A stretch of DNA of 64,000 bases, from contig NZ_BNEM01000002.1 of NCBI RefSeq assembly GCF_018327705.1, positions 3,348,001 to 3,412,000 on the forward strand, read 5' to 3'. The translations under genes and the position numbers were made by a program. Under the pieces are notes generated by a model, which worked only from the letters and a program-made list of their open reading frames with translations, was not told where the DNA came from and searched no databases. Of the stretch, positions 1 through 64,000 are shown in pieces (position 1 is the stretch's first letter; each line of letters opens with the position of its first letter). The DNA is from Catellatospora sp. TT07R-123. Lineage in GTDB: Bacteria; Actinomycetota; Actinomycetes; Mycobacteriales; Micromonosporaceae.

Positions 1-2830
<2,830 letters not shown>

Positions 2831-2875
2831 GGTCGATCCTTCCCCTCGGCGGCGCGGACGGCAGGCGGTCAGCGG

Positions 2876-4309
2876 TCAGTCGGCGCCGGCTCCGAGCTGG
2901 ATCGCCTCGCGCAGCAGCTGCTCGGCCTCGTGCTGGAACGGGGGCACGGGGCAGCAGGCCCGCACCGCGTCGAGCAGGATCTGGCAGGCGAGGTCGACGA
3001 CCTCGGCGGTGACGTTGAGCGGCGGCAGGATGCGCACCACGCTGTCGTCGCGGCCGCCGAGCTCGATGATCAGACCGTGCCGCAGCGCGTGCGCCTGGAC
3101 CTGGCGGGCCAGCTCACCGGCGGTGCGCCCGTCGCCGGGGTCGGCCAGCTCGACGCCCCACATCAGGCCCCGCCCGCGCACCTCGCGCACGGCCGCGTGC
3201 TCGCGCAGCGGGTGCAGCCGGTGCGAGATCTGCTCGCCCCGGACGGCCACGTTGGCCAGCACGCCGTCGCGGTGCATGATCCGCACCGCCTCGGCCCCGG
3301 CCGCGAAGGCGAGCTGGTTGCCGCGGAAGGTGCCGGTGTGGGCGCCGGGGGCCCAGACGTCGAGGCGCTCGTCGTACATGATGATCGCGACCGGGCTGCC
3401 GATACCCGACAGCGCCTTGGACGCCACGATCACGTCGGGCTCGATGTCGTACTGCTCGAACGCGAACCAGGTGCCGGTGCGGCCGCAGCCGGTCTGCACC
3501 TCGTCGACGATCAGCGGGACGTCCAGGGCCCGGGTCAGCGCCCGCACCCGCCGCACGAAGTCGCGCTCGGCCGGGATCACCCCGCCCTCGCCCTGCACCA
3601 GCTCCAGGATCACCGCCGCGGGCAGCGCGATGCCGCCGTTGGGGTCCAGCAGCGCGTTCTCCAGCACCGAGGCGCAGTTGGTCTGGCAGCTGTCGGGTTG
3701 CAGACCCAGCGGGCAGCGCGTGCAGTACGAGTACGGGAAGAAGTGCACCCCCGGCATCCCGTTGGCGATGGGCCGCTTCTGCGCGACCAGCCCGGACAGC
3801 GCCATCGCGGCGTGGCTGCCGCCGTGGTAGCCGCCCTGGAACGACACGATGTCGCCCCGGCCGGTCGCGGTCTTGCACAGCTTGATCGCGGCCTCGATCG
3901 CGTTGGCGCCGGTCGGGCCGCAGAAGTGCACCTTCATCCGCTCGCGCAGCCCGGGGGCCAGCATGGACAGCTGCGCGTCGACGAAGTCGTCCTTGGCGGG
4001 GGTCGGGAAGTCCAGCGCGTGGGTGAGCGTCGCGACCTGCTGGGCGACGACCCGTACCAGCTCGGGGTGGTTGTGGCCGAGCGACAGCACGCCCGCGCCG
4101 GTCAGGAAGTCGATGAAGACGTTGCCGTCGACGTCGCGGACGTAGCTGCCGCTGCCCTCGGCCAGGGCGATGGGCAGGTGGCGGGGGTACGTGCGGGCGT
4201 TGGACTCGCGGCGCTGCTGGCGGGTGAGCAGCTCGGCCGAACGGGGGCCGGGCAGCTCCCCCTGCACGGACGGCCCGGTCAATGTCTCAGGCTGGCTGAG
4301 CATTGTCAT
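2876..4309 (-). CDS. dat: 2,4-diaminobutyrate--2-oxoglutarate aminotransferase (class III, PLP)
   Basis: A 477-residue class III aminotransferase. It converts aspartate semialdehyde to L-2,4-diaminobutyrate using glutamate or another amino donor. Visible family marks are GPTGANAIEAAIKL (cofactor phosphate side), GGYHGGSHAAM, the Asp of IVDEVQTGCGRTG that contacts the pyridine nitrogen, and the PLP lysine in ASKALSG. The Cys-rich stretch YCTRCPLGLQPDSC is typical of the Dat/RhbA branch rather than EctB. The start at 4309 has AAGGAGA six bases upstream; a second Met lies two codons in. The gene ends 45 bases before the Pls-type synthetase on the same strand, so the two probably form an operon in which this enzyme supplies the monomer. 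No ectoine genes (ectA, ectC) are nearby. Confidence 0.88.
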   Translation of the reverse strand: MTMLSQPETLTGPSVQGELPGPRSAELLTRQQRRESNARTYPRHLPIALAEGSGSYVRDVDGNVFIDFLTGAGVLSLGHNHPELVRVVAQQVATLTHALDFPTPAKDDFVDAQLSMLAPGLRERMKVHFCGPTGANAIEAAIKLCKTATGRGDIVSFQGGYHGGSHAAMALSGLVAQKRPIANGMPGVHFFPYSYCTRCPLGLQPDSCQTNCASVLENALLDPNGGIALPAAVILELVQGEGGVIPAERDFVRRVRALTRALDVPLIVDEVQTGCGRTGTWFAFEQYDIEPDVIVASKALSGIGSPVAIIMYDERLDVWAPGAHTGTFRGNQLAFAAGAEAVRIMHRDGVLANVAVRGEQISHRLHPLREHAAVREVRGRGLMWGVELADPGDGRTAGELARQVQAHALRHGLIIELGGRDDSVVRILPPLNVTAEVVDLACQILLDAVRACCPVPPFQHEAEQLLREAIQLGAGAD

Positions 4310-4395
4310 TGCATTCTCCTTATGGGCGCACGGAACCGGTGGTCACCGGGTCCGGTGAGCGCGGCAGAGGTGCCCGGTCCTGGACACCGCGCCAT

Positions 4396-4418
4396 AACGA
4401 TTACTGTTTGAAATCGTT
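4396..4418. promoter_or_regulatory. Inverted repeat upstream of dat, possible operator
   Basis: AACGATT (4396-4402) and AATCGTT (4412-4418) form a perfect 7-bp inverted repeat with a 9-base spacer. It sits about 90 bases ahead of the dat start in an unusually AT-rich patch. It could be a repressor site for the dat/pls operon. The binding protein is not recognised; it is not a good match to the Zur or IdeR consensus. Confidence 0.3.
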
Positions 4419-4565
4419 TGCTCACCCCTCGTGATGCTACCCACGGACTGTCCGATCGCTCCGGTTTTCCGGGTGTAAGTCCTTTCCCTGAGCTGATTCC
4501 CAGTTCAAGGACGTCGGTGCCGCCAGCGGGGGCGCGAAGTGGCGGGCACCGTTAGCATGCGCGGT

Positions 4566-5261
4566 ATGTCCAGGACCAAGCTCGCGCTCGCCGCGCTCGC
4601 CCTCACCGCCCTGGCCCTCACGGGCTGCTCCCCCAAGAAGGCCGACACCCCCGCCGCAGCACTGCCCGACGCGAAGCAGCTGCTCGCGGAGGGCACCGCG
4701 GCGATGGCCCAGGTGACGACGGCCCACTTCGTCATCGACGTCGACGGCAAGATCAGCGGGCTCAGCCTCAAGCACGCCGACGGCGACCTCACCGCCAAGG
4801 GCGAGGCCGCCGGCACGGTGAAGATCGAGCAGTTCGGCACGCTGGTCGAGGCCAAGTTCGTCATCGTCGGCACCTCGGCGTACATGCAGGGCCCGACCGG
4901 CAAGTATCTGGAGTTCCCGCTGGCGACGGCGGCCTCGATCTACGACCCGTCGGCGATCCTCGACCCGCAGCGGGGCGTGGCCAAGGTGCTCAGCACCGTC
5001 AAGAGTGCGACCACCGAGGCGCGCGAGACCGTCGACGGCCACGACAGCTTCAAGGTGAAGGTCGAGCCCGACCAGGCCGCGCTCGCCGGGCTGATCCCGA
5101 ACGCGCCCGCGGGCGTCACCGGCTTCCTCTGGCTCGACGCCGCCACCAAGCAGCTGGTCAAGGGCGAGTTCAACCTGCCCGCCTCGGGCAGCGACCCGGC
5201 CGGCAAGGTCACCGTCGAGTTCAGCAAGTACAACGACCCGGTCACCGTCACCAAGCCCTGA
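4566..5261 (+). CDS. LprG/LppX-family lipoprotein
   Basis: A 231-residue secreted lipoprotein. The N-terminus is a lipoprotein signal peptide ending in the lipobox LTGC (Cys near residue 21). The mature part matches the LppX_LprAFG fold, which binds lipids such as triacylglycerol or lipoglycans in a hydrophobic pocket: [23 protein letters not shown] and [17 protein letters not shown] are family-like. The start at 4566 is preferred over an in-frame Met 27 bases earlier because the signal peptide then begins properly. A TAGCAT hexamer at 4552-4557 would give a leaderless or nearly leaderless message. The stop lies 4 bases before an MFS exporter, the same pairing as lprG-Rv1410c (P55) in mycobacteria. 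Confidence 0.8.
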
Positions 5262-5265
5262 CGCC

Positions 5266-6834
5266 GTGACCGCACCCCTGCACCCCGCGCCCGCCGCACC
5301 GACGCGCCACCGCCTGGCCGTCGGTGTCGGCGGGCTCGCCGTCCTGCTCGGCGCCCTCGACACGTACGTGCTGGTGTCGGTCCTGGTCCAGGTGATCACC
5401 GACATCGGCGTCCCGATCAACCACCTGGAGCGGGCCACTCCGCTGGTCACGGGATACCTGCTGGGCTACCTCGCGGCGATGCCGCTGCTGGGCAGCCTGT
5501 CCGACCGGTACGGCCGCCGCGTGGTGATCATCGTGTGCCTGGCCGGGTTCGCCGCCGGCTCGGCGCTCACCGCCACCGCCACCGGCCTGGTGCCGCTCAC
5601 GGCCGGGCGGGCGGTCACCGGCATGGCCGGCGGCGCCCTGCTGCCGGTCACCATGGCACTGATCGCCGACCTGTTCCCGCCCGCCTCCCGGCCGACCGCG
5701 CTGGGCTGGGTCGGCGGCGCCCAGGAGCTCGGCGCGGTGCTCGGGCCGCTGTTCGGGGCCGGGGTCGCCGCGTGGCTCGGCTGGCGCGGCATCTTCTGGC
5801 TCAACCTGCCGCTGGCGCTGGTCGCGGCGGTGGCGGTGTGGTTCCTGGTCCCCCGCCGCGACCCGGCCGTCCCGCGTGTGGGCAGGGTCGACGTCGTCGG
5901 CGGGCTGCTGCTGGCGCTGGCCCTCGGGCTGCTGGTGGTCGGCCTGTACAACCCGGACCCGCAGCACGCCATGCTGCCGAGCTGGGGCGTGCCCGTGCTG
6001 GCCGCGGCCGCCGTGATGCTGGTCGCGTTCGTGCTGTGGGAGCGGCGCGCCCGCACCCGCCTGCTCGACCCGGCCGGGGTGCGGATGCGCCCGTTCCTGG
6101 CCGCCCTGGGCGCCAGCCTCTGCGCCGGGGCCGCGCTGATGACGACCCTGGTCGACGTGGAGCTCGTCGCGCAGACGCTGCTGCGCGTGGACGCGTTCGA
6201 GGCGACGCTGCTGCTGACCCGCTTCCTGGTCGCGCTGCCGGTCGGCGCGGTGCTCGGCGGCCTGCTGATCCGGCGGCTGGGCGAGCGCTGGCTGACGGTG
6301 CTCGGGCTGCTGCTGGCGGCCGGAGCGTACGCCCTGATCGCGGGCTGGCCCGCCGACCTGCTCGCGGCCCGGCACGACCTCGGCGTGGTGAGCCTGCCCC
6401 GGCTGGACACCGACCTGGTGCTGGCCGGTCTCGGGCTCGGCCTGGTCATCGCGCCGCTGTCGGCGATCGTGCTGCGGGTCGTCCCCGCGGCCCAGCACGG
6501 CGTGGCCTCGGCCGCAGTCGTGGTGGCCCGGATGACCGGCATGCTGGCCGGGGTCGCCGCGCTGACCGCGTGGGGCCTCTACCGGTTCCAGCAGTTCACC
6601 GCGGACCTGGACACGCCGTTCCCGTTCGGGCTGACCGAGGACGAGTACCGGCGGCAGCTCGCGGCGTACACCGCGGCCCTGCAGGACGCCCTGCGCGCGG
6701 AATACCGTGAGATCTTCGTCGCCACCTCCGTGATCTGCCTGGTCGGTGCGGTCATCGCCCTGGCCCTGCGGACCGGACGGCACACCGACGAGGTGGCACC
6801 TGAGGTGGCACCGTCGGTAGCATCAGTGTCATGA
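5266..6834 (+). CDS. MFS drug/lipid exporter, P55-like
   Basis: A 522-residue major facilitator of the 14-helix drug:H+ antiporter type. The motif [12 protein letters not shown] lies between helices 2 and 3, followed by [22 protein letters not shown] and [14 protein letters not shown] (antiporter motif C region). Length and spacing fit the P55 (Rv1410c) group, which works with the LprG lipoprotein to move triacylglycerides across the membrane and affects drug tolerance. The GTG start is 4 bases after the lipoprotein stop, so translational coupling is likely. The C-terminal tail is hydrophilic and its stop overlaps the next start (ATGA). Assignment to lipid export rather than general drug efflux rests mainly on the neighbour. 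Confidence 0.82.
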
Positions 6835-7067
6835 AGCTCAGCGTCAGCCTCCCCGACGAGGACGTGGACTTCGTCGACGACTACGCCGAGCGCACCGGCA
6901 TGTCGACGCGCTCGTCGGTGCTGCACCGCGCCATAGACCTGCTGCGCGAACGCGACCTGGAAGCGGCGTACGCCGACGCCTTCGACGAGTGGGAGGAAGG
7001 CACCGACGCCCCCGGCCCCGGCTGGGACGTGGTCGCCGGCGACGGGCTCGCCGATGCGGCGCGGTGA
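6831..7067 (+). CDS. mazE: Ribbon-helix-helix antitoxin, MazE-type
   Basis: A 78-residue protein. It opens with [20 protein letters not shown], the beta strand and first helix of a CopG-like ribbon-helix-helix DNA-binding domain, followed by [14 protein letters not shown]. The acidic C-terminal half ([11 protein letters not shown]) would wrap and neutralise the toxin. The start codon overlaps the exporter stop (ATGA), and the 3' end overlaps the toxin gene by 14 bases, a typical antitoxin-toxin arrangement. It is expected to repress its own transcription as a complex, although here the gene may also be read from the upstream exporter message. Confidence 0.85.
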
Positions 7068-7401
7068 CGTCTACCTGGTCGACCTGGAACCACACCGGGG
7101 GGCCGAGGCCGACAAGGTCCGGCCCGCCGTGCTGGTCAGCAACGACGCCGCCAACCGCGTCGCCCGGCGGACCGGCCGCGGCGTGGTCACCGTCGTCCCG
7201 GTGACCACCAGCACCGAGCGGGTGTACCCGTTCCAGGTGCTGCTGCCCGCGGCCGAGTGCGGCCTGCGGCAGGACTCCAAGGCCCAGGCCGAGCAGGTCC
7301 GCACGGTGTCGGTGCAGCGCCTGCACCGACACGTCGGCACGCTCCCGCCCGAACTGCTGGCGCGCCTGGACGACGCGCTGCGCACCCACCTGGGGCTGTG
7401 A
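7054..7401 (+). CDS. mazF: MazF-family endoribonuclease toxin
   Basis: A 115-residue PemK/MazF toxin that cleaves single-stranded RNA at short sequence motifs. It begins [24 protein letters not shown], with the family's GDVY and the catalytic Arg in KVRPAVLVSND. Further conserved pieces are VVPVTTS and the segment DSKAQAEQVRTVS near residues 73-85. Length matches the family. The start lies within the antitoxin gene (14-base overlap). The stop shares one base with the following GNAT start (TGATG). Confidence 0.9.
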   Translation: MRRGDVYLVDLEPHRGAEADKVRPAVLVSNDAANRVARRTGRGVVTVVPVTTSTERVYPFQVLLPAAECGLRQDSKAQAEQVRTVSVQRLHRHVGTLPPELLARLDDALRTHLGL

Positions 7402-7862
7402 TGGTGACCGTGCGGCTGGCCGGGCCCGACGACGTGGCCGCGCTGACCGCCCTGCGCCGGGCGTGGACCGCCGAGCAGCACGGCACCGACGATCCCGGCT
7501 TCGACGCCCAGTTCGCCGCCTGGTACGCCGTCGAACTCGGCCGCCGCCTGTTCTGGCTGGCCGAGCTCGACGGCGCCCCGGTGGGCATGGTCAACCTGGT
7601 GCTGTTCGAGCGGATGCCCAAGCCCGGGTTCCCGGCCGGGCGGTGGGGCTACCTGAGCAACGCCTTCGTGCTGCCCGCCCAGCGCGACGCGGGCGTGGGC
7701 GCGGCCATGATGGACGCCCTGCTGGCCCGCGCCCGCGCCGAGAAGCTGGTCCGGGTGCTGCTCAGCCCGTCGGAGCGCTCGGTGCCGTTCTACCGGCGGG
7801 CCGGGTTCCACGACGCCGACGGGCTGCTGATCACCAGCCTCGACGACGACTACGTGGCCTGA
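7401..7862 (+). CDS. GNAT-family N-acetyltransferase
   Basis: A 153-residue acetyl-CoA-dependent acyltransferase. The strand GRWGYLSNAFVLPAQRDAGVGAAMMDALL (residues about 82-110) contains the acetyl-CoA pyrophosphate loop (R-x-x-G-V-G), and SPSERSVPFYRRAGF is motif B. The start at 7401 is used rather than the longer upstream reading because it gives a standard GNAT N-terminus (VTVRLAGPDD) and overlaps the mazF stop by one base. Substrate unknown. Placement directly after mazEF suggests co-transcription, but a functional link to the toxin is not shown by the sequence. Confidence 0.78.
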   Translation: MVTVRLAGPDDVAALTALRRAWTAEQHGTDDPGFDAQFAAWYAVELGRRLFWLAELDGAPVGMVNLVLFERMPKPGFPAGRWGYLSNAFVLPAQRDAGVGAAMMDALLARARAEKLVRVLLSPSERSVPFYRRAGFHDADGLLITSLDDDYVA

Positions 7863-7871
7863 CCGGCGCCG

Positions 7872-8738
7872 CTAGGCCGCGGCCCGCTCCACCGGGATCC
7901 ACAGCTGCGCGTCGGCGTGCGCGCCGTCGGCCGAGATCCGGGTCTGCACCAGCTCCGGGCCGGGCCGGCTGCGGTACGGATTCGACGGGAACCACTGCGT
8001 GAACACGTCGCGCCACAGGTGCTGCAGGGTCTGCGGGAACGGCCCCGAGCTCTCGAACACCGCCCAGGTCCCCGCCGCCACCGGCAGCGCCGCCAGGTCC
8101 GACGGCACGTCGGCGCCGGTCGCCACCGCGTGCCAGAAGTCCAGCTCGACCCCCTCGGACCGGTCGTCGCCGAGCCCGGCGCTGACGTTGACGATCCCGC
8201 GCGGCTCCTGGTCGCCCAGCGCCTCGATCCGCGCGACCGTCTCCTTCGGAATCCCCTTCAGGAACGCGACGATCGCCGGGTTCATCCCCTCGTGCACCAG
8301 CGGCACCCGGGCCTTCAGCCCGACCAGCCGGAACTCTTCCTTGTCCACCACGCGATAGCGCATCTGCGCACTCCCTTCGACCACGAGCCGGAAGGACATC
8401 CGCGGGTACGCGCGCAGCGCCGCGCCGTCGCGGCGGGCCTCGCCCGGACCGACGCCGTGCACGGCCCGGAACGCCCGCGCGAACGCCTCACCCGAGCCGT
8501 AGCCGTAGCGCACGGCGATGTCGAGCAGCGTCCGCTGCCCCGACAGCACCTCGGCCCCGGCGACGGTCATCCGGCGGCGGCGCACGTACTCCGACAGCGG
8601 CACCCCGGCCAGCGCCGAGAACAGCCGCCGGAAGTGGTACTCCGACGTCACCGCGATCCGGGCCAGCTCGGCCGCGTCGATCTCGCCGTCGAGACGCTCC
8701 TCGATGTACGCCATCGCCTCGTTGAGCCGTTCGAGCAC
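7872..8738 (-). CDS. AraC-family regulator with GyrI-like ligand domain
   Basis: A 288-residue transcription regulator of Rob/SoxS architecture. The N-terminal AraC domain (about 1-105) has two helix-turn-helix units: DAAELARIAVTSEYHFRRLF and LLDIAVRYGYGSGEAFARAFRAVHG. Residues about 125-285 form a GyrI-like effector-binding domain (YRVVDKEEFRLVGLKARVP; closing with AQLWIPVE), a fold that binds small aromatic or cationic molecules. Such proteins often activate efflux or detoxification genes. The gene is convergent with the GNAT gene, their stops 10 bases apart. No target site was identified. Confidence 0.85.
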   Translation of the reverse strand: MLERLNEAMAYIEERLDGEIDAAELARIAVTSEYHFRRLFSALAGVPLSEYVRRRRMTVAGAEVLSGQRTLLDIAVRYGYGSGEAFARAFRAVHGVGPGEARRDGAALRAYPRMSFRLVVEGSAQMRYRVVDKEEFRLVGLKARVPLVHEGMNPAIVAFLKGIPKETVARIEALGDQEPRGIVNVSAGLGDDRSEGVELDFWHAVATGADVPSDLAALPVAAGTWAVFESSGPFPQTLQHLWRDVFTQWFPSNPYRSRPGPELVQTRISADGAHADAQLWIPVERAAA

Positions 8739-8784
8739 CTGCGGACTCCTTCCCTCTGACGCCGTTCACGCTAGGCGCGGGGAA

Positions 8785-8811
8785 GGGCACCGGACCCGAC
8801 ATCCGGTGCCC
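8785..8811. terminator. Hairpin, probable terminator for the HhH-GPD gene
   Basis: GGGCACCGGA (8785-8794) pairs perfectly with TCCGGTGCCC (8802-8811) around a 7-base loop. It lies 29 bases past the HhH-GPD stop and just before the AraC-family gene, both on the minus strand. No U-tract is present, as is usual in high-GC actinobacteria. Confidence 0.5.
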
Positions 8812-8839
8812 GGTGCGGTCGGGTGCGGCAGGGTGCGGG

Positions 8840-9421
8840 TCAGCCCTTGGCCGCCTTCGCCTCGGCCTTCATCGCCTTCTTGAACTCGCGCACGCGCGCC
8901 AGCGAGCCGGCGTCGACGATGTCGGCCACCGAGCGCAGCGCACCCTCCTCGCCGTACGGCCCGGCCGCCTCGCGCCAGCCCGCAGGCTGGACCGCGAACT
9001 GCTTGCCCAGCAGCGCGGTGAAGATCTGCGCCTTCATCTTGCCGAAGCCGGGCAGGTCGCCCAGGCGCTTGAGCAGGTCCTTGCCGTCCCCGGCCCCGGT
9101 CCACAGCGTGGCGGTGTCCCCGCCGTAGCCGTCGACGATCGCCCTGGCCAGCTTCTGGCTGCGCTCGGCCATCGAACCGGGGAAGCGGTGGATCGCGGGC
9201 GGGGTCGCGTACAGGGCGGCGAAGCGCTCCGGGTCGTAGTCCGCGATCTCGGCGGGGTCGAGCCGGGACACCCCCATCCGCTGCGCCAGCAGGTACGGCC
9301 CCTTGAACGCCTTCTCCAGGGGCTGCTGCTGGTCCAGGAGCATCCCGAGGATCAGGGCGAACGGATCCTCCGCCAGCAGCTTGTCGGCGTCGGAGTCCTG
9401 CGCGAGCCACAGCGTCGTCAT
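8840..9421 (-). CDS. HhH-GPD-type base-excision DNA repair protein
   Basis: A 193-residue protein of the endonuclease III-like helix-hairpin-helix glycosylase superfamily. The N-terminal helix reads DPFALILGMLLDQQQPLEKAF, as in the actinobacterial HhH-GPD family. The hairpin is LGDLPGFGKMKAQIF near residues 121-135. No 4Fe-4S cysteine cluster follows, so this is a cluster-free member. The exact lesion specificity is unknown. The ATG lies 3 bases after the VanZ stop, so the two are co-transcribed. Confidence 0.8.
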   Translation of the reverse strand: MTTLWLAQDSDADKLLAEDPFALILGMLLDQQQPLEKAFKGPYLLAQRMGVSRLDPAEIADYDPERFAALYATPPAIHRFPGSMAERSQKLARAIVDGYGGDTATLWTGAGDGKDLLKRLGDLPGFGKMKAQIFTALLGKQFAVQPAGWREAAGPYGEEGALRSVADIVDAGSLARVREFKKAMKAEAKAAKG

Positions 9422-9424
9422 GCC

Positions 9425-10027
9425 CTACAGCCTGCCAGACGCCCCTGCCCCGCCCGCCCCACTCCCGCTCACCCCGGCGAGCCCCGGCGCGCGCCCGCCA
9501 GCCCACCAGCGGCGGACGGCCAGGCCGCCGAGCAGGCAGCCGAGCGCGTTGACCAGGACGTCGTCGACGCTGAACACGCGGCCTGCGACGAACAGGTGCT
9601 GGATCACCTCCAGCGCGAACGAGCACGCGGCGCCCAGCGCGAACAGCCGTCCCGGCGACGCGAACACGGCCGAGCGCACCGGCGCCCCGGCACCGAGCGC
9701 GAACAGCACCAGCAGGTTGCCGACGATCTGCGGCACGATGAACCCGATCGGCTGGATCATCTGCACCCGCAGGTCGCTGAGCGGGATCAGGTAGACGCGG
9801 GTGAAGTCCGGCGGCACCTGTACCGGCGTCATGATCATCCATACCCACGGCACGGTCCCCGCCACCGCGAGCACCTCGGCGGCCGAGCGGCGCCGGGCCA
9901 GGGCCGGATCGAGCCCCGCCCGCACCCGCCACCGGGTCAGCGCGGCGATCGTGAGCAGCACCAGGGGTGCCAGCGCCGTCATCGTGATCCACACGACGTG
10001 CCAGCGCTGCCAGAGCTGCTGCATCAT
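9425..10027 (-). CDS. VanZ-like membrane protein
   Basis: About 200 residues with four to five hydrophobic segments. The VanZ-like signature is IGNLLVLFALGAG (as VGNLLV), then FALEVIQHLFVAGRVFSVDDVLVNALGCLLGGL, the typical E-x-x-Q...D-D-x-x-N core. VanZ itself lowers teicoplanin susceptibility, but most family members, including chromosomal actinobacterial ones like this, have no known role. The start is one of two adjacent ATG codons (10027 or 10024). It abuts the divergent methyltransferase gene with essentially no promoter space, so one or both messages are probably leaderless. First gene of a two-gene unit with the HhH-GPD protein. Confidence 0.75.
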   Translation of the reverse strand: MMQQLWQRWHVVWITMTALAPLVLLTIAALTRWRVRAGLDPALARRRSAAEVLAVAGTVPWVWMIMTPVQVPPDFTRVYLIPLSDLRVQMIQPIGFIVPQIVGNLLVLFALGAGAPVRSAVFASPGRLFALGAACSFALEVIQHLFVAGRVFSVDDVLVNALGCLLGGLAVRRWWAGGRAPGLAGVSGSGAGGAGASGRL

Positions 10028-10055
10028 GCGGAGCACCTTAGTGCACGATGTCAGG

Positions 10056-11531
10056 GTGCAGATGCTGCTGGAGCCCGCTGACCTCGACCGCCTGCGTACG
10101 GCGCTGACCGCCGCGGGCTTCACCGCCGACGGCGTCGCCACCCGCCTCGGCCCGGCCGCCACGGCCGACGCCGCCCGGCACGACTTCCGGGCCGCGCTGC
10201 GCGCCACCGGCTCCGGCGACCCGCTGGACACCCTGATCCGCGTGTTCATCTGCGGGGTCACCGAGCCCGAGCCCGCCGTGACGCGGGCGCTGTCCCCGCT
10301 GCCCCTGCCGGCGGCGCGCGCCGCCGGGCTGTTGGTGCTGGAGGGCGGCGGGCTGCGCGCGGGCGTGGACCTGGAGCCGTACGGCGACTGGTGGGTCCTG
10401 TCCGACCTGCCCGCCCAGCCGGGCCGCCAGCTGCCCGCCGACCACGTCCTGGGCGTCGGCGGCGCCTCCACCACCCTGTCCGCCGCCACGGTGCGCACCA
10501 AGATCGGCTCCGCCCTGGATCTCGGCACCGGCTGCGGCGTGCAGGCCCTGCACCTGAGCACCCACGCCGACGCGGTCACCGCGACCGACCTGTCGCCGCG
10601 TGCGCTGCGCTTCGCCGCCACCACCGCCGCGCTCAACGGGCTCAGCTGGGAGCTGCTCCAGGGCGACATGCTCGCCCCGGTCGCCGACCGCAGCTTCGAC
10701 CTGGTGGTCAGCAACCCGCCGTTCGTGGTCGGGCCGGGCACCGCGACCCACGTCTACCGCGACTCCGGCCGCGCGGGCGACGGCGTCTGCGCCGAGCTGG
10801 CCGCCGCCGCGCCGACGCTGCTCAACCCCGGCGGCACGCTCCAGTTCCTGGCCAACTGGGTGCACGTGAAGGACGAGCACTGGGAGGACCGGGTCGCGGG
10901 CTGGTTCGCGGGCACCGGCATGGACGTGTGGGCGATCCAGCGCGAGGTCAGCGACCCGCTGGACTACGTACGGCTGTGGCTGGCCGACGCCAGCGAGAAG
11001 CACGACGCGCACCGGGCCGCGCAGTGGCTGGACTGGTTCGCCGAGCACGGCGTCGAGGCGATCGGGTTCGGCCTGATCACGGCCCGCCACAGCGGCAAGG
11101 CCGACCCGGCCGTGGTCTGCGAGGACCTGCGCCAGCAGGTGCAGCCGCCCCTGGGCGACCGCGTCGCCGAGTGGTTCACCCGCCGCGACTGGCTCGACGC
11201 CCGTACCGCCGACGACCTCCTGGCAGCCCGCTACCGCACCGCCCCCGGCCTGCAACTGCGCCAGGACGCCACCATGGGCGAAGACGGCTGGGCCGTAGAC
11301 CGCCAATACCTCACCCTCCCCCAAGGCCTCCGCTGGACCGAGGAGATCGACCCCCTCATCCTCGCCCTCGTCAGCGGCTCCACCGCCACCCTCCCCCTCC
11401 ACGACCAACTCACCCTCCTGGCCACCGCCCACGACGCCCCCGCCGCCGACCTCACCGAAGCCCTCCTCCCCGTCCTGGACCACCTCGTCGAACGCGGCAT
11501 CCTCCTCCCCACCCCCACCCCCACCCCCTGA
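10056..11531 (+). CDS. Class I SAM-dependent methyltransferase (RsmC/PrmC-like)
   Basis: About 490 residues. An N-terminal domain of roughly 130 residues precedes a Rossmann methyltransferase core: ALDLGTGCGVQALHLS (SAM motif I), AVTATDLSPRALRF, and SNPPFVVGP, the N-P-P-F motif of enzymes that methylate an amide or an exocyclic base amine. A further C-terminal domain of about 200 residues is of the kind attached to actinobacterial PrmC/RsmC-like proteins. The substrate is not clear. Possible starts are ATG 10026, GTG 10056 and ATG 10062; 10056 is chosen to leave some room from the divergent VanZ gene, and this is uncertain. The last 60 codons are rich in CCC/CTC and end in a Thr-Pro run. Confidence 0.78.
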   Translation: MQMLLEPADLDRLRTALTAAGFTADGVATRLGPAATADAARHDFRAALRATGSGDPLDTLIRVFICGVTEPEPAVTRALSPLPLPAARAAGLLVLEGGGLRAGVDLEPYGDWWVLSDLPAQPGRQLPADHVLGVGGASTTLSAATVRTKIGSALDLGTGCGVQALHLSTHADAVTATDLSPRALRFAATTAALNGLSWELLQGDMLAPVADRSFDLVVSNPPFVVGPGTATHVYRDSGRAGDGVCAELAAAAPTLLNPGGTLQFLANWVHVKDEHWEDRVAGWFAGTGMDVWAIQREVSDPLDYVRLWLADASEKHDAHRAAQWLDWFAEHGVEAIGFGLITARHSGKADPAVVCEDLRQQVQPPLGDRVAEWFTRRDWLDARTADDLLAARYRTAPGLQLRQDATMGEDGWAVDRQYLTLPQGLRWTEEIDPLILALVSGSTATLPLHDQLTLLATAHDAPAADLTEALLPVLDHLVERGILLPTPTPTP

Positions 11532-11534
11532 CCC

Positions 11535-11600
11535 CGTTGATCATGAACTTATGGCAAGGTTCGACGGCGTGTCGTGGGCACAACTTCCTGATCAACACGG
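11535..11600. repeat. Imperfect palindrome (GTTGATCA-type intergenic element)
   Basis: GTTGATCATGAACTT on the left and AACTTCCTGATCAAC on the right form an imperfect inverted repeat around a central segment, filling the gap between the methyltransferase stop and dtd. It looks like a dispersed intergenic palindrome of the type common in Micromonosporaceae genomes. Only one copy is present in this window. Confidence 0.5.
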
Positions 11601-11618
11601 TGGACCGGAGGTAGCAGG

Positions 11619-12041
11619 ATGCGTGCGGTGGTGCAGACGGTCAGCCGGGCGAAGGTGACCGTCGCCGACGAGATCGTCGGCGAGATCAAGGACGGGTTGC
11701 TGGTCCTGCTGGGTGTCACGCACGGCGACACCCAGGAGACCGTCGAGACGATGGCCCGCAAGGTGTACGAGCTGCGCATCCTCGAAGGCGAGCGCTCCGC
11801 CTCCGACGCGGGCGCCCCGCTGCTGGTGGTGAGCCAGTTCACGCTGTACGGCGACGCCCGCAAAGGCCGCCGCCCCACCTGGCTGGCGGCGGCCCCCGCA
11901 GAGCTCGCCGAACCGCTCTTCACCGCATTCGTGGCAGCCCTGCGCGCCCGCGGCGCCACCGTCGAGACCGGACGCTTCCGCACTCACATGCTGGTCGAAA
12001 GCGTCAACAACGGCCCCAACACCATCATTCTCGACCTCTAG
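11619..12041 (+). CDS. dtd: D-aminoacyl-tRNA deacylase
   Basis: A 140-residue homodimeric proofreading enzyme that hydrolyses D-aminoacyl-tRNA (and Gly-tRNA-Ala), protecting translation from D-amino acids. The two signatures are [15 protein letters not shown] (residues about 76-90) and NNGPNTIIL at the C-terminus, corresponding to the cross-subunit Gly-cisPro motif (usually NxGPVT). The N-terminus [15 protein letters not shown] is canonical and the length is normal. Its stop overlaps the stop of the convergent Spo0M gene by 4 bases. Confidence 0.95.
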
Positions 12042-12823
12042 AGCAGGGGGCCGCGGCGGGTGGTGGACTGGGTCAGCCAGTCGCCGAGCAGGCCCTTCCA
12101 GTCGGTGTCGGCGATGGTGGCGGGGTCGACGGTGAAGCGGCCGAAGATGTCGCGGTCGGCGAGCAGGCCGACGCGGCGGTCCAGCTCGACCACCACGTGC
12201 AGCTTGCGGTCCGTGGCGACGAAGCTGACCTCCAGGTGGCGCACCGCCTGGGCGTACGCCGGGCCGGGCAGGAACTCGATCTCCTGGTAGAACGGCAGCG
12301 TCTGGGGCAGGCTGCGCAGCCGCCCCCGCTCCAGGTCCGCCTTGACGAACTGGAAGCCCAGCTTCACCAGCGCGTCCAGGATGTGCTGCTGCGCCGGCAT
12401 CGGGTCGATCTCGACCGGATCCTCGTCGGTACGGTCGACCTCCCGCGCCACCTCCAGCTCGGTGCGCAGCCCGACCTTCATCCCCGCCAGCGGCTGCCCG
12501 AAGGCGCGGGTCAGCGGCGTCTCCAGCGGCACGGCGCAGCTGACGTCGAAGACGCGGCGCTCCCGCGCGGCCAGCGTGAACCCCTCCACCACCCGCTGGC
12601 GGTGGAACTCCACCGCGGACTCCCGGCCCGGCAGGCCGCCCTGCACACCGGCGTCGGCGACCAGCGCCAGCGCCACGTACCCGATGGCGACCTGGTGGTC
12701 GCCGCCGGTGACCTCGACCGTGCCCTTGAACGTGCCGCCGGGCTTGGCCCGCGACACCGACAGCTCCGTCCGGACCGTCGGGCCACCGACCCCGAACAAC
12801 CGCATCAGGCGCTTCACGACCAC
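12038..12823 (-). CDS. Spo0M-like sporulation-control protein
   Basis: A 261-residue member of the SpoOM family with an arrestin-like beta-sandwich fold. It starts [22 protein letters not shown] and has [28 protein letters not shown] near residues 29-56, both typical. In Bacillus, Spo0M influences Spo0A phosphorylation and cell morphology; the role in actinomycetes is not established. The gene is divergent from the sigma-factor gene with about 130 bases between starts, and convergent with dtd. Confidence 0.85.
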
Positions 12824-12953
12824 ACGTCCTCCCCGAGTCTGTGTCCGCCGAATCCGAGAATCGTCTCACCGCCGCCTCACGCGCCATGCACCAAGCTGTC
12901 AAACAGTTGCCAGTACGGCACAGCAGTGCAAGGGAACACGGGGAGGAACGGCA

Positions 12954-13949
<996 letters not shown>

Positions 13950-14003
13950 CCCCGTGCCCCACGGACGGCTGCCCCCGCACACCGCCGCCCCACCCGGTTT
14001 TAG

Positions 14004-14068
14004 ATAGACGTTGGCCTATCACATCGAGTTCGAGTAGATCGAAGTCGACGTAATAGGCCAACGTCTAT
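14004..14068. repeat. Dispersed 65-bp palindromic element, copy A
   Basis: A perfect 16-bp stem, ATAGACGTTGGCCTAT (14004-14019) with ATAGGCCAACGTCTAT (14053-14068), around a 33-base centre that itself contains TTCGA/TCGAA. It lies in the convergent gap between the sigma-factor gene and the acetyltransferase gene. A second copy of identical length is at 23253-23317, with a compensating stem change. Likely works as a two-way terminator or is a mobile palindrome. Confidence 0.8.
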
Positions 14069-14139
14069 GAAAATCGGGGCGTGGGCGCGGGCGGGCGGGC
14101 GACGCTGGACGAGGCAGGCGACGCTGGACGGGGCGGGGG

Positions 14140-16620
14140 TCAGCGGAGGTGGCGGGGGCCGGTGTCGGGGCGGGGCTGAGGGTCGGCGAGTTCGCCCGCG
14201 GCACCCAGCACCGACAGGCCCGAGCCGCGTACCAGCACCGGGTTCAGGGTCAGCCGCCGCAGCCGGGGCGCCTCGTCGGCCAGCTGGCCGACCCGCACCA
14301 GCAGCTCCGCCAGCCCGTCCAGATCGCACCCCTGTAGCAGTGGGAACGCCCTCGGCGCGCGTACCAGGGCGGCGGCGTCGGTGTCGGTGAGCGGGGCGGC
14401 CCGCCAGGCCCGGTCGCCGACCAGCTCGGTCACCGGCCCGCCGAGCCCGAACCCGACCACCGGCCCGAACGCCGGATCATCGACCACCTCGACCACGACC
14501 GCCACCCCCGGCGCGACCATCGGCTGCACCAGCACCTCGACCTGCGCGCCGAACAGCTCCTCCAGGTCGGCGTAGGCACGGCGGGCCTCGGCGGGCCCGG
14601 CGACGTTGAGCCGTACGGCGCCCAGATCGATGCGGTGCGGCCGGTCGGACACCTTCAGCGCCACCGCCCCGGCCACGTCAGCCGCGGCGGCCACCTCGGC
14701 GGCGCCCCGGGCGCGCACCGCCCCGACCACCTCGACGCCGTACGACGCGAGCAGTGCCTCGATCGTGGGGGCGTCCGGGTCGGCGCCGGGCGGTGAGGGC
14801 GGCAGCGCGCCCGGGGGCACCCGCAGCCAGGCGGCGCGGCGGATCACCTGGGCCAGGGCCCGCACCGCCTCCTCGATGGACCGGAACGACGGCACCCCGG
14901 CGGGCCCCTGCCCGGCCAGGAAGCTCGCCACCACCGGCTTGTCCGCGTCGGCCACCGCGTCGGCCAGCGCCGCCGCGTACGGCTCCAGCAGCGCCGTCTC
15001 GGCGCTCTGGTCGGCGGCCACCGGCCCGGTCGGCAGCGGCGGCGCCACGACCACCACCAGCGCGTCCACGTCGTCGCTGCGCACGATGTCGCGCACCGCC
15101 GCGCCGAACTCGGCGGGGCTCGCGCCGGGCCCCACGGCGCCGGAGCGCCCGACCGGCAGCCCGGCGGCGCGGATCTCGGCGGCGGCCAGCGCGGCCAGCG
15201 GGAACGCGTTGGCGATGACGCCGATGCGCGCGCCGGTCGGCACCGGCTGGGCAGCCAGCACCATCGCCACGTCGAACAGCTCGCCGACGGTGCCGGTCTC
15301 GATCACGCCGGAGTGGGCGCGCAGCGCCTGCATGGCGGCGTCGTCGAGGCCCGATCCGCCGACGCCCGTGTGCCCGGCGAGCATCACGATCGGCTTGTGC
15401 CGCCCGACGGCGCGGGCGATGCGGGCGAACTTACGCGGGTTGCCGAAGGTCTCCAGGTACATCGCGATGACGTCGGTGTGCGGGTCCTGGGCCCAGAACT
15501 GGAGCAGGTCGTTGCCGGAGACGTCGGCGCGGCGGCCCGCGCTCACGAACACCGACACGCCCAGCCGCCGGCGGTCGGCCTCGGCCAGCAGCAGCAGGCC
15601 GAGGGTGCCGGAGTGGCAGAACAGGCCGACCCGGCCCGGCGGCGCGGGCGGGGCGGGCCAGGGCAGCCGGGGCACGAGCGTGGCGTTGAGCCGTACCGTG
15701 GCGTCGGCGACGCCCAGGCTGCCCGGACCGATCACCCGCATGCCCGCGGCCCGCGCCGACCGCACCAGCTCGCGCCGCGCGGCGGGGTCCAGCTCGGTCA
15801 GGGTCAGCAGGCCGTGCACGCCCGCGGCGGCGGCGTCGGCGACCACGTCGGCGATCGCGTCGGGCGGCACCGCCACCACGGCCAGGTCGATCGGGCCGTC
15901 CACCTGCGACGCCGAGGTGACCATGGCCTTGGGGTGGATCTCGTGCACCGGGCCGGCGAACCCGGCCCCGCGCAGGTGGGCCAGCACCGCCGCGCCGACA
16001 CCCCGGCCGGACGCGCTGGCGCCGTAGACGGCGATCGCGCCGGGGCGCAGCAGCCGGGCCACCGAGCGGGCCTCGGTGCGCTGCTCACGCTCGGCCTGCA
16101 CGGCCCGCGAGCGCTCGGTCGGCGCGACCGGGAACGTCAGCGCCACCACGCCGTCGGCGAACTTGCGGCTGACCTCGTATCCGGCATCGGTGAACACGCG
16201 CAGCATGGCGCCGTTCTCCGGCAGCACCTCGGCCACGAACCGGCTGATGCCGACCTCGCCCGCGGCGGCGGCCAGGTATTCCAGCAGCACCGAGCCGACG
16301 CCGCGGCCCTGGTAGGCGTCCTCGACCACGAACGCGACCTCGGCGGTGGGCGCGCCCTCGCCGAGCCGCTCGTAGCGGCCGACGGCGATCAGCCGGTCGC
16401 CCGCGGCGACCACGAACGCCTCCCGGTCGACGTGGTCGACGTTGACGAACCGGTGCAGGTCGCGGGCGGGAATCCGGGGGTACGGCGAGAAGTAGCGCAG
16501 GTAGCGGGTGCGCTCGGAGAACCGGGCGTGCATCGCCACCACCGCGTCGGCGTCGGTCGGCTCCACCTGGCGCAGGTGGACCGCGGTGCCGTCGGCGAGC
16601 AGGACGTCCGCGCTGCGCAC
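14140..16620 (-). CDS. GNAT/acyl-CoA-synthetase-like protein lysine acetyltransferase (Pat/PatZ type)
   Basis: 826 residues. An N-terminal GNAT domain (about 1-165) has the acetyl-CoA loop in VVEDAYQGRGVGSVLLEYL. It is followed by a CoA-binding domain (about 190-300, IAVYGASASGRGVGAAVL), a succinyl-CoA-ligase-like domain (about 325-470) and an ATP-grasp domain (about 600-800). This is the architecture of bacterial Pat enzymes that acetylate a lysine of acetyl-CoA synthetase and other AMP-forming ligases to switch them off. GNAT first is the order known from actinomycete enzymes. The loop that carries the phospho-histidine in active NDP-forming synthetases is shortened here but still reads AGHTGVGG, so synthetase activity cannot be ruled out. 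A histone-deacetylase-like gene lies 3 bases upstream. Confidence 0.85.
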   Translation of the reverse strand: MRSADVLLADGTAVHLRQVEPTDADAVVAMHARFSERTRYLRYFSPYPRIPARDLHRFVNVDHVDREAFVVAAGDRLIAVGRYERLGEGAPTAEVAFVVEDAYQGRGVGSVLLEYLAAAAGEVGISRFVAEVLPENGAMLRVFTDAGYEVSRKFADGVVALTFPVAPTERSRAVQAEREQRTEARSVARLLRPGAIAVYGASASGRGVGAAVLAHLRGAGFAGPVHEIHPKAMVTSASQVDGPIDLAVVAVPPDAIADVVADAAAAGVHGLLTLTELDPAARRELVRSARAAGMRVIGPGSLGVADATVRLNATLVPRLPWPAPPAPPGRVGLFCHSGTLGLLLLAEADRRRLGVSVFVSAGRRADVSGNDLLQFWAQDPHTDVIAMYLETFGNPRKFARIARAVGRHKPIVMLAGHTGVGGSGLDDAAMQALRAHSGVIETGTVGELFDVAMVLAAQPVPTGARIGVIANAFPLAALAAAEIRAAGLPVGRSGAVGPGASPAEFGAAVRDIVRSDDVDALVVVVAPPLPTGPVAADQSAETALLEPYAAALADAVADADKPVVASFLAGQGPAGVPSFRSIEEAVRALAQVIRRAAWLRVPPGALPPSPPGADPDAPTIEALLASYGVEVVGAVRARGAAEVAAAADVAGAVALKVSDRPHRIDLGAVRLNVAGPAEARRAYADLEELFGAQVEVLVQPMVAPGVAVVVEVVDDPAFGPVVGFGLGGPVTELVGDRAWRAAPLTDTDAAALVRAPRAFPLLQGCDLDGLAELLVRVGQLADEAPRLRRLTLNPVLVRGSGLSVLGAAGELADPQPRPDTGPRHLR

Positions 16621-16623
16621 CGC

Positions 16624-17799
16624 TCAGTCCCTCGGATCGTGCGGGTCGAGCCCGTGCGGCGGGAACACCGCCCGCCGGGTCGCCATGACCGCCCGGTCCA
16701 GCGCGTCGGCCTCGGCGCCGGGCTCCCACGGCGTGTAGCCGGGGGTGCCGCCGTCGGTCAGCGACGCGGGCACGGCCCGTTCCGGGCGCAGCCGGGCGGC
16801 CAGCTCCCGCCACGCGGGCGGGGTGGGCGTGGCCGGGTCCAGCGGCTCGCCGGTGATCATCGCCAGCAGGTGGGTCCACGTCCGGGGCACCACCTCGACC
16901 AGCGCGTACCCGCCGCCGCCGGTGGCGACCAGGCGGCCGTCGCACAGCTCGTCGGCCAGGTCGCGCACGGCCAGTTGCGCCGCCCGCTGCCCGTCCACGC
17001 TCAGCCGCAGGTTGGCCAGCGGGTCCAGCCGGTGGCTGTCCGCCCCCGCCTGGAGCACGATCAGCTGCGGCCGGAACGCCCGCACCACCGACGGCACCAC
17101 CGCGTGGAAGGCGCGCAGCCAGCCCGCGTCGCCGGTGCCGCCGGGCAGGGCCACGTTGACCGCGCTGCCCGCGGCGTTCGGGCCGCCGGTCTCGTCGGGG
17201 AAGCCGGTGCCCGGGAACAGCGACAGCGGGCTCTCGTGCAGGCTGACGGTGAGCACGCGCGGGTCGTCGTAGAAGATCTCCTGCACCCCGTCGCCGTGGT
17301 GCACGTCGATGTCGATGTACGCGATCCGCTGCGCGCCCTGCGCGAGCAGGTCGGCGATGGCCACGGCGGGGTCGTCGTAGACGCAGAAGCCGGCGGCGCG
17401 GGCGGGCATGGCGTGGTGCAGGCCGCCCGAGACGTTGACCGCGCGCTGGACCTCGCCCCGCCACACCGCCCGCGCGGCGGCCAGGGTGGCGCCGCAGACC
17501 AGCGCCGACGCCTCGTGCATGCCGTCGAAGACCGGGTTGTCGGGGGTGTTGAGGCCGTACCCCCGGAAGAAGGGGTCGTCCGGGGCGGCCCGGACCGCCT
17601 CCAGGTAGTCGCGCCGGTGCACCCGCAGCAGCTCGTCGTCGGTGGCAGGTTCGGGTGACACCAGGCGGACGCCGGGGCGGTCGAGCACGCCCAGCTCGCG
17701 GGCCAGCGCCATGGTCAGCTCGACCCGGACCGGGTCCAGCGGGTGGTCGCCGAGGTCGTACGCCAGGAGCTTGTCGCTCCACACCACCAGCGCGTTCAT
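16624..17799 (-). CDS. acuC: AcuC-type lysine deacetylase (class I/II HDAC fold)
   Basis: 391 residues. A zinc-dependent deacetylase of the arginase/HDAC fold, with the ligands in YIDIDVHHGDGVQEIFYDD (Asp and His) and the second zinc Asp expected in the LQAGADSHRLDPL segment. SGGLHHAMPARAAGFCVYDDPAVAI holds the catalytic His pair and GTGFPDETGG is also family-like. AcuC removes acetyl groups from acetyl-CoA synthetase. The start at 17799 overlaps the rhodanese stop (ATGA), and the stop is 3 bases before the Pat-type acetyltransferase, so the opposing enzymes appear to be made from one message. Confidence 0.92.
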   Translation of the reverse strand: MNALVVWSDKLLAYDLGDHPLDPVRVELTMALARELGVLDRPGVRLVSPEPATDDELLRVHRRDYLEAVRAAPDDPFFRGYGLNTPDNPVFDGMHEASALVCGATLAAARAVWRGEVQRAVNVSGGLHHAMPARAAGFCVYDDPAVAIADLLAQGAQRIAYIDIDVHHGDGVQEIFYDDPRVLTVSLHESPLSLFPGTGFPDETGGPNAAGSAVNVALPGGTGDAGWLRAFHAVVPSVVRAFRPQLIVLQAGADSHRLDPLANLRLSVDGQRAAQLAVRDLADELCDGRLVATGGGGYALVEVVPRTWTHLLAMITGEPLDPATPTPPAWRELAARLRPERAVPASLTDGGTPGYTPWEPGAEADALDRAVMATRRAVFPPHGLDPHDPRD

Positions 17800-18614
17800 G
17801 CGCCCGTGCCGATGGGGCGGGACGGGTCGGTGATCCAGTGGCTCCACGAGCCGACGTACAGCGCGGCGTCGGTGCGACCGGCCGCGTGCAGCGCCAGCAC
17901 GGTGTGCGCGGCCGTCACCCCGGAGCCGCAGTACGCCCCGACGGGCTCGCCGTCGTACGCGGCGAAGATCTCGGCCAGGTCGGCCCGCAGCGTGCCGTCG
18001 GCGTTGACCAGGTCGCCGTAGGGCAGGTTGCGCGCTCCCGGGATGTGCCCGGCGACCGGGTCGACCGGCTCGGTCTCGCCCCGGAACCGGGGCGCGGTGC
18101 GGGCGTCCAGCAGCGCGCCGTGCCCGGCCAGCGCGGCGGCGCCCTCGGCGTCGAGCACCGGCAGGCCGCCGGGCCGCACCACCAGGTCGCCACGGGTCAC
18201 CGTGGGCTGCGTCGCGTCGACGGCACCGCCGGCCGCGGTCCACGCCGGGAAGCCGCCGTCGAGCACCCGCACGTCGGCGACGCCGGCCCAGCGCAGCGTC
18301 CACCAGGCGCGCGCGGCGGCTAGGCCGTCGCCGCCGTCGTACACGACGACCGGGTGGTTCTCGCGCAGGCCCGCGGCGCGCAGCGCGCCCTCCAGGGCCT
18401 GCGGGTGGGGCAGCGGGTGGCGCCCACCCGATCCGGGCGGCCCGCACAGGTCGCGGTCCAGGTCCACGAAGACCGCGCCCGGCACGTGCCCGGCGTCGTA
18501 GTCGTCGCGCCCCGGCGGCCCGGCCAGCCGCCAGCGGATGTCCAGCACGGTCGGCGGCTCGGGGGCGCGCAGCAGCGCCACCAGGTCTGCCGCACTGATC
18601 AGAGGTGTACGCAC
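17796..18614 (-). CDS. Sulfurtransferase, two rhodanese domains
   Basis: 272 residues with tandem rhodanese domains (about 5-125 and 150-268). The active cysteine is in the second domain, in AYCGSGVTAAHTVLAL near residue 230. The first domain has VVYDGGDGLAAAR where the loop would be and lacks the cysteine, so it is structural. The CGSGVTA loop is of the thiosulfate/3-mercaptopyruvate sulfurtransferase type. First gene of the unit that continues with acuC and the Pat-type acetyltransferase (4-base overlap with acuC). Confidence 0.9.
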   Translation of the reverse strand: MRTPLISAADLVALLRAPEPPTVLDIRWRLAGPPGRDDYDAGHVPGAVFVDLDRDLCGPPGSGGRHPLPHPQALEGALRAAGLRENHPVVVYDGGDGLAAARAWWTLRWAGVADVRVLDGGFPAWTAAGGAVDATQPTVTRGDLVVRPGGLPVLDAEGAAALAGHGALLDARTAPRFRGETEPVDPVAGHIPGARNLPYGDLVNADGTLRADLAEIFAAYDGEPVGAYCGSGVTAAHTVLALHAAGRTDAALYVGSWSHWITDPSRPIGTGA

Positions 18615-18782
18615 ATCCGTCAGTCAACACCATCGGGGCGGACCCACGCGTGTCGGTGCGAACCGTCCCACGCACCTGCCACACTTCGGCGGGTGCGATG
18701 CCGCCCCGACGACGCGCCGGACGGCCGGGCCGTACATGATCAACGCGTAGGACCTGGAAGGTGTCACCACGGTGACGCGCAA

Positions 18783-18788
18783 TAGAAT
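18783..18788 (+). promoter_or_regulatory. -10-like hexamer of the DtxR-family gene, with overlapping inverted repeat
   Basis: TAGAAT (18783-18788) lies 31 bases before the start codon at 18819. GTGTCA (18761-18766) is a weak -35 with a 16-base spacer. GTCACC and GGTGAC flanking 18769-18770 form a small inverted repeat inside the spacer, a possible operator. There is no match to the IdeR consensus. Confidence 0.35.
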
Positions 18789-18818
18789 CGCTTCCAGCGA
18801 CTTGGAGAGGACCATTTC

Positions 18819-19508
18819 ATGTCCGACCTCATTGACACCACCGAGATGTACTTGCGGACCATCCTCGAACTTGAGGAGGAGGGCGTGCCGCCGCTGCGCG
18901 CCCGCATCGCCGAGCGGCTGCACCAGAGCGGCCCCACCGTCAGCCAGACGGTGGCCCGGATGGAGCGCGACGGGCTGCTCACCGTCGTGGAGACCGACCG
19001 CCACCTGCAGCTGTCCGAGGCCGGCCGGGCGCACGCCGTCGCCGTCATGCGCAAGCACCGCCTCGCCGAGCTGCTGCTGGTCAACGTCATCGGCATGCCG
19101 TACGAGGAGGCCCACGAGGAGGCCTGCCGCTGGGAGCACGTGATGAGCGACGCGGTCGAGAAGCGGGTCTACGACCTGCTCAACCGGCCGACCCGCTCGC
19201 CGTACGGCAACCCGATCCCCGGCCTGGACGCGCTGGACATCAGCCCGCGCGACACCGCCGGCCACGGCGACCCGGAGCGCAACCTGGCCTTCCCCGGCCT
19301 GACCGGCCAGGTCGTGGTGCGGCGCATCTGCGAGAGCGTGCAGACCGACTCCGAGGTGCTGCGCCAGCTGCACGCCGCCGGGGTCGACCCGGGTGCCACG
19401 GTCACCGTGGCGCAGGAGCGCGACGGCGTCGCCATCGACCACGGCGGCGAGCCGGTGCGCCTGCCCCGCGAGGTCGCCTCGCGGGTGTTCGTCTCGACGT
19501 CCCGCTAG
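18819..19508 (+). CDS. DtxR/IdeR-family metal-dependent transcription regulator
   Basis: 229 residues in three parts. Residues about 1-70 are a winged helix (LIDTTEMYLRTILELEEEG, ARIAERLHQSGPTVSQTVARMERDGLL). About 75-140 form the dimer and metal-binding domain, with the DtxR ligand set in EACRWEHVMSD (Cys, Glu, His) and Met10 in the N-terminal helix. The C-terminal SH3-like domain is about 150-226. With bound Fe(II) such proteins repress iron uptake genes. The close match to IdeR ligands supports iron rather than manganese sensing. GGAGAGG lies eight bases before the start. Confidence 0.88.
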   Translation: MSDLIDTTEMYLRTILELEEEGVPPLRARIAERLHQSGPTVSQTVARMERDGLLTVVETDRHLQLSEAGRAHAVAVMRKHRLAELLLVNVIGMPYEEAHEEACRWEHVMSDAVEKRVYDLLNRPTRSPYGNPIPGLDALDISPRDTAGHGDPERNLAFPGLTGQVVVRRICESVQTDSEVLRQLHAAGVDPGATVTVAQERDGVAIDHGGEPVRLPREVASRVFVSTSR

Positions 19509-19515
19509 GGGCGGG

Positions 19516-20055
19516 TCAGACCCCGGCCCGGTCGATCTCGCGCGCGAGGTCGACCAGCTTCGGGGCGATCGCGGCGGAGTCCCCGCCCGCGGGCAGGACC
19601 ACCTTCAGCAGCATCAGGCGGGCGTTGCCCGCCAGCCATCCGATCTCCACGTACGGCCCGCGGCCCGAGGCTGCGGGCCGTATCGCCTGGAAAGCGGCCT
19701 TGCCCAGCGCGGTCACCGCCGTGGCGCCGTCGGGCGGGATGGTGTCCTTGAACACGGCCACGTCGGCGGTGGTCGGCGTGACCGACAGGCTCAGCTCGGG
19801 CAGCGCCGCGTCGGCCTGGCGGGCCACACACGTGTTGGTCTTGCCCTGCCGGGCCGACCCGGCCACGGTGAGGTCGAGCCCGAGCCGCTCCGCGATGCGG
19901 GCCTGGTCCAGCAGGCGGCAGGCGCCCCCGGCGGCCGCCGTCGCGCGCACCGGCACGGACGGGGCGGGCGCGGGGTCGGCACCGGCCGGGCCGGAGCAGC
20001 CCGCGAGCAGGGACGCGCCGATCGCCAGGGTCAGGACCGTCGTTCGCACCCGCAT
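19516..20055 (-). CDS. Putative lipoprotein (DUF3558-like)
   Basis: 179 residues. A signal peptide ends in LLAGCSGP (lipobox Cys at about residue 20), followed by a Pro/Ala-rich linker and a domain that begins with ACRLLDQARIAERLG and has a second Cys in TNTCVARQ, so a disulfide is likely. This resembles the DUF3558 lipoproteins of actinobacteria, whose function is not known. Convergent with the DtxR-family gene, with 7 bases between stops. Confidence 0.6.
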   Translation of the reverse strand: MRVRTTVLTLAIGASLLAGCSGPAGADPAPAPSVPVRATAAAGGACRLLDQARIAERLGLDLTVAGSARQGKTNTCVARQADAALPELSLSVTPTTADVAVFKDTIPPDGATAVTALGKAAFQAIRPAASGRGPYVEIGWLAGNARLMLLKVVLPAGGDSAAIAPKLVDLAREIDRAGV

Positions 20056-20122
20056 AACCTAGCCGCCGGGCCGGTCCGCCGAAAGTCGCACCCGATGGGG
20101 CAGAGCTGCCTAGCCTGGTGCC

Positions 20123-20500
20123 ATGAGCGGCAAAGTGGTGCATTTCGAGGTGCCCGTCGACGACGTGGAGCGGGCCCGGACCTTCTACACCGACGCCTTC
20201 GGCTGGCAACTCGACGACATGCCCGGTTTCGACTACATCTGGGTACGCACGACGCGTACCGACGACCGCGGCATGCCCGCCGAGCCGGGCGCCATCAACG
20301 GCGGCATGACCAGGCGCGCGGCGCCGGTGACGCAGCCGATGATCACTGTCGAGGTCGAGGACATCGACACCGCGCTGGCCAAGGTGGTGGCGGTGGGCGG
20401 CACGGTGCTCCAGGAGCGGCAGGCGGTCGGCGAGATGGGGTTCACCGCGTACATCGCCGACACCGAGGGCAACCCGCTCGGCCTGTGGCAGAACGCCTGA
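20123..20500 (+). CDS. VOC-superfamily (glyoxalase/bleomycin-resistance fold) protein
   Basis: 125 residues, one vicinal-oxygen-chelate unit of two beta-alpha-beta-beta-beta modules. VVHFEVPVDDVERARTFYTDAFGWQL is the first module. TVEVEDIDTALAKVVAVGGTV and FTAYIADTEGNPLGLWQ form the second and end with the usual Gly-Asn-x-x-Gly-Leu-Trp-Gln. One metal His is present (VHFEV). Actinomycetes carry many such single-unit proteins of unknown substrate. Confidence 0.8.
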   Translation: MSGKVVHFEVPVDDVERARTFYTDAFGWQLDDMPGFDYIWVRTTRTDDRGMPAEPGAINGGMTRRAAPVTQPMITVEVEDIDTALAKVVAVGGTVLQERQAVGEMGFTAYIADTEGNPLGLWQNA

Positions 20501-20641
20501 CGCACTCCTCCCGCGACAGCGGCGGCTCGCAGTCCGATGACGAACCACCGGCTCCGGACGACCGATCCGATCCCGACCCGGCCGACGGGAATGATCAGTG
20601 AAGCCGAGGAGTTCGACCACACGAAGAGTGAGGAGTCGACC

Positions 20642-21643
20642 ATGAGCAAGACACGGCGTATCGGCACCGACGGACCCGAGGTCAGCGCGATCGGCCTGGG
20701 CTGCATGGGCATGAGTTTCGCGTACGGGCAGCGCGACGACGAGCAGTCGGCCGCCACCCTGCGCCGCGCCCTCGACCTGGGCGTGACCCACCTCGACACC
20801 GCCGACATGTACGGCTTCGGCCACAACGAGGAGCTGATCGGGCGCACCCTGGGCAGCCGCCGCGACGAGTACGTGCTGGCCACCAAGTTCGCCAACCGCG
20901 CCGAGCTCGGCCCCGACGGCCAGCTCGTGCGCCGCTTCGTGGACTCCTCGGCCGCCTGGGCCCGCCAGGCGCTGGAGGACTCGCTGCGGCGGCTGGGCAC
21001 CGACGTGATCGACCTGTACTACATGCACCGCCGCGATCCCGACACCCCGATCGAGGAGACCGTCGGGGCGATGGCCGAGTTCGTCGCCCAGGGCAAGGTC
21101 CGGCACCTCGGCCTGTCCGAGGTGAGCCCGCAGACGCTGCGCACCGCGCACGCGGTCCACCCCATCGCCGCCGTGCAGATGGAGTACTCGCTGTTCACCA
21201 GGTTCGTCGAGGACGAGATGCTGGCGACGTGCCGGGAGCTGGGCGTGAGCCTGGTGGCGTACTCGCCGGTGGGCCGGGGCTGGCTCACGGGCAAGGTGAC
21301 CTCGCGCGACGACCTGGCCGACGACGACTTCCGCCGCAGCGTGCCGCGCTTCGCGGAGGAGAACTTCGCCCACAACCTCGCCCTGGTGGAGGCGGTGCGC
21401 GCGGTGGCCGAGGAGGTCGGGGCCACCCCGGCCCAGACCGCGCTGGCCTGGCTGCTGGCGCAGGGCGACGACATCCTGCCCATCCCGGGCACGAAGCACG
21501 TGTCGTACCTGGAGGAGAACACGGCCGCCCAGGACCTGACACTCACCCCCGACCACCTCGCCCGCCTCTCCGCAGCCGTCCCCGCCGACGCCGTCGCGGG
21601 CGACCGCTACAACCCCCAGGGCATGCAGACGGTCGGCCACTGA
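20642..21643 (+). CDS. Aldo/keto reductase
   Basis: 333 residues, an NADPH-dependent TIM-barrel oxidoreductase of the AKR13/YakC-like group. The catalytic set is visible: Asp and Tyr in [18 protein letters not shown], Lys in LATKFANR, His in [13 protein letters not shown]. Cofactor residues are in [15 protein letters not shown] near the end. The start at 20642 has GAGGAG seven bases upstream and gives the standard [20 protein letters not shown]; the longer upstream reading is rejected. Substrate unknown. Confidence 0.9.
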
Positions 21644-21647
21644 CCGG

Positions 21648-21712
21648 ATGATCGCTGTTTCCGGTCAGAACATGGCGTTATTAGCCATCCTCTGACCCGA
21701 AACGGCGATCAT
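21648..21712. repeat. Dispersed GATCGxCGTTT palindrome (family R1), copy 1
   Basis: ATGATCGCTGTTTCCGGTCAGA pairs imperfectly with the right arm ending GGCGATCAT; inside is a smaller hairpin ATGGC/GCCAT. It starts 5 bases after the aldo/keto reductase stop, so it may end that message. Other copies are at 23352, 24948, 37561, 58764, 59013 and 59172. Confidence 0.75.
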
Positions 21713-21717
21713 GCCGC

Positions 21718-21746
21718 TTGTGGGATCGCTCCCATTCCTATAGGAT
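21718..21746 (+). promoter_or_regulatory. Promoter with CebR-like operator for the CBM2 metalloprotease
   Basis: TTGTGG (21718-21723) and TAGGAT (21741-21746) are -35 and -10 elements with a 17-base spacer. TGGGATCGCTCCCA (21721-21734), overlapping the -35 and spacer, matches the CebR/CelR operator consensus TGGGAGCGCTCCCA at 13 of 14 positions. In Streptomyces and Thermobifida that site is bound by a LacI-family repressor released by cellobiose or cellotriose. Confidence 0.75.
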
Positions 21747-21848
21747 TCGTCGCGCGTCAATGCGTGTCGCCGAGACCGGGTATCTCGCCCACGCGGATCA
21801 CCCGTCAGCGCGCCCCCCCGCGCGCCCGAATCCGCTCCGGGAGTCACC

Positions 21849-23147
21849 GTGTCCCCCATCCGAAGGCGCCTCTTCGCGTCCGCCATCGCCGCCGCGGCCG
21901 GTTTCGCCACCGTCGCCTGGGGCCTGTTCGTGCCCACCGCGCAGGCCGCGGCCGCGGGCTGCCAGGTCACCTACCGCGTCTCGTCCCAGTGGGGCGGCGG
22001 CTTCACCGCCGACGTCGCCCTGACCAACCTCGGTGACCCGGTCACCGCCTGGACCCTCAAGTGGACCTTCCCGGCGGCCGGACAGGCCGTCACGCAGGGC
22101 TGGAACGCCACGTTCAGCCAGAGCGGCAGCCAGGTCACCGCCGTCGACCTCGGCTACAACGGCAGCCTCGGCACCGGCGCCAGCACCTCGGTCGGGTTCA
22201 ACGGGGCGTGGACCGCGGCCAACCCCGTACCCGCGAGCTTCACGCTCAACGGCGTGACCTGCACCGGGACGACCACCCCGACCTCGCCGTCGGCCTCGCC
22301 CACCCGCAGCGCCTCGCCGTCGCCGTCCCCCTCGCGCAGCGCCTCGCCGTCGCCGTCGCCCTCGCGGTCGGCGAGCCCGAGTCCCAGCAGCAGCCCGAGT
22401 CCCAGCAGCGGCTGGAACCCGCCCGCGAACCTGGTGCAGCCGCTCAACGAGGTGTGGGCGCACTACGAGAGCACGTACAACCAGCTCTACACGTTCCGCA
22501 ACTACGGCTGGGACCAGGTCATGGCCGGGGGCGGCCAGATCAACTACTGCGTACGCTGGGACTCCGCCGCCCACGTCACCGCCACCCAGCGCGACCAGAT
22601 CCAGACCGCGCTCGCCCGGCAGTTCAAGAAGTGGATGGACGTGATGGCCGGGCACAACGGCTGGCCGTACGCGAACGTGCCGGTCAAGGTCGTCGGCTGG
22701 GCCGTACGCGACCGCGCGACGCTGGAGTGGACCGACAACTCCGTCGACGTGTACGTCAACAACATCCGCGAGAACGCGCCGCAGTGCGGCGAGCCGTGCG
22801 GGCGCTTCTTCCACCAGGACGGCAACTACTCCGGCTGCCCCGGCGGCGCCTCGCACCACTACGACATGTCGCTGTGGCTCACCGCGGGCATGACCGGCGG
22901 GGCCGGCGGCGACTGGGGTCAGCGGATCGGCAGCGAGTACTTCACCGGCAACCTGAACACCGACAACATCCACATCCTGCTGCACGAGATGGGCCACAGC
23001 TTCGGGCTGGACGACTTCTACGACTGGACGCCGACCGGCCAGTGCTGCTTCATCATGAACGCGGGCAGCGCGACGTACATCACCGAGTTCGACAAGTGGA
23101 TGCTGCGCGACTGGTGGCGCCACCTGAAGTCCCGCTGGGGCTACTGA
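21849..23147 (+). CDS. Secreted zinc metalloprotease with N-terminal cellulose-binding module (CBM2)
   Basis: 432 residues from a GTG. Residues 1-35 are a signal peptide (ends AQAAA). Residues about 37-137 are a CBM2 (GCQVTYRVSSQWGGGFTADV, QGWNATF, SFTLNGVTC, with Cys at both ends). About 140-195 are a Ser-Pro-rich linker with repeated SPSPSRSA units. About 200-432 are a metzincin-like domain with LLHEMGHSFGLDD near residue 378, that is H-E-x-x-H-x-x-G-x-x-D, the zinc motif in which Asp replaces the third His, as in snapalysins. Paired Cys (QCGEPCG, QCC) suggest disulfides. Most CBM2 partners are glycosidases; a protease is unusual. The CebR-like operator implies induction by cellulose breakdown products. 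Confidence 0.85.
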   Translation: MSPIRRRLFASAIAAAAGFATVAWGLFVPTAQAAAAGCQVTYRVSSQWGGGFTADVALTNLGDPVTAWTLKWTFPAAGQAVTQGWNATFSQSGSQVTAVDLGYNGSLGTGASTSVGFNGAWTAANPVPASFTLNGVTCTGTTTPTSPSASPTRSASPSPSPSRSASPSPSPSRSASPSPSSSPSPSSGWNPPANLVQPLNEVWAHYESTYNQLYTFRNYGWDQVMAGGGQINYCVRWDSAAHVTATQRDQIQTALARQFKKWMDVMAGHNGWPYANVPVKVVGWAVRDRATLEWTDNSVDVYVNNIRENAPQCGEPCGRFFHQDGNYSGCPGGASHHYDMSLWLTAGMTGGAGGDWGQRIGSEYFTGNLNTDNIHILLHEMGHSFGLDDFYDWTPTGQCCFIMNAGSATYITEFDKWMLRDWWRHLKSRWGY

Positions 23148-23252
23148 CCCCACCCCGGACCCGGGGCGCTCCCACCCTTCCCCGACGGGCGCGCCCCGCC
23201 CCACCTCGCCCCCTCCACCCACACCCCACCCCGCTTTACACTGACTCTTCAC

Positions 23253-23317
23253 ATTGACGCTGGCCTATCACATCGACTTCGATCTTGCCCCAGTCCACGT
23301 AATAGGCCAGCGTCTAT
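23253..23317. repeat. Dispersed 65-bp palindromic element, copy B
   Basis: Left arm ATTGACGCTGGCCTAT (23253-23268), right arm ATAGGCCAGCGTCTAT (23302-23317). Same length and flanks as the copy at 14004-14068 (shared CACATCGA after the left arm, ACGTA before the right arm). One T-A pair of copy A is C-G here, a compensating change. It lies 105 bases past the metalloprotease stop in a convergent gap. Confidence 0.8.
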
Positions 23318-23351
23318 CAAAAGCGCCGCCCCGGCAGCAGCGGACGGCATG

Positions 23352-23417
23352 GTGATCGGCGTTCTCGGTCAGAATGCGCACTTCCAGGTCAGCAAACGAC
23401 CCGAAACGGCGATCTTG
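23352..23417. repeat. R1 palindrome, copy 2
   Basis: GTGATCGGCGTTCTCGGTCAGA on the left and ACCCGAAACGGCGATC on the right, with a diverged centre. Same family as 21648-21712, in the convergent gap between the metalloprotease and the DMT transporter. Confidence 0.65.
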
Positions 23418-23447
23418 ACCGAGGAAACGAACGCCGACGGCGGCTGA

Positions 23448-23527
23448 CAGCGGCAGCCGGGGTCAGCGGCAGCCGGGGTCAGCGGCAGCCGGGGTCAGCG
23501 GCAGCCGGGGTCAGCGGCAGCCGGGGT
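23448..23527. repeat. Five tandem copies of a 16-bp unit
   Basis: The unit CAGCGGCAGCCGGGGT is repeated five times exactly (start points 23448, 23464, 23480, 23496, 23512) and continues partly into the DMT transporter stop codon at 23527-23529. The array therefore abuts the 3' end of that gene. A slippage-type minisatellite; not a CRISPR array (no spacers). Confidence 0.9.
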
Positions 23528-24426
23528 CAGCGGCGGGATAGGCCTGCGACTGCGGCCAGCATCAGGCCCGCTCCGGCGGCGGCCAGCGCCGTCAGCCGCT
23601 CCCCCAGCAGCCCGACCGCGATCAGCACCCCCGCCACCGGCTCCAGCAGCGTCACCACCGCTGTCACCGTCGCCGGGACCGCCGTCACCCCGGCGAAGAA
23701 CAGCCGGTATGCCAGCGCCGTCGGCACCGCCCCGAGGTACAGCAGCCAGGCCCCCGTGACCGCGACCGCGGACGCGGCGGGCAGCAGCCCCTCCCACGCC
23801 GCCAGCGGCGCCACGCACAGCGCCGCCACCACGAACGCCGCCGCCGTGACCGAGGACAGGTCTCCGCCGGTACGCCGCGAGTAGATCGTGACCACCGCGT
23901 ACCCGGCCGCCGACAGCACCCCGAACGCCGCCCCGAGCAGCGGGTTCTCCCCCGCCGTCCCGGCCGAGCCGACCAGCGGCACCAGCCCGGCCAGCGCGGC
24001 GCCGATGTAGGCCGCCCGCGCGACGGTCAGCGCCTCCCCGAGCACCACCCGCGCCGCCAGGGCGATCACCACGGGGCAGGCCCCGAGGGTCACCACGGTG
24101 CCGACGGCGAGCCCGGCGTACGCGATGGAGCCGTAGTAGGCGGTCTGGTAGATCGCCAGCCCGACGCCGAGGACGAGGGCGTGGCGCGGGCGGACGGGGG
24201 TGCGGTCGCGGGTGAGGGCGCGCAGGCCGTACAGCATGAGGATGCCGCAGACCAGGCGCCAGAACGACACCGCGAGCGGCCCGAGGCCGCTGGTGCGGTA
24301 GAGCACCGTGGCGACGGCGCCGCCGGTGCCCCAGGCGACCGCGGCGGTGCCGACGAAGAACAAGCCGCGCCCGTACGACGCGGTCGTGCTCGCGCGGTCC
24401 AGCGCGAGCCCGGTTGAGGACTCCAT
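23527..24426 (-). CDS. EamA/DMT-family transporter
   Basis: 299 residues with ten predicted membrane segments in two EamA repeats (about 15-145 and 165-295): GTAAVAWGTGGAVATVLYR at the start of repeat 1, and PTALAYRLFFAGVTAVPATVTAVVTLLEPVAGVLIAV in repeat 2, the latter typical of RhaT/YdcZ-like metabolite exporters. Substrate unknown. The stop codon lies at the edge of a five-copy 16-bp tandem repeat. Convergent with the metalloprotease gene. Confidence 0.85.
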   Translation of the reverse strand: MESSTGLALDRASTTASYGRGLFFVGTAAVAWGTGGAVATVLYRTSGLGPLAVSFWRLVCGILMLYGLRALTRDRTPVRPRHALVLGVGLAIYQTAYYGSIAYAGLAVGTVVTLGACPVVIALAARVVLGEALTVARAAYIGAALAGLVPLVGSAGTAGENPLLGAAFGVLSAAGYAVVTIYSRRTGGDLSSVTAAAFVVAALCVAPLAAWEGLLPAASAVAVTGAWLLYLGAVPTALAYRLFFAGVTAVPATVTAVVTLLEPVAGVLIAVGLLGERLTALAAAGAGLMLAAVAGLSRR

Positions 24427-24618
24427 TTTCCTGCTTCTCCACTGTCTCGATGGCCGTCGGATTCCGCGTACGCGGACGGGCCACCGGCGTGCGGCCTAGG
24501 CCGTCACGGCAGTGGGCGACGCCGTCCGCTCAGCGGACCGGCGGGGAGATGATGGAGTGCGCCATGGCACCGATGCTGCCCCGGAATGCGGCGGACCGCC
24601 AAACGGTTACACCACATC

Positions 24619-24930
24619 GTGAGAATCCTGGAGGAGTACGAACGCGGCCGCCTGTTCTTCGACTACGGCGACTACATCACCGCGGCCGGCATCCTCGCCG
24701 ACGTCGTCGCCGAGGTGCCCGAGGACGTCGCCCCGCGCCTGCTGCTGGCGCGCGCCTACTACCACTCGGCCCAGCTGCACCGGGCCGAGGAGCAGCTGCG
24801 GCTGGTCATCGACCGCGACCCGGCCGAGCACTACGCCCACCTGATGCTGGGCCGCACCCTCCAGCGCCAGAGCCGCCACGACGAGGCCCGCCGCCACCTG
24901 CGCCTGGCCGAGGCGATGGGCGCCTGCTGA
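24619..24930 (+). CDS. Small tetratricopeptide-repeat protein
   Basis: About 103 residues (113 if the ATG at 24586 is used). It is built of roughly three TPR units: RLFFDYGDYITAAGILADVV, PRLLLARAYYHSAQLHRAEEQLRLVIDRDP, and AHLMLGRTLQRQSRHDEARRHLRLAEAMG. TPRs mediate protein-protein contact; no other domain or signal peptide is present. The GTG at 24619 is chosen because the preceding codons look unlike the repeat. A strong hairpin follows (24997-25034). Confidence 0.7.
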   Translation: MRILEEYERGRLFFDYGDYITAAGILADVVAEVPEDVAPRLLLARAYYHSAQLHRAEEQLRLVIDRDPAEHYAHLMLGRTLQRQSRHDEARRHLRLAEAMGAC

Positions 24931-24947
24931 CCTCGGCCGGGGTTGGC

Positions 24948-25034
24948 ATGATCACCGTTTTCGGTCAGATCTGGCAGCTGGACGGCACATCTTGACCCGG
25001 ATCAGCGATCTACCCAGCGTGATCGCTGATCCGG
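24948..25034. terminator. R1 palindrome copy 3 ending in a perfect 14-bp hairpin
   Basis: The left part (ATGATCACCGTTTTCGGTCAGA) belongs to the R1 family. CCGGATCAGCGATC (24997-25010) then pairs perfectly with GATCGCTGATCCGG (25021-25034) around ten bases. It lies in the convergent gap between the TPR gene and the DUF gene ending at 25063, so it is likely a two-way terminator. Confidence 0.65.
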
Positions 25035-25062
25035 AACGGCCGACCGGCCCGGATGGAGCCGG

Positions 25063-25557
25063 TCAGCCGTGCTTGTACGACTCGACCACGATGCCGGTGC
25101 GGCGCACGGTCACCTGAGCATGGTCGCCGAACGCCTCCAGCAGCACGTCGGCGAAGACGTCCGCGAGCAGGGCGTCGCCCAGCTCCCGCACCCGGCCGTA
25201 GCGCTCCTGCTGCTCGCCCTCGTACGGCCCGAGCTGCCGGGACCAGCCGTCGCCCTCCCGGCGGTGGCCGCCCAGCGAGGGGTGCGGGTCCTCGTATTCG
25301 GCCACCCGCAGCTCGTCCCGGTCGAGCTCATCGTCGTCGGCGGCGGTACGCACCCAGAACCCGTAGATCCCGAACACGCACGGGTCGCCGTCGTTGAAGT
25401 ACGGCGTGTACTGCCGCCAGCCGAACTCCACGATCTTCTCGTCGTCCAGCAGTGCCCGCAGCAGCGGCTGCAGCTCCGACAGCGGGCGCTGCGGCACCCG
25501 GTCGGACTTCGTGATGGTCCCCTCGACCGGGATGCCCAGGAAACTGGTGTGGCTCAA
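25063..25557 (-). CDS. Protein of unknown function, second gene of a coupled pair
   Basis: 164 residues if translation starts at a TTG (25557) that overlaps the upstream stop; GGAGAGGA lies six bases before it, and no ATG or GTG nearby fits. No family is recognised. It has a hydrophobic-acidic N-terminal half (LSELQPLLRALLDDEKIVEFGWRQYTPYFNDGD), an FGIYGFWV strand, a highly charged middle (DDDELDRDELRVAEYED) and a C-terminal helix GDALLADVFADVLLEAFGDHAQVTV. No signal peptide or membrane segment. Coupled to the gene at 25554-25916. Confidence 0.65.
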   Translation of the reverse strand: MSHTSFLGIPVEGTITKSDRVPQRPLSELQPLLRALLDDEKIVEFGWRQYTPYFNDGDPCVFGIYGFWVRTAADDDELDRDELRVAEYEDPHPSLGGHRREGDGWSRQLGPYEGEQQERYGRVRELGDALLADVFADVLLEAFGDHAQVTVRRTGIVVESYKHG

Positions 25558-25916
25558 CGGTTGTCCTCTCCGAGCAGTACCGACAGCGGCACCTGCCTGC
25601 GCTGCGCACCGGACATCCACGGCTTGATCGGCATCCCGTCGAGGTAGTCGGCGGGCGACGGCAGCCAGCCCAGGTCCTCCAGGATGTGCCGTTCGGCGAT
25701 CAGCCGCACCGGGACGCGCTTGCGGCCGACCTCCAGCGTGGTGCCGAAGATCCGCTGGCAGAGGTACACGCCCATGGTGTGGTGGTACATCGCCCGGTGC
25801 CGCACGTCCCCGATGACCTGCTTGGAGGAGTCGATGAACTCCTCGATCGCCAGGTAGTCCTCCGGCTCGCCGCCCCACTTGCGGGCGGCCGACTGCGCGT
25901 GGTGCCACGAATTCAT
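25554..25916 (-). CDS. Protein of unknown function (DUF6915-like)
   Basis: 120 residues starting MNSWHHAQSAARKWGG. The pattern of conserved His residues (WHHAQSA, RHRAMYHHTMGVYLCQRIFG) and the segment VPVRLIAERHILEDLGWLPSPADYL with MPIKPWMSG at the C-terminus resemble small actinobacterial proteins grouped as DUF6915. The clustered His could bind metal. The stop overlaps the TTG of the following gene. Function unknown. Confidence 0.7.
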   Translation of the reverse strand: MNSWHHAQSAARKWGGEPEDYLAIEEFIDSSKQVIGDVRHRAMYHHTMGVYLCQRIFGTTLEVGRKRVPVRLIAERHILEDLGWLPSPADYLDGMPIKPWMSGAQRRQVPLSVLLGEDNR

Positions 25917-25980
25917 GGCGCGCACGCTAAATCGCACCCCCGACAGTCCCCGCTGAGCCTCGGGCGGCGCCGACTCACGC

Positions 25981-26042
25981 TGCAGTTTCGGGGAAAGTGC
26001 TGGAATTTCGGCCGGAGTTCGTGCAGTTTCCCCGAAACTGCA
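25981..26042. repeat. Dispersed TGCAGTTTCGGGGAAA palindrome (family R3), copy 1
   Basis: TGCAGTTTCGGGGAAA (25981-25996) and TTTCCCCGAAACTGCA (26027-26042) are a perfect 16-bp inverted repeat around a 30-base centre (AGTGCTGGAATTTCGGCCGG...). It lies between the start of the DUF6915-like gene and the stop of the epoxide hydrolase. Other copies are at 42875-42936 and 61634-61695. Confidence 0.85.
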
Positions 26043-26081
26043 CGAACCCACCGCGCCCCGCAGGACGCACCGCGCGCGCGG

Positions 26082-27224
26082 TCAGCCGTCGGCGCGCAGG
26101 GGGCGGAAGAACTCGCGCATGTCCTCGGCCACCTGGTCCGGTTCCTCGAACGCGACGAAGTGGCCGCCGGAGACCAGCGGATGGAAGAAGCGCAGGTCGG
26201 TGTAGGTGCGTTCGGCCAGCTCGCGAGGCATGCCCTGATCGGCCAGGCTGACGCTCACCCCAGCGGGCACCTTGACCTGCGGCAGCACCGGCTCGTGGTG
26301 CTCGTCGTAGTACGGCCGCATCGCGGTCCCGACGGTCTCGGTCACCCAGTACAGCGTGATCACGGTGAGCAGGTCGTCCTTGCTCCAGCGGCGCTCGATC
26401 TCGCCGCCGCAGTCGCTCCACGCCCGGAACTTCTCGACCAGCCACGCCGCCAGTCCGGCGGGCGAGTCCAGCAGGGCCGCCGTGAGCGTGTCCGGCCTGG
26501 TGCTCTGCAGCTCGGCGTAGGCCTCGCCGCCCTCCCACTTCGCCTTCAGCCAGTCCAGGAACGCGTCCTCGGCCGGGGACAGGCCGGTGCGGCGGGAGCG
26601 GGGCGGGTAGGCGGCGTGTGCCGCGTACAAACCGATGATCTTTTCGGGGTGGCGGGCCGCGAGCCAATCGCTCACGCCCGCGCCGACGTCCTCACCGGAC
26701 GTCCCGAACCGGCGGTAGCCGAGCCGGGTCATCAGTTTCGCCCACATGTCGGCGGTCCTCGGTTTCGTGGACGGGCCGTCGTGCGGCAGGTCGCTGAACG
26801 CGTACCCAGGCAGCGACGGGATAACCACGTCGAACGCGTCCGCCCGGTCGGCCCCGGATGCCGCCGGATCGGTCAGCAGCGGCACCAGTTTCAGCATCTC
26901 CGCGAAGGAGTACGGCCAGCCGTGCGTCACGATCACCGGCAGCGGCTCCGGCCCGCCCTCGGGCCGCCTGCCGCGCACATGCACGAAGTGCACCGTCTGC
27001 CCGTCGACCTCGGTCAGGAACTGGGGGTACGCGTTGAGCCGCTGCTCCTGCGCCCGCCAGTCGAACTCCTCGGCCCAGTAGTCCAGCAGCTCGGCCAGGT
27101 AGTCGGGATCGGTGCCCGCATCCCACGCCTGGGCGCCGCTGCGCCGCCCGAACCGCGTCCGCACCACCCGCTCCCGCAGGTCGTCCAGAACCCCATCAGA
27201 CACCTCGATCAAGAACGGCCGCAC
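26082..27224 (-). CDS. Epoxide hydrolase, alpha/beta fold with EHN domain
   Basis: 380 residues, similar in layout to microsomal-type epoxide hydrolases. The N-terminal EHN lid domain (about 1-110: FLIEVSDGVLDDLRERVVRTRF, YLAELLDYWAEEFDWRAQEQRLNAYPQF) precedes an alpha/beta hydrolase core. HGWPYSF gives the oxyanion hole, GTSGEDVGAGV carries the nucleophilic Asp, and the His is in VSGGHFVAFEEPD near the C-terminus. It opens epoxides to diols. The physiological substrate is not indicated by the neighbours. Confidence 0.88.
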   Translation of the reverse strand: MRPFLIEVSDGVLDDLRERVVRTRFGRRSGAQAWDAGTDPDYLAELLDYWAEEFDWRAQEQRLNAYPQFLTEVDGQTVHFVHVRGRRPEGGPEPLPVIVTHGWPYSFAEMLKLVPLLTDPAASGADRADAFDVVIPSLPGYAFSDLPHDGPSTKPRTADMWAKLMTRLGYRRFGTSGEDVGAGVSDWLAARHPEKIIGLYAAHAAYPPRSRRTGLSPAEDAFLDWLKAKWEGGEAYAELQSTRPDTLTAALLDSPAGLAAWLVEKFRAWSDCGGEIERRWSKDDLLTVITLYWVTETVGTAMRPYYDEHHEPVLPQVKVPAGVSVSLADQGMPRELAERTYTDLRFFHPLVSGGHFVAFEEPDQVAEDMREFFRPLRADG

Positions 27225-27268
27225 AGGCAGATTCTGCCACGCCGTCCGGTTGACACTAGGCCTACAAC

Positions 27269-27309
27269 AAACGCCCTCCCCACTTCGACAGCAAGCGAGG
27301 AGGGCGTTT
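27269..27309 (-). terminator. Terminator of the DUF1508 gene
   Basis: AAACGCCCTCC (27269-27279) pairs with GGAGGGCGTTT (27299-27309). On the minus strand the stem begins right after the DUF1508 stop codon and is followed by a T-rich stretch, a classical Rho-independent layout. Confidence 0.75.
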
Positions 27310-27311
27310 AC

Positions 27312-27692
27312 CTACCAGCGCGCGGAGCTCGAAGCCGCCGAGCGCGTCTTGTCCACGATCTCCGCCGACCAGGCGTTGCCCTTCACGGACTCCGCAGCCG
27401 CGTTGGCTGCCGAGTGGCTCGTGTAGGTCTCGGATGCGGAGATGAGGATCTTGTTGTTATCCGCCCAGACGCGCCACGACCACGGCTGGTAGCCCGCGTT
27501 CGACCTGAAGACTTCGAACCGGAGCTGTCGCGCCGAGGTCTTGAGAAGCCGCGCCATCTCAAGCGCGTGCTCCTTCCGGACCAGGGTCTCTGACCTTGCC
27601 AGGACGTCATAACCGTTCCGGCCCACGATGCGCCAGTAGTACGGCTGCGCCACACTCCCAGAGTCGTGGACTTCGAACCTCAAGTTCGACAT
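27312..27692 (-). CDS. DUF1508 (YegP/UPF0339) family protein
   Basis: 126 residues containing two DUF1508 units: RFEVHDSGSVAQPYYWRIVGRNGYDVLARSE (first) and RFEVFRSNAGYQPWSWRVWADNNKILISASETYTS (second), each a small beta-beta-alpha module ending in an Ala-rich helix (SAANAAAESVKGNA). The second unit ends with the usual VKGNAWSAEIVDKT. The start at 27692 has GGAAGGTG upstream; an in-frame ATG at 27857 would add 55 unconserved residues. A good promoter and two NrdR-like boxes lie upstream (27888-27969), so this gene may be co-regulated with the ribonucleotide reductase. Biochemical role unknown; codon use is less GC-rich than its neighbours. Confidence 0.82.
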   Translation of the reverse strand: MSNLRFEVHDSGSVAQPYYWRIVGRNGYDVLARSETLVRKEHALEMARLLKTSARQLRFEVFRSNAGYQPWSWRVWADNNKILISASETYTSHSAANAAAESVKGNAWSAEIVDKTRSAASSSARW

Positions 27693-27887
27693 GGCCGTGC
27701 ACCTTCCTGCCTGACCGACGTACGCGATCACGCAGACAAGCCATCCACGACCCAGGATGTCCGGTGTGGTGTACACCAGGGAACACACCCGTGTAGGGTC
27801 TCGGTGCAGCCGTCGCAAAGTTGCACTGAGCCCTGAGTGGATGTCGAGCCTCGACATCTGGTCGGGGCTCTACTCGTCTCATCGAAG

Positions 27888-27916
27888 AACATAAGCCTTG
27901 AGTCGACCGCAGTCAA
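27888..27916 (-). promoter_or_regulatory. Sigma70-type promoter facing the DUF1508 gene
   Basis: On the minus strand, TTGACT (27916-27911) and TATGTT (27893-27888) are separated by exactly 17 bases, a near-consensus promoter. The transcript would start near 27881 and carry about 190 bases of leader before the DUF1508 start, or about 25 bases before the ATG at 27857. Confidence 0.65.
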
Positions 27917-27924
27917 GGCCTCAA

Positions 27925-27969
27925 CCACAACATCTGGTAGGCAGTTACCGCTCATGCCACAATATGTAG
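27925..27969. promoter_or_regulatory. Pair of NrdR-like boxes
   Basis: CCACAACATCTGG (27925-27937) and CCACAATATGTAG (27957-27969) match each other and the boxes upstream of nrdR (CCACAAGATGTGG) as CCACAAnATnTnG. Their offset is 32 bases, about three helical turns, the spacing known for NrdR operators. They lie immediately upstream of the minus-strand promoter at 27888-27916. Confidence 0.55.
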
Positions 27970-28025
27970 TAGACGATGGCCTTGGTGCTCGTGGCGTTTC
28001 ACGAGCACCAAGGCCATCGTCTACT
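27968..28025. terminator. Perfect 26-bp hairpin downstream of nrdJ
   Basis: The arms 27968-27993 and 28000-28025 are perfectly complementary over 26 bases around the loop GCGTTT. The hairpin lies 78 bases past the nrdJ stop (minus strand) and touches one NrdR-like box. It is much longer than an ordinary terminator, so an RNA processing site or small RNA is also possible. The rest of the 27693-28102 gap holds no convincing gene. Confidence 0.7.
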
Positions 28026-28102
28026 GTTCGGACTCCACGAGGTCCAGGCGTAGCAGTCCTAGCCACTCCTTCAGCACATACGCGGAAGCACTACCTGACT
28101 GG

Positions 28103-30916
<2,814 letters not shown>

Positions 30917-30989
30917 GTCAGCCCCCTAAGGTCAACGGTTCAACAACAACTTCAACTGCAAAAACTGCAAACACGTTCTGGTACGGGCC

Positions 30990-31520
30990 TCAGCCCGCGA
31001 CCTGCCCGGCCCCGGCGCCCATGGCGGCGTCCTCGGTGACGTCCGGCCCGGCAGCTTCCTGCCCCGGGACGGGCTGGTTATGCCGCCGCAGCGACTCGAT
31101 CTCGCGGATGAAGTCGTCGGCGGACTGGAAGTCCTGATAGACGGAGGCGAACCGCAGGTAGGCGACCTCGTCGAGGTCCCGCAGCGGCCCCAGGATGGCC
31201 AGGCCGACTTCCTGGCTGGGCACCTCGGCGGCGCCCCGGGCGCGCACCACGTCCTCGACCCGCTGCGCCAGCAGCGCGATCGCGTCCTCGGCGACCGGCC
31301 GGCCCTGGCACGCCTTGCGCACCCCGTTCATGATCTTCGAACGGCTGAACGGCTCGGTCACGCCGCTGCGCTTGACCACCGACAGGACCGTCTCCTCGAC
31401 CGTGGTGAACCGCTTGCCGCACTCGGGGCAGTGGCGGCGGCGCCGGATCAGGGCGCCGTCCTCGGCCTCCCGGGAGTCGACCACGCGGGAGTCGGGGTGT
31501 CGGCAGTACGGGCATCGCAT
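30990..31520 (-). CDS. nrdR: Transcriptional repressor NrdR
   Basis: 176 residues. The zinc ribbon [38 protein letters not shown] (four Cys) binds DNA. The ATP-cone follows (about 49-139, [24 protein letters not shown]) and senses ATP/dATP. NrdR represses ribonucleotide reductase genes when dATP is high. The start at 31520 has GGAGGTGA six bases upstream. The C-terminus extends about 25 residues beyond the ATP-cone in a Gly/Ala-rich tail. Two operator boxes lie 145-190 bases upstream. Confidence 0.96.
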
Positions 31521-31664
31521 CGCTGTCACCTCCACGTCGTCGTCACCGTCCGGGTGGTGCGGCACTGCTCCGGGCATGACTTCGCCGACGGTCGCCAACG
31601 CGGCCGCCAACGGGTACAACGACGGAGAGTGACTCGGCCGTTCCCCCACGAGATGGGCTCTGAA

Positions 31665-31711
31665 ACCCAATCTGTGGGTGGTCGGCTCGACACCACCACA
31701 AGATGTGGGGT
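31665..31711. promoter_or_regulatory. NrdR box pair of the nrdR-nrdJ operon
   Basis: ACCCAATCTGTGGGT (31665-31679) and CCACAAGATGTGGGG (31696-31710) share the core CAAnnTGTG at an offset of exactly 31 bases, three helical turns. This matches the arrangement known for NrdR operators in Streptomyces and E. coli. They lie upstream of nrdR. Confidence 0.75.
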
Positions 31712-31841
31712 TGAACTTATGCCCCACGGGCCCCGGTCGCAAGTTGGCGCGCCCATTTCTGGGACGTGTCGCGAGCAACAACACGCACCGTCACCCGCCC
31801 GGGGCGAACCGGTGATCAAGCATCGACACAAATGGAGGATC

Positions 31842-31853
31842 GTACAGATGTTT
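31842..31853. promoter_or_regulatory. lexA: LexA (SOS) box upstream of lexA
   Basis: GTACAGATGTTT differs by one base from GTAC-N4-GTTC, the arrangement seen at recA in this window, and by two from the consensus GAAC-N4-GTTC. It is 122 bases ahead of the lexA start, consistent with autorepression. Confidence 0.55.
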
Positions 31854-31974
31854 GAAACTGACACCAAGTCGCATTAAGGTGTCCGGTAAGAACCACTCGT
31901 AACGTTCACCGCCAGTCTCGTCTCCCCGATGACCACTTGGCGGCTGCGCATCCGCCCCATCACCGGAGGTCCGA

Positions 31975-32712
31975 ATGTCCCCCAATGAGCGAGCGTCGCG
32001 GCCTGGCCGGCCGCCGTCCGCGCCCGCCGGAGCGGGACCCTTGCGGGCGGTGGCGGCGACCAGCGGCACCGCGGCCGACCTGCAGAACGGGGAGCTCAGC
32101 AGCCGCCAGCGGCGCATCCTCATCGTGATCAAGGAGTGGGTGGAGCAGTACGGCTACCCGCCCACCGTGCGCGAGATCGGCGAGGCCGTCGGCCTCGTCT
32201 CCCCCTCGTCGGTCGCCTACCAGCTCAAGGAGCTGGAGCGGAAGGGCTTCCTGCGCCGCGACCCGTCGCGCCCGCGCGCCGTCGACGTGCGCACCGCGGC
32301 CGAGCCGGATGACGAGACGGCCGTGCCCGCCCGCCCCACCCCGGTATACGTGCCGCTGCTCGGCCGCATCGCCGCCGGTGGCCCGATCCTGGCCGAGGAG
32401 TCGATCGAGGAGGTGCTGCCGCTGCCGCGCGAGCTGGTCGGCCAGGGCACGCTCTTCTCGCTCCAGGTCAAGGGCGACTCGATGATCGAGGCCGCGATCT
32501 GCGACGGCGACTGGGTCGTCGTGCGCCAGCAGCAGGTCGCCGAGAACGGCGACATCGTCGCGGCGATGATCGACGGCGAGGCGACGGTGAAGGTCTACCG
32601 GCTGCGCGAGGGGCACGTGCAGCTCATGCCGCGCAACCCGGCCTACGACCCGATCCCCGGCGACGCCGCCGTCATCCTCGGCAAGGTCGTGTTCGTGATG
32701 CGCCGGGTCTGA
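31975..32712 (+). CDS. lexA: LexA repressor
   Basis: 245 residues. The winged-helix DNA-binding domain (about 41-105: [34 protein letters not shown]) is followed by a linker and the self-cleaving S24 peptidase domain. The cleavage site is Ala134-Gly135 in RIAAGGP, and the catalytic dyad is Ser169 (KGDSMIEA) with Lys206 (EATVKVY). About 40 extra N-terminal residues are usual in actinobacteria. GGAGG lies nine bases before the ATG. Divergent from nrdR, with an SOS box upstream and a strong terminator downstream. Represses the SOS genes, including recA in this window. Confidence 0.97.
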
Positions 32713-32756
32713 CCCGGCCCCGGACACGGCACTCTGACGCGGCACTCTGACATGGC

Positions 32757-32788
32757 ACGGCCCCGGCGGGAGCACCCGCCGGGGCCGT
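32757..32788. terminator. Terminator between lexA and the convergent membrane protein gene
   Basis: ACGGCCCCGGCGGG (32757-32770) pairs perfectly with CCCGCCGGGGCCGT (32775-32788) around the loop AGCA. A 14-bp GC stem between the two stop codons, likely serving both strands. Confidence 0.8.
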
Positions 32789-32801
32789 CGCGCTGATGCG
32801 G

Positions 32802-34451
32802 TCAGCGGTACTGCTGATAGCCCTCGTTGCCGTAGTCCTGCGGCTGGTTGCCGTACTGGCCGCCCGGCGGCTGCTGGCCGTAGCCCTGGCCGCCCTGCTG
32901 GCCCGCGTACGGGTCGTAGCCGGAGTCGCCGCCGTAGCCCTGCTGCTGGCCGTAGCCCTGGCCGTACTGCTGGCCCGCGTACGGGTCCGCGCCGTAGCCG
33001 CCCTGCTGGCCGCCGTAGCCCTGGCCCGCGTACACCTGCTGGTCGTAGCCGCCCTGCTGCTGGCCACCCTGCTGCTGACCGCCGTACTGCTGCCCGCCGT
33101 ACTGGTCGTAGCCGCCCTGCTGCTGGCCGCCGTACTGGTCGTAGCCGCCGCCCTGCTGCTGGCCGCCGTAGCCCTGCTGCTGCTGGCCGTAGCCGTCGGC
33201 GTAGTAGCCGGACTGGTAGCCGCCGACCGGGGCGAGCATCGCGGTGGCCGAGTTGTCGGCGGGCGCCAGGTCGTCCAGCGGCTCGTCGTCGCCGCCCTTG
33301 CGGCCCCGCCGCTTGCGCGCCTTCACGATGCCGAACACGCCCAGCAGCACCAGCAGCACGCCGAAGACGCCGACGCCGCCGAGCGCGAGGTACAGGTCGC
33401 TGACGCTGTTGAAGATGCTCAGATACCAGGCCTTGCCGGCCTTCTTCGGCCCCTGCTGCGGCGCCTGCTCGACGAAGTGCTCCACGCTGGGCGTGTAGCT
33501 CCAGATCACCGCCTTGCGGGCCGGGTCGGTGTTCTTGAGGTGCTCGGTCTCGGAGACGGTGAGGAACTTGGTGCCGTCGGTGGTGTAGGTGATCGCCTCA
33601 CCGCGGCGCGGATCGTCGGCGACGGGGGTGACCCGCGCCTTGCCCTTGGTCAGCGCGCCGAGGATGTCGCCGTCGGTGACGTCGTACTCCAGCGCGTCGG
33701 CGTAGGTGCGCAGCACGACCTTCTTGCCGTCGGGCGAGGCCGCGGCGCCGGTCACCATGCGGCGGGCCGCCATACCGCCGATCACCTCGGTCTGGGTGAG
33801 CGGCAGCTTGACGGTGCCGACCTCCTTCAGCTCCACCGTCGCGCCCTCGGCGCCCAGCGGGGTGACCGGGGCGAAGAGGTGCGTGGTGCCCTTCTCGCTG
33901 AAGTCCCAGTTCTTCGTGATGATGAGCGGGTTGCCGTCTTTGTCGATCAGCAGCGCCTCGGCGTCGTACTTCGTCGTCGGGTACTTCAGCCGGTACGGGC
34001 CGGAGACCTTGTCGTTGACCATCTTCCACAGCGCGACGGTCGGCCGGGTCTGCTTGAAGCTCTCGTCGTTGTCGCCGGTGTCGGCGATCCAGATGGTCTT
34101 GCCGTCCGGCGAGAGCGCCATGTCCTCGGGGTCGCGCGCGCCGTCGCCCTTGTAGGCGATGGCGCTGCCGACGACCCCGCACTGCTTGTTCAGCTTGAAG
34201 ATCCGCGTCCGGCCCGCGATCGTCGAGCCGTCGTTGATCACGTAGTAGTTGTTGCCGACGGCGACCATGCCGGACAGCTCGGTCAGGCGGGGGTCCGAGA
34301 TCGTGCACACCTTCGTCCCCGGGACGGCCGCCGGTGCCGCGCTCGGTGACGGGCCCGGCTCCGCCCCGGCAGGGGCGCTGAGCAGCCCGGCTCCGAGCGC
34401 GACACCGAATGTGGCCGCGCATGCCTTGACCAGGAATCCCGTTAACCGCAT
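32802..34451 (-). CDS. Membrane-anchored protein with secreted propeller-like domain and Gln/Gly/Tyr-rich cytoplasmic tail
   Basis: 549 residues. Signal peptide about 1-30 (ends PAGAEP). An exported domain, about 45-350, has repeated strands of the kind found in beta-propellers ([75 protein letters not shown]). A single membrane helix lies at about 372-395 ([24 protein letters not shown]), followed by the basic stop-transfer [11 protein letters not shown]. The last 120 residues are almost only Gln, Gly and Tyr with some Asp, in repeats such as [15 protein letters not shown]. The tail has prion-like composition. Function unknown; a sensor or scaffold at the membrane is possible. The tail's codons form an imperfect DNA repeat (32815-33215). 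Confidence 0.8.
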
Positions 34452-34502
34452 CCGGACAGTTTGCCACGACCGGACGCACTACCGTGTAACGCGATTAATT
34501 CG

Positions 34503-35939
34503 TCACGATGCGTCTGAGACCCAGTCACTTTCGGTGATTGCGAATCGCTCCAGCTCAGCGGCCAGTTCGCGGTCCACCCGCACCTTGAGCTGCGTACCCG
34601 CGGCGGTGTGTCCCGACGCGAGCACCTCACCCCTGCGGTGGACCTTCGCCACCAGGTCGCCCCGGTCGTACGGCACGCACGCGACCACCTCCACCGCCGG
34701 AACCGGCAGCTTCGACTCGATCACCTCGCGCAGCTCGTCGATGCCGTCGCCGGTGCGCGCCGAGACGAACACCGCGTCCGGCCACTCGCGCTTGAGCCGC
34801 AGCAGCGTCTCGGCGGACGCGGCGTCGGCCTTGTTGACCACCAGCAGCTCGGGCAGCCGGTCGGCGCCGACCTCGGCCAGCACCTCGCGCACCGCCCGCA
34901 CCTGCTCGGCCGGGTCCGGATGGGCCCCGTCGACCACGTGCACGACCAGGTCCGCGCCGGCGACCTCCTCCAGCGTCGAGCGGAACGCCTCCACGAGCTG
35001 GTGCGGCAGGTGGCGCACGAACCCGACGGTGTCCGACAGCGTGTACTGCCGGCCGTCGCGGGCCGTGGTGCGCCGCGTCGCCGTGTCCAGGGTCGCGAAC
35101 AGCGCGTCCTCGACCAGCACCCCGGCTCCGGTGAGCCGGTTGAGCAGGCTGGACTTGCCCGCGTTGGTGTAGCCCGCGATCGCCACCGACGGCACCTCGG
35201 CGGCCTTGCGGCCGTGCCGCTTGGTCTCGCGGATGGTGCCCATCGCGGTGATCTCGCGCTTGAGCTTGGCGATCCGGGTACGGATGCGCCTGCGGTCGGT
35301 CTCCAGCTTCGTCTCACCGGGACCGCGCAGACCCACGCCGCCGCCCGCGCCGCCGCCGCGACCGGAACCACCGGTCTGCCGGGACAGCGCCTCACCCCAA
35401 CCGCGCAGCCTGGGTACCAGGTACTGCAGCTGGGCCAGTTCGACCTGGGCCTTGCCCTCCTTGCTCTTGGCGTGCTGGGCGAAGATGTCCAGGATCAGGG
35501 CGGTCCGGTCGACCACCTTGACCTTGATCTTCTCCTCCAGGTTGCGCAGCTGGCTGGGCGACAGCTCGCCGTCGCAGATCACGGTGTCGGCGCCGGTGGA
35601 CTCGACCGCCGCCTTCAACTCGTCGACCTTGCCGCGTCCGATGAACGTGGCCGCGTCGGGCTGGCTGCGCCGCTGGATCAGGCCCTCCAGCACCTGCGAC
35701 CCGGCCGTCTCGGCCAGGGCCGCGAGCTCGGCGAGCGAGTTCTCGGCGTCGGTGACGGTGCCGGAGGTCCAGACGCCTACCAGCACCACCCGCTCGAGCC
35801 GCAGCTGCCGGTATTCGACCTCGGTGACGTCCGTGAGCTCGGTGGAGAGTCCGGCCACGCGCCGAAGCGAGTGACGCTCGGCGAGCTCAAGGTCACCGGT
35901 GGTCGCGTCGGCCACCAGCGTGTCGGGAAATGTAGGCAA
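34503..35939 (-). CDS. hflX: GTPase HflX
   Basis: 478 residues from a TTG at 35939, which has GGAGGAG five bases upstream; an in-frame ATG at 36008 would add 23 residues but has no ribosome-binding site. HflX rescues stalled ribosomes by splitting the subunits under heat or antibiotic stress. Seen: the N-terminal HflX domain (VVLVGVWTSG, ATFIGRGKVDELK, VICDGELSPSQLRNLEE), the linker with GGGVGLRGPGETKLETDRR, and the G domain with GYTNAGKSSLLNRL (G1), DTVGFVRHLPHQLVEAF (G3) and VVNKAD (G4). The glycine-rich linker is longer than in E. coli. Confidence 0.95.
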   Translation of the reverse strand: MPTFPDTLVADATTGDLELAERHSLRRVAGLSTELTDVTEVEYRQLRLERVVLVGVWTSGTVTDAENSLAELAALAETAGSQVLEGLIQRRSQPDAATFIGRGKVDELKAAVESTGADTVICDGELSPSQLRNLEEKIKVKVVDRTALILDIFAQHAKSKEGKAQVELAQLQYLVPRLRGWGEALSRQTGGSGRGGGAGGGVGLRGPGETKLETDRRRIRTRIAKLKREITAMGTIRETKRHGRKAAEVPSVAIAGYTNAGKSSLLNRLTGAGVLVEDALFATLDTATRRTTARDGRQYTLSDTVGFVRHLPHQLVEAFRSTLEEVAGADLVVHVVDGAHPDPAEQVRAVREVLAEVGADRLPELLVVNKADAASAETLLRLKREWPDAVFVSARTGDGIDELREVIESKLPVPAVEVVACVPYDRGDLVAKVHRRGEVLASGHTAAGTQLKVRVDRELAAELERFAITESDWVSDAS

Positions 35940-36107
35940 ATCTGCTCCTCCATCGACTAGGGGTACGGCTTCAAGGTTGGCACGCTGTGCGCTCGAACGC
36001 ACCTGCATTCGATGCCGATTGGTTACCCGCCAGTCGCGGGGTCGTCAAACCCCTCGTTCCAACGAGTGGGAAAATCGAGGCCGACCATCGACCCGAAAGG
36101 CGACATC

Positions 36108-37532
36108 GTGCCAACAACCCGCCTGCCCAGCGCCGGATACTCCATCACCGTACGAGTGGCGGTCATTGCCGACTCCTCGGCGATCGGGCGACTCACCATG
36201 GCGGTAGGCGAGTCCGGCGCGATCGTCACCGCCGTCGACGTGGTCGACTCCGACCACGTGCGCATCGTGGCCGACGTCACCGCGGACACCGCCGACAGCG
36301 CCCACGCCGACCAGGTCGTCAAGGCCCTGGAGGCGATGGACGGCGTCGAGGTGCGCAAGGTCTCCGACCGCACCTTCCTGCTCCACCTCGGCGGCAAGAT
36401 CGAGGTCACCTCGAAGGTGAACCTGCGCACACGCGACGAGCTGTCCCGGGCGTACACCCCCGGGGTGGCCCGGGTCTGCCAGGCCATCGCCGACAACCCC
36501 GACGACGCCCGCCGCCTGACCATCAAGCGCAACACCGTCGCCGTGGTCACCGACGGCTCGGCCGTGCTCGGCCTGGGCAACCTCGGCCCGGCCGCCGCGC
36601 TGCCGGTGATGGAGGGCAAGGCCGCCCTGTTCAAGCGCTTCGGCGGCGTCGACGCCTGGCCGGTCTGCCTCGACACCCAGGACACCGAGGAGATCATCCA
36701 GATCGTCCGGGCCATCGCCCCGGTGTACGGCGGCATCAACCTGGAGGACATCGCCGCCCCGCGCTGCTTCGAGATCGAGGCCCGGCTGCGCGAGATGCTC
36801 GACATCCCGGTCTTCCACGACGACCAGCACGGCACCGCGATCTGCGTGCTCGCCGCGCTGACCAACGCGCTGCGCGTGGTCGGCAAGAAGCTGGAGGACG
36901 TCAAGGTCGTGGTCTCCGGCGCCGGCGCGGCCGGTACGGCGATCATGAAGCTGCTGCTGCGCCAGGGCGTCGGCGACGTCATCGCGTACGACCGCCGCGG
37001 CGCCCTGCACCGCGACATGGCCGGGCTCGGCCCGGACTGGCAGTGGCTGGTCGAGCACACCAACAAGGGGAACTACTCCGGCGACCTGCCCGGCGCCATC
37101 GCGGGCGCCGACGTGTTCATCGGCGTGAGCGCGCCCAACCTGCTCACCGGCGACGACATCGCCCGAATGGCCCCGAACTCGATCGTGTTCGCGCTGGCCA
37201 ACCCCGACCCGGAGGTCGACCCGCGCGAGGCCCGCAAGCACGCGGCGGTCGTGGCCACCGGCCGCTCCGACCAGCCCAACCAGATCAACAACGTGCTGGC
37301 GTTCCCGGGCGTGTTCCGCGGCATGCTCGACGCCCAGGCCCGCGAGTTCACCCAGGAGATGGCGCTGGCCGCCGCGATCGCCATCGCGGACGTGGTCGGC
37401 GAGGAGAAGCTCAACCCGAGCGTCATCGTCCCGAGCGTCTTCGACGCCCGCGTCGCCCCCGCGGTGGCCGCCGCCGTCCGCGCCGTAGCCCAGCAGTCCA
37501 CCATCACCTCCACCCTCGACTCCACCCCCTGA
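36108..37532 (+). CDS. NAD(P)-dependent malic enzyme with N-terminal ACT domain
   Basis: 474 residues from a GTG at 36108 (GAAAGG nine bases upstream); an in-frame ATG at 36012 is possible but gives an unconserved N-terminus. It decarboxylates malate to pyruvate, making NAD(P)H. Residues about 10-85 are an ACT-like regulatory domain ([18 protein letters not shown]). The catalytic N-domain has [15 protein letters not shown] and [25 protein letters not shown]. Metal and substrate residues are in FHDDQHGTA, and the NAD site is [12 protein letters not shown]. The closing region has the usual [18 protein letters not shown]-linked forms are typical of actinobacteria and suggest amino-acid control. 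Confidence 0.93.
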
Positions 37533-37560
37533 CCCCCGCCCCACGCCTCCTCAGGGGCCG

Positions 37561-37648
37561 ATGATCGCCGTTTACGGTCAAAGTAGGGGCGATTTCCGCA
37601 CTTTCTGACCGTAAACGGCGATCACCCAGCGAAGATCGCCGTTTACGG
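37561..37648. repeat. R1 palindrome, copy 4, with an extra half-site
   Basis: TGATCGCCGTTTACGGTCA (37562-37580) and TGACCGTAAACGGCGATCA (37606-37624) make a perfect 19-bp stem around 25 bases. A further single arm GATCGCCGTTTACGG follows at 37634-37648. It occupies the convergent gap between the malic enzyme gene and dapF and probably ends both transcripts. Confidence 0.85.
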
Positions 37649-37680
37649 CACAGAAGGGGGCGGGAGGGGGCGGGACGGGG

Positions 37681-38469
37681 TCAGAGTCGGGGGAGGGGGA
37701 TGTCGCCGGTGTAGGTGAGGACGGCGGGGCCGGCGAGCCAGCTGGTACTGGCGTCGAGGGTGACGGCGAGGCGGCCGCCGGGGACGTCGACGGTGACCGT
37801 GCCGGACGAGCGGCCCGAGGTGTACAGGGCGGCCACCCCCACCGCCGTCGCGCCCGTACCGCAGGACATGGTCTCGCCGGAGCCGCGCTCGTACACCCGC
37901 ATCCGGCGGTGGTCGGCGGCGAGCTTCAGCGAGAACTCGACGTTGACCAGGGCCGGGAACATCCCCGCGTCGGTCTTCGGGGCCCGGCTCAGGTCGACCG
38001 AGGCGAGGGTGTCGGCGTCGACGTCGCAGACCAGGTGCGGGTTGCCCATGGAGACGCCCAGCCCGCGGTATTCGACGCCGTCCACGATCGCGGTGGACTC
38101 GCCCAGGATCGCCGGTGCGGCCATGTCGACCCGGATCCAGTCGCCCTCGACGTACGCGGTGCGCAGGCCGCCGCGGGTGGAGACGGGGATGACCTCGCCG
38201 GCCAGCCCGCGGGTGTGCAGGTACCGGGCGAACACGCGGACCCCGTTGCCGCACATCTCGGACAGGGAGCCGTCGGAGTTCCAGTAGTCCATGAAGAACT
38301 CGGCGGCCGGGTCGGTCGAGCGCTGGACCCGCAGCACGCCGTCGCCGCCGACGCCGAAGCGGCGGTCGCACAGGGCGGCGACCTGGGCCGGGGTCAGCTC
38401 CACCGTGCCGTCGAGATCCTCGATGATCACGAAGTCGTTGCCGGTGCCGTGCCCCTTGGTGAACCTCAT
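37681..38469 (-). CDS. dapF: Diaminopimelate epimerase
   Basis: 262 residues. Converts LL- to meso-diaminopimelate for lysine and peptidoglycan synthesis. The two catalytic cysteines are visible in SEMCGNGVRVFARYL and TMSCGTGATAVGVAAL. Also seen are KGHGTGNDFVIIEDLDG at the N-terminus and SMGNPHLV. The start at 38469 overlaps the miaA stop by 4 bases (ATGA), so dapF is translated from the miaA message. Normal length. Confidence 0.97.
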   Translation of the reverse strand: MRFTKGHGTGNDFVIIEDLDGTVELTPAQVAALCDRRFGVGGDGVLRVQRSTDPAAEFFMDYWNSDGSLSEMCGNGVRVFARYLHTRGLAGEVIPVSTRGGLRTAYVEGDWIRVDMAAPAILGESTAIVDGVEYRGLGVSMGNPHLVCDVDADTLASVDLSRAPKTDAGMFPALVNVEFSLKLAADHRRMRVYERGSGETMSCGTGATAVGVAALYTSGRSSGTVTVDVPGGRLAVTLDASTSWLAGPAVLTYTGDIPLPRL

Positions 38470-39434
38470 GCCACTCCGCCACCACTGTCGATGATCTTTA
38501 TCGCCTGCTCGACGAGGTCGGGCGCGGCGCCGTCGAGCCAGCGTACCGAGGGGTCGCGGCGCAGCCAGGAGCGCTGCCGCCGGACGAACCGGCGCGTGCC
38601 GGTGACCGTGTCCCGGTGTGCCTCATCCTCCGCGCACTCGCCCCGCAGGAAGGCCAGGACCTGCTGGTATCCGAGCGCCCGCGACGCGGTGAGACTGCCG
38701 TCGAGCCCGTACGGCAGCAGCCCGCGCACCTCGTCGACGAACCCGGCCGCCCACATCCGGTCCACCCGCGTCTCGACCCGCTCGTCCAGGTCGACCCGGT
38801 CGACGGCGAGCTGTAGGCACCGGTAGACCGGCACCGGATCGGGCAGCGACGCGGTGAAGGGCCTGCCCGTGAGCTCGATCACCTCCAGCGCGCGGACGAT
38901 GCGCCGCCCGTTGCTGGGCAGGATCTTCGCGGCGGCGACCGGGTCGGCCTGGGCCAGCCGGGCGTGCAGCGGCGCCGGGCCGGCCGCCTCCAGCTCCGCC
39001 TCCAGCCGGGCGCGTACGCCCGGGTCGGTGCCCGGGAACTCGAAGTCCTCCAGGACCGCCCGCTGGTACAGCCCCGAGCCGCCGACGAGCAGCGGCACCT
39101 TCCCGCGCGAGCGGATGTCGTCGATGGCGGCGCGGGCCAGGCGCTGGAACTCCGCCACGCTGGCCGGGGCGGTGACGGGCCACACGTCGAGCAGGTGGTG
39201 CGGCACGCCCTCGCGCTCGGCCTCGGTGAGCTTGGCGGTGCCGATGTCCATTCCCCGGTAGACCTGCATCGAGTCGCAGTTGACCACCTCGCCGCGCAGC
39301 GCGTGCGCCAGGGCGATGGACAGCGCGGACTTGCCCGCGGCGGTCGGGCCTACGACGGCGACCACCTCGGCGGCGACAGGCTCGGGGCTCACGTGGACAA
39401 CCGTAACCGGATCGTGCTCTGTCAGCGGGGCCAC
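38466..39434 (-). CDS. miaA: tRNA dimethylallyltransferase
   Basis: 322 residues. Transfers a dimethylallyl group to A37 of tRNAs reading codons that begin with U; MiaB (51.2-52.7 kb) then methylthiolates it. The P-loop is VVGPTAAGKSALSIALA. CDSMQVYRGMDIGTAK and HHLLDVWPV are the substrate-binding motifs, with GGSGLYQRAVL and a C-terminal swinging domain after them. The order miaA-dapF with overlapping ends is common in actinobacteria. The ATG at 39434 has no obvious strong ribosome-binding site, so an internal start is possible. Confidence 0.95.
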   Translation of the reverse strand: MAPLTEHDPVTVVHVSPEPVAAEVVAVVGPTAAGKSALSIALAHALRGEVVNCDSMQVYRGMDIGTAKLTEAEREGVPHHLLDVWPVTAPASVAEFQRLARAAIDDIRSRGKVPLLVGGSGLYQRAVLEDFEFPGTDPGVRARLEAELEAAGPAPLHARLAQADPVAAAKILPSNGRRIVRALEVIELTGRPFTASLPDPVPVYRCLQLAVDRVDLDERVETRVDRMWAAGFVDEVRGLLPYGLDGSLTASRALGYQQVLAFLRGECAEDEAHRDTVTGTRRFVRRQRSWLRRDPSVRWLDGAAPDLVEQAIKIIDSGGGVA

Positions 39435-39629
39435 ACCAGATGCGGTACGGCCGCCGACCCCGTAAGGTCACCTTGTCCTGGGCGCGCGACGCGTGCCCGG
39501 CGGGACCTGTGACAATGCTCTGGGAGCGTCGGCGTACTCTCCCACCGGACCACAGGTTTGACTGCGCTATGGCGGCGACCTCGGCATGGACGTGGCGGGG
39601 TTCGTTCGGGAAGAACGAGGATGGACATC

Positions 39630-40838
39630 ATGAGCGACTGGGCATCGTATGGCCGGGTGGACGCGGACGGCACGGTCTGGGTGAAGTCGGCCGCGGGCGA
39701 GCGCGCCGTCGGATCATGGCAGGCCGGCACTCCCGAGGAGGGTTTGGCGCACTTCGTCCGACGGTACGAGGATCTCGTCACCGAGGTCGACCTGATCGAG
39801 ACGCGCCTCAACTCCGGGGCGGCCGACGCCGCCCAGAGCCTGACCACCGTCAAGCGCCTGCGCGCGAGCCTGGACGAGGCACACGTGGTCGGCGACATCG
39901 ACGGCCTGGCCGCCCGCCTGGAGCGGCTGTCGGGCCTGGCCGACGAGAAGGCGGGTGCCGCCAAGGCCGCCCGTGACGCCGCGCGCGCCGAGGCGGTGGC
40001 CCGCAAGACCACCCTGGTCGAAGAGGCCGAGAAGCTGGCCGCCGAGTCGACCAGCTGGAAGGCGACCGGCGACCGGTTCAAGGAGATCCTCGACGAGTGG
40101 AAGACCATCCGCGGGGTCGACAAGAAGACCGACGGCGACCTGTGGAAGCGCTTCTCCGTCGCCCGTGACAGCTTCACCCGTCGTCGCGGCGGTCACTTCG
40201 CCACGCTGGACGCGGCCCGCAAGCAGGCCCAGACCGTCAAGGACGATCTGGTGGCCGAGGCCGAGTCGCTGGCCGAGTCGACCGACTGGGCGGCCACCGC
40301 GGCCCGGCTCAAGGAGCTGATGGCGGACTGGAAGACCGCGCCGCGCGCCTCCAAGGAGGCCGAGCAGAAGCTGTGGGACCGTTTCCGGGCCGCGCAGGAC
40401 GCCTTCTTCTCCCGCCGCAGCGAGGTCTTCTCCGCCCGTGACAACGAGCAGAAGGCCGCGCTGACCCGCCGCCAGGAGCTGCTGTCGCAGGCCGAGGCGA
40501 TCGACGTCGACGCCGACCCGAAGATCGCGCAGAACACGCTGCGCGACATCCTGGGCCAGTGGCACGACACCGGCCGGGTGCCGCGCGAGTCGGTCGCCGG
40601 GCTGGACCGGCGCCTGCGCGCGGTCGAGGACAAGGTGCGCGAGGCCATGGACGCGGCGTGGCGGCGGACCGAGCCGTCGGCCAACCCGCTGCTGGCGCAG
40701 ATGCGCGAGCAGGTGGCCGAGGCCGAGGCGCGGCTGGAGCGGGCCCAGGCGGCCGGCGACACCAAGCGCATCAAGGAGGCCGAGCAGGCGCTCGCGGGCA
40801 AGCGAAACTTTCTTGCGCTGGCCGAGAAGGCCAGCTGA
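39630..40838 (+). CDS. DUF349 coiled-coil protein
   Basis: 402 residues, almost entirely helical. At least three DUF349 units are visible: WKATGDRFKEILDEWKTI...DLWKRFSVARDSFTRRR; WAATAARLKELMADWKTAPR...KLWDRFRAAQDAFFSRR; and a third with LRDILGQWHDTGRVPRE. Each has the W...L...W...F-F pattern. The N-terminal 60 residues (YGRVDADGTVWVKSAAGER) are a small beta segment common to actinobacterial members. Cellular role unknown; distant relatives have been linked to RNA or ribosome handling. Start chosen at 39630 because GAGG is nine bases upstream; the ATG at 39621 has none at proper spacing. A strong terminator follows. Confidence 0.85.
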   Translation: MSDWASYGRVDADGTVWVKSAAGERAVGSWQAGTPEEGLAHFVRRYEDLVTEVDLIETRLNSGAADAAQSLTTVKRLRASLDEAHVVGDIDGLAARLERLSGLADEKAGAAKAARDAARAEAVARKTTLVEEAEKLAAESTSWKATGDRFKEILDEWKTIRGVDKKTDGDLWKRFSVARDSFTRRRGGHFATLDAARKQAQTVKDDLVAEAESLAESTDWAATAARLKELMADWKTAPRASKEAEQKLWDRFRAAQDAFFSRRSEVFSARDNEQKAALTRRQELLSQAEAIDVDADPKIAQNTLRDILGQWHDTGRVPRESVAGLDRRLRAVEDKVREAMDAAWRRTEPSANPLLAQMREQVAEAEARLERAQAAGDTKRIKEAEQALAGKRNFLALAEKAS

Positions 40839-40854
40839 GTTTCAGCAGATCAAC

Positions 40855-40890
40855 CAAGAGGGGCGGGCGCTGCGGCGCCCGCCCCTCTTG
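40855..40890. terminator. Terminator after the DUF349 gene
   Basis: CAAGAGGGGCGGGCGC (40855-40870) pairs perfectly over 16 bases with GCGCCCGCCCCTCTTG (40875-40890) around TGCG. It lies 16 bases past the stop and is followed by CTGTGT. A strong intrinsic terminator that isolates the cellulase gene. Confidence 0.85.
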
Positions 40891-40988
40891 CTGTGTCCGG
40901 CATGGACGGTGCACGATGTATCCGGAGCCAGGGCAGGCACGCATTTCCCGATCAAGCAGAAGTCCGTTATGGATGGAGCACACCCGAA

Positions 40989-42671
40989 ATGCGTTGGAAG
41001 TCCCGTCCGGCTGCCCTCGTGGCCGCCGTCTCGGCCGCGCTCGCCGCAGCGGCCACCGCCCTCGTGGCGGTCACCCTCACCGCAGGCCCGGCCAGTGCCG
41101 ACACCGGCACCGGTTACCTGCACACCAACGGTCGCAACATCGTCGACAGCGCCGGCAAGGTCGTCCGCCTGACCGGTATCAACTGGTTCGGCATGGAGAC
41201 CGACAACAAGACCTTCCACGGGCTGTGGGCCAACGCCCCGGCCACCTGGAAGGGGCAGCTCGACCGGATGGCGTCGCTGGGCTTCAACACCCTGCGCGTG
41301 CCGTACTCCGGTGACGCGCTGAAGGCCGGCGCCGCCGCCACCGGCATCAACGATTTCACCAACCCGGACCTGGTGGGGCTGTCGCCCCTGCAGATCCTGG
41401 ACAAGGTGATCGCGTACGCCGGGACCAAGGGGATGCGCGTCATCCTCGACCGGCACCGGCCGACCGCGGCCGGGCAGACCCCACTGTGGTACACCGCGTC
41501 GGTCTCCGAGGCCAGCATGATCGCCGACTGGCAGTCGCTGGCCGCGCGGTACGCCGGCAACCCGACGGTGATCGGGGCCGACCTGTTCAACGAGCCGCAC
41601 GCCGAGGGCACCGACCCGGCCGCGACCGGCGCCTGCTGGGGCTGCGACGTGCAGGCCCGCGACTGGCGCCTGGCGGCCGAGCGCATCGGCAACGCGATCC
41701 TCCAGACGAACGCGAACTGGCTGATCTTCGTCGAGGGCGTGAGCTGCCTGTCCGGCGGCGTGGCCAACGTCTGGGACAACATCCCGGACGACCCGATGGC
41801 CTGCGACTGGTGGGGCGGCAACCTGTCCGCCGCGATCGACAAGCCGGTCCGGCTCAACGTCGCCAACCGCCTGGTCTACTCGCCGCACGAGTACGGCATC
41901 TCGGTCTACGACCGGCAGTCCTGGTTCAACGACCCGAACTTCCCGAACAACCTGCCGGCCGTCTGGGACGCCTTCTGGGGCAAGATCGCCAAGCAGAACG
42001 TGGCCCCGATCATGATCGGCGAGTTCGGCAGCACGCTGGCCAACCCGCTCGACGTGCAGTGGCTGACCAAGCTGATGGGCTACATCGGCGACAACGGGCT
42101 GTCGTTCACGTACTGGTCGTGGAACCCCAACTCGGGTGACACCGGGGGTATCGCACTCGACGACTGGTACTCGATCAACACCCAGAAGTACAACATCCTC
42201 CAGCCGTACCTGAACCCGCCGTCGGGCAACCCGTCGCCGCAGCCGTCGTCGGCCAGCCCGTCGCCGTCCCGGTCGGCGTCGCCGTCGCCCTCGCCGTCGC
42301 GGTCGGCATCCCCGTCGCCCTCGCCGTCGCGGTCGGCGTCGCCGTCGCCCAGCGGCAGCGGCGGCTGCACCAAGGTCGTGACCATCACGAACGCGTGGGA
42401 CGGCGGCTACCAGGCCGAGGTGAAGGTGACCAACACCAGCACCAGCGCGGTCAACCCGTGGGCGGTCACCTGGACGGTGCCCAGCGGAGTGAGCCTCACC
42501 AACGGCTGGAACGCCACGGTGACCCAGAGCGGCACCACCATCACGGCCGCCGCGCCGAGCTGGAGCCTGTCGCTGGCGCCGGGTGCCAGCGTGGCCATCG
42601 GGTACACGGCCACCGGCCCGTCGTCCCCGGCGCCGTCGAACGTCAAGCTCAACGGCGTCACCTGCGCGTGA
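40989..42671 (+). CDS. Secreted endoglucanase, GH5 catalytic domain with C-terminal CBM2
   Basis: 560 residues. Signal peptide about 1-37 (ends GPASA). The GH5 domain, about 40-410, is closely like Acidothermus E1 (subfamily 1): VVRLTGINWFGMET, VILDRHRPTAAGQTPLWYT, the acid/base Glu in DLFNEPHAEG, RLVYSPHEYGISVY, the nucleophile Glu in MIGEFGS, and FTYWSWNPNSGDTGGI. A Ser-Pro-Arg repeat linker covers about 415-460. The CBM2, about 461-560, has Cys at both ends (GCTKVVTITNAWDGGYQAEV, NGWNATVTQSG, VKLNGVTCA). It cuts internal beta-1,4 bonds in cellulose. No CebR-type operator was seen upstream, unlike the CBM2 protease at 21849. Confidence 0.95.
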   Translation: MRWKSRPAALVAAVSAALAAAATALVAVTLTAGPASADTGTGYLHTNGRNIVDSAGKVVRLTGINWFGMETDNKTFHGLWANAPATWKGQLDRMASLGFNTLRVPYSGDALKAGAAATGINDFTNPDLVGLSPLQILDKVIAYAGTKGMRVILDRHRPTAAGQTPLWYTASVSEASMIADWQSLAARYAGNPTVIGADLFNEPHAEGTDPAATGACWGCDVQARDWRLAAERIGNAILQTNANWLIFVEGVSCLSGGVANVWDNIPDDPMACDWWGGNLSAAIDKPVRLNVANRLVYSPHEYGISVYDRQSWFNDPNFPNNLPAVWDAFWGKIAKQNVAPIMIGEFGSTLANPLDVQWLTKLMGYIGDNGLSFTYWSWNPNSGDTGGIALDDWYSINTQKYNILQPYLNPPSGNPSPQPSSASPSPSRSASPSPSPSRSASPSPSPSRSASPSPSGSGGCTKVVTITNAWDGGYQAEVKVTNTSTSAVNPWAVTWTVPSGVSLTNGWNATVTQSGTTITAAAPSWSLSLAPGASVAIGYTATGPSSPAPSNVKLNGVTCA

Positions 42672-42678
42672 CCCGACT

Positions 42679-42713
42679 CACCGCCCCGGACCGCGACCGC
42701 GTCCGGGGCGGTG
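42679..42713 (+). terminator. Terminator of the cellulase gene
   Basis: CACCGCCCCGGAC (42679-42691) pairs perfectly with GTCCGGGGCGGTG (42701-42713) around nine bases, starting 7 bases past the stop codon. Confidence 0.8.
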
Positions 42714-42771
42714 GGTAACCCTCTCCTGGCGCAGCGCATCGATCCACCGGTGACCACCGGGCCGCGCCAGG

Positions 42772-42876
42772 CTCGTCGGCCCGGACCATGCCTCAGTCCG
42801 GGCCGACGAGTACTTTCCGGCCCCCTCCGAGCGTGAGTCCGGGCCGACGAGTACTTTCCGGCCCCCGCCGAGCGTG
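42772..42876. repeat. Hairpin followed by a tandem 41-bp duplication
   Basis: CTCGTCGGCCCGGAC (42772-42786) pairs with GTCCGGGCCGACGAG (42796-42810). The segment 42795-42835 is repeated at 42836-42876 with one mismatch, so the right arm of the hairpin occurs twice and alternative pairings are possible. Noncoding, in the gap between the cellulase and aldo/keto reductase genes. Confidence 0.8.
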
Positions 42877-42936
42877 CAGTTCCGGGGAAAGTGCTGGAAT
42901 CCGAGCCAAGATTCGTGCAGTTTCCCCGAGACTGCA
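42875..42936. repeat. R3 palindrome, copy 2
   Basis: TGCAGTTCCGGGGAAA (42875-42890) and TTTCCCCGAGACTGCA (42921-42936), with a centre starting GTGCTGGAAT as in copy 1 (25981). Two stem positions are mismatched. It lies just before the aldo/keto reductase stop codon. Confidence 0.75.
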
Positions 42937-42949
42937 CGCGACGCCCGCG

Positions 42950-43885
42950 CTACCCGAGCGCGGTGAGGGTGGTGAGGGTTTCGGGGGTCAGGCGCAGGGC
43001 GCCGGCGGCGATGTTCGCCGCCAGGTGGGCGGGGTCGCCCGTGCCGGGGATGGCGAGCACGTGCGGGCCCTGGTGCAGGGTCCAGGCCAGGCGGAGCTGG
43101 TGCGGGGTCGCGTCGTGGGCGCGGGCGAGTTCGGCCAGGGCACCGTCGTGGTCGGCCGCGGCGCCCGACTCGCGGCCGGTGCCCGCGACGGCGAAGAAGG
43201 GGGTGTACGCCACCCCGCGCCGCCCGCACTCGGCCACCAGCTCGTCGTCGGCGCGGTTCAGATCCAGCGCGTACGCGTTCTGCACGCACGCGACGGGTGC
43301 GATCGCCTGAGCCTCGTCGAGATGGTCCAGCCGGACGTTCGACAGGCCGAGCTGCCGGATCAGCCCCTCCTCGCGCATGCGGGCCAGCGCCCCGAACCGC
43401 TCGGCGACCGAGTCGCGCCCCGGCCGTTTCACGATCCGGAGGTTCACCAGATCCAGGCAGTCGCGCCCGAGCCGCCGCAGGTTCTCCTCCACCTGCGCCC
43501 GCAGCTGCGCGTACGTCACCGCCTCGGCCCACTCGCCGTGCTCGTCGAGGCCCGGCCCGACCTTCGTGGCGACGACGAGCTCGTCGTAGCGCGACGACAG
43601 CGCCTCGCGGATCAGTTCGGTCGCGTAGCGCACGGGGCCCGGCTCACCGGTGATGATGCCGCCGGGCGAGAAGTAGAACGCCGCCGTGTCGACGTGGTTG
43701 ACGCCCAGCTCGACGGCGCGCCGCAGCACGGCGATCGCGCGCTCGCGGTCGGGCCGGGCGGTCAGGCGCATCGACCCGAAGCCCATGCGGTGGACGGTGC
43801 GGTCGCCGAGGAGCCAGCTGCCCGCGGCGGCCGCGGTGATCTCGTTCGTGGGGACCGGATGCACAGGCGTCGGGTTCGTAGGCAT
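42950..43885 (-). CDS. Aldo/keto reductase-family oxidoreductase
   Basis: 311 residues from the ATG at 43885; a longer reading to 43945 is possible but adds unconserved residues. TIM-barrel NADP-dependent oxidoreductase. Asp and Tyr of the catalytic set are in HVDTAAFYFSPG and Lys in VATKVG. Where most family members have His, this one has LVNLRIVK, with Arg or Asn at that place, a variant seen in a sub-branch of the family. IRQLGLSNV and LAIPGTGDPAHLAANI are standard. Substrate unknown. It lies downstream of the ebo operon, separated by 82 bases, but on its other side it is convergent with the cellulase gene. Confidence 0.85.
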   Translation of the reverse strand: MPTNPTPVHPVPTNEITAAAAGSWLLGDRTVHRMGFGSMRLTARPDRERAIAVLRRAVELGVNHVDTAAFYFSPGGIITGEPGPVRYATELIREALSSRYDELVVATKVGPGLDEHGEWAEAVTYAQLRAQVEENLRRLGRDCLDLVNLRIVKRPGRDSVAERFGALARMREEGLIRQLGLSNVRLDHLDEAQAIAPVACVQNAYALDLNRADDELVAECGRRGVAYTPFFAVAGTGRESGAAADHDGALAELARAHDATPHQLRLAWTLHQGPHVLAIPGTGDPAHLAANIAAGALRLTPETLTTLTALG

Positions 43886-43966
43886 CGGGCGACCGTAATC
43901 GCAGGCCGGAGCGCCGCACAGCCGGTCGGCCGCCCGATACCGCAAAACCGTGTGCTCTGTTAACTT

Positions 43967-45355
43967 TTATGGCAGAGGGGCCAAGCCGGACAGTCGCAGC
44001 ATCAGGTCCTTGACCTCCGTGGCGGCGAAGCCGTCCCGGGCCGCCGAGCCGTCCGAGCAGATCAGCAGCGGTCCGTCAGCCGGGTCGTCGGGCAGCCGCC
44101 CGTGTGTGCCGCGCACCGCCGCCGCCCCGGCGTCCAGGCCCACCACCTGCATCAGGTACCGCATGCCCAGCTTCTTGCGCAGCAGGGCCACCCCGGCCCG
44201 CCGCTTGGCCGCGCCCGGCCCGGCCGGGTCGAACAGCAGCTCGGCGGGGTCGTAGCCGGGCTTGCGGTGGATCTCCACGAGCCGGGCGAAGTCGGGGGCG
44301 CGGGCGTCGTCGAGCCAGTAGTAGTACGTGAACCAGGCGTCGGGCTCGGCGACCAGGACGAGTTCCCCGGCGCGCGGATGGTCCAGGCCGTGCGCCGCCT
44401 TGCCCGGCCCGTCGAGCACCTGCCCGACGCCGGGCACCGCCGCGCAGACCTTGCCGACCAGCGGCAGGTCGGCGGGGTCGCGGACGTACATGTGGGCGAG
44501 CTGGTGGTCGGCGACGGCGAAGGCCCGGGAGGTCCACGGGTCGAGGTACTCCATGCCCGCCTGGGTGTGCACCCGCAGCAGGCCCTCGGCGCGCAGCACG
44601 CGGTTGACGTCGACGGGCCGGGCGGCGGGGGTGATGCCGTACTCGGACAGGGCCAGCACGGTGGCGCCCCGCCGCGCCGCGGCGTCCAGCAGCGGGCCGA
44701 CGACGGTGTCCAGCTCGGCGGCGGCCGCGGCGGCGCGCGGGTCGTCGGGGCCGAAGCGCTGGAGGTCGTAGTCCAGGTGCGGCAGGTAGACCAGGGTCAG
44801 GTCGGGGGTGTACGCCGACATGATCCGCCGGGCCGCCCCGGCGATCCACCGCGACGAGGCGATCCCCGCCCCCGGCCCCCAGAACTGGAACAGCGGGAAC
44901 GTGCCCAGCTCGGCGGTGAGCTCGCGGTGCAGCGAGGGCGGGTCGGTGTAGCAGTCGGGCTCCTTGCGGCCGTCGGCGCGGTAGACCGGCCTCGGCGTGA
45001 CGGTCCAGTCGACGTCGGCGCCCATGGCGTACCACCAGCACACGTTGGCGACCGTGTAGCCGGGGTGGACCAGGCGCGCGGCGTCCCACACCTTCTGCCC
45101 GCCGACCAGCGCGTGGTGCTGCCGCCACAGCAGCACCTCGCCGAGGTCGCGGAAGTACCAGCCGTTGCCGACGATGCCGTGCACCGACGGCGGGGCCCCG
45201 GTGAGCAGCGTCGCCTGCACCGAGCAGGTGACCGCGGGCAGCACCGGGTCCAGCCGGGCGGCGAACCCGGTCCGGGCCAGCGCGCTCAGCCGGGGCATGT
45301 GCGGCAGCAGGCGCGGGGTCAGCCCCACGGTGTTCAGCACCACCAGCGGCGTCAC
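43967..45355 (-). CDS. eboF: EboF-like alkaline-phosphatase-superfamily phosphodiesterase
   Basis: 462 residues from a GTG at 45355 that overlaps the eboE stop (GTGA). Type I phosphodiesterase/nucleotide pyrophosphatase fold. The N-terminal metal Asp has been replaced by Asn (VVLNTVGLTPRLLPHMPRL), the nucleophile Thr/Ser lies in LPAVTCSVQATLLTGAPPSVHGIVGNGWY, and further metal residues are in YLPHLDYDLQRFGPDDP, LSEYGITP and ADHQLAHMY. It should hydrolyse a phosphate ester or anhydride. Last gene of the six-gene ebo-type operon; in related operons it always accompanies the UbiA prenyltransferase. Substrate unknown. Confidence 0.85.
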   Translation of the reverse strand: MTPLVVLNTVGLTPRLLPHMPRLSALARTGFAARLDPVLPAVTCSVQATLLTGAPPSVHGIVGNGWYFRDLGEVLLWRQHHALVGGQKVWDAARLVHPGYTVANVCWWYAMGADVDWTVTPRPVYRADGRKEPDCYTDPPSLHRELTAELGTFPLFQFWGPGAGIASSRWIAGAARRIMSAYTPDLTLVYLPHLDYDLQRFGPDDPRAAAAAAELDTVVGPLLDAAARRGATVLALSEYGITPAARPVDVNRVLRAEGLLRVHTQAGMEYLDPWTSRAFAVADHQLAHMYVRDPADLPLVGKVCAAVPGVGQVLDGPGKAAHGLDHPRAGELVLVAEPDAWFTYYYWLDDARAPDFARLVEIHRKPGYDPAELLFDPAGPGAAKRRAGVALLRKKLGMRYLMQVVGLDAGAAAVRGTHGRLPDDPADGPLLICSDGSAARDGFAATEVKDLMLRLSGLAPLP

Positions 45356-46629
45356 CGGGCCCACGGCGCGCCTCCGGCGATGAAGCGGGCCGGGGCGGGC
45401 TCGCCCGGGACGGTGTCGGTCAGGCCCAGCCCGCGCAGCTCGTCGCGGGCGAACGCCAGCTCGGCGGCGATGCCCGCGGCCAGCTGCTCCGGGGTGTCCG
45501 GGCGCTGGCCGGGCGGCAGCACGCTCCAGGTGTACGTCTCGACGTCCACGTGGTCGCAGGACATGGTCGGGCCGCCGTACAGCTCGCGCAGCGCGGTGCG
45601 CAGCACGGGCAGGGTCGAGGCCAGCGGCGGCGCGGGTTCGGTGTGCAGCGGCACGTGGAAGTGCACCCGCCAGCCCTTCCCGTCCGGCGGGGCCGGGTGG
45701 CCGCGCCCGGCCCGGGGCAGGCCCCGGTCGGTGCCCGCGCCCACGGCGGCCGGGGCGCGCAGCAGGTGGTCGAGGGCCTCGGGCAGGTCGTCGGCGGCCT
45801 CGCCGCGGGCACCCCGGGTCTGGTGCAGGAACTTCGGCTCGGCGTACCCCCGCAGCACCGACGCGGCCGCGACCGGGTCCTCGGCCGCGAGCGCCGCCGA
45901 GACCTGCACCTTGACCACCGGCAGCCCGGCGCGGGCCAGCCGGGCCAGCGCCGCGGCGGGCTCCTCCCAGGCGCAGGCCAGGTGGGCCAGGTCGAGGCAG
46001 ACGCCGAGCCAGTCGCCGTCCATGCCCGACCACAGCCGGGCCGCCTGGTAGGTGTTCTCGACCACGCAGCCGGGCTCGGGCTCGAACCCGACCTGCACGG
46101 TGCGGCCGGTACGCCCGGCGATCTCGGCCAGCCCGTCGGCCAGCTCCGCCAGCGCCCGGTCCACCGCCCCGGCCCGCTCCGGGTTCCACGGCTCGCGCCA
46201 GGCCACCGGCAGGGTGGAGATCGAGCCGCGCGCCGCGTCGTCGGGCAGCAGGTCGGCCAGCACCCGGGCCAGGTCCAGGGTGTAACTGAGCCGCTCCCGG
46301 GTGGTCCAGTCCGGGTGGTAGACGTCGTGCTTGACCACGTCGGCGTGGAACGCCTGGTACGGGAACCCGTTGAGCGTCACCACCTCCAGCCCGCGCGCGT
46401 CCAGTTCGGCGCGCAGCCGGCGGCGCAGCACCGGCTCGTGGGCCAGCGCGGCGGCGACCGGCGCGGCCAGCCACAGCCCCAGCCCGAGCACGTCGGCGTC
46501 CAGCTTCTTGCGCACCGCCAGCCCGTACGTGTCCAGCTGCGCCACGATGCCGTCGAGGTCCTCGGCCGGGTGCACGTTGGTGCAGTAGCTCAGGTGCACC
46601 GTCTGCCCGTCGCGATGGGCCAGCCGCAT
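45352..46629 (-). CDS. eboE: EboE-like TIM-barrel protein (xylose-isomerase-like)
   Basis: 425 residues. Starts MRLAHRDGQTVHLSYCTNVHPAEDLDGI, the hallmark of the EboE family, and continues with a sugar-phosphate isomerase/endonuclease IV-type barrel: LNGFPYQAFHADVVKHDVYHPDW, QVGFEPEPGCVVEN with a metal Glu, WLGVCLDLAHLACAWEEP with a metal Asp/His pair, and WRVHFHVPLHTEP, FHVPLH being diagnostic. Metal-dependent isomerase or lyase activity is expected. It shares one base with the end of eboB and overlaps eboF by 4 bases. Confidence 0.9.
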   Translation of the reverse strand: MRLAHRDGQTVHLSYCTNVHPAEDLDGIVAQLDTYGLAVRKKLDADVLGLGLWLAAPVAAALAHEPVLRRRLRAELDARGLEVVTLNGFPYQAFHADVVKHDVYHPDWTTRERLSYTLDLARVLADLLPDDAARGSISTLPVAWREPWNPERAGAVDRALAELADGLAEIAGRTGRTVQVGFEPEPGCVVENTYQAARLWSGMDGDWLGVCLDLAHLACAWEEPAAALARLARAGLPVVKVQVSAALAAEDPVAAASVLRGYAEPKFLHQTRGARGEAADDLPEALDHLLRAPAAVGAGTDRGLPRAGRGHPAPPDGKGWRVHFHVPLHTEPAPPLASTLPVLRTALRELYGGPTMSCDHVDVETYTWSVLPPGQRPDTPEQLAAGIAAELAFARDELRGLGLTDTVPGEPAPARFIAGGAPWAR

Positions 46630-47477
46630 CAGGCACCCCCGCGCATGATCGAGTTGCCCGCGTACGTCGCCTGCCCGGCGACGGTGTCGAGGTCCAGCCG
46701 CCCGGACCGGCCGTAGAACTCGACCGGGTTGCGCCACAGCACCCGGTCCACGTCGTCCTCGCCGAACCCGGCCGCGCGCATCGCCTCGCCGGTCCGCGCG
46801 GTGAGCAGCGGATCGGAGCGGCCCCAGTCGGCGGCGGAGTTGACCAGCATCCGCTCGGTGCCGTACTCGCGCAGGATCGCGACCATCCGCTCCGGCGACA
46901 TCTTCGTGTCCGGGTAGATCGAGAAGCCCAGCCAGCAGCCGGTGTCGCGGACCAGCCCCACGGTCACCTCGTTCAGGTGGTCGACGGCCACCGCGCCCGG
47001 GTCGAGGCCGGACTCGGCGACCACGGCCAGGCTGCGCCGGGTGCCGGTGACCTTGTCCCGGTGCGGGGTGTGCACCAGCGCGGGCAGGCCGTGCTCCAGG
47101 GCCAGCGCGAGCTGGGCGGCGAACGCCTCGTCCTCGGCGGGGGTCATCGCGTCGTACCCGATCTCGCCGACCGCGACCACGCCGTCCTTGTCCAGGTAGC
47201 GCGGCACCAGGTCCAGCACCTCGCGGCAGCGCGGGTCGTTGGCCTCCTTCGGGTTCAGCGCGATCGTGGCGTAGTGCCGGATGCCGAACTGCCCGGCCCG
47301 GAACGGCTCCCAGCCGATCAGGCCGTCGAAGTAGTCGGTGAACGAGCCCGCGCTGGTACGCGGCTGGCCCAGCCAGAACGCGGGCTCCACCACGGCCCGC
47401 ACCCCGGCCGCGGCCATCCGCTCGTAGTCGTCGGTGGTGCGGGAGGTCATGTGCACGTGCGGGTCGAAGATGCGCAT
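46629..47477 (-). CDS. eboB: EboB-like TatD-family metal-dependent hydrolase
   Basis: 282 residues. TatD/amidohydrolase barrel: FDPHVHMTSRTTDDYERMAAAGVRAVVEPAFWLGQPRT (metal His pair at the N-terminus), GEIGYDAMTPAEDEAFAAQLALA (metal Glu), HTPHRDKVTGTRRSL, and VNSAADWGRSDPLLTARTGEAM (metal Asp). The sequence FWLGQPRTSAGSFTDYFDGLIGWE separates the ebo group from DNase TatD. In ebo operons its substrate is unknown. The start shares one base with the previous stop, and the stop shares one base with the eboE start. Confidence 0.9.
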   Translation of the reverse strand: MRIFDPHVHMTSRTTDDYERMAAAGVRAVVEPAFWLGQPRTSAGSFTDYFDGLIGWEPFRAGQFGIRHYATIALNPKEANDPRCREVLDLVPRYLDKDGVVAVGEIGYDAMTPAEDEAFAAQLALALEHGLPALVHTPHRDKVTGTRRSLAVVAESGLDPGAVAVDHLNEVTVGLVRDTGCWLGFSIYPDTKMSPERMVAILREYGTERMLVNSAADWGRSDPLLTARTGEAMRAAGFGEDDVDRVLWRNPVEFYGRSGRLDLDTVAGQATYAGNSIMRGGA

Positions 47478-48988
47478 CAGTTCCCCTTCTCCAGACGTTC
47501 CAGCAGCCGCGCCGCGTCGGCGGGCAGGCTCCGCCCGGCCGCCTGCCGCTCGGCCGACAGGCTGGCCAGCATCGCGGCCAGCTCCCGGTCGGCGCGGCGG
47601 TCCAGGCCGTCCACGGCGGACAGGGCGATGCCCATGAACACGCACTTGAGCACCGCCTGCCGCCACGCGGCGGCGTCCAGGTGCCGGGCGTACGGCCCCA
47701 GCGCCGCCGCCACCAGCCGCGTGTCGTTGGTGCGGATCGCGTCGTGCAGCAGGTCCACCGCGTCGGCGCCGACGGGCAGCAGCGGCAGCGCCCGCAGCAC
47801 CGCCCGGCGCTCGGCGGCGTCGCCGTGCCGATACAGCTCCCGCGCCTGGCGGGCGACCTCCTCGGCGGGCAGCGCCGACAGCAGCAGCGCTCGGGCCGCC
47901 TCGTCGGCGGTCCAGCCGGGCGCGGCGGCCAGCGGCCCGCGCCCGCAACGGCGCCCGGCGGCGGCGAAGAAGCCCTCGATCCGCTCCGGTTCGGCGGCGG
48001 CCCGCGTGAGCGCCCCGCGCAGCCAGGACGCGCCCTCCGCCGGTACGCCGGGCGGGGGGTGCAGCAGTGCGGCCCGCAGCTCGTCCAGGCCGGGCGGGCG
48101 GGCCTCGCGGGCCGGGCGGCGCTGGCCGGGCGGGCCGACCGGCTGCCCGGAGGCGGCCCGCAGGAACGCCAGCGAGCGCGCGGCGACCTCGGGCGCGGCG
48201 TGCGAGTGCCGGGGCAGCTCGACGGCGACCAGCCCCCGGTAGCCCGTCTCGGCCAGCGCGCGCAGCACCGGCGGGAAGTCGATCTCGCCCTGCCCGAACT
48301 CCAGGTGCTCGTGCACCCCGCGCCGCATGTCCTCGATCTGTACGTTCACCAGGTGCGGCCCGGCCTGCCGGACGCACTCGGCCACGTCGTCCGGCTCGTC
48401 GACCCGGCAGTGGCCGACGTCGAGGGTCAGCCCGAACCCGGCCGGGGCGCCCAGCGCCCGGTGCAGCGCCCGCCAGCCCGCCAGGTCGCCGACGAGCATG
48501 CCCGGCTCGGGCTCGAAGCCCACGGGCACCCCGGCCGCCTGGGCGGCCTTGACGACCTGCTCGCAGCCGTCGAGCAGCCGGTCCCAGCCCTGGCGCCGCG
48601 ACACGTGGCCGGGCAGCACCCCCGACCAGCACGACACGGCTTCGGCGCCCAGGTCGGCGGCGATGGCCACGGCCCGGCGCAGGAAGTCCAGCCGCACCTC
48701 GCGGTCGTCGTCCAGCAGCGTCGGCGCGTGCTTGCGGCGCGGGTCGAGCAGGTAGCGGGCCCCGGTCTCGACCACCACCGACAGGCCGAGCGAGCCCAGC
48801 CGGGCGGCGGTCCCCGCGACCCGGCGGGCCAGGCCCGGGGCGTACGGGTCGAGGTGGTGGTGGTCCAGGGTCAGCGCCACTCCGCAGTAGCCGAGCCCGG
48901 CGATCACGTCGAGGGCGTCGGCGAGGCGGTGGCCGGCGAAGCCGTTGGTGCCGTACCCCCAGCGGATACTGCCGGAACGCAGGGTCAT
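47477..48988 (-). CDS. eboA: Fusion of a TIM-barrel sugar-phosphate isomerase with EboA
   Basis: 503 residues in one uninterrupted frame. Residues about 1-278 are an xylose-isomerase-like barrel (IRWGYGTNGFAGHRLADALDVIAGLGYCGVAL, VGFEPEPGMLVGD, LTLDVGHCRVDEPDDV, HLVNVQIEDMRRGVHEHLEFGQGEIDF). About 279-300 are a Pro/Arg-rich joint. About 301-503 are an EboA domain, all helical, with DLLHDAIRTNDTRLVAAALGPYARHLDAAAWRQAVLKCVFMG, the most conserved EboA segment. EboA has no known activity. In many ebo operons EboA is a separate protein; here it is tied to the isomerase. Starts at 48988 overlapping the eboC stop (ATGA). Confidence 0.85.
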   Translation of the reverse strand: MTLRSGSIRWGYGTNGFAGHRLADALDVIAGLGYCGVALTLDHHHLDPYAPGLARRVAGTAARLGSLGLSVVVETGARYLLDPRRKHAPTLLDDDREVRLDFLRRAVAIAADLGAEAVSCWSGVLPGHVSRRQGWDRLLDGCEQVVKAAQAAGVPVGFEPEPGMLVGDLAGWRALHRALGAPAGFGLTLDVGHCRVDEPDDVAECVRQAGPHLVNVQIEDMRRGVHEHLEFGQGEIDFPPVLRALAETGYRGLVAVELPRHSHAAPEVAARSLAFLRAASGQPVGPPGQRRPAREARPPGLDELRAALLHPPPGVPAEGASWLRGALTRAAAEPERIEGFFAAAGRRCGRGPLAAAPGWTADEAARALLLSALPAEEVARQARELYRHGDAAERRAVLRALPLLPVGADAVDLLHDAIRTNDTRLVAAALGPYARHLDAAAWRQAVLKCVFMGIALSAVDGLDRRADRELAAMLASLSAERQAAGRSLPADAARLLERLEKGN

Positions 48989-49905
48989 GTGGGGGAGATC
49001 CTCCGGGCCAGGCGCCGGGCCAGCGGCGCGGCGGCGGTCAGCACCAGCGCGACGAGACTCGCGCCGTGCCGGGCGGTGAGCGCGGCCTGCAACGTGGGCA
49101 GGCCGGTGATGCCCGAGCCGACGGCGGCGCGCACCTGCGGCGCGTCCGGTCGCCGGGCGGCCCGCACCTGCGGGCGGCCGTAGTGGTTGAGGTACAGCCC
49201 GGCCAGCGCGACGGGCAGCAGCGCCCGCCAGCCCTTCGCCTGGTTCGCGCCGGCTGCGGTGGCGGCGACGGCCAGCGTCCCGGCCAGCGTCGCCACCGGC
49301 AGCCGGCGGTCGGCGCCCGCCATCTCCCGCCGCGACAGCGCGGTCACCGTGTAGGTGTGCGCGGCGACCGTCGCGGCCGCGGGCAGGGCCCGGCGGACCG
49401 AGCCGCCGCAGGCACCGAGGAGCACGTCCAGGCCCCGGCAGGCGGCCATCGCGGCCGGCCCCGCGGGACTGTTCTTGGCGACCAGGTCGTACACCCAGAC
49501 CGCCCCGGCCAGCGGCGCCGCCACCGCCACGGCCCGCCTGCCGCCCGCCCACGCGGCCAGGCCCAGCCCGGCCGCGGTCAGCCCGGCGGCCAGGCCCAGC
49601 GCGGTGTTCGGGCTGACCCGGCCGCTCGGGATGGGCCGCTGCGGCCGCTCGACCGCGTCGACCTCCCGGTCGGCCCAGTCGTTGGCGGCCATCCCGGCCA
49701 GGTACAGGCACACCGACGCCGCCGCCAGCCCCGGCGTACGCCGCCCGAGCGTGCCCGAGGTGGCCGCCCCGACCAGCACGTCACCCGGCACCGACAGGGC
49801 GGCGGGCGCCCGGACCAGCTCGGCCAGGTCGCCCAGCGTCGCCCGCCCCGAGCGCGGCGCACCGGACCGGACCGGCCGCCGCGACCCGAGGTCCGACCAG
49901 CTCAC
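48985..49905 (-). CDS. eboC: EboC-like UbiA-superfamily prenyltransferase
   Basis: 306 residues from a GTG at 49905 that overlaps the upstream stop (GTGA). Integral membrane prenyltransferase with about eight helices. The first Asp-rich motif is NDWADREVDAVERPQRPIPSGRVS (N-D-x-x-D-x-x-x-D), which binds prenyl diphosphate through Mg2+. The second motif region is CRGLDVLLGACGG, with fewer acidic residues than classical UbiA. This matches the SCO3242 family found with the other ebo-type genes in Streptomyces. It should attach an isoprenoid chain to a small polar acceptor made by the neighbouring enzymes. Confidence 0.9.
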   Translation of the reverse strand: MSWSDLGSRRPVRSGAPRSGRATLGDLAELVRAPAALSVPGDVLVGAATSGTLGRRTPGLAAASVCLYLAGMAANDWADREVDAVERPQRPIPSGRVSPNTALGLAAGLTAAGLGLAAWAGGRRAVAVAAPLAGAVWVYDLVAKNSPAGPAAMAACRGLDVLLGACGGSVRRALPAAATVAAHTYTVTALSRREMAGADRRLPVATLAGTLAVAATAAGANQAKGWRALLPVALAGLYLNHYGRPQVRAARRPDAPQVRAAVGSGITGLPTLQAALTARHGASLVALVLTAAAPLARRLARRISPT

Positions 49906-51035
49906 GCCAGCCCCGCGACGAACGCGCGCAGGGCCTCGAACTGGCCGCTGAGGTCGTGGCCGACCTCGCCGATCGGGTCCTTGAAGAAGAAGGCGAGCTC
50001 CGGCAGCGGCCCGCTGCGCCTGGCCGCGTGCGCGGCGGCGGTGAGCCGGGCCAGGTCCAGCACCAGCGGTGCGGCCAGCGCCGAGTCGCAGCCGTGCCAG
50101 GTGAACTCCAGCCGCATCGGCGTGCCGAGGAAGCCCTGGAAGGTGACCAGGTCCCAGGCTGCCTTGAAGTCGCCGAGGTCGGCGACGTACTCGATCCGGG
50201 TGTGGCCCTCGGGCTGGTAGCCGAGCGTCTCGGCCAGCACCCGCTGCTTGCTGGCGGCCTTGGCCGCGTTGGCGTCGGGCCGGGCCAGGTTGGCCCCGTC
50301 CCCGCCGCCGAGCAGGTTGGTGCCCGACCAGGACCGCACGTGCAGGTTGCGCTGGGCGAACATCGGCGCGAGCACCGACTTGACCAGGGTCTCCCCCGTC
50401 TTGCCGTCGTGCCCGCCGTAGGGGACCCCGGCCCGCAGCGCCAGCTCGTGCAGCGCGGGCAGCCGCGCCCCGGTCGACGGCGTGAAGTCCACGTACGAGC
50501 ACCCGGCGGCGAACGCCGCGTACGCGTACAGCGAGCTCGGCGGCAGCACCTCGCCGTCGCCGTCCAGCGCCGCGACCAGCGCGTCGGCGTCCGCGTGGGC
50601 GGGATGCGGAGTCGCGGCGGGCTCGGTGGCCGACACGTTGACCACGACCACCCGGTCCAGGCCGTGCCGGTGCCGGAAGTCGGTGAGGTCGGCGGCCGCG
50701 CGGGCGGCGACGACGGCCTGGGTGTCCCCGCGCGGCGCCGGGCGCAGCTCGGACTCGATCGCGGCCAGGTCGGGCTGGAGCGCTCCGACCAGGCGGGCGG
50801 GCAGCACCCCGGCCGCGGCCAGTTCGTCAGCCCGCTTGAGCAGCGGCGTCGACACCTGGTCGTGGCCGCCGAAGACGAGGTCGGACAGGGCGGGCAGCGC
50901 GGGGCTGCACAGCTGCGGCAGCTCGGTGACGCACCCGGTCGGCCCGGCGAGACCCGCTCGCAGCCCGGCCGCCCCGACGATGCTGGTGACGGCCACCGAC
51001 CCCCGCCCGCCGACCAGCCATACACCTGTACGCAT
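49902..51035 (-). CDS. myo-Inositol-1-phosphate synthase-like cyclase (first gene of ebo-type operon)
   Basis: 377 residues from an ATG at 51035 with GGGAG seven bases upstream; an ATG at 51068 would add 11 residues. NAD-dependent cyclase of the inositol-3-phosphate synthase family. The Rossmann N-terminus is GVWLVGGRGSVAVTSIVGAAGL. Also seen: SYVDFTPSTGARLPALHELA, GHDGKTGETLVKSVLAPMF (catalytic Lys region), GTNLLGGGDGANLARPD, and WHGCDSALAAPLVLDL. It makes inositol phosphate, or a related cyclitol phosphate, from a hexose phosphate. Here it occupies the place that the dehydroquinate-synthase-like EboD has in other ebo operons, and no EboD is found. Confidence 0.88.
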   Translation of the reverse strand: MRTGVWLVGGRGSVAVTSIVGAAGLRAGLAGPTGCVTELPQLCSPALPALSDLVFGGHDQVSTPLLKRADELAAAGVLPARLVGALQPDLAAIESELRPAPRGDTQAVVAARAAADLTDFRHRHGLDRVVVVNVSATEPAATPHPAHADADALVAALDGDGEVLPPSSLYAYAAFAAGCSYVDFTPSTGARLPALHELALRAGVPYGGHDGKTGETLVKSVLAPMFAQRNLHVRSWSGTNLLGGGDGANLARPDANAAKAASKQRVLAETLGYQPEGHTRIEYVADLGDFKAAWDLVTFQGFLGTPMRLEFTWHGCDSALAAPLVLDLARLTAAAHAARRSGPLPELAFFFKDPIGEVGHDLSGQFEALRAFVAGLA

Positions 51036-51169
51036 TGCGGTCTCCCGGGGAGATTGAGGAGAAACCACGCCAGATTACGTGATTTCGCCACAATACCCGG
51101 TAAGGCGCGCTATGCCCGTTTACCGAACATCCCCGCAGCTCACCGCCGCGTGTCCCCTCTCGGAGCGGG

Positions 51170-52735
51170 TCAGCAGGTGGAGCAGGCGGTGTCGGAGGAC
51201 GGGGTCGGCTGGGTGGGGGGCTTGCCGATGGTGGGCAGGCCGAGCAGCACGCCGGGGGTACGGACCGCGCGGCCCGCCTCGTACGCATCGCCGGCCCGGG
51301 TCCGGCGGTGCGACACCAGCGGGCCGTCCGCGTTGAGGTGGTGCGGCGCCGCGTAGCTGACCTCGGTGTGCACCACGTCGCCTGGCCGCACGGCGGCGGC
51401 CTGCTCGGGCGTGACCGCGAAGTGCACCAGGCGGCCGTCGCGCGCGCGTCCGGACATACGCCCGGTGGCCTCGTCCTTGCGGCCCTCGCCGACGGCGACA
51501 AGGACCTCCAGCTCGCGCCCGACCTGCCTCTTGTTCTCCGACCAGGTGATCTCCTCCAGCGTGGCGACGAGGCGCTCGTAGCGCTCCTGCACCACCTGCT
51601 TGGGCACCTGGCCCTCCATCGTCGCCGCGGGCGTGCCGGGGCGCTTGGAGTACTGGAACGTGAACGCCGACGAGAAGCGCGACTCGCGCACCACCCGCAG
51701 CGTCTCCTCGAAGTCGGCGTCGGTCTCGCCGGGGAAGCCCACGATGATGTCGGTGGTGATCGCCGCGTCCGGCATGGCCGCGCGCACGTTCTCGATGATC
51801 GACAGGTACCGGTCGGACCGGTAGGACCGCTTCATCGCCCGCAGGACGGCGTCGGACCCCGACTGGAGCGGCATGTGCAGCTGGTGGCACACGTTCGGGG
51901 TCTGCGCCATCGCCTCGATCACGTCGTCGGTGAACGCGGCGGGGTGCGGGCTGGTGAAGCGGACCCGCTCCAGCCCTCTGTCCTGGAGCGTCCCGCAGGC
52001 GCGCAGCAGCTTGCCGAAGGCGAGCCGGTCCCCGAACTCGACCCCGTACGTGTTGACGTTCTGGCCGAGCAGGGTCACCTCCAGCACGCCCGCCGCGACC
52101 AGCGCCTCGACCTCGGCCAGGATCTCGCCGGGACGGCGGTCCTTCTCCTTGCCGCGCAGGCTGGGCACGATGCAGAAGGTGCAGGTGTTGTTGCACCCGA
52201 CGGAGATCGACACCCAGCCCGAGTACGTCGACTCGCGCCGGGTCGGCAGCGTGGAGGGGAAGACCTCCAGCGACTCCAGCAGCTCCACCTGGGCGGACTC
52301 GTTGTGGCGGGCCCGCTCCAGCAGCACCGGCAGCGAGCCGATGTTGTGGGTGCCGAACACCACGTCGACCCAGGGCGCCTTCTTGACGATCTCGCCCTGG
52401 TCCTTCTGCGCCAGGCAGCCGCCGACGGCGATCTGCATGCCGGGGTTCTTGTCCTTGACCGGGCGCAGGTGGCCGAGGTTGCCGTAGAGGCGGTTGTCGG
52501 CGTTCTCGCGCACGGCGCAGGTGTTGAAGACGACCACGTCCGGCACCCGGCCGGGCTCGGCCGCCGGGTCGAGCCGCACGTAGCCGGCGCCGTCGAGCAG
52601 CCCCGAGATGCGCTCGGAGTCGTGCACGTTCATCTGGCAGCCGTAGGTGCGCACCTCGTAGGTGCGGACCGGCTGGGCCTCGCCGGCTGCGGCGGTGCCG
52701 GCGGCGGCGGTCTGGGTGTCAGGCAGCGTAGTCAT
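51170..52735 (-). CDS. miaB: tRNA-2-methylthio-N6-dimethylallyladenosine synthase
   Basis: 521 residues from the ATG at 52735 (531 from the ATG at 52765; neither has a strong ribosome-binding site). A radical-SAM enzyme that adds methylthio to A37 of tRNAs already modified by MiaA. The N-terminal UPF0004 domain carries three cluster Cys ([31 protein letters not shown]). The radical-SAM CxxxCxxC is in [16 protein letters not shown]. The C-terminal TRAM domain is about 390-460, followed by a 70-residue tail ending ACSTC that is not part of the conserved enzyme. Divergent from gluA. Confidence 0.95.
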
Positions 52736-52881
52736 CTCAACGGAAAAGGGTATCCGGTCAGGCATGCGACGGTGGAATCGAGGGAAGTTACCCGGATGTG
52801 ACCCGAGTGGGCCTCCACTTTCACTTCCGTCCCTCTAGTCTCACTAGTCAGACGATGTACCGACACCGAAAGGACGGTGGC

Positions 52882-53625
52882 ATGTCCGACGAACCGCTGA
52901 TCGTGCTGGACTCCGTGAACAAGTGGTTCGGAGAACTGCACGTGCTGCGCGACGTGAGCCTCACGGTCGAGCGGGGCGAGGTCGTCGTGGTGATCGGCCC
53001 CTCGGGTTCGGGCAAGTCCACCCTGTGCCGCACCATCAACCGGCTGGAGACGATCAACTCCGGCAGCATCCGCTTCGACGGCCGCGACCTGCCCGCCGAG
53101 GGCCGCGCACTGGCGCGCCTGCGCAGCGAGGTCGGCATGGTGTTCCAGTCGTTCAACCTGTTCGCGCACATGAGCGTGCTCGACAACGTGATGCTGGGGC
53201 CGGTGAAGGTCCGCAGCGAGTCGCGCACCGCCGCCCGCGACCGCGCGCTGCAACTGCTCGACCGGGTCGGCATCGCCGACCAGGCGGGCAAGCTGCCGGT
53301 GCAGCTGTCCGGCGGCCAGCAGCAGCGCGCCGCGATCGCGCGCGCCCTGGCCATGCAGCCCAAGGCGATGCTGTTCGACGAGCCCACCAGCGCACTGGAC
53401 CCGGAGATGGTCGGCGAGGTGCTCGACGTGATGACCGCGCTGGCTCGCGACGGCATGACGATGATCGTCGTCACCCACGAGATGGGCTTCGCCCGCCACG
53501 CCGCCCACCGGGTGGCGTTCATGGCCGACGGCCAGCTCGTCGAGCAGGCGCCGCCCGCGGAGTTCTTCGCCAATCCCCGCAGCGAACGGGCCCGGGATTT
53601 CCTGTCGAAGGTGCTCCAGCACTGA
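52882..53625 (+). CDS. gluA: Glutamate ABC transporter, ATP-binding protein
   Basis: 247 residues. Polar amino acid ABC ATPase: Walker A GPSGSGKSTL, Q-loop MVFQSFNLFAHMSVLDNVMLGP, signature LSGGQQQRAAIARALAMQP, Walker B MLFDEPTSALDPEMVGEVLDVM, and switch His in VVTHEMGFARH. First gene of gluABCD. AAAGGA lies nine bases before the ATG; the 30 upstream in-frame codons are unlikely to be used. A small hairpin (53655-53675) in the gap after this gene may allow the binding protein to be made in excess. Confidence 0.94.
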   Translation: MSDEPLIVLDSVNKWFGELHVLRDVSLTVERGEVVVVIGPSGSGKSTLCRTINRLETINSGSIRFDGRDLPAEGRALARLRSEVGMVFQSFNLFAHMSVLDNVMLGPVKVRSESRTAARDRALQLLDRVGIADQAGKLPVQLSGGQQQRAAIARALAMQPKAMLFDEPTSALDPEMVGEVLDVMTALARDGMTMIVVTHEMGFARHAAHRVAFMADGQLVEQAPPAEFFANPRSERARDFLSKVLQH

Positions 53626-53654
53626 CCGCGGCGCTCTACGGGTCTGGACAGACT

Positions 53655-53675
53655 CCGTCGCCGGACCGGCGACGG
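53655..53675 (+). terminator. Short hairpin between gluA and gluB
   Basis: CCGTCGCC (53655-53662) pairs with GGCGACGG (53668-53675). It may stabilise the gluBCD message or partly stop transcription; it is not a full terminator by its size. Confidence 0.4.
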
Positions 53676-53735
53676 CAGGAAACGCCCGGCGTCGCTCACC
53701 GTGGCGAGGGGCGTTGGACGAGGAGGGACGATTCA

Positions 53736-54590
53736 ATGCGTTTCACGCGTATGGCGGCGATCGCCGCAGTCGCGGTGCTCGCATTCGGCACCGCCGCCTG
53801 CGGCAAGGACGAACCGGCCACTCCGGCCGGCGGCACGCCGCTGACGTCGAAGGCGGCCGCCGGCCAGCTGAAGTTCGGCGTGAAGGCCGACCAGCCGGGC
53901 CTCGGCCTTCAGGTCGGCACGAACTACGAGGGCTTCGACATCGAGATCGCGAAGATCATCGCCAAGGGCCTCGGCGGCGACCCGGCCAAGAACCAGTACG
54001 TCACCACCGTGTCCGCCAACCGCGAGCCGTTCCTGCAGCAGGGCACGGTCGACGTCGTCGTGGCGACGTACACCATCAACGACGACCGCAAGAAGAAGGT
54101 CAACTTCGCCGGGCCGTACTACACCGCCGGCCAGGACCTGCTGGTGAAGGCCGACTCGACCATCACCGGGCCGGACCAGCTCGACGGCAAGAAGGTCTGC
54201 TCCGTGACCGGGTCGACCCCGGCCAAGCGCATCGCGGAGAAGTACCCGAAGGCGCAGCTCCAGCTGTTCGACAACTACTCCAAGTGCGTGCAGGCGCTGT
54301 CCGACGGCACCGTCGACGCGGTGACCACCGACGACATCATCCTGGCCGGCTACGCCGCGCAGGACGCCTTCGCGGGCAAGCTCAAGGTGCTCGGCAAGCC
54401 GTTCTCGTCGGAGCCGTACGGCATCGGCGTGAAGCTGGAGGACAAGGCGGGCTGCACCAAGATCAATGAGATCCTGAAGGCCGCCGTGGCCGACGGCTCG
54501 TACGCGGCCGCGTGGAACGCCACGCTCGGCAAGAGCGGCACGCCCGCGCCGACGCTGGACACCAGCAAGCTGACCAACTGCCCCGCGTGA
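53736..54590 (+). CDS. gluB: Glutamate-binding lipoprotein of the ABC transporter
   Basis: 284 residues. Signal peptide with lipobox FGTAACGK (Cys at about 22). The rest is a family 3 solute-binding protein: LKFGVKADQPGLGLQ, YEGFDIEIAKIIAKGLGG, NREPFLQQGTVDVVVATYTINDDRKKKVNFAGPYY, and TVDAVTTDDIILAGYA. Two further Cys pairs may form disulfides. GAGGAGGGA precedes the ATG by about seven bases. It captures glutamate (or aspartate) outside the membrane and delivers it to GluC/GluD. Confidence 0.94.
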   Translation: MRFTRMAAIAAVAVLAFGTAACGKDEPATPAGGTPLTSKAAAGQLKFGVKADQPGLGLQVGTNYEGFDIEIAKIIAKGLGGDPAKNQYVTTVSANREPFLQQGTVDVVVATYTINDDRKKKVNFAGPYYTAGQDLLVKADSTITGPDQLDGKKVCSVTGSTPAKRIAEKYPKAQLQLFDNYSKCVQALSDGTVDAVTTDDIILAGYAAQDAFAGKLKVLGKPFSSEPYGIGVKLEDKAGCTKINEILKAAVADGSYAAAWNATLGKSGTPAPTLDTSKLTNCPA

Positions 54591-54663
54591 CCATCCCCGG
54601 TGAGGCGGGAAGTCCGGCTGCCCGCCTCACCGGACCCGAAGACCGGGCAATTCGAGGGAACTG

Positions 54664-55338
54664 ATGGACGTCTTCTCCGATCCGCTGAACCGGCAGGCCT
54701 TCCTGGACGGCTTCGCGATGATCCTGAAGCTGACCGCGGCGTCGGCCCTGCTGTCGCTGCTGCTGGGACTGCTGCTGGCCGCCTGCCGGGTCTCCCCCGT
54801 GCCGGTGCTGCGCGCGCTGGGCGCGGGATGGGTGCACCTGTTCCGCAACACCCCGCTGACGCTGATCATCACGTTCTGCTTCTTCGGGCTGTACAGCGCG
54901 ATGGGAGTGAAGTTCTCCGACGACATCGACATCAACAACTACTGGCTGGCGGTGGTCGGGCTCTCGGCGTACACGGCGGCGTTCGTGTGTGAGGCGATCC
55001 GGTCGGGCATCAACACCGTGCCGATCGGGCAGGCCGAGGCGGCCCGCGCGCTCGGGCTCACCTTCGCGCAGAACCTGCGGCTGATCATCCTGCCGCAGGC
55101 GGTGCGCTCGGTGGTGGCGCCGCTGGGCAGCATCCTCATCGCGCTGACCAAGAACGCCACCATCGCCGGGGTCATCGGCGTCGCCGAGGCGTCGTCGCAG
55201 ATGAAACAGCTGATCAACGACAACGGCGACGCCGCCGTGGAGATCTTCGCGGTCTTCGCGCTCGCCTTCGTGGTCCTGCTGGTCCCCGTCGGGTACGGCT
55301 TCAGTGCCCTGGCCAACCGCCTGGTGGTGCGCCGGTGA
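54664..55338 (+). CDS. gluC: Glutamate ABC transporter permease
   Basis: 224 residues with five membrane helices. HisM-type permease, with the EAA loop in EAARALGLTFAQNLRLIILPQAVRSVVAPLGS, which contacts the ATPase. LFRNTPLTLIITFCFFGLY is the typical segment before it. Second permease partner is gluD, 28 bases downstream. Confidence 0.94.
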   Translation: MDVFSDPLNRQAFLDGFAMILKLTAASALLSLLLGLLLAACRVSPVPVLRALGAGWVHLFRNTPLTLIITFCFFGLYSAMGVKFSDDIDINNYWLAVVGLSAYTAAFVCEAIRSGINTVPIGQAEAARALGLTFAQNLRLIILPQAVRSVVAPLGSILIALTKNATIAGVIGVAEASSQMKQLINDNGDAAVEIFAVFALAFVVLLVPVGYGFSALANRLVVRR

Positions 55339-55366
55339 CCCGCCGCGCCGAAGACCTGGAGATCCG

Positions 55367-56257
55367 ATGAACGCGAGCGTCCTCTACGACCACCCCGGCC
55401 CGCGCGCCCGGCTGCGCAACCGGGTGCTCAGCGTCGTCGTCGCCGCCCTGCTCCTGGCCGGCGCCTACTGGATCTACCGGGCCCTCGACGCCAAGGGCCA
55501 GTGGGACTGGAAGAAGTGGCAGCCGTTCTTCCAGGAGATGCCCACCCCCGGCGGCCCGCCGGTCAACGTGTGGGCCGACTACATCGTGCCCGGCCTGGTC
55601 GGCACGCTCAGCGCCGCCGCCACGGCGATGGTGCTGGCGCTGGCGTTCGGCCTGCTCTTCAGCGTGGCCCGGCTTTCCGAGCACGCCTGGGTGCGGGTGC
55701 CGGCGGGCATGGTGGTCGAGTTCTTCCGGGCCGTCCCGCTGCTGCTCATGATCTTCTTTTTGGTGTACGGCGGTTACTACGTCTTCGGCACCGCCGTGCC
55801 CGCCTTCTGGGCCGTCGTCATCGGGCTCACGCTCTACAACGGCTCGGTGCTGGCCGAGGCGTTCCGCGCGGGCATCCGCGCCGTGCCCGGCGGGCAGTCC
55901 GAGGCCGCGTACAGCCTCGGGCTGGTCAAGAGCCAGGTGATGCGGCTGATCCTGATCCCGCAGGCCGCCCGCAGCATGCTGCCCGTGATCGTCAGCCAGC
56001 TCGTGGTCGTGCTCAAGGACACCGCGCTGGGCTACATCGTGGCGTACTCGGAGCTGATGCTGGAAGGCAGCAAGATCTACGCCAACTACAACAACCCGGT
56101 GCCGGTGTTCCTCGTGCTGGCCGCCATCTACATCCTGATCAACGGCACGCTCACGCTGATCGCGCACCTGCTGGAGCGCCGGGCGAACCGCCGCGGCGTG
56201 GCCACGGCCGCCGTCCGCCCCGGCACCGCCGGCCCGGCCGCCACGGGCGGCGCCTGA
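55367..56257 (+). CDS. gluD: Glutamate ABC transporter permease
   Basis: 296 residues. Permease with a longer N-terminus than GluC: a first helix at about 22-42, then a hydrophilic loop (KGQWDWKKWQPFFQEMP) before the conserved five-helix core. EAA loop: EAAYSLGLVKSQVMRLILIPQAARSMLPVIVS. EFFRAVPLLLMIFFLVYGGYY precedes it. The C-terminal 20 residues are Ala/Gly/Pro-rich. A two-way terminator follows, shared with the convergent rny gene. Confidence 0.94.
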   Translation: MNASVLYDHPGPRARLRNRVLSVVVAALLLAGAYWIYRALDAKGQWDWKKWQPFFQEMPTPGGPPVNVWADYIVPGLVGTLSAAATAMVLALAFGLLFSVARLSEHAWVRVPAGMVVEFFRAVPLLLMIFFLVYGGYYVFGTAVPAFWAVVIGLTLYNGSVLAEAFRAGIRAVPGGQSEAAYSLGLVKSQVMRLILIPQAARSMLPVIVSQLVVVLKDTALGYIVAYSELMLEGSKIYANYNNPVPVFLVLAAIYILINGTLTLIAHLLERRANRRGVATAAVRPGTAGPAATGGA

Positions 56258-56265
56258 CCCACGAC

Positions 56266-56294
56266 GGCGCCGCCCGACCTGGCCGGGCGGCGCC
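56266..56294. terminator. Terminator between gluD and rny
   Basis: GGCGCCGCCCG (56266-56276) pairs perfectly with CGGGCGGCGCC (56284-56294) around seven bases. It lies between convergent stop codons (8 bases after gluD, 14 before the rny stop). Confidence 0.75.
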
Positions 56295-56307
56295 TGAGAG
56301 CTCGGAC

Positions 56308-58164
56308 CTAGCGGGCGATCTCGGTGGTACGCGACTCGCGGACGACCGTGATCCGGATCTGACCCGGGTAGGTCAGCTCCTCCTCGATCTGCTTGGCCAC
56401 GTCCCGCGCCAGCACGGCGGCACCGATCTCGTCGACCTCCTCCGGGCGCACCATCACCCGGATCTCGCGGCCGGCCTGCATCGCGAAGACCTTGTCGACG
56501 CCCGACTTGGCCCCGGCGATCTCCTCGATCCGCTCCAGCCGCTTGACGTACGCCTCCAGCGACTCGCGCCGCGCTCCCGGGCGGCCGCCCGAGCAGGCGT
56601 CCGACGCCTGGGTCAGCACGGCCTCGATCGTCTGCGGCGGCACCTCGTTGTGGTGCGCCTCGATCGCGTGCACGACCTCCTCGCTCTCCCCGAACCGGCG
56701 GGCCACGTCCGCGCCGATCAACGCGTGCGAGCCCTCCACCTCGTGGGTGAGCGCCTTGCCGATGTCGTGCAGGAACGCCGACCGCTTGATCAGTTCGGGG
56801 TCCAGCTTCAGCTCGGCGGCCATGATCCCGGCGATGTGCGCGGTCTCGACCAGATGCTTGAGCACGTTCTGCCCGTACGACGTCCGGTAGCGCAGCCGCC
56901 CCAGCAGCGTGACCAGCTCCGGGTGGATGTCGGTGATCCCGACCTCGACCAGCGCGTCCTCCGCCGCGCGCTGGCACATGCGCTCCACCTCGAAGCGGGC
57001 CACGTCGTAGACCTCTTCGATGCGGTGCGGGTGGATGCGCCCGTCGAGCACCAGCTTCTCCAGCGTGAGCCGCCCGACCTCGCGCCGCACCGGGTCGAAG
57101 CAGGACAGCAGCACCGCCTCCGGGGTGTCGTCGATGATCAGGTTGACGCCGGTGACGGTCTCGAAGGCGCGGATGTTGCGGCCCTCGCGGCCGATGATGC
57201 GGCCCTTCATCTCGTCGCTGGGCAGGTGCAGCACGCTGACCACGCTCTCGGCGGTCTGCTCGCTGGCCACCCGCTGGATCGCGTCGACCACGATGTGCCG
57301 GGCGCGCTGCTCACCGGTGGCGCGGGCGTCGGCCTCGATGTCGCGCACCAGCAGCGCGGCCTCCCGCTTGGCCTGGTTCTCGATCGTCTCGACCAGCTCG
57401 ACCTTGGCCGCGTCGGCGGTCAGCCCGGCGACCCGCTCCAGCTCGCGGCGGCGCTGCTCCTGCCCCTGCGCCAGCTCCTGCTCCTTGGACTGCAACGCCA
57501 GGTCCCACTTGGCCAGCTCGGTCTCGGCGGCGGCGATGCGGCGGTCGCGCTCGGCCAGCCGGTCGGCCTCCTCCACGTTCTGCCGCTCCCGCTCGGCCAG
57601 CCGCTCGGCCTCGGCCGCGTGCATCCGCTCACGCTCGTCGAGGCGCTGCAACCGGCGCTCGGCCTCGGCCGACTGATCCTTGGCGGTCGAGGTCAGCATC
57701 GCGATCTCGCGCTCACCGGTCCGGCGGGCGGTGCTGCGGACCTGCTCGGCGTCCTCCTCGGCCTGGCGGTGCGCGCGCTGCAGCACGGTGTCGGCCTCGG
57801 CGTGGGCGCCGTCGAGCACCCGCTGCGCCTCGGCGCGGGCCGTCGCGACCTCGGCCTTGGCCGCGGCGTTCTCGGCCCGTACGGCGGTGGCCTCGGCGCG
57901 GGCCGACGCGACCGAACGGCGCTCGCCCTCCAGCGCGACCTGCGCGTCGGAGACGGAGTTCTGGAGCTCGACCAGGGTCTGGCGCTGCCGCTCGCGCTCG
58001 GCCACCGCCTCCGGGTCGTCCACGACCACGCTCAGCGGCAGGCCGGTCGGGGCGGTCGGCCCGGTCAGCCGGCGCATCAGGCGGGCACCGAGCACCAGCG
58101 TCGCGGCGACCAGCAGGGCGAGCACGACGATCGCCGCGAGCAGTGCTGCCTCGACGGCGCTCAT
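56308..58164 (-). CDS. rny: Ribonuclease Y
   Basis: 618 residues. N-terminal membrane helix about 5-28 (AALLAAIVVLALLVAATLVLGA). A long Glu/Arg/Ala-rich coiled coil spans about 55-290. The KH domain has MKGRIIGREGRNIRAFETVTGVNLIIDDTPE (about 310-340), and the HD metal-dependent phosphohydrolase domain has SAFLHDIGKALTHEVEGSHA. An endoribonuclease that initiates mRNA decay at the membrane. The start at 58164 gives the membrane helix at the very N-terminus as in the family. The ATG is followed upstream by a long noncoding repeat region. Confidence 0.93.
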   Translation of the reverse strand: MSAVEAALLAAIVVLALLVAATLVLGARLMRRLTGPTAPTGLPLSVVVDDPEAVAERERQRQTLVELQNSVSDAQVALEGERRSVASARAEATAVRAENAAAKAEVATARAEAQRVLDGAHAEADTVLQRAHRQAEEDAEQVRSTARRTGEREIAMLTSTAKDQSAEAERRLQRLDERERMHAAEAERLAERERQNVEEADRLAERDRRIAAAETELAKWDLALQSKEQELAQGQEQRRRELERVAGLTADAAKVELVETIENQAKREAALLVRDIEADARATGEQRARHIVVDAIQRVASEQTAESVVSVLHLPSDEMKGRIIGREGRNIRAFETVTGVNLIIDDTPEAVLLSCFDPVRREVGRLTLEKLVLDGRIHPHRIEEVYDVARFEVERMCQRAAEDALVEVGITDIHPELVTLLGRLRYRTSYGQNVLKHLVETAHIAGIMAAELKLDPELIKRSAFLHDIGKALTHEVEGSHALIGADVARRFGESEEVVHAIEAHHNEVPPQTIEAVLTQASDACSGGRPGARRESLEAYVKRLERIEEIAGAKSGVDKVFAMQAGREIRVMVRPEEVDEIGAAVLARDVAKQIEEELTYPGQIRITVVRESRTTEIAR

Positions 58165-58763
58165 GGCGCGTTCCCGTCGTGCTCGGTCATGGCCCGCCTC
58201 CTGATGCTCGGTACCGTCCGGCACGGTGGTGCCGGTTTGGAGGCACCCGACCAGGGGTGGGGGGTGACGGCACCGCACGGTGATCGCTGCGTACAGCGCG
58301 TTGTGACGAGACTACATTCCGCTGTGTTCAGCGGGTAGGCTCGTCCCATCGCGCCGCCTGCCTGCGACAATGCGCGGCGGAGCAGCGACTTCATGTGGTC
58401 GGCCGCGTTGGGGTGTCCCGCAGCCGAGTGTGTTCACCAGGCAAAACTGTTGTCGTACTGTTACGCGTTCTATGTTGTGTGGTTTAACACGAGCTGGTCG
58501 GTGATACCTCTTCATGCGAGGCTAGGTTGCCGGAGGTGGTCCGGTCAAGAACTCATGATCGGACACCAAGTCGCACGCAACGCCCATTGTGTCCGGTTGC
58601 CAAGCGATGTGAGCTGTCCGTAACAGTTCTTTATCCCGGCGTGTCGCGCGTGTCCGCGCTCCCGCCCCCCGACCTCCCCCACCCAGCCCACCCCAACTAA
58701 CGCCCCGATTCCCGGAAAACGTTGTCACCCACCCCAAGACCCTCACGATCGCCACCCACAGCG

Positions 58764-58830
58764 CATGATCGGCGTCTCCGGTCAGAAACTAAGGCGTTAG
58801 CGCTGTTTCTGACCGCAAACGCCGATCATG
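58764..58830. repeat. R1 palindrome, copy 5
   Basis: CATGATCGGCGTCTCCGGTCAG on the left, CTGACCGCAAACGCCGATCATG on the right, centre AAACTAAGGCGTTAGCGC. Followed by the tail AGCCGCGTTGAGCGGATCGC..., which recurs after the next two copies. Confidence 0.85.
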
Positions 58831-58907
58831 AGCCGCGTTGAGCGGATCGCCACGCAGCCGACTGCTGCGGTTGCGGGAGGCTGCGGCTGCGGAAGGCGGA
58901 GGTCGCC

Positions 58908-59013
58908 GGGCCGGCCTGCGGCTGCCGGGCCGGCCTGTGGTGGCCGGGCCGGCCTGTGGTGGCCGGGCCGGCCTGCGGTGGCCGGGCCGGCCTGCGGTGG
59001 CCGGGCCGGCCTC
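58908..59013. repeat. Minisatellite, five and a half 19-bp units
   Basis: Units beginning GGGCCGGCCTG start at 58908, 58927, 58946, 58965, 58984 and 59003 (partial). They differ only at one to three positions (GCGGCTGCC, GTGGTGGCC, GCGGTGGCC endings). Noncoding. Confidence 0.9.
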
Positions 59014-59079
59014 ATGATCGCCGGTTGCGGTCGGAAGCTAAGGCGTTAGCGCTGCTTCCGACCGCAGACGCCGATCATG
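59013..59079. repeat. R1 palindrome, copy 6
   Basis: CATGATCGCCGGTTGCGGTC...GACCGCAGACGCCGATCATG with centre GGAAGCTAAGGCGTTAGCGC. Followed by the same tail as copies 5 and 7 (AGCCGCGCTAAGCGGACCGC). Confidence 0.85.
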
Positions 59080-59171
59080 AGCCGCGCTAAGCGGACCGCC
59101 ACGCAACCGACTGCTGCGGCTGCGGGAAGCGGCGGCGGTCGACGGGCCGGACTGCGGCTGCCTCCCAGCCC

Positions 59172-59238
59172 CATGATCAGCGTCTGTGGTCAGTAGCTAA
59201 GGCGTTAGCGCTGCTTCCGACCGCAAACGCCGATCATG
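59172..59238. repeat. R1 palindrome, copy 7
   Basis: CATGATCAGCGTCTGTGGTC...GACCGCAAACGCCGATCATG, with the same centre as copy 6. The tail up to about 59305 is nearly identical to that of copy 5, showing that palindrome and tail were duplicated together. Confidence 0.85.
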
Positions 59239-59431
59239 AGCCGCGCTAAGCGGACCGCCACGCAACCGACTGCTGCGGTTGCGGGAGGCTGCGGCTGCGG
59301 AAGGCGGCGGTTGCCGGGCCGGGCTGCGGATGCCGGGCTGCGGTGGCGGGACGCGGTGGCGGGACGCGGATGCCGGGCTGCGGATGCCGGGCTGCGGTGG
59401 CGGGACGCGGATGCGGCGGGTGCGGGCGGGG

Positions 59432-60094
59432 TCAGTCGAAGATGTCGGGGTCGATCTGTTCGGCGAGTTCGGCGTCGGCGGCGCTGCGGGCCGCGAGAGC
59501 CTCCTTGACCGCCCGGACGGCGATGCCGCCGGGGTACCCCTTGCGGGCGAGCATGCCCACGACCCGCCGGAACACCACGTCGGGCTCGCCGTGCACCGTA
59601 CGCAGCTTGCGCTCGGCCAGCTCGTACGCGGTGCGGGCCTGGGTCTCGTCGTCGAGCTCCGACAGGGCCTCGGTGACCACTTCCTGGTCGACGCCGCGGC
59701 GGCGCAACTCCTGCCCCAGCGCTCGCGCGGCCAGGCCGCGACCGTGGTGGCGGCTGCTCACCCAGGCTCGGGCGAACGCCGCGTCGTCGATCATGCCGAC
59801 TTCGTCGTAGCGGTCGAGCACCGCTGCGGCGACCTCGTCGTCGACGCCCCGGGTGCGCAGCGCCGTGGCCAGCTCGGCCCGGGTGCGGGGGCGGACGGCG
59901 AGCTGGCGCAGGCAGATCTCCCGCGCCAGCTCGTATGGATCACGCGGCGCCGGCTGCGGCCGGGCTGCCGCCGACGGGTCGTCCGGGTCCTGTTCCCCGG
60001 TCGCGGACTCCCCGGTGCGCGGCGTCCGGGGCGGGGCGGGTGGCTTCGCATCCCAGCCCCGGCCGGTGCGAGCGCCGCGCCGACGTCCTGCCAT
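59432..60094 (-). CDS. recX: RecX, regulator of RecA
   Basis: 220 residues. The N-terminal 50 residues are a charged, low-complexity extension. After it come three-helix RecX repeats: LAREICLRQLAVRPRTRAELATALRTRGVDDEVAAAVLDRYDEVGMIDDAAFARAWVSSR and further repeats to the C-terminus. It caps or removes RecA filaments. Starts 26 bases after the recA stop, so it is co-transcribed and SOS-induced with recA. Confidence 0.93.
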   Translation of the reverse strand: MAGRRRGARTGRGWDAKPPAPPRTPRTGESATGEQDPDDPSAAARPQPAPRDPYELAREICLRQLAVRPRTRAELATALRTRGVDDEVAAAVLDRYDEVGMIDDAAFARAWVSSRHHGRGLAARALGQELRRRGVDQEVVTEALSELDDETQARTAYELAERKLRTVHGEPDVVFRRVVGMLARKGYPGGIAVRAVKEALAARSAADAELAEQIDPDIFD

Positions 60095-60120
60095 CGTGGC
60101 GTCTCAGCCGGTCAGGCGGA

Positions 60121-61173
60121 TCAGAAGTCCACCGGGGGCAGCGCCGGGCCGCCCGCGGCGTCCGAGGCGCTGGACACGCCGACGCCGAGCTTCTCCAGGA
60201 TCTTCTTCTCGATCTCGGCGGCGACGTCCGGGTTCTCCTTGAGGAACTCGCGCGCCTTCTCCTTGCCCTGGCCCAGCTGGTCGCCCTCGTACGTGTACCA
60301 GGCGCCCGCCTTGCGGATGATGTTCTGCTCGACGCCGACGTCGATCAGCGAACCCTCGCGCGAGATGCCCTTGCCGTACATGATGTCGAACTCGGCCTGT
60401 TTGAACGGCGAGGCGACCTTGTTCTTGACGACCTTGACGCGGGTGCGGTTACCCACGACCTCGGTGCCGTCCTTCAGGCTCTCGATGCGGCGGATGTCCA
60501 GGCGGACCGAGGCGTAGAACTTCAGCGCCTTACCACCGGTGGTGGTCTCCGGGCTGCCGAACATGACGCCGATCTTCTCGCGCAGCTGGTTGATGAAGAT
60601 CGCGGTGGTGTTGGAGTTGCTCAGGCCACCGGTCATCTTGCGCAGCGCCTGGCTCATGAGGCGCGCCTGCAGACCGACGTGGCTGTCGCCCATCTCACCC
60701 TCGATCTCGGCGCGCGGCACCAGCGCGGCCACCGAGTCGATCACGATCAGGTCCAGCGCGCCCGAGCGCACCAGCATGTCGGCGATCTCCAGCGCCTGCT
60801 CACCGGTGTCGGGCTGCGAGACCAGCAGCGCGTCGGTGTCGACGCCGAGCGCCTTGGCGTACTCCGGGTCGAGCGCGTGCTCGGCGTCGACGATCGCGGC
60901 GATGCCGCCGTTGCGCTGCACGTTGGCGATCGCGTGCAGGGCCAGCGAGGTCTTACCGCTGGACTCCGGGCCGTAGATCTCGACGATGCGGCCACGCGGC
61001 AGGCCGCCGATGCCCAGCGCCACGTCGAGGGCGATGGAGCCGGTCGGGATGACCATCATCTGCACCTGGGGACGCTCACCCAGGCGCATCACGGAGCCCT
61101 TGCCGAACTGCTTGTCGATCTGCGCCAGCGCCAGGTCCAACGCCTTGGTCTTGTCGGGATTCGTCGTCGCCAT
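60121..61173 (-). CDS. recA: Recombinase RecA
   Basis: 350 residues from the ATG at 61173 (GAGGTG eight bases upstream; normal RecA length). An in-frame ATG at 61230 would add 19 residues. ATP-driven strand-exchange protein and co-protease for LexA. Walker [12 protein letters not shown], Walker [19 protein letters not shown], the L2 loop region [22 protein letters not shown], and C-terminal residues rich in acidic side chains. No intein. An SOS box lies upstream at 61315-61326. Confidence 0.98.
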
Positions 61174-61314
61174 CTTCGTCGCCACCTCTGTCAGTGCACT
61201 GTCAGTCGACTTCGCAGCCTTTTTCGTCACGCGGTCACGCTAGGCGCTGGGTCCGACAAAGCGAATACGGGCACGCCGCGCCTGTGGACAAGCGCACGGG
61301 TGAGGACATTAGCC

Positions 61315-61326
61315 GAACACGTGTAC
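61315..61326. promoter_or_regulatory. recA: LexA (SOS) box of recA
   Basis: GAACACGTGTAC, read on the minus strand as GTACACGTGTTC, fits the actinobacterial SOS box GAAC-N4-GTTC with one mismatch. It lies about 140 bases upstream of the recA start, between recA and the DUF3046 gene. Confidence 0.75.
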
Positions 61327-61367
61327 GAGCGCCATCCTGCCACGCCGTAGGCGTGCCCACACCCGGG

Positions 61368-61568
61368 TCAGCGAAGCCGGGCAGGCACCCGATCGGAGTA
61401 CTGCTCGACCACCGCGCGCCAGATGACGTGCACTTCCTCACCCTCGGCCATAGCCCTGTCGATGGTCCGCCCGCCCAGGGTGGCGAACACCTGATCCTTG
61501 GCCACGCTGGTGGCGTACACCGGGCCGAACACCTCGCCCAGGCGCTCCCAGAAGTCCGTCCGTCGCAT
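61368..61568 (-). CDS. DUF3046 protein
   Basis: 66 residues (MRRTDFWERLGEVFG..., then SVAKDQVFATLGGRTIDRAMAEGE, then VWR-like segment VIWRAVVEQYSDRVPARLR). This small protein is regularly found just upstream of recA in actinobacteria, and the position here is the same. Function unknown; the gene lies before the recA SOS box, so it is probably transcribed separately from recA. Confidence 0.9.
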   Translation of the reverse strand: MRRTDFWERLGEVFGPVYATSVAKDQVFATLGGRTIDRAMAEGEEVHVIWRAVVEQYSDRVPARLR

Positions 61569-61633
61569 CGGGCCAGTCTGCCACTCGCCGCCGATCTCCG
61601 CCCGTCCCCACCTGCATGATCAGGAGGAGTTCG

Positions 61634-61695
61634 TGCAGTTTCGGGGAAACTGCACGAACTCCGGCCATGATTCCTGCACTTTCCCCGAAACTGCA
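61634..61695. repeat. R3 palindrome, copy 3
   Basis: TGCAGTTTCGGGGAAA (61634-61649) and TTTCCCCGAAACTGCA (61680-61695) form a perfect 16-bp inverted repeat. The centre differs from copies 1 and 2: CTGCACGAACTCCGGCCATG replaces GTGCTGGAAT..., as if the centre had been inverted. It lies 12 bases beyond the MFS stop. Confidence 0.85.
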
Positions 61696-61706
61696 CGCAC
61701 CGCCGC

Positions 61707-63032
61707 TCAGCGGGCGGCGGAGGCGGCGGGGGCGGGGGCGGGGGCGGCGGGGGTCAGCGCGGCGAGGGTGGAGGGGCGCAGGGCCAGGGCGATCAGCGGG
61801 AGCGTGGCCAGCGCCGCCAGCAGCGCCAGCACGCGGTACCCGGACAGCTCCACGACCACCCCCGACACCGCGCCGGACCCGGCCGCCGCCAGGCCCATGA
61901 CCAGGTCGGACACGCCCTGGGCGCGGGCCTTCACCGCGACCGGCACCGACTCGGCGAACAGGGTCGACCCGCCGACCATGGTCCCGGACCAGCCGAGCCC
62001 GAGCAGCACCAGCGCCACGGTGATCAGGTCGGTGCGGTCGCCCGCCGCGGCGGCCGTGGCGCAGGCCGCCAGCAGGAGCGCGACGCCGCCGAGGATGACC
62101 CGCAGCCGGCCGACCCGGTCGGTGAGCCAGCCGACCACCGGCGCCAGCGCGTACATGCCGGCGATGTGGGCGCTGAGCACCAGCCCGACCAGGCGCAGCG
62201 TGTCCGGGCCGGAGTGGGTCGCGCCGATGTGCACGGGTGTCATGGACATCACGCCCACCATGACCAGGTGTCCGAGCGCCATCGAGGCCATGCCCAGCCG
62301 CGCGGCGGGCGAGGCGAGCACCGCGCGCATCACGTCCCCGAACCGCGGCCGCTCCGCCGGGGCCGGCGCCTGCCCCGGGACCGCGTCCGCGGCGGCGGCG
62401 GCGCGGGCGATCGAGGTGGACAGCAGCAGCGGGTCGGGGCGCAGCAGGAGCGTGAGCAGGGCGGCGGCCAGCACGAAGGACAGGGCGCAGAAGGCGAACG
62501 GGCCCGCCATCAGCGGAATGCCGTACGGCTCCAGCAGCCGCCCGAGCGGTGCGGCGAGGTTCGGCCCGGCCAGCGAGCCGAGCGTGGTCGCCCAGACCAC
62601 CAGCGACAGCTGCCGCCCGCGCCGGTGCGGCTCGGCCAGGTCGGCGGCGGCGTACCGGGACTGGAGCTTGGCCGCGCTGCCCGCCCCGAACAGGAAGAAC
62701 CCGACGAACAGCAGCGGCCCGGAGCGCAGCAGCACCGAGCCGAGCACGCCCGCCGCGCCGAGGGTGCCGACGAGGTAGCACGCGGCGATGCCGGGGCGGC
62801 GGCCGTACCGGCTCATCAGGCTGGTGGCGGGGATCGCCCACAGCGCGCCGCCGACGACCGCCGCGCTCTGCGCCAGGCCGGACAGGGCCGCGGTGCCGGT
62901 GATGTCCTGCGCGAGCAGCGCGCCGATGGAGATGCCCATCGCCGTGCCGAGACCACTGATGATCTCCGCACTCATCAGCACGCGGACGGTGCGGGACTGC
63001 ACGCGCGCATGGTCGGCCAGGGTGGCGCTCAC
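61707..63032 (-). CDS. MFS transporter
   Basis: 441 residues from a GTG at 63032, twelve predicted helices. LMSRYGRRPGIAACYLVGTLGAAG is the loop between helices 2 and 3. GWLTDRVGRLRVILGGVALLLAACA is its counterpart in the second half. ALVLLGLGWSGTMVGGSTLFAESVPVAVKARAQGVSDLVMGLAAAGSGAVSG is typical of YfcJ/YdeG-like permeases related to arabinose-type exporters. Ala-rich C-terminus. Substrate unknown. No linked regulator. Confidence 0.85.
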   Translation of the reverse strand: MSATLADHARVQSRTVRVLMSAEIISGLGTAMGISIGALLAQDITGTAALSGLAQSAAVVGGALWAIPATSLMSRYGRRPGIAACYLVGTLGAAGVLGSVLLRSGPLLFVGFFLFGAGSAAKLQSRYAAADLAEPHRRGRQLSLVVWATTLGSLAGPNLAAPLGRLLEPYGIPLMAGPFAFCALSFVLAAALLTLLLRPDPLLLSTSIARAAAAADAVPGQAPAPAERPRFGDVMRAVLASPAARLGMASMALGHLVMVGVMSMTPVHIGATHSGPDTLRLVGLVLSAHIAGMYALAPVVGWLTDRVGRLRVILGGVALLLAACATAAAAGDRTDLITVALVLLGLGWSGTMVGGSTLFAESVPVAVKARAQGVSDLVMGLAAAGSGAVSGVVVELSGYRVLALLAALATLPLIALALRPSTLAALTPAAPAPAPAASAAR

Positions 63033-63390
63033 GGGGGCTCCCGGGGGGGGTCGGGGTAAGGGGCGGTGCCGTTGTCTCTACCTTGCCCCATGGTGCCGGT
63101 CGGCACCGGCCCCGGGCTAGCCGAAGACGATTCGGGTATCGTCTTGCCCGCAGCAGGAAAACGCATGCCACCTGGGTCCCTCCGCGGCACGTGCACGCGA
63201 CACGGGCCGTGATCCCGGCGGCGCGCACAACTGAACCGGCCGGGCCCCCATCGGACGTCCGGCCAGATCTTGACCGCTGAGGCAACGACGCTCCCGACCA
63301 GCACGTCCAGTGCGCAAGGGCAGTGCCGCTGCCCCGTAAAGCACCTGGGCGACGCCGCGCGCCACCCAGCCGATCGGGGAAGGACAACCC
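63033..63390. other. Intergenic region between MFS and PhyH-family genes
   Basis: 358 bases holding the divergent promoters. AAGACGAT (63124-63131) and ATCGTCTT (63138-63145) form an 8-bp hairpin with loop TCGGGT. GTGCCGGTCGGCACCGG lies just before it. TTGACC at 63270 is a possible -35 for the PhyH gene. No gene seen. Confidence 0.5.
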
Positions 63391-64000
63391 GTGACCATCA
63401 CCCCCGTCACGCCGCGCGCGATGACTGCCGAACAGCGTGAGCAGTTCGAGCGCGACGGCTATCTGATCATCCGCAACGTGCTCTCGCCGGAGGAGGTCGC
63501 GCACTACGCCGCGGCCGTCGACCGGGTGTACGCCGAGCACGAGGCTGTCGGCAAGCTGGGCGCGGACGCGTCGCTGCACAAGCTGAGCGCGGTCGCCAGC
63601 TGCCCCGAGCTCAACGGCCTGGTCGACCACCCGGCGGTGTTCCCGCTGGTGTGGTCGATGATCGGCTGGAACGTGCACGTCTACCACTCGCACCTGGACG
63701 TGCACCCGCCGATCCCCACCACCAAGCCGTACCGCTTCGAGTGGCACCAGGACGGCGGCCGCCAGAACGGCGAGCTGGAGACCGACCCGCGCCCGCGCCT
63801 GTCGGTGAAGCTGGCGTTCTGGCTGTCGGACGTGTCCGAGCCGGGCCGCGGCAACTTCAAGGTCGTCCCGGGCAGCCACAAGATGAACCGCATCGACGGC
63901 CCGCCGAGCCGCGACATCGAGTGGCCCGACCCCGCCGGCGCCATCGAGGTCTGCGTCCACCCCGGCGACGTGGTCTTCTTCGACCGCCGCATCTGGCACG
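63391..64000 (+). CDS. Phytanoyl-CoA dioxygenase-family (PhyH) protein, partial
   Basis: Open from a GTG at 63391 (GAAGGA six bases upstream) to the window edge, 203 residues visible. Fe(II)/2-oxoglutarate-dependent dioxygenase of the PhyH type: REQFERDGYLIIRNVLSPEEV at the N-terminus, the first iron ligands in FEWHQDGG (H-x-D), SVKLAFWLSDVSEPGRGNFKVVPGSHKMN, and HPGDVVFFDRRIWH containing the distal His region. It would hydroxylate a small molecule; the substrate cannot be told from the visible part. Confidence 0.85.
   Translation, partial: MTITPVTPRAMTAEQREQFERDGYLIIRNVLSPEEVAHYAAAVDRVYAEHEAVGKLGADASLHKLSAVASCPELNGLVDHPAVFPLVWSMIGWNVHVYHSHLDVHPPIPTTKPYRFEWHQDGGRQNGELETDPRPRLSVKLAFWLSDVSEPGRGNFKVVPGSHKMNRIDGPPSRDIEWPDPAGAIEVCVHPGDVVFFDRRIWH

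Follow-up and report, generated by a model that had tools for sequence, protein, structure and literature searches.

The window analysed here, a 64,000-nucleotide stretch of the Catellatospora sp. TT07R-123 genome, carries an actinobacterial ebo operon (positions 43967-51035, minus strand), a family already published, whose first gene is by homology an archaeal-type myo-inositol-phosphate synthase (MIPS) and not EboD. EboD is a sugar phosphate cyclase (SPC) resembling dehydroquinate synthase and MIPS belongs to another superfamily; the presence of MIPS in the place of EboD is the one new point on the operon. Because the two cyclases exclude each other, have been swapped repeatedly and an isomerase-like protein tracks MIPS, EboD and the combination of MIPS with this isomerase appear to fill one slot.

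Organisation of the operon

The operon comprises six genes (51035-43967) predicted by ORF calling to encode proteins of 377, 306, 503, 282, 425 and 462 amino acids, with successive overlaps of 4, 4, 1, 1 and 4 bases. All Pfam scores quoted below for these proteins lie above the respective cut-offs. The first gene (49902..51035, ATG start) occupies the place of EboD and encodes the MIPS-type cyclase (PF07994, 157.7 bits; PF01658, 109 bits), assigned from Pfam, its PDB match and a residue alignment. It is followed by a UbiA prenyltransferase of the EboC/SCO3242 family (48985..49905, GTG start; 65.9 bits; NF045897) with an NDxxDxxxD motif from residue 75, and by a fusion of a xylose-isomerase-like domain with EboA (47477..48988). 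The former domain (XIf, the companion of MIPS) matches the xylose-isomerase TIM barrel family PF01261 at residues 27-278 (122.6 bits) and is placed at 48152..48967, limits set by a profile built partly from the same sequence. The C-terminal half, EboA (47480..48034), matches NF035938 at residues 362-495 with 155.6 bits (cut-off 50).

The remaining genes encode EboB, a TatD-like metal-dependent hydrolase (46629..47477; 45.7 bits); EboE, likewise a xylose-isomerase-like TIM barrel (45352..46629; 54.1 bits), scoring 403.8 bits on NF035939 (cut-off 250); and EboF, a Type I phosphodiesterase / nucleotide pyrophosphatase-like protein (43967..45355, GTG start; PF01663, 212.9 bits). EboB and EboF are 57% and 55% identical to their Azospirillum counterparts, marking them as orthologues. 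A second complete MIPS-type ebo operon (L026) lies ~144 kb from the first in the same genome.

An initial annotation of this DNA had described six minus-strand genes overlapping by 1-4 bases, an arrangement now confirmed, and had correctly named an ebo-type operon, the isomerase-EboA fusion and the individual families. It recognised the first gene as an inositol-phosphate-synthase-like cyclase, but missed that this gene replaces EboD, of another superfamily, and also missed the second operon. Its claim that an enzyme class can be recognised for each step was too strong. EboA is confidently predicted to be an all-helical solenoid, for which a Foldseek search against the PDB returned 348 matches up to E 10, none with E <0.001, and no natural substrate is reported for any ebo step in the literature examined. 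Judging from the predicted fold, EboA is probably a scaffold or helper.

A MIPS-type cyclase at the position of EboD

The top PDB match of the cyclase is the A. fulgidus mIPS (1u1i, 3qvw, 3qvx; E 7e-111). Residues K274, K278, K306 and K367 of that enzyme correspond to K259, K263, K291 and K352 of the window protein, and N255, D225 and D332 to N240, D210 and D317; the catalytic lysines and the NAD-binding fold of archaeal-type MIPS are both present. The operon protein is distinct from housekeeping Ino1, as it scores 37.6 bits on mycothiol_INO1 (TIGR03450, cut-off 638) and a separate Ino1 of mycothiol type (L297) elsewhere in the genome scores 657 bits. A PHROGs search with MIPS gave one weak match, which led nowhere.

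Pfam detected no SPC-superfamily EboD in the operon, so we file it as a variant form and not as an ABCDEF operon proper. A location elsewhere in the genome is rejected, since the best match to the SPC profile there scores 127 bits, compared with 367-548 bits for EboD in Planctomycetota. Likewise, no EboD-level match was found when 26 genomes or records, each carrying a MIPS-type locus or the remnant of an ebo operon, were compared, a set that takes in one plasmid record and one decayed operon; the best SPC score among them was 193 bits.

Distribution of the MIPS form

EboE was matched in 14 of 296 sampled Actinomycetota genomes. We compared 16 actinobacterial ebo loci (the window locus and 15 others, drawn from these 14 genomes), 14 of which have an identical gene set and order with MIPS first, the isomerase and EboA being either fused or adjoining; EboC of locus L028 was detected only through other queries and profiles. 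The same order in 14 of 16 loci indicates that the arrangement is not due to chance, and the six genes thereby pass, in Actinomycetota, the conservation check proposed in the initial annotation. MIPS is missing from the stretch in the other two, L027 (one of two loci in genome G128) and L040, where EboC and EboE are fragmented and the isomerase part is absent.

Beyond Actinomycetota, the MIPS form is found in haloarchaea, Gemmatimonadota, Rokubacteria, Nitrospira and Planctomycetota. The loci tables derive partly from a MIPS search (best 80 of at least 582 relatives) and are not free of sampling bias, and some of the profiles that label loci were built partly from those same loci; the Planctomycetota and plasmid samples, by contrast, were selected by phylum and by EboB. 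EboB matches occurred in 52 plasmid records, of which 20 were examined: 9 are of MIPS type, 9 of EboD type, none has both and 2 have neither, namely a Haladaptatus plasmid without a local MIPS and record H52, whose match is a distant TatD protein. In one Streptomyces plasmid a ScyD/ScyE-family gene adjoins the ebo operon; tblastn for this family over the fetched loci gave one further, weak match that led nowhere.

One could suppose that MIPS just supplies ordinary inositol for mycothiol or phosphatidylinositol and that its position is unrelated to ebo chemistry, as MIPS is unlinked to ebo genes in many Planctomycetota. We regard this as very improbable: besides the separate Ino1 of this genome and the leading position of MIPS in the actinobacterial loci, MIPS is linked to ebo genes in haloarchaea, Gemmatimonadota and others, and it excludes EboD.

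Exclusion and swapping of the cyclases in Planctomycetota

EboB is present in 97 of 119 Planctomycetota genomes, with MIPS only in 63, EboD only in 25, both in 1 and neither in 8 (Fisher p 3e-15). EboB and a cyclase of either kind occur together in 89 genomes, EboB alone in 8, a cyclase alone in 4 (three MIPS, one EboD) and neither in 18 (p 9e-12). The isomerase-like protein (XI) was present in 7 of the 8 EboB genomes showing neither cyclase. These absences are not absolute, since at most the 15-21 best candidates per genome were scored, and many genomes are MAGs; all MIPS candidates were scored in 6 of the 9 EboD-only genomes listed (of 25). The absence of eboD from two of three Planctomycetes had been put down to possible draft assemblies (PMC5133447). 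The exclusion pattern rejects a draft-assembly artefact as the sole cause, and the MIPS swap would explain the apparent lack.

On the EboB tree the cyclase switches between MIPS and EboD 13 times, and supported branches force at least 9 of these switches in both a quick tree (97 rows) and a careful tree (85 rows, excluding the 8 'neither' genomes, the 1 with both and three long rows; no mixture model was used and the bootstrap had not quite settled). No cyclase lay within ~19 kb in any of 17 Planctomycetota EboB stretches picked regardless of linkage. The presence of EboE did not differ between MIPS and EboD genomes, and so does not mark cyclase type.

An isomerase-like partner tracks MIPS

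Counted as present at E 1e-60, XI was found in 58 of 63 MIPS-only Planctomycetota genomes (not seen in 5) versus 2 of 25 EboD-only genomes (p 3e-14). Among 9 independent pairs, XI went with MIPS in 7.2 (quick tree) or 7.7 (careful tree) and against it in 0.0 on average, with a median p of 0.016 and 0.008, respectively. This association with MIPS rejects XI as a random sugar isomerase. Both XI proteins of EboD-only genomes are of type XIb and occur in genomes without EboE, and some MIPS-type loci use XIb instead of EboE. Sixteen MIPS genomes lack EboE; 12 of them have XIb, 15 XIf or XIc, 11 both, and 4 no XIb. The XI loci examined represent 40 of 86 matches. PDB matches of the XI profile include IolE and IolI, enzymes of inositol catabolism, among many sugar epimerases/isomerases.

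EboC and the prenyl chain

The window EboC scores 386.6 bits on NF045897 (SCO3242 prenyltransferase, cut-off 260) and 139.7 bits on the curated EboC model NF035940, below its cut-off of 250. Its nearest solved structure is 6m31, digeranylgeranylglyceryl-phosphate synthase (E 9e-25, 90.6 bits), whose acceptor is a prenylated glycerol phosphate, whereas the aromatic 4-hydroxybenzoate enzyme reached only 28.4 bits in the same PDB profile comparison. EboC was counted as present at E 1e-25, with a profile that may catch other UbiA enzymes. A prenyl-diphosphate synthase gene is found in 8 of 33 loci, including a position beside EboF in the second operon of this genome; this count, like that for ThuA, rests on tblastn with a single query over the fetched flanks, and closely related loci within the set of 33 do not count as independent. 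From these sequence relationships, we infer that the product is a cyclitol lipid with a short prenyl chain. The initial annotation had proposed a prenylated cyclitol or other lipid-linked molecule: support for the lipid linkage has grown, given the closeness of EboC to 6m31 and the prenyl-diphosphate synthases, and a prenylated cyclitol had already been put forward in print (PMC5133447).

Against a cyclitol lipid, EboC homologues (Ubi-297) farnesylate quinoline carboxylic acids on the aromatic ring in vitro (PMC9235831), which argues for C-prenylation of an aromatic, cyclitols being unmentioned in the passages concerned. The cyclitol might thus be dehydrated to an aromatic ring that EboC prenylates on carbon, and the product would be a redox lipid of prenyl-hydroquinone or quinoline-like type. 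BE-40644 is a case in which a C7 cyclitol, dehydration and a UbiA enzyme are combined (PMC5133447), and the XI matches to IolE and IolI would also suit such a route. However, EboC is closer to 6m31 than to the 4-hydroxybenzoate enzyme, and neither phenols nor catechols yielded a product with Ubi-297 (PMC9235831), and we consider this route improbable.

A proposed pathway with two entries

The explanation that we favour, with moderate confidence, is that the MIPS-form operon directs synthesis of a small prenyl-cyclitol lipid, MIPS and XI replacing EboD. MIPS would convert a hexose phosphate, which homology suggests is glucose 6-phosphate, to a cyclitol phosphate, and the XIf half of the fusion would bring this to the intermediate that SPC-type EboD makes in one step, so that MIPS with XIf or XIc would equal EboD alone, in a slot where each has replaced the other many times. 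MIPS products keep their phosphate. SPC products lose theirs (PMC5133447), so a shared product needs an extra step, which we assign provisionally to XI. EboC would then prenylate the cyclitol with a short chain, the bond most likely being an ether as with digeranylgeranylglyceryl-phosphate synthase. Remodelling of the head group and hydrolysis of a phosphate bond may fall to EboB, EboF and EboE, in whose place XIb can stand, with EboA as a helical scaffold. The lipid of this scheme could help to move metabolites across the membrane, the part that ebo plays for the scytonemin precursor in Nostoc.

Several observations speak against this scheme. They include the in vitro activity of Ubi-297 and, in Planctomycetota, the EboB stretches with no cyclase nearby, the EboB genomes showing neither cyclase, the cyclase genomes lacking EboB and the MIPS genomes in which XI or XIb was not seen. 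In addition, EboD has Asp (in RPLDFGH) at the position of the DHQS Asn, and 4p53, which we take to be ValA, a sedoheptulose 7-phosphate (S7P) cyclase, shares that Asp, fitting a C7 ring better than a C6 one. The two forms might accordingly differ in head group, EboD making a C7 cyclitol from S7P and MIPS an inositol phosphate from glucose 6-phosphate, with tolerant downstream enzymes prenylating either; the swap would then alter the product and not only the route. The grouping of EboD near S7P cyclases (PMC5133447) and the use of XIb for EboE in some MIPS-type loci are consistent with this. We nevertheless think it unlikely, as EboB and EboC accompany either cyclase and a single phylum shows at least 9 switches of the cyclase; if the product changed as well, one would expect a closer fit to lineage or to the downstream enzymes.

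A further option is that the ebo MIPS now acts on a ketose phosphate, either sedoheptulose or fructose phosphate, both forms then yielding the same C7 or C5 cyclitol. Such a change has a counterpart in a homologue with a different product, five-membered-cyclitol-phosphate synthase (6k96), which uses a ketose substrate, and the resemblance of EboD to ValA at one position would fit. But the MIPS profile matches true MIPS far better (374 bits) than 6k96 (90.6 bits), and all the catalytic residues examined are conserved, making this shift quite improbable.

Returning to the prenyl-cyclitol lipid, a broader and more tentative proposal, to which we give slightly less than an even chance, is that ebo is one modular pathway running from haloarchaea to Planctomycetota and cyanobacteria, in which two interchangeable entries (EboD, or MIPS with a dedicated isomerase-like enzyme) lead to one cyclitol intermediate and a prenylated small lipid. 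Recurrent non-homologous replacement would point to an inositol- or inosose-like ring as the shared intermediate. If two unrelated cyclases do fill one slot, the intermediate must be reachable by both, and each form can be tested by a swap into the other; one modular pathway predicts that MIPS with XIf can replace eboD. Two interchangeable versions with unrelated ring-forming enzymes would narrow down the product and make it testable. It would also place the pathway in haloarchaea and make it a common trait of a whole phylum, the Planctomycetota. This matters because scytonemin export depends on ebo genes, which have also been linked to nematode resistance and are found in an algal plastid.

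Comparison with known systems

A literature search found no ebo product reported since the operon was named in 2016, and to our knowledge no phenotype is known for any MIPS-type ebo operon. The eboABCDEF operon was described from Bacteroidota, Cyanobacteria and eustigmatophyte plastids, and the isomerase-EboA hybrid of Actinobacteria was already reported (PMC5133447). The window operon shares with it the EboA, EboB, EboC, EboE and EboF homologues and the operon structure, but has MIPS and a second isomerase-like enzyme where that operon has the SPC EboD; the main text of that description does not mention inositol (PMC5133447). The ebo cluster of Nostoc punctiforme, which acts in scytonemin monomer export, and the EDB cluster of Pseudomonas fluorescens, with a reported loss of nematode-grazing resistance, contain the same families as the window but, unlike it, an SPC-type EboD (PMC6282210). 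Ubi-297, the EboC of Maribacter, belongs to the same prenyltransferase family as the window EboC and farnesylates in vitro (PMC9235831); by comparison, the window protein exceeds the cut-off of the SCO3242 family but falls short of that for EboC. In five loci fetched from Archaeoglobaceae/Archaeoglobales, MIPS has no linked ebo genes, in contrast to the window. The window cyclase keeps the catalytic residues of its best solved match, the A. fulgidus mIPS, and the window EboC has its nearest solved relative in digeranylgeranylglyceryl-phosphate synthase.

The ebo operon and its setting

Six genes on the minus strand of the window (G000:C2:3348001-3412000, in a genome of 9.17 Mb and two contigs) run from 51035 to 43967, with successive overlaps of 4, 4, 1, 1 and 4 bases. 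By Pfam and NCBIfam matches they encode, in order, a protein like myo-inositol-phosphate synthase (MIPS), a UbiA prenyltransferase of the SCO3242 family (EboC), a fusion of a xylose-isomerase barrel with an EboA domain, the TatD-like EboB, EboE, and the type I phosphodiesterase EboF. ORF coordinates and family matches bear out the initial annotation of six overlapping ebo genes. Their proposed co-conservation also holds, as 14 of the 16 actinobacterial ebo loci, window included, have the same gene order with MIPS first. A sample of 296 Actinomycetota genomes contained 14 with EboE. The operon has miaB as its immediate upstream neighbour, and its low-coordinate flank carries genes for an aldo/keto reductase, a cellulase, a DUF349 protein, miaA and dapF. 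The cellulase (40893-42671) belongs to family 5, carries a CBM2 domain and lies among housekeeping genes.

The operon is real and belongs to the known ebo family; we found no description of this form in the literature. The portions of PMC5133447 available to us name the ebo operon, propose a prenylated cyclitol as its product, report the isomerase-EboA hybrid for Actinobacteria, and place EboD in the sugar phosphate cyclase (SPC) superfamily with sedoheptulose 7-phosphate as its proposed substrate; those of PMC6282210 tie ebo to scytonemin monomer export and to the EDB cluster. The word “inositol” is absent from the available portions of these two papers, PMC9235831 and PMC6092422, and a literature search, thin on subscription journals and bioRxiv, returned no paper linking MIPS to ebo.

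The first gene is of MIPS type

The family profile matches Archaeoglobus fulgidus mIPS over nearly its full length (E 7e-111), and the operon protein keeps the equivalents of K274, K278, K306, K367, N255, D225 and D332; in the alignments, K278 and K367 are the positions altered in PDB entries 3qvw and 3qvx. Judged by sequence, the first gene is a MIPS rather than an EboD. Housekeeping inositol supply is an unlikely alternative role for this enzyme; the mycothiol Ino1 of this genome is a separate gene (657 bits, cut-off 638), and the operon MIPS scores only 37.6 bits. The best match to the EboD profile in the window genome reaches 127 bits, a score that we take to reflect other SPC enzymes, AroB for example. 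Across 26 genomes or records that carry a MIPS-type locus or an ebo remnant, no match to this profile exceeds 193 bits. Planctomycetota EboD proteins, for comparison, score 367-548 bits.

Distribution of the two forms

Among 20 plasmid loci fetched from 52 records with an EboB match, nine were of MIPS type (5 Actinomycetota, 3 haloarchaea, 1 Gemmatimonadota) and nine of EboD type (Alphaproteobacteria, Betaproteobacteria, Cyanobacteriota, Bacteroidota and Deinococcota); none had both cyclases and two had neither. A MIPS-based search, in which the best 80 of at least 582 relatives were taken as loci, added linked clusters in Rokubacteria, Nitrospira, Deltaproteobacteria, Myxococcota, Planctomycetota and one more haloarchaeon; EboB, EboC, EboE and EboF were all absent from the stretch fetched, sometimes a short one, in 55 of the 80. 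In the PDB, the EboB profile matches A. fulgidus AF_1765 (3guw) best. The 196 genomes examined from the phylum of the Halorussus locus L095 gave four strong EboB matches, and 31 held a TatD-like relative that matched less well (E 3e-50 to 1e-41) and perhaps resembles AF_1765.

Cyclase replacement in Planctomycetota

Both forms occur in Planctomycetota, making the swap testable within a single phylum. Across 119 genomes, profile searches found EboB in 97, MIPS in 67, EboD in 27, EboC in 92, xylose-isomerase-like (XI) proteins in 69 and EboE in 78. The 97 EboB genomes comprised 63 with MIPS only, 25 with EboD only, one with both and eight with neither (Fisher p 3e-15). In the sole genome with both (G614), EboD sits in the ebo cluster (L244); the MIPS scores lower (322 bits), is encoded on a separate contig and falls outside the ebo-linked groups, on a long branch. 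Presence of any cyclase also tracked EboB (89/8/4/18, p 9e-12), an association of the kind that incomplete genomes inflate. The EboB tree implies 13 cyclase changes, at least nine of them forced by supported branches both in a quick tree (97 rows, where the nine counts EboD against all other labels) and in a careful one (85 single-cyclase rows remaining once three long rows were dropped). Cyclase labels still cluster more than shuffled labels, as expected of inherited traits. A cyclase swap between ebo forms is well supported.

An isomerase-like enzyme accompanies MIPS

The N-terminal half of the window fusion protein is XIf, one of two XI types (XIf and XIc) that accompany MIPS; a third, XIb, is a putative stand-in for EboE. 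XIc or XIf occurred in the stretch fetched at 45 of 54 MIPS loci, which are not independent. All three types were absent from the 15 EboD-type loci fetched, 14 of which had EboE; in one, from Ketogulonicigenium (L050), a different annotated sugar phosphate isomerase adjoins EboB. In Planctomycetota, XI was present in 58/63 MIPS-only against 2/25 EboD-only genomes (p 3e-14), with no comparable difference for EboC (p 0.72) or EboE (p 0.25). Over nine independent pairs, XI went with MIPS in 7.2 (quick tree) or 7.7 (careful tree) on average and against it in 0.0, with median p 0.016 and 0.008, respectively.

Typing covered 40 of the 86 XI matches. Both XI proteins of EboD genomes were XIb, in genomes without EboE. 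The 16 MIPS genomes lacking EboE had XIf or XIc in 15, XIb in 12 and both in 11, and the XI sequences typed from MIPS genomes with EboE were XIf in 8 of 8 cases. The simplest reading is a two-slot grammar: EboD, or MIPS with XIf/XIc, in one slot, and EboE or XIb in the other. Exceptions are five of the 63 MIPS-only genomes, which show no XI, four of the 16 MIPS genomes without EboE, which show no XIb either, and the EboD genome G544, with neither EboE nor XI. PDB relatives of XI are sugar isomerases and epimerases, including IolI and IolE, and the barrel Glu, Asp and His residues are invariant across 14 XI sequences.

Proposed pathway

Relatives of the Ebo proteins suggest an order of steps in which a sugar phosphate would be closed to a ring, pass through an isomerase or dehydratase step, receive a prenyl group and finally have a phosphate bond hydrolysed. 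Among solved structures, EboC comes closest to digeranylgeranylglyceryl-phosphate synthase (E 9e-25, 90.6 bits), which forms an ether on a polyol phosphate; 4-hydroxybenzoate octaprenyltransferase scores far lower (28.4 bits). The closest relatives of EboF are nucleotide pyrophosphatase and phosphonoacetate hydrolase. EboA is modelled as a wholly helical solenoid with a pLDDT of 97.7, and no PDB structure matched it significantly; the predicted shape would suit a scaffold. Of 33 loci, 32 from Actinomycetota and one from Rokubacteria, 8 contain a polyprenyl synthetase (PF00348), among them the second ebo operon of this genome (L026); the two checked in NCBIfam matched short-chain synthases and a prenyl-synthase cargo family, both under cut-offs.

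Less likely alternatives to this reading include a different head group for each form, a ketose substrate or an aromatic acceptor. The in vitro farnesylation of quinolines by EboC homologues, reported in the available part of PMC9235831, and the ValA-like Asp of EboD speak for such alternatives. Of the same 33 loci, 11 have a ThuA (trehalose utilisation) gene next to the operon, for example at L026:12157-13593 and in L029, L034, L109 and L128, and such a gene is annotated as well in a haloarchaeal locus (L051); Gfo/Idh/MocA oxidoreductases occur in five loci. These neighbours may be a sign of chemistry on keto-sugars or keto-cyclitols.

Second copies and related loci

A second complete MIPS-type operon (L026:4482-11979, on G000:C2) lies about 144 kb from the first, with proteins 59-81% identical to those of the window. 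Its MIPS closely resembles that of Catellatospora tritici, so that the host probably belongs near this genus. Directly behind the EboF of this second operon is a polyprenyl synthetase that NCBIfam matches best to a mycobacterial farnesyl/geranyl diphosphate synthase, at 199 bits and below the cut-off. On the other contig, a solitary EboE-like paralogue (L041, G000:C1:3027665-3028051; 41% identity to window EboE across 244 residues) had no further ebo gene in its 16 kb surroundings. Micromonospora tulbaghiae has an ebo-type MIPS (L135), with no ebo gene in the fetched stretch; its genome gave no match for EboB. Genome G128 has two ebo loci (L027 and L028), one without MIPS, and a single MIPS match genome-wide; the two may share one cyclase. 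On a plasmid of Streptomyces sp. NBC_00663 (L042), a ScyD/ScyE-family gene stands immediately ahead of MIPS and a multicopper oxidase gene lies past the operon, an arrangement reminiscent of ebo genes adjoining scytonemin genes.
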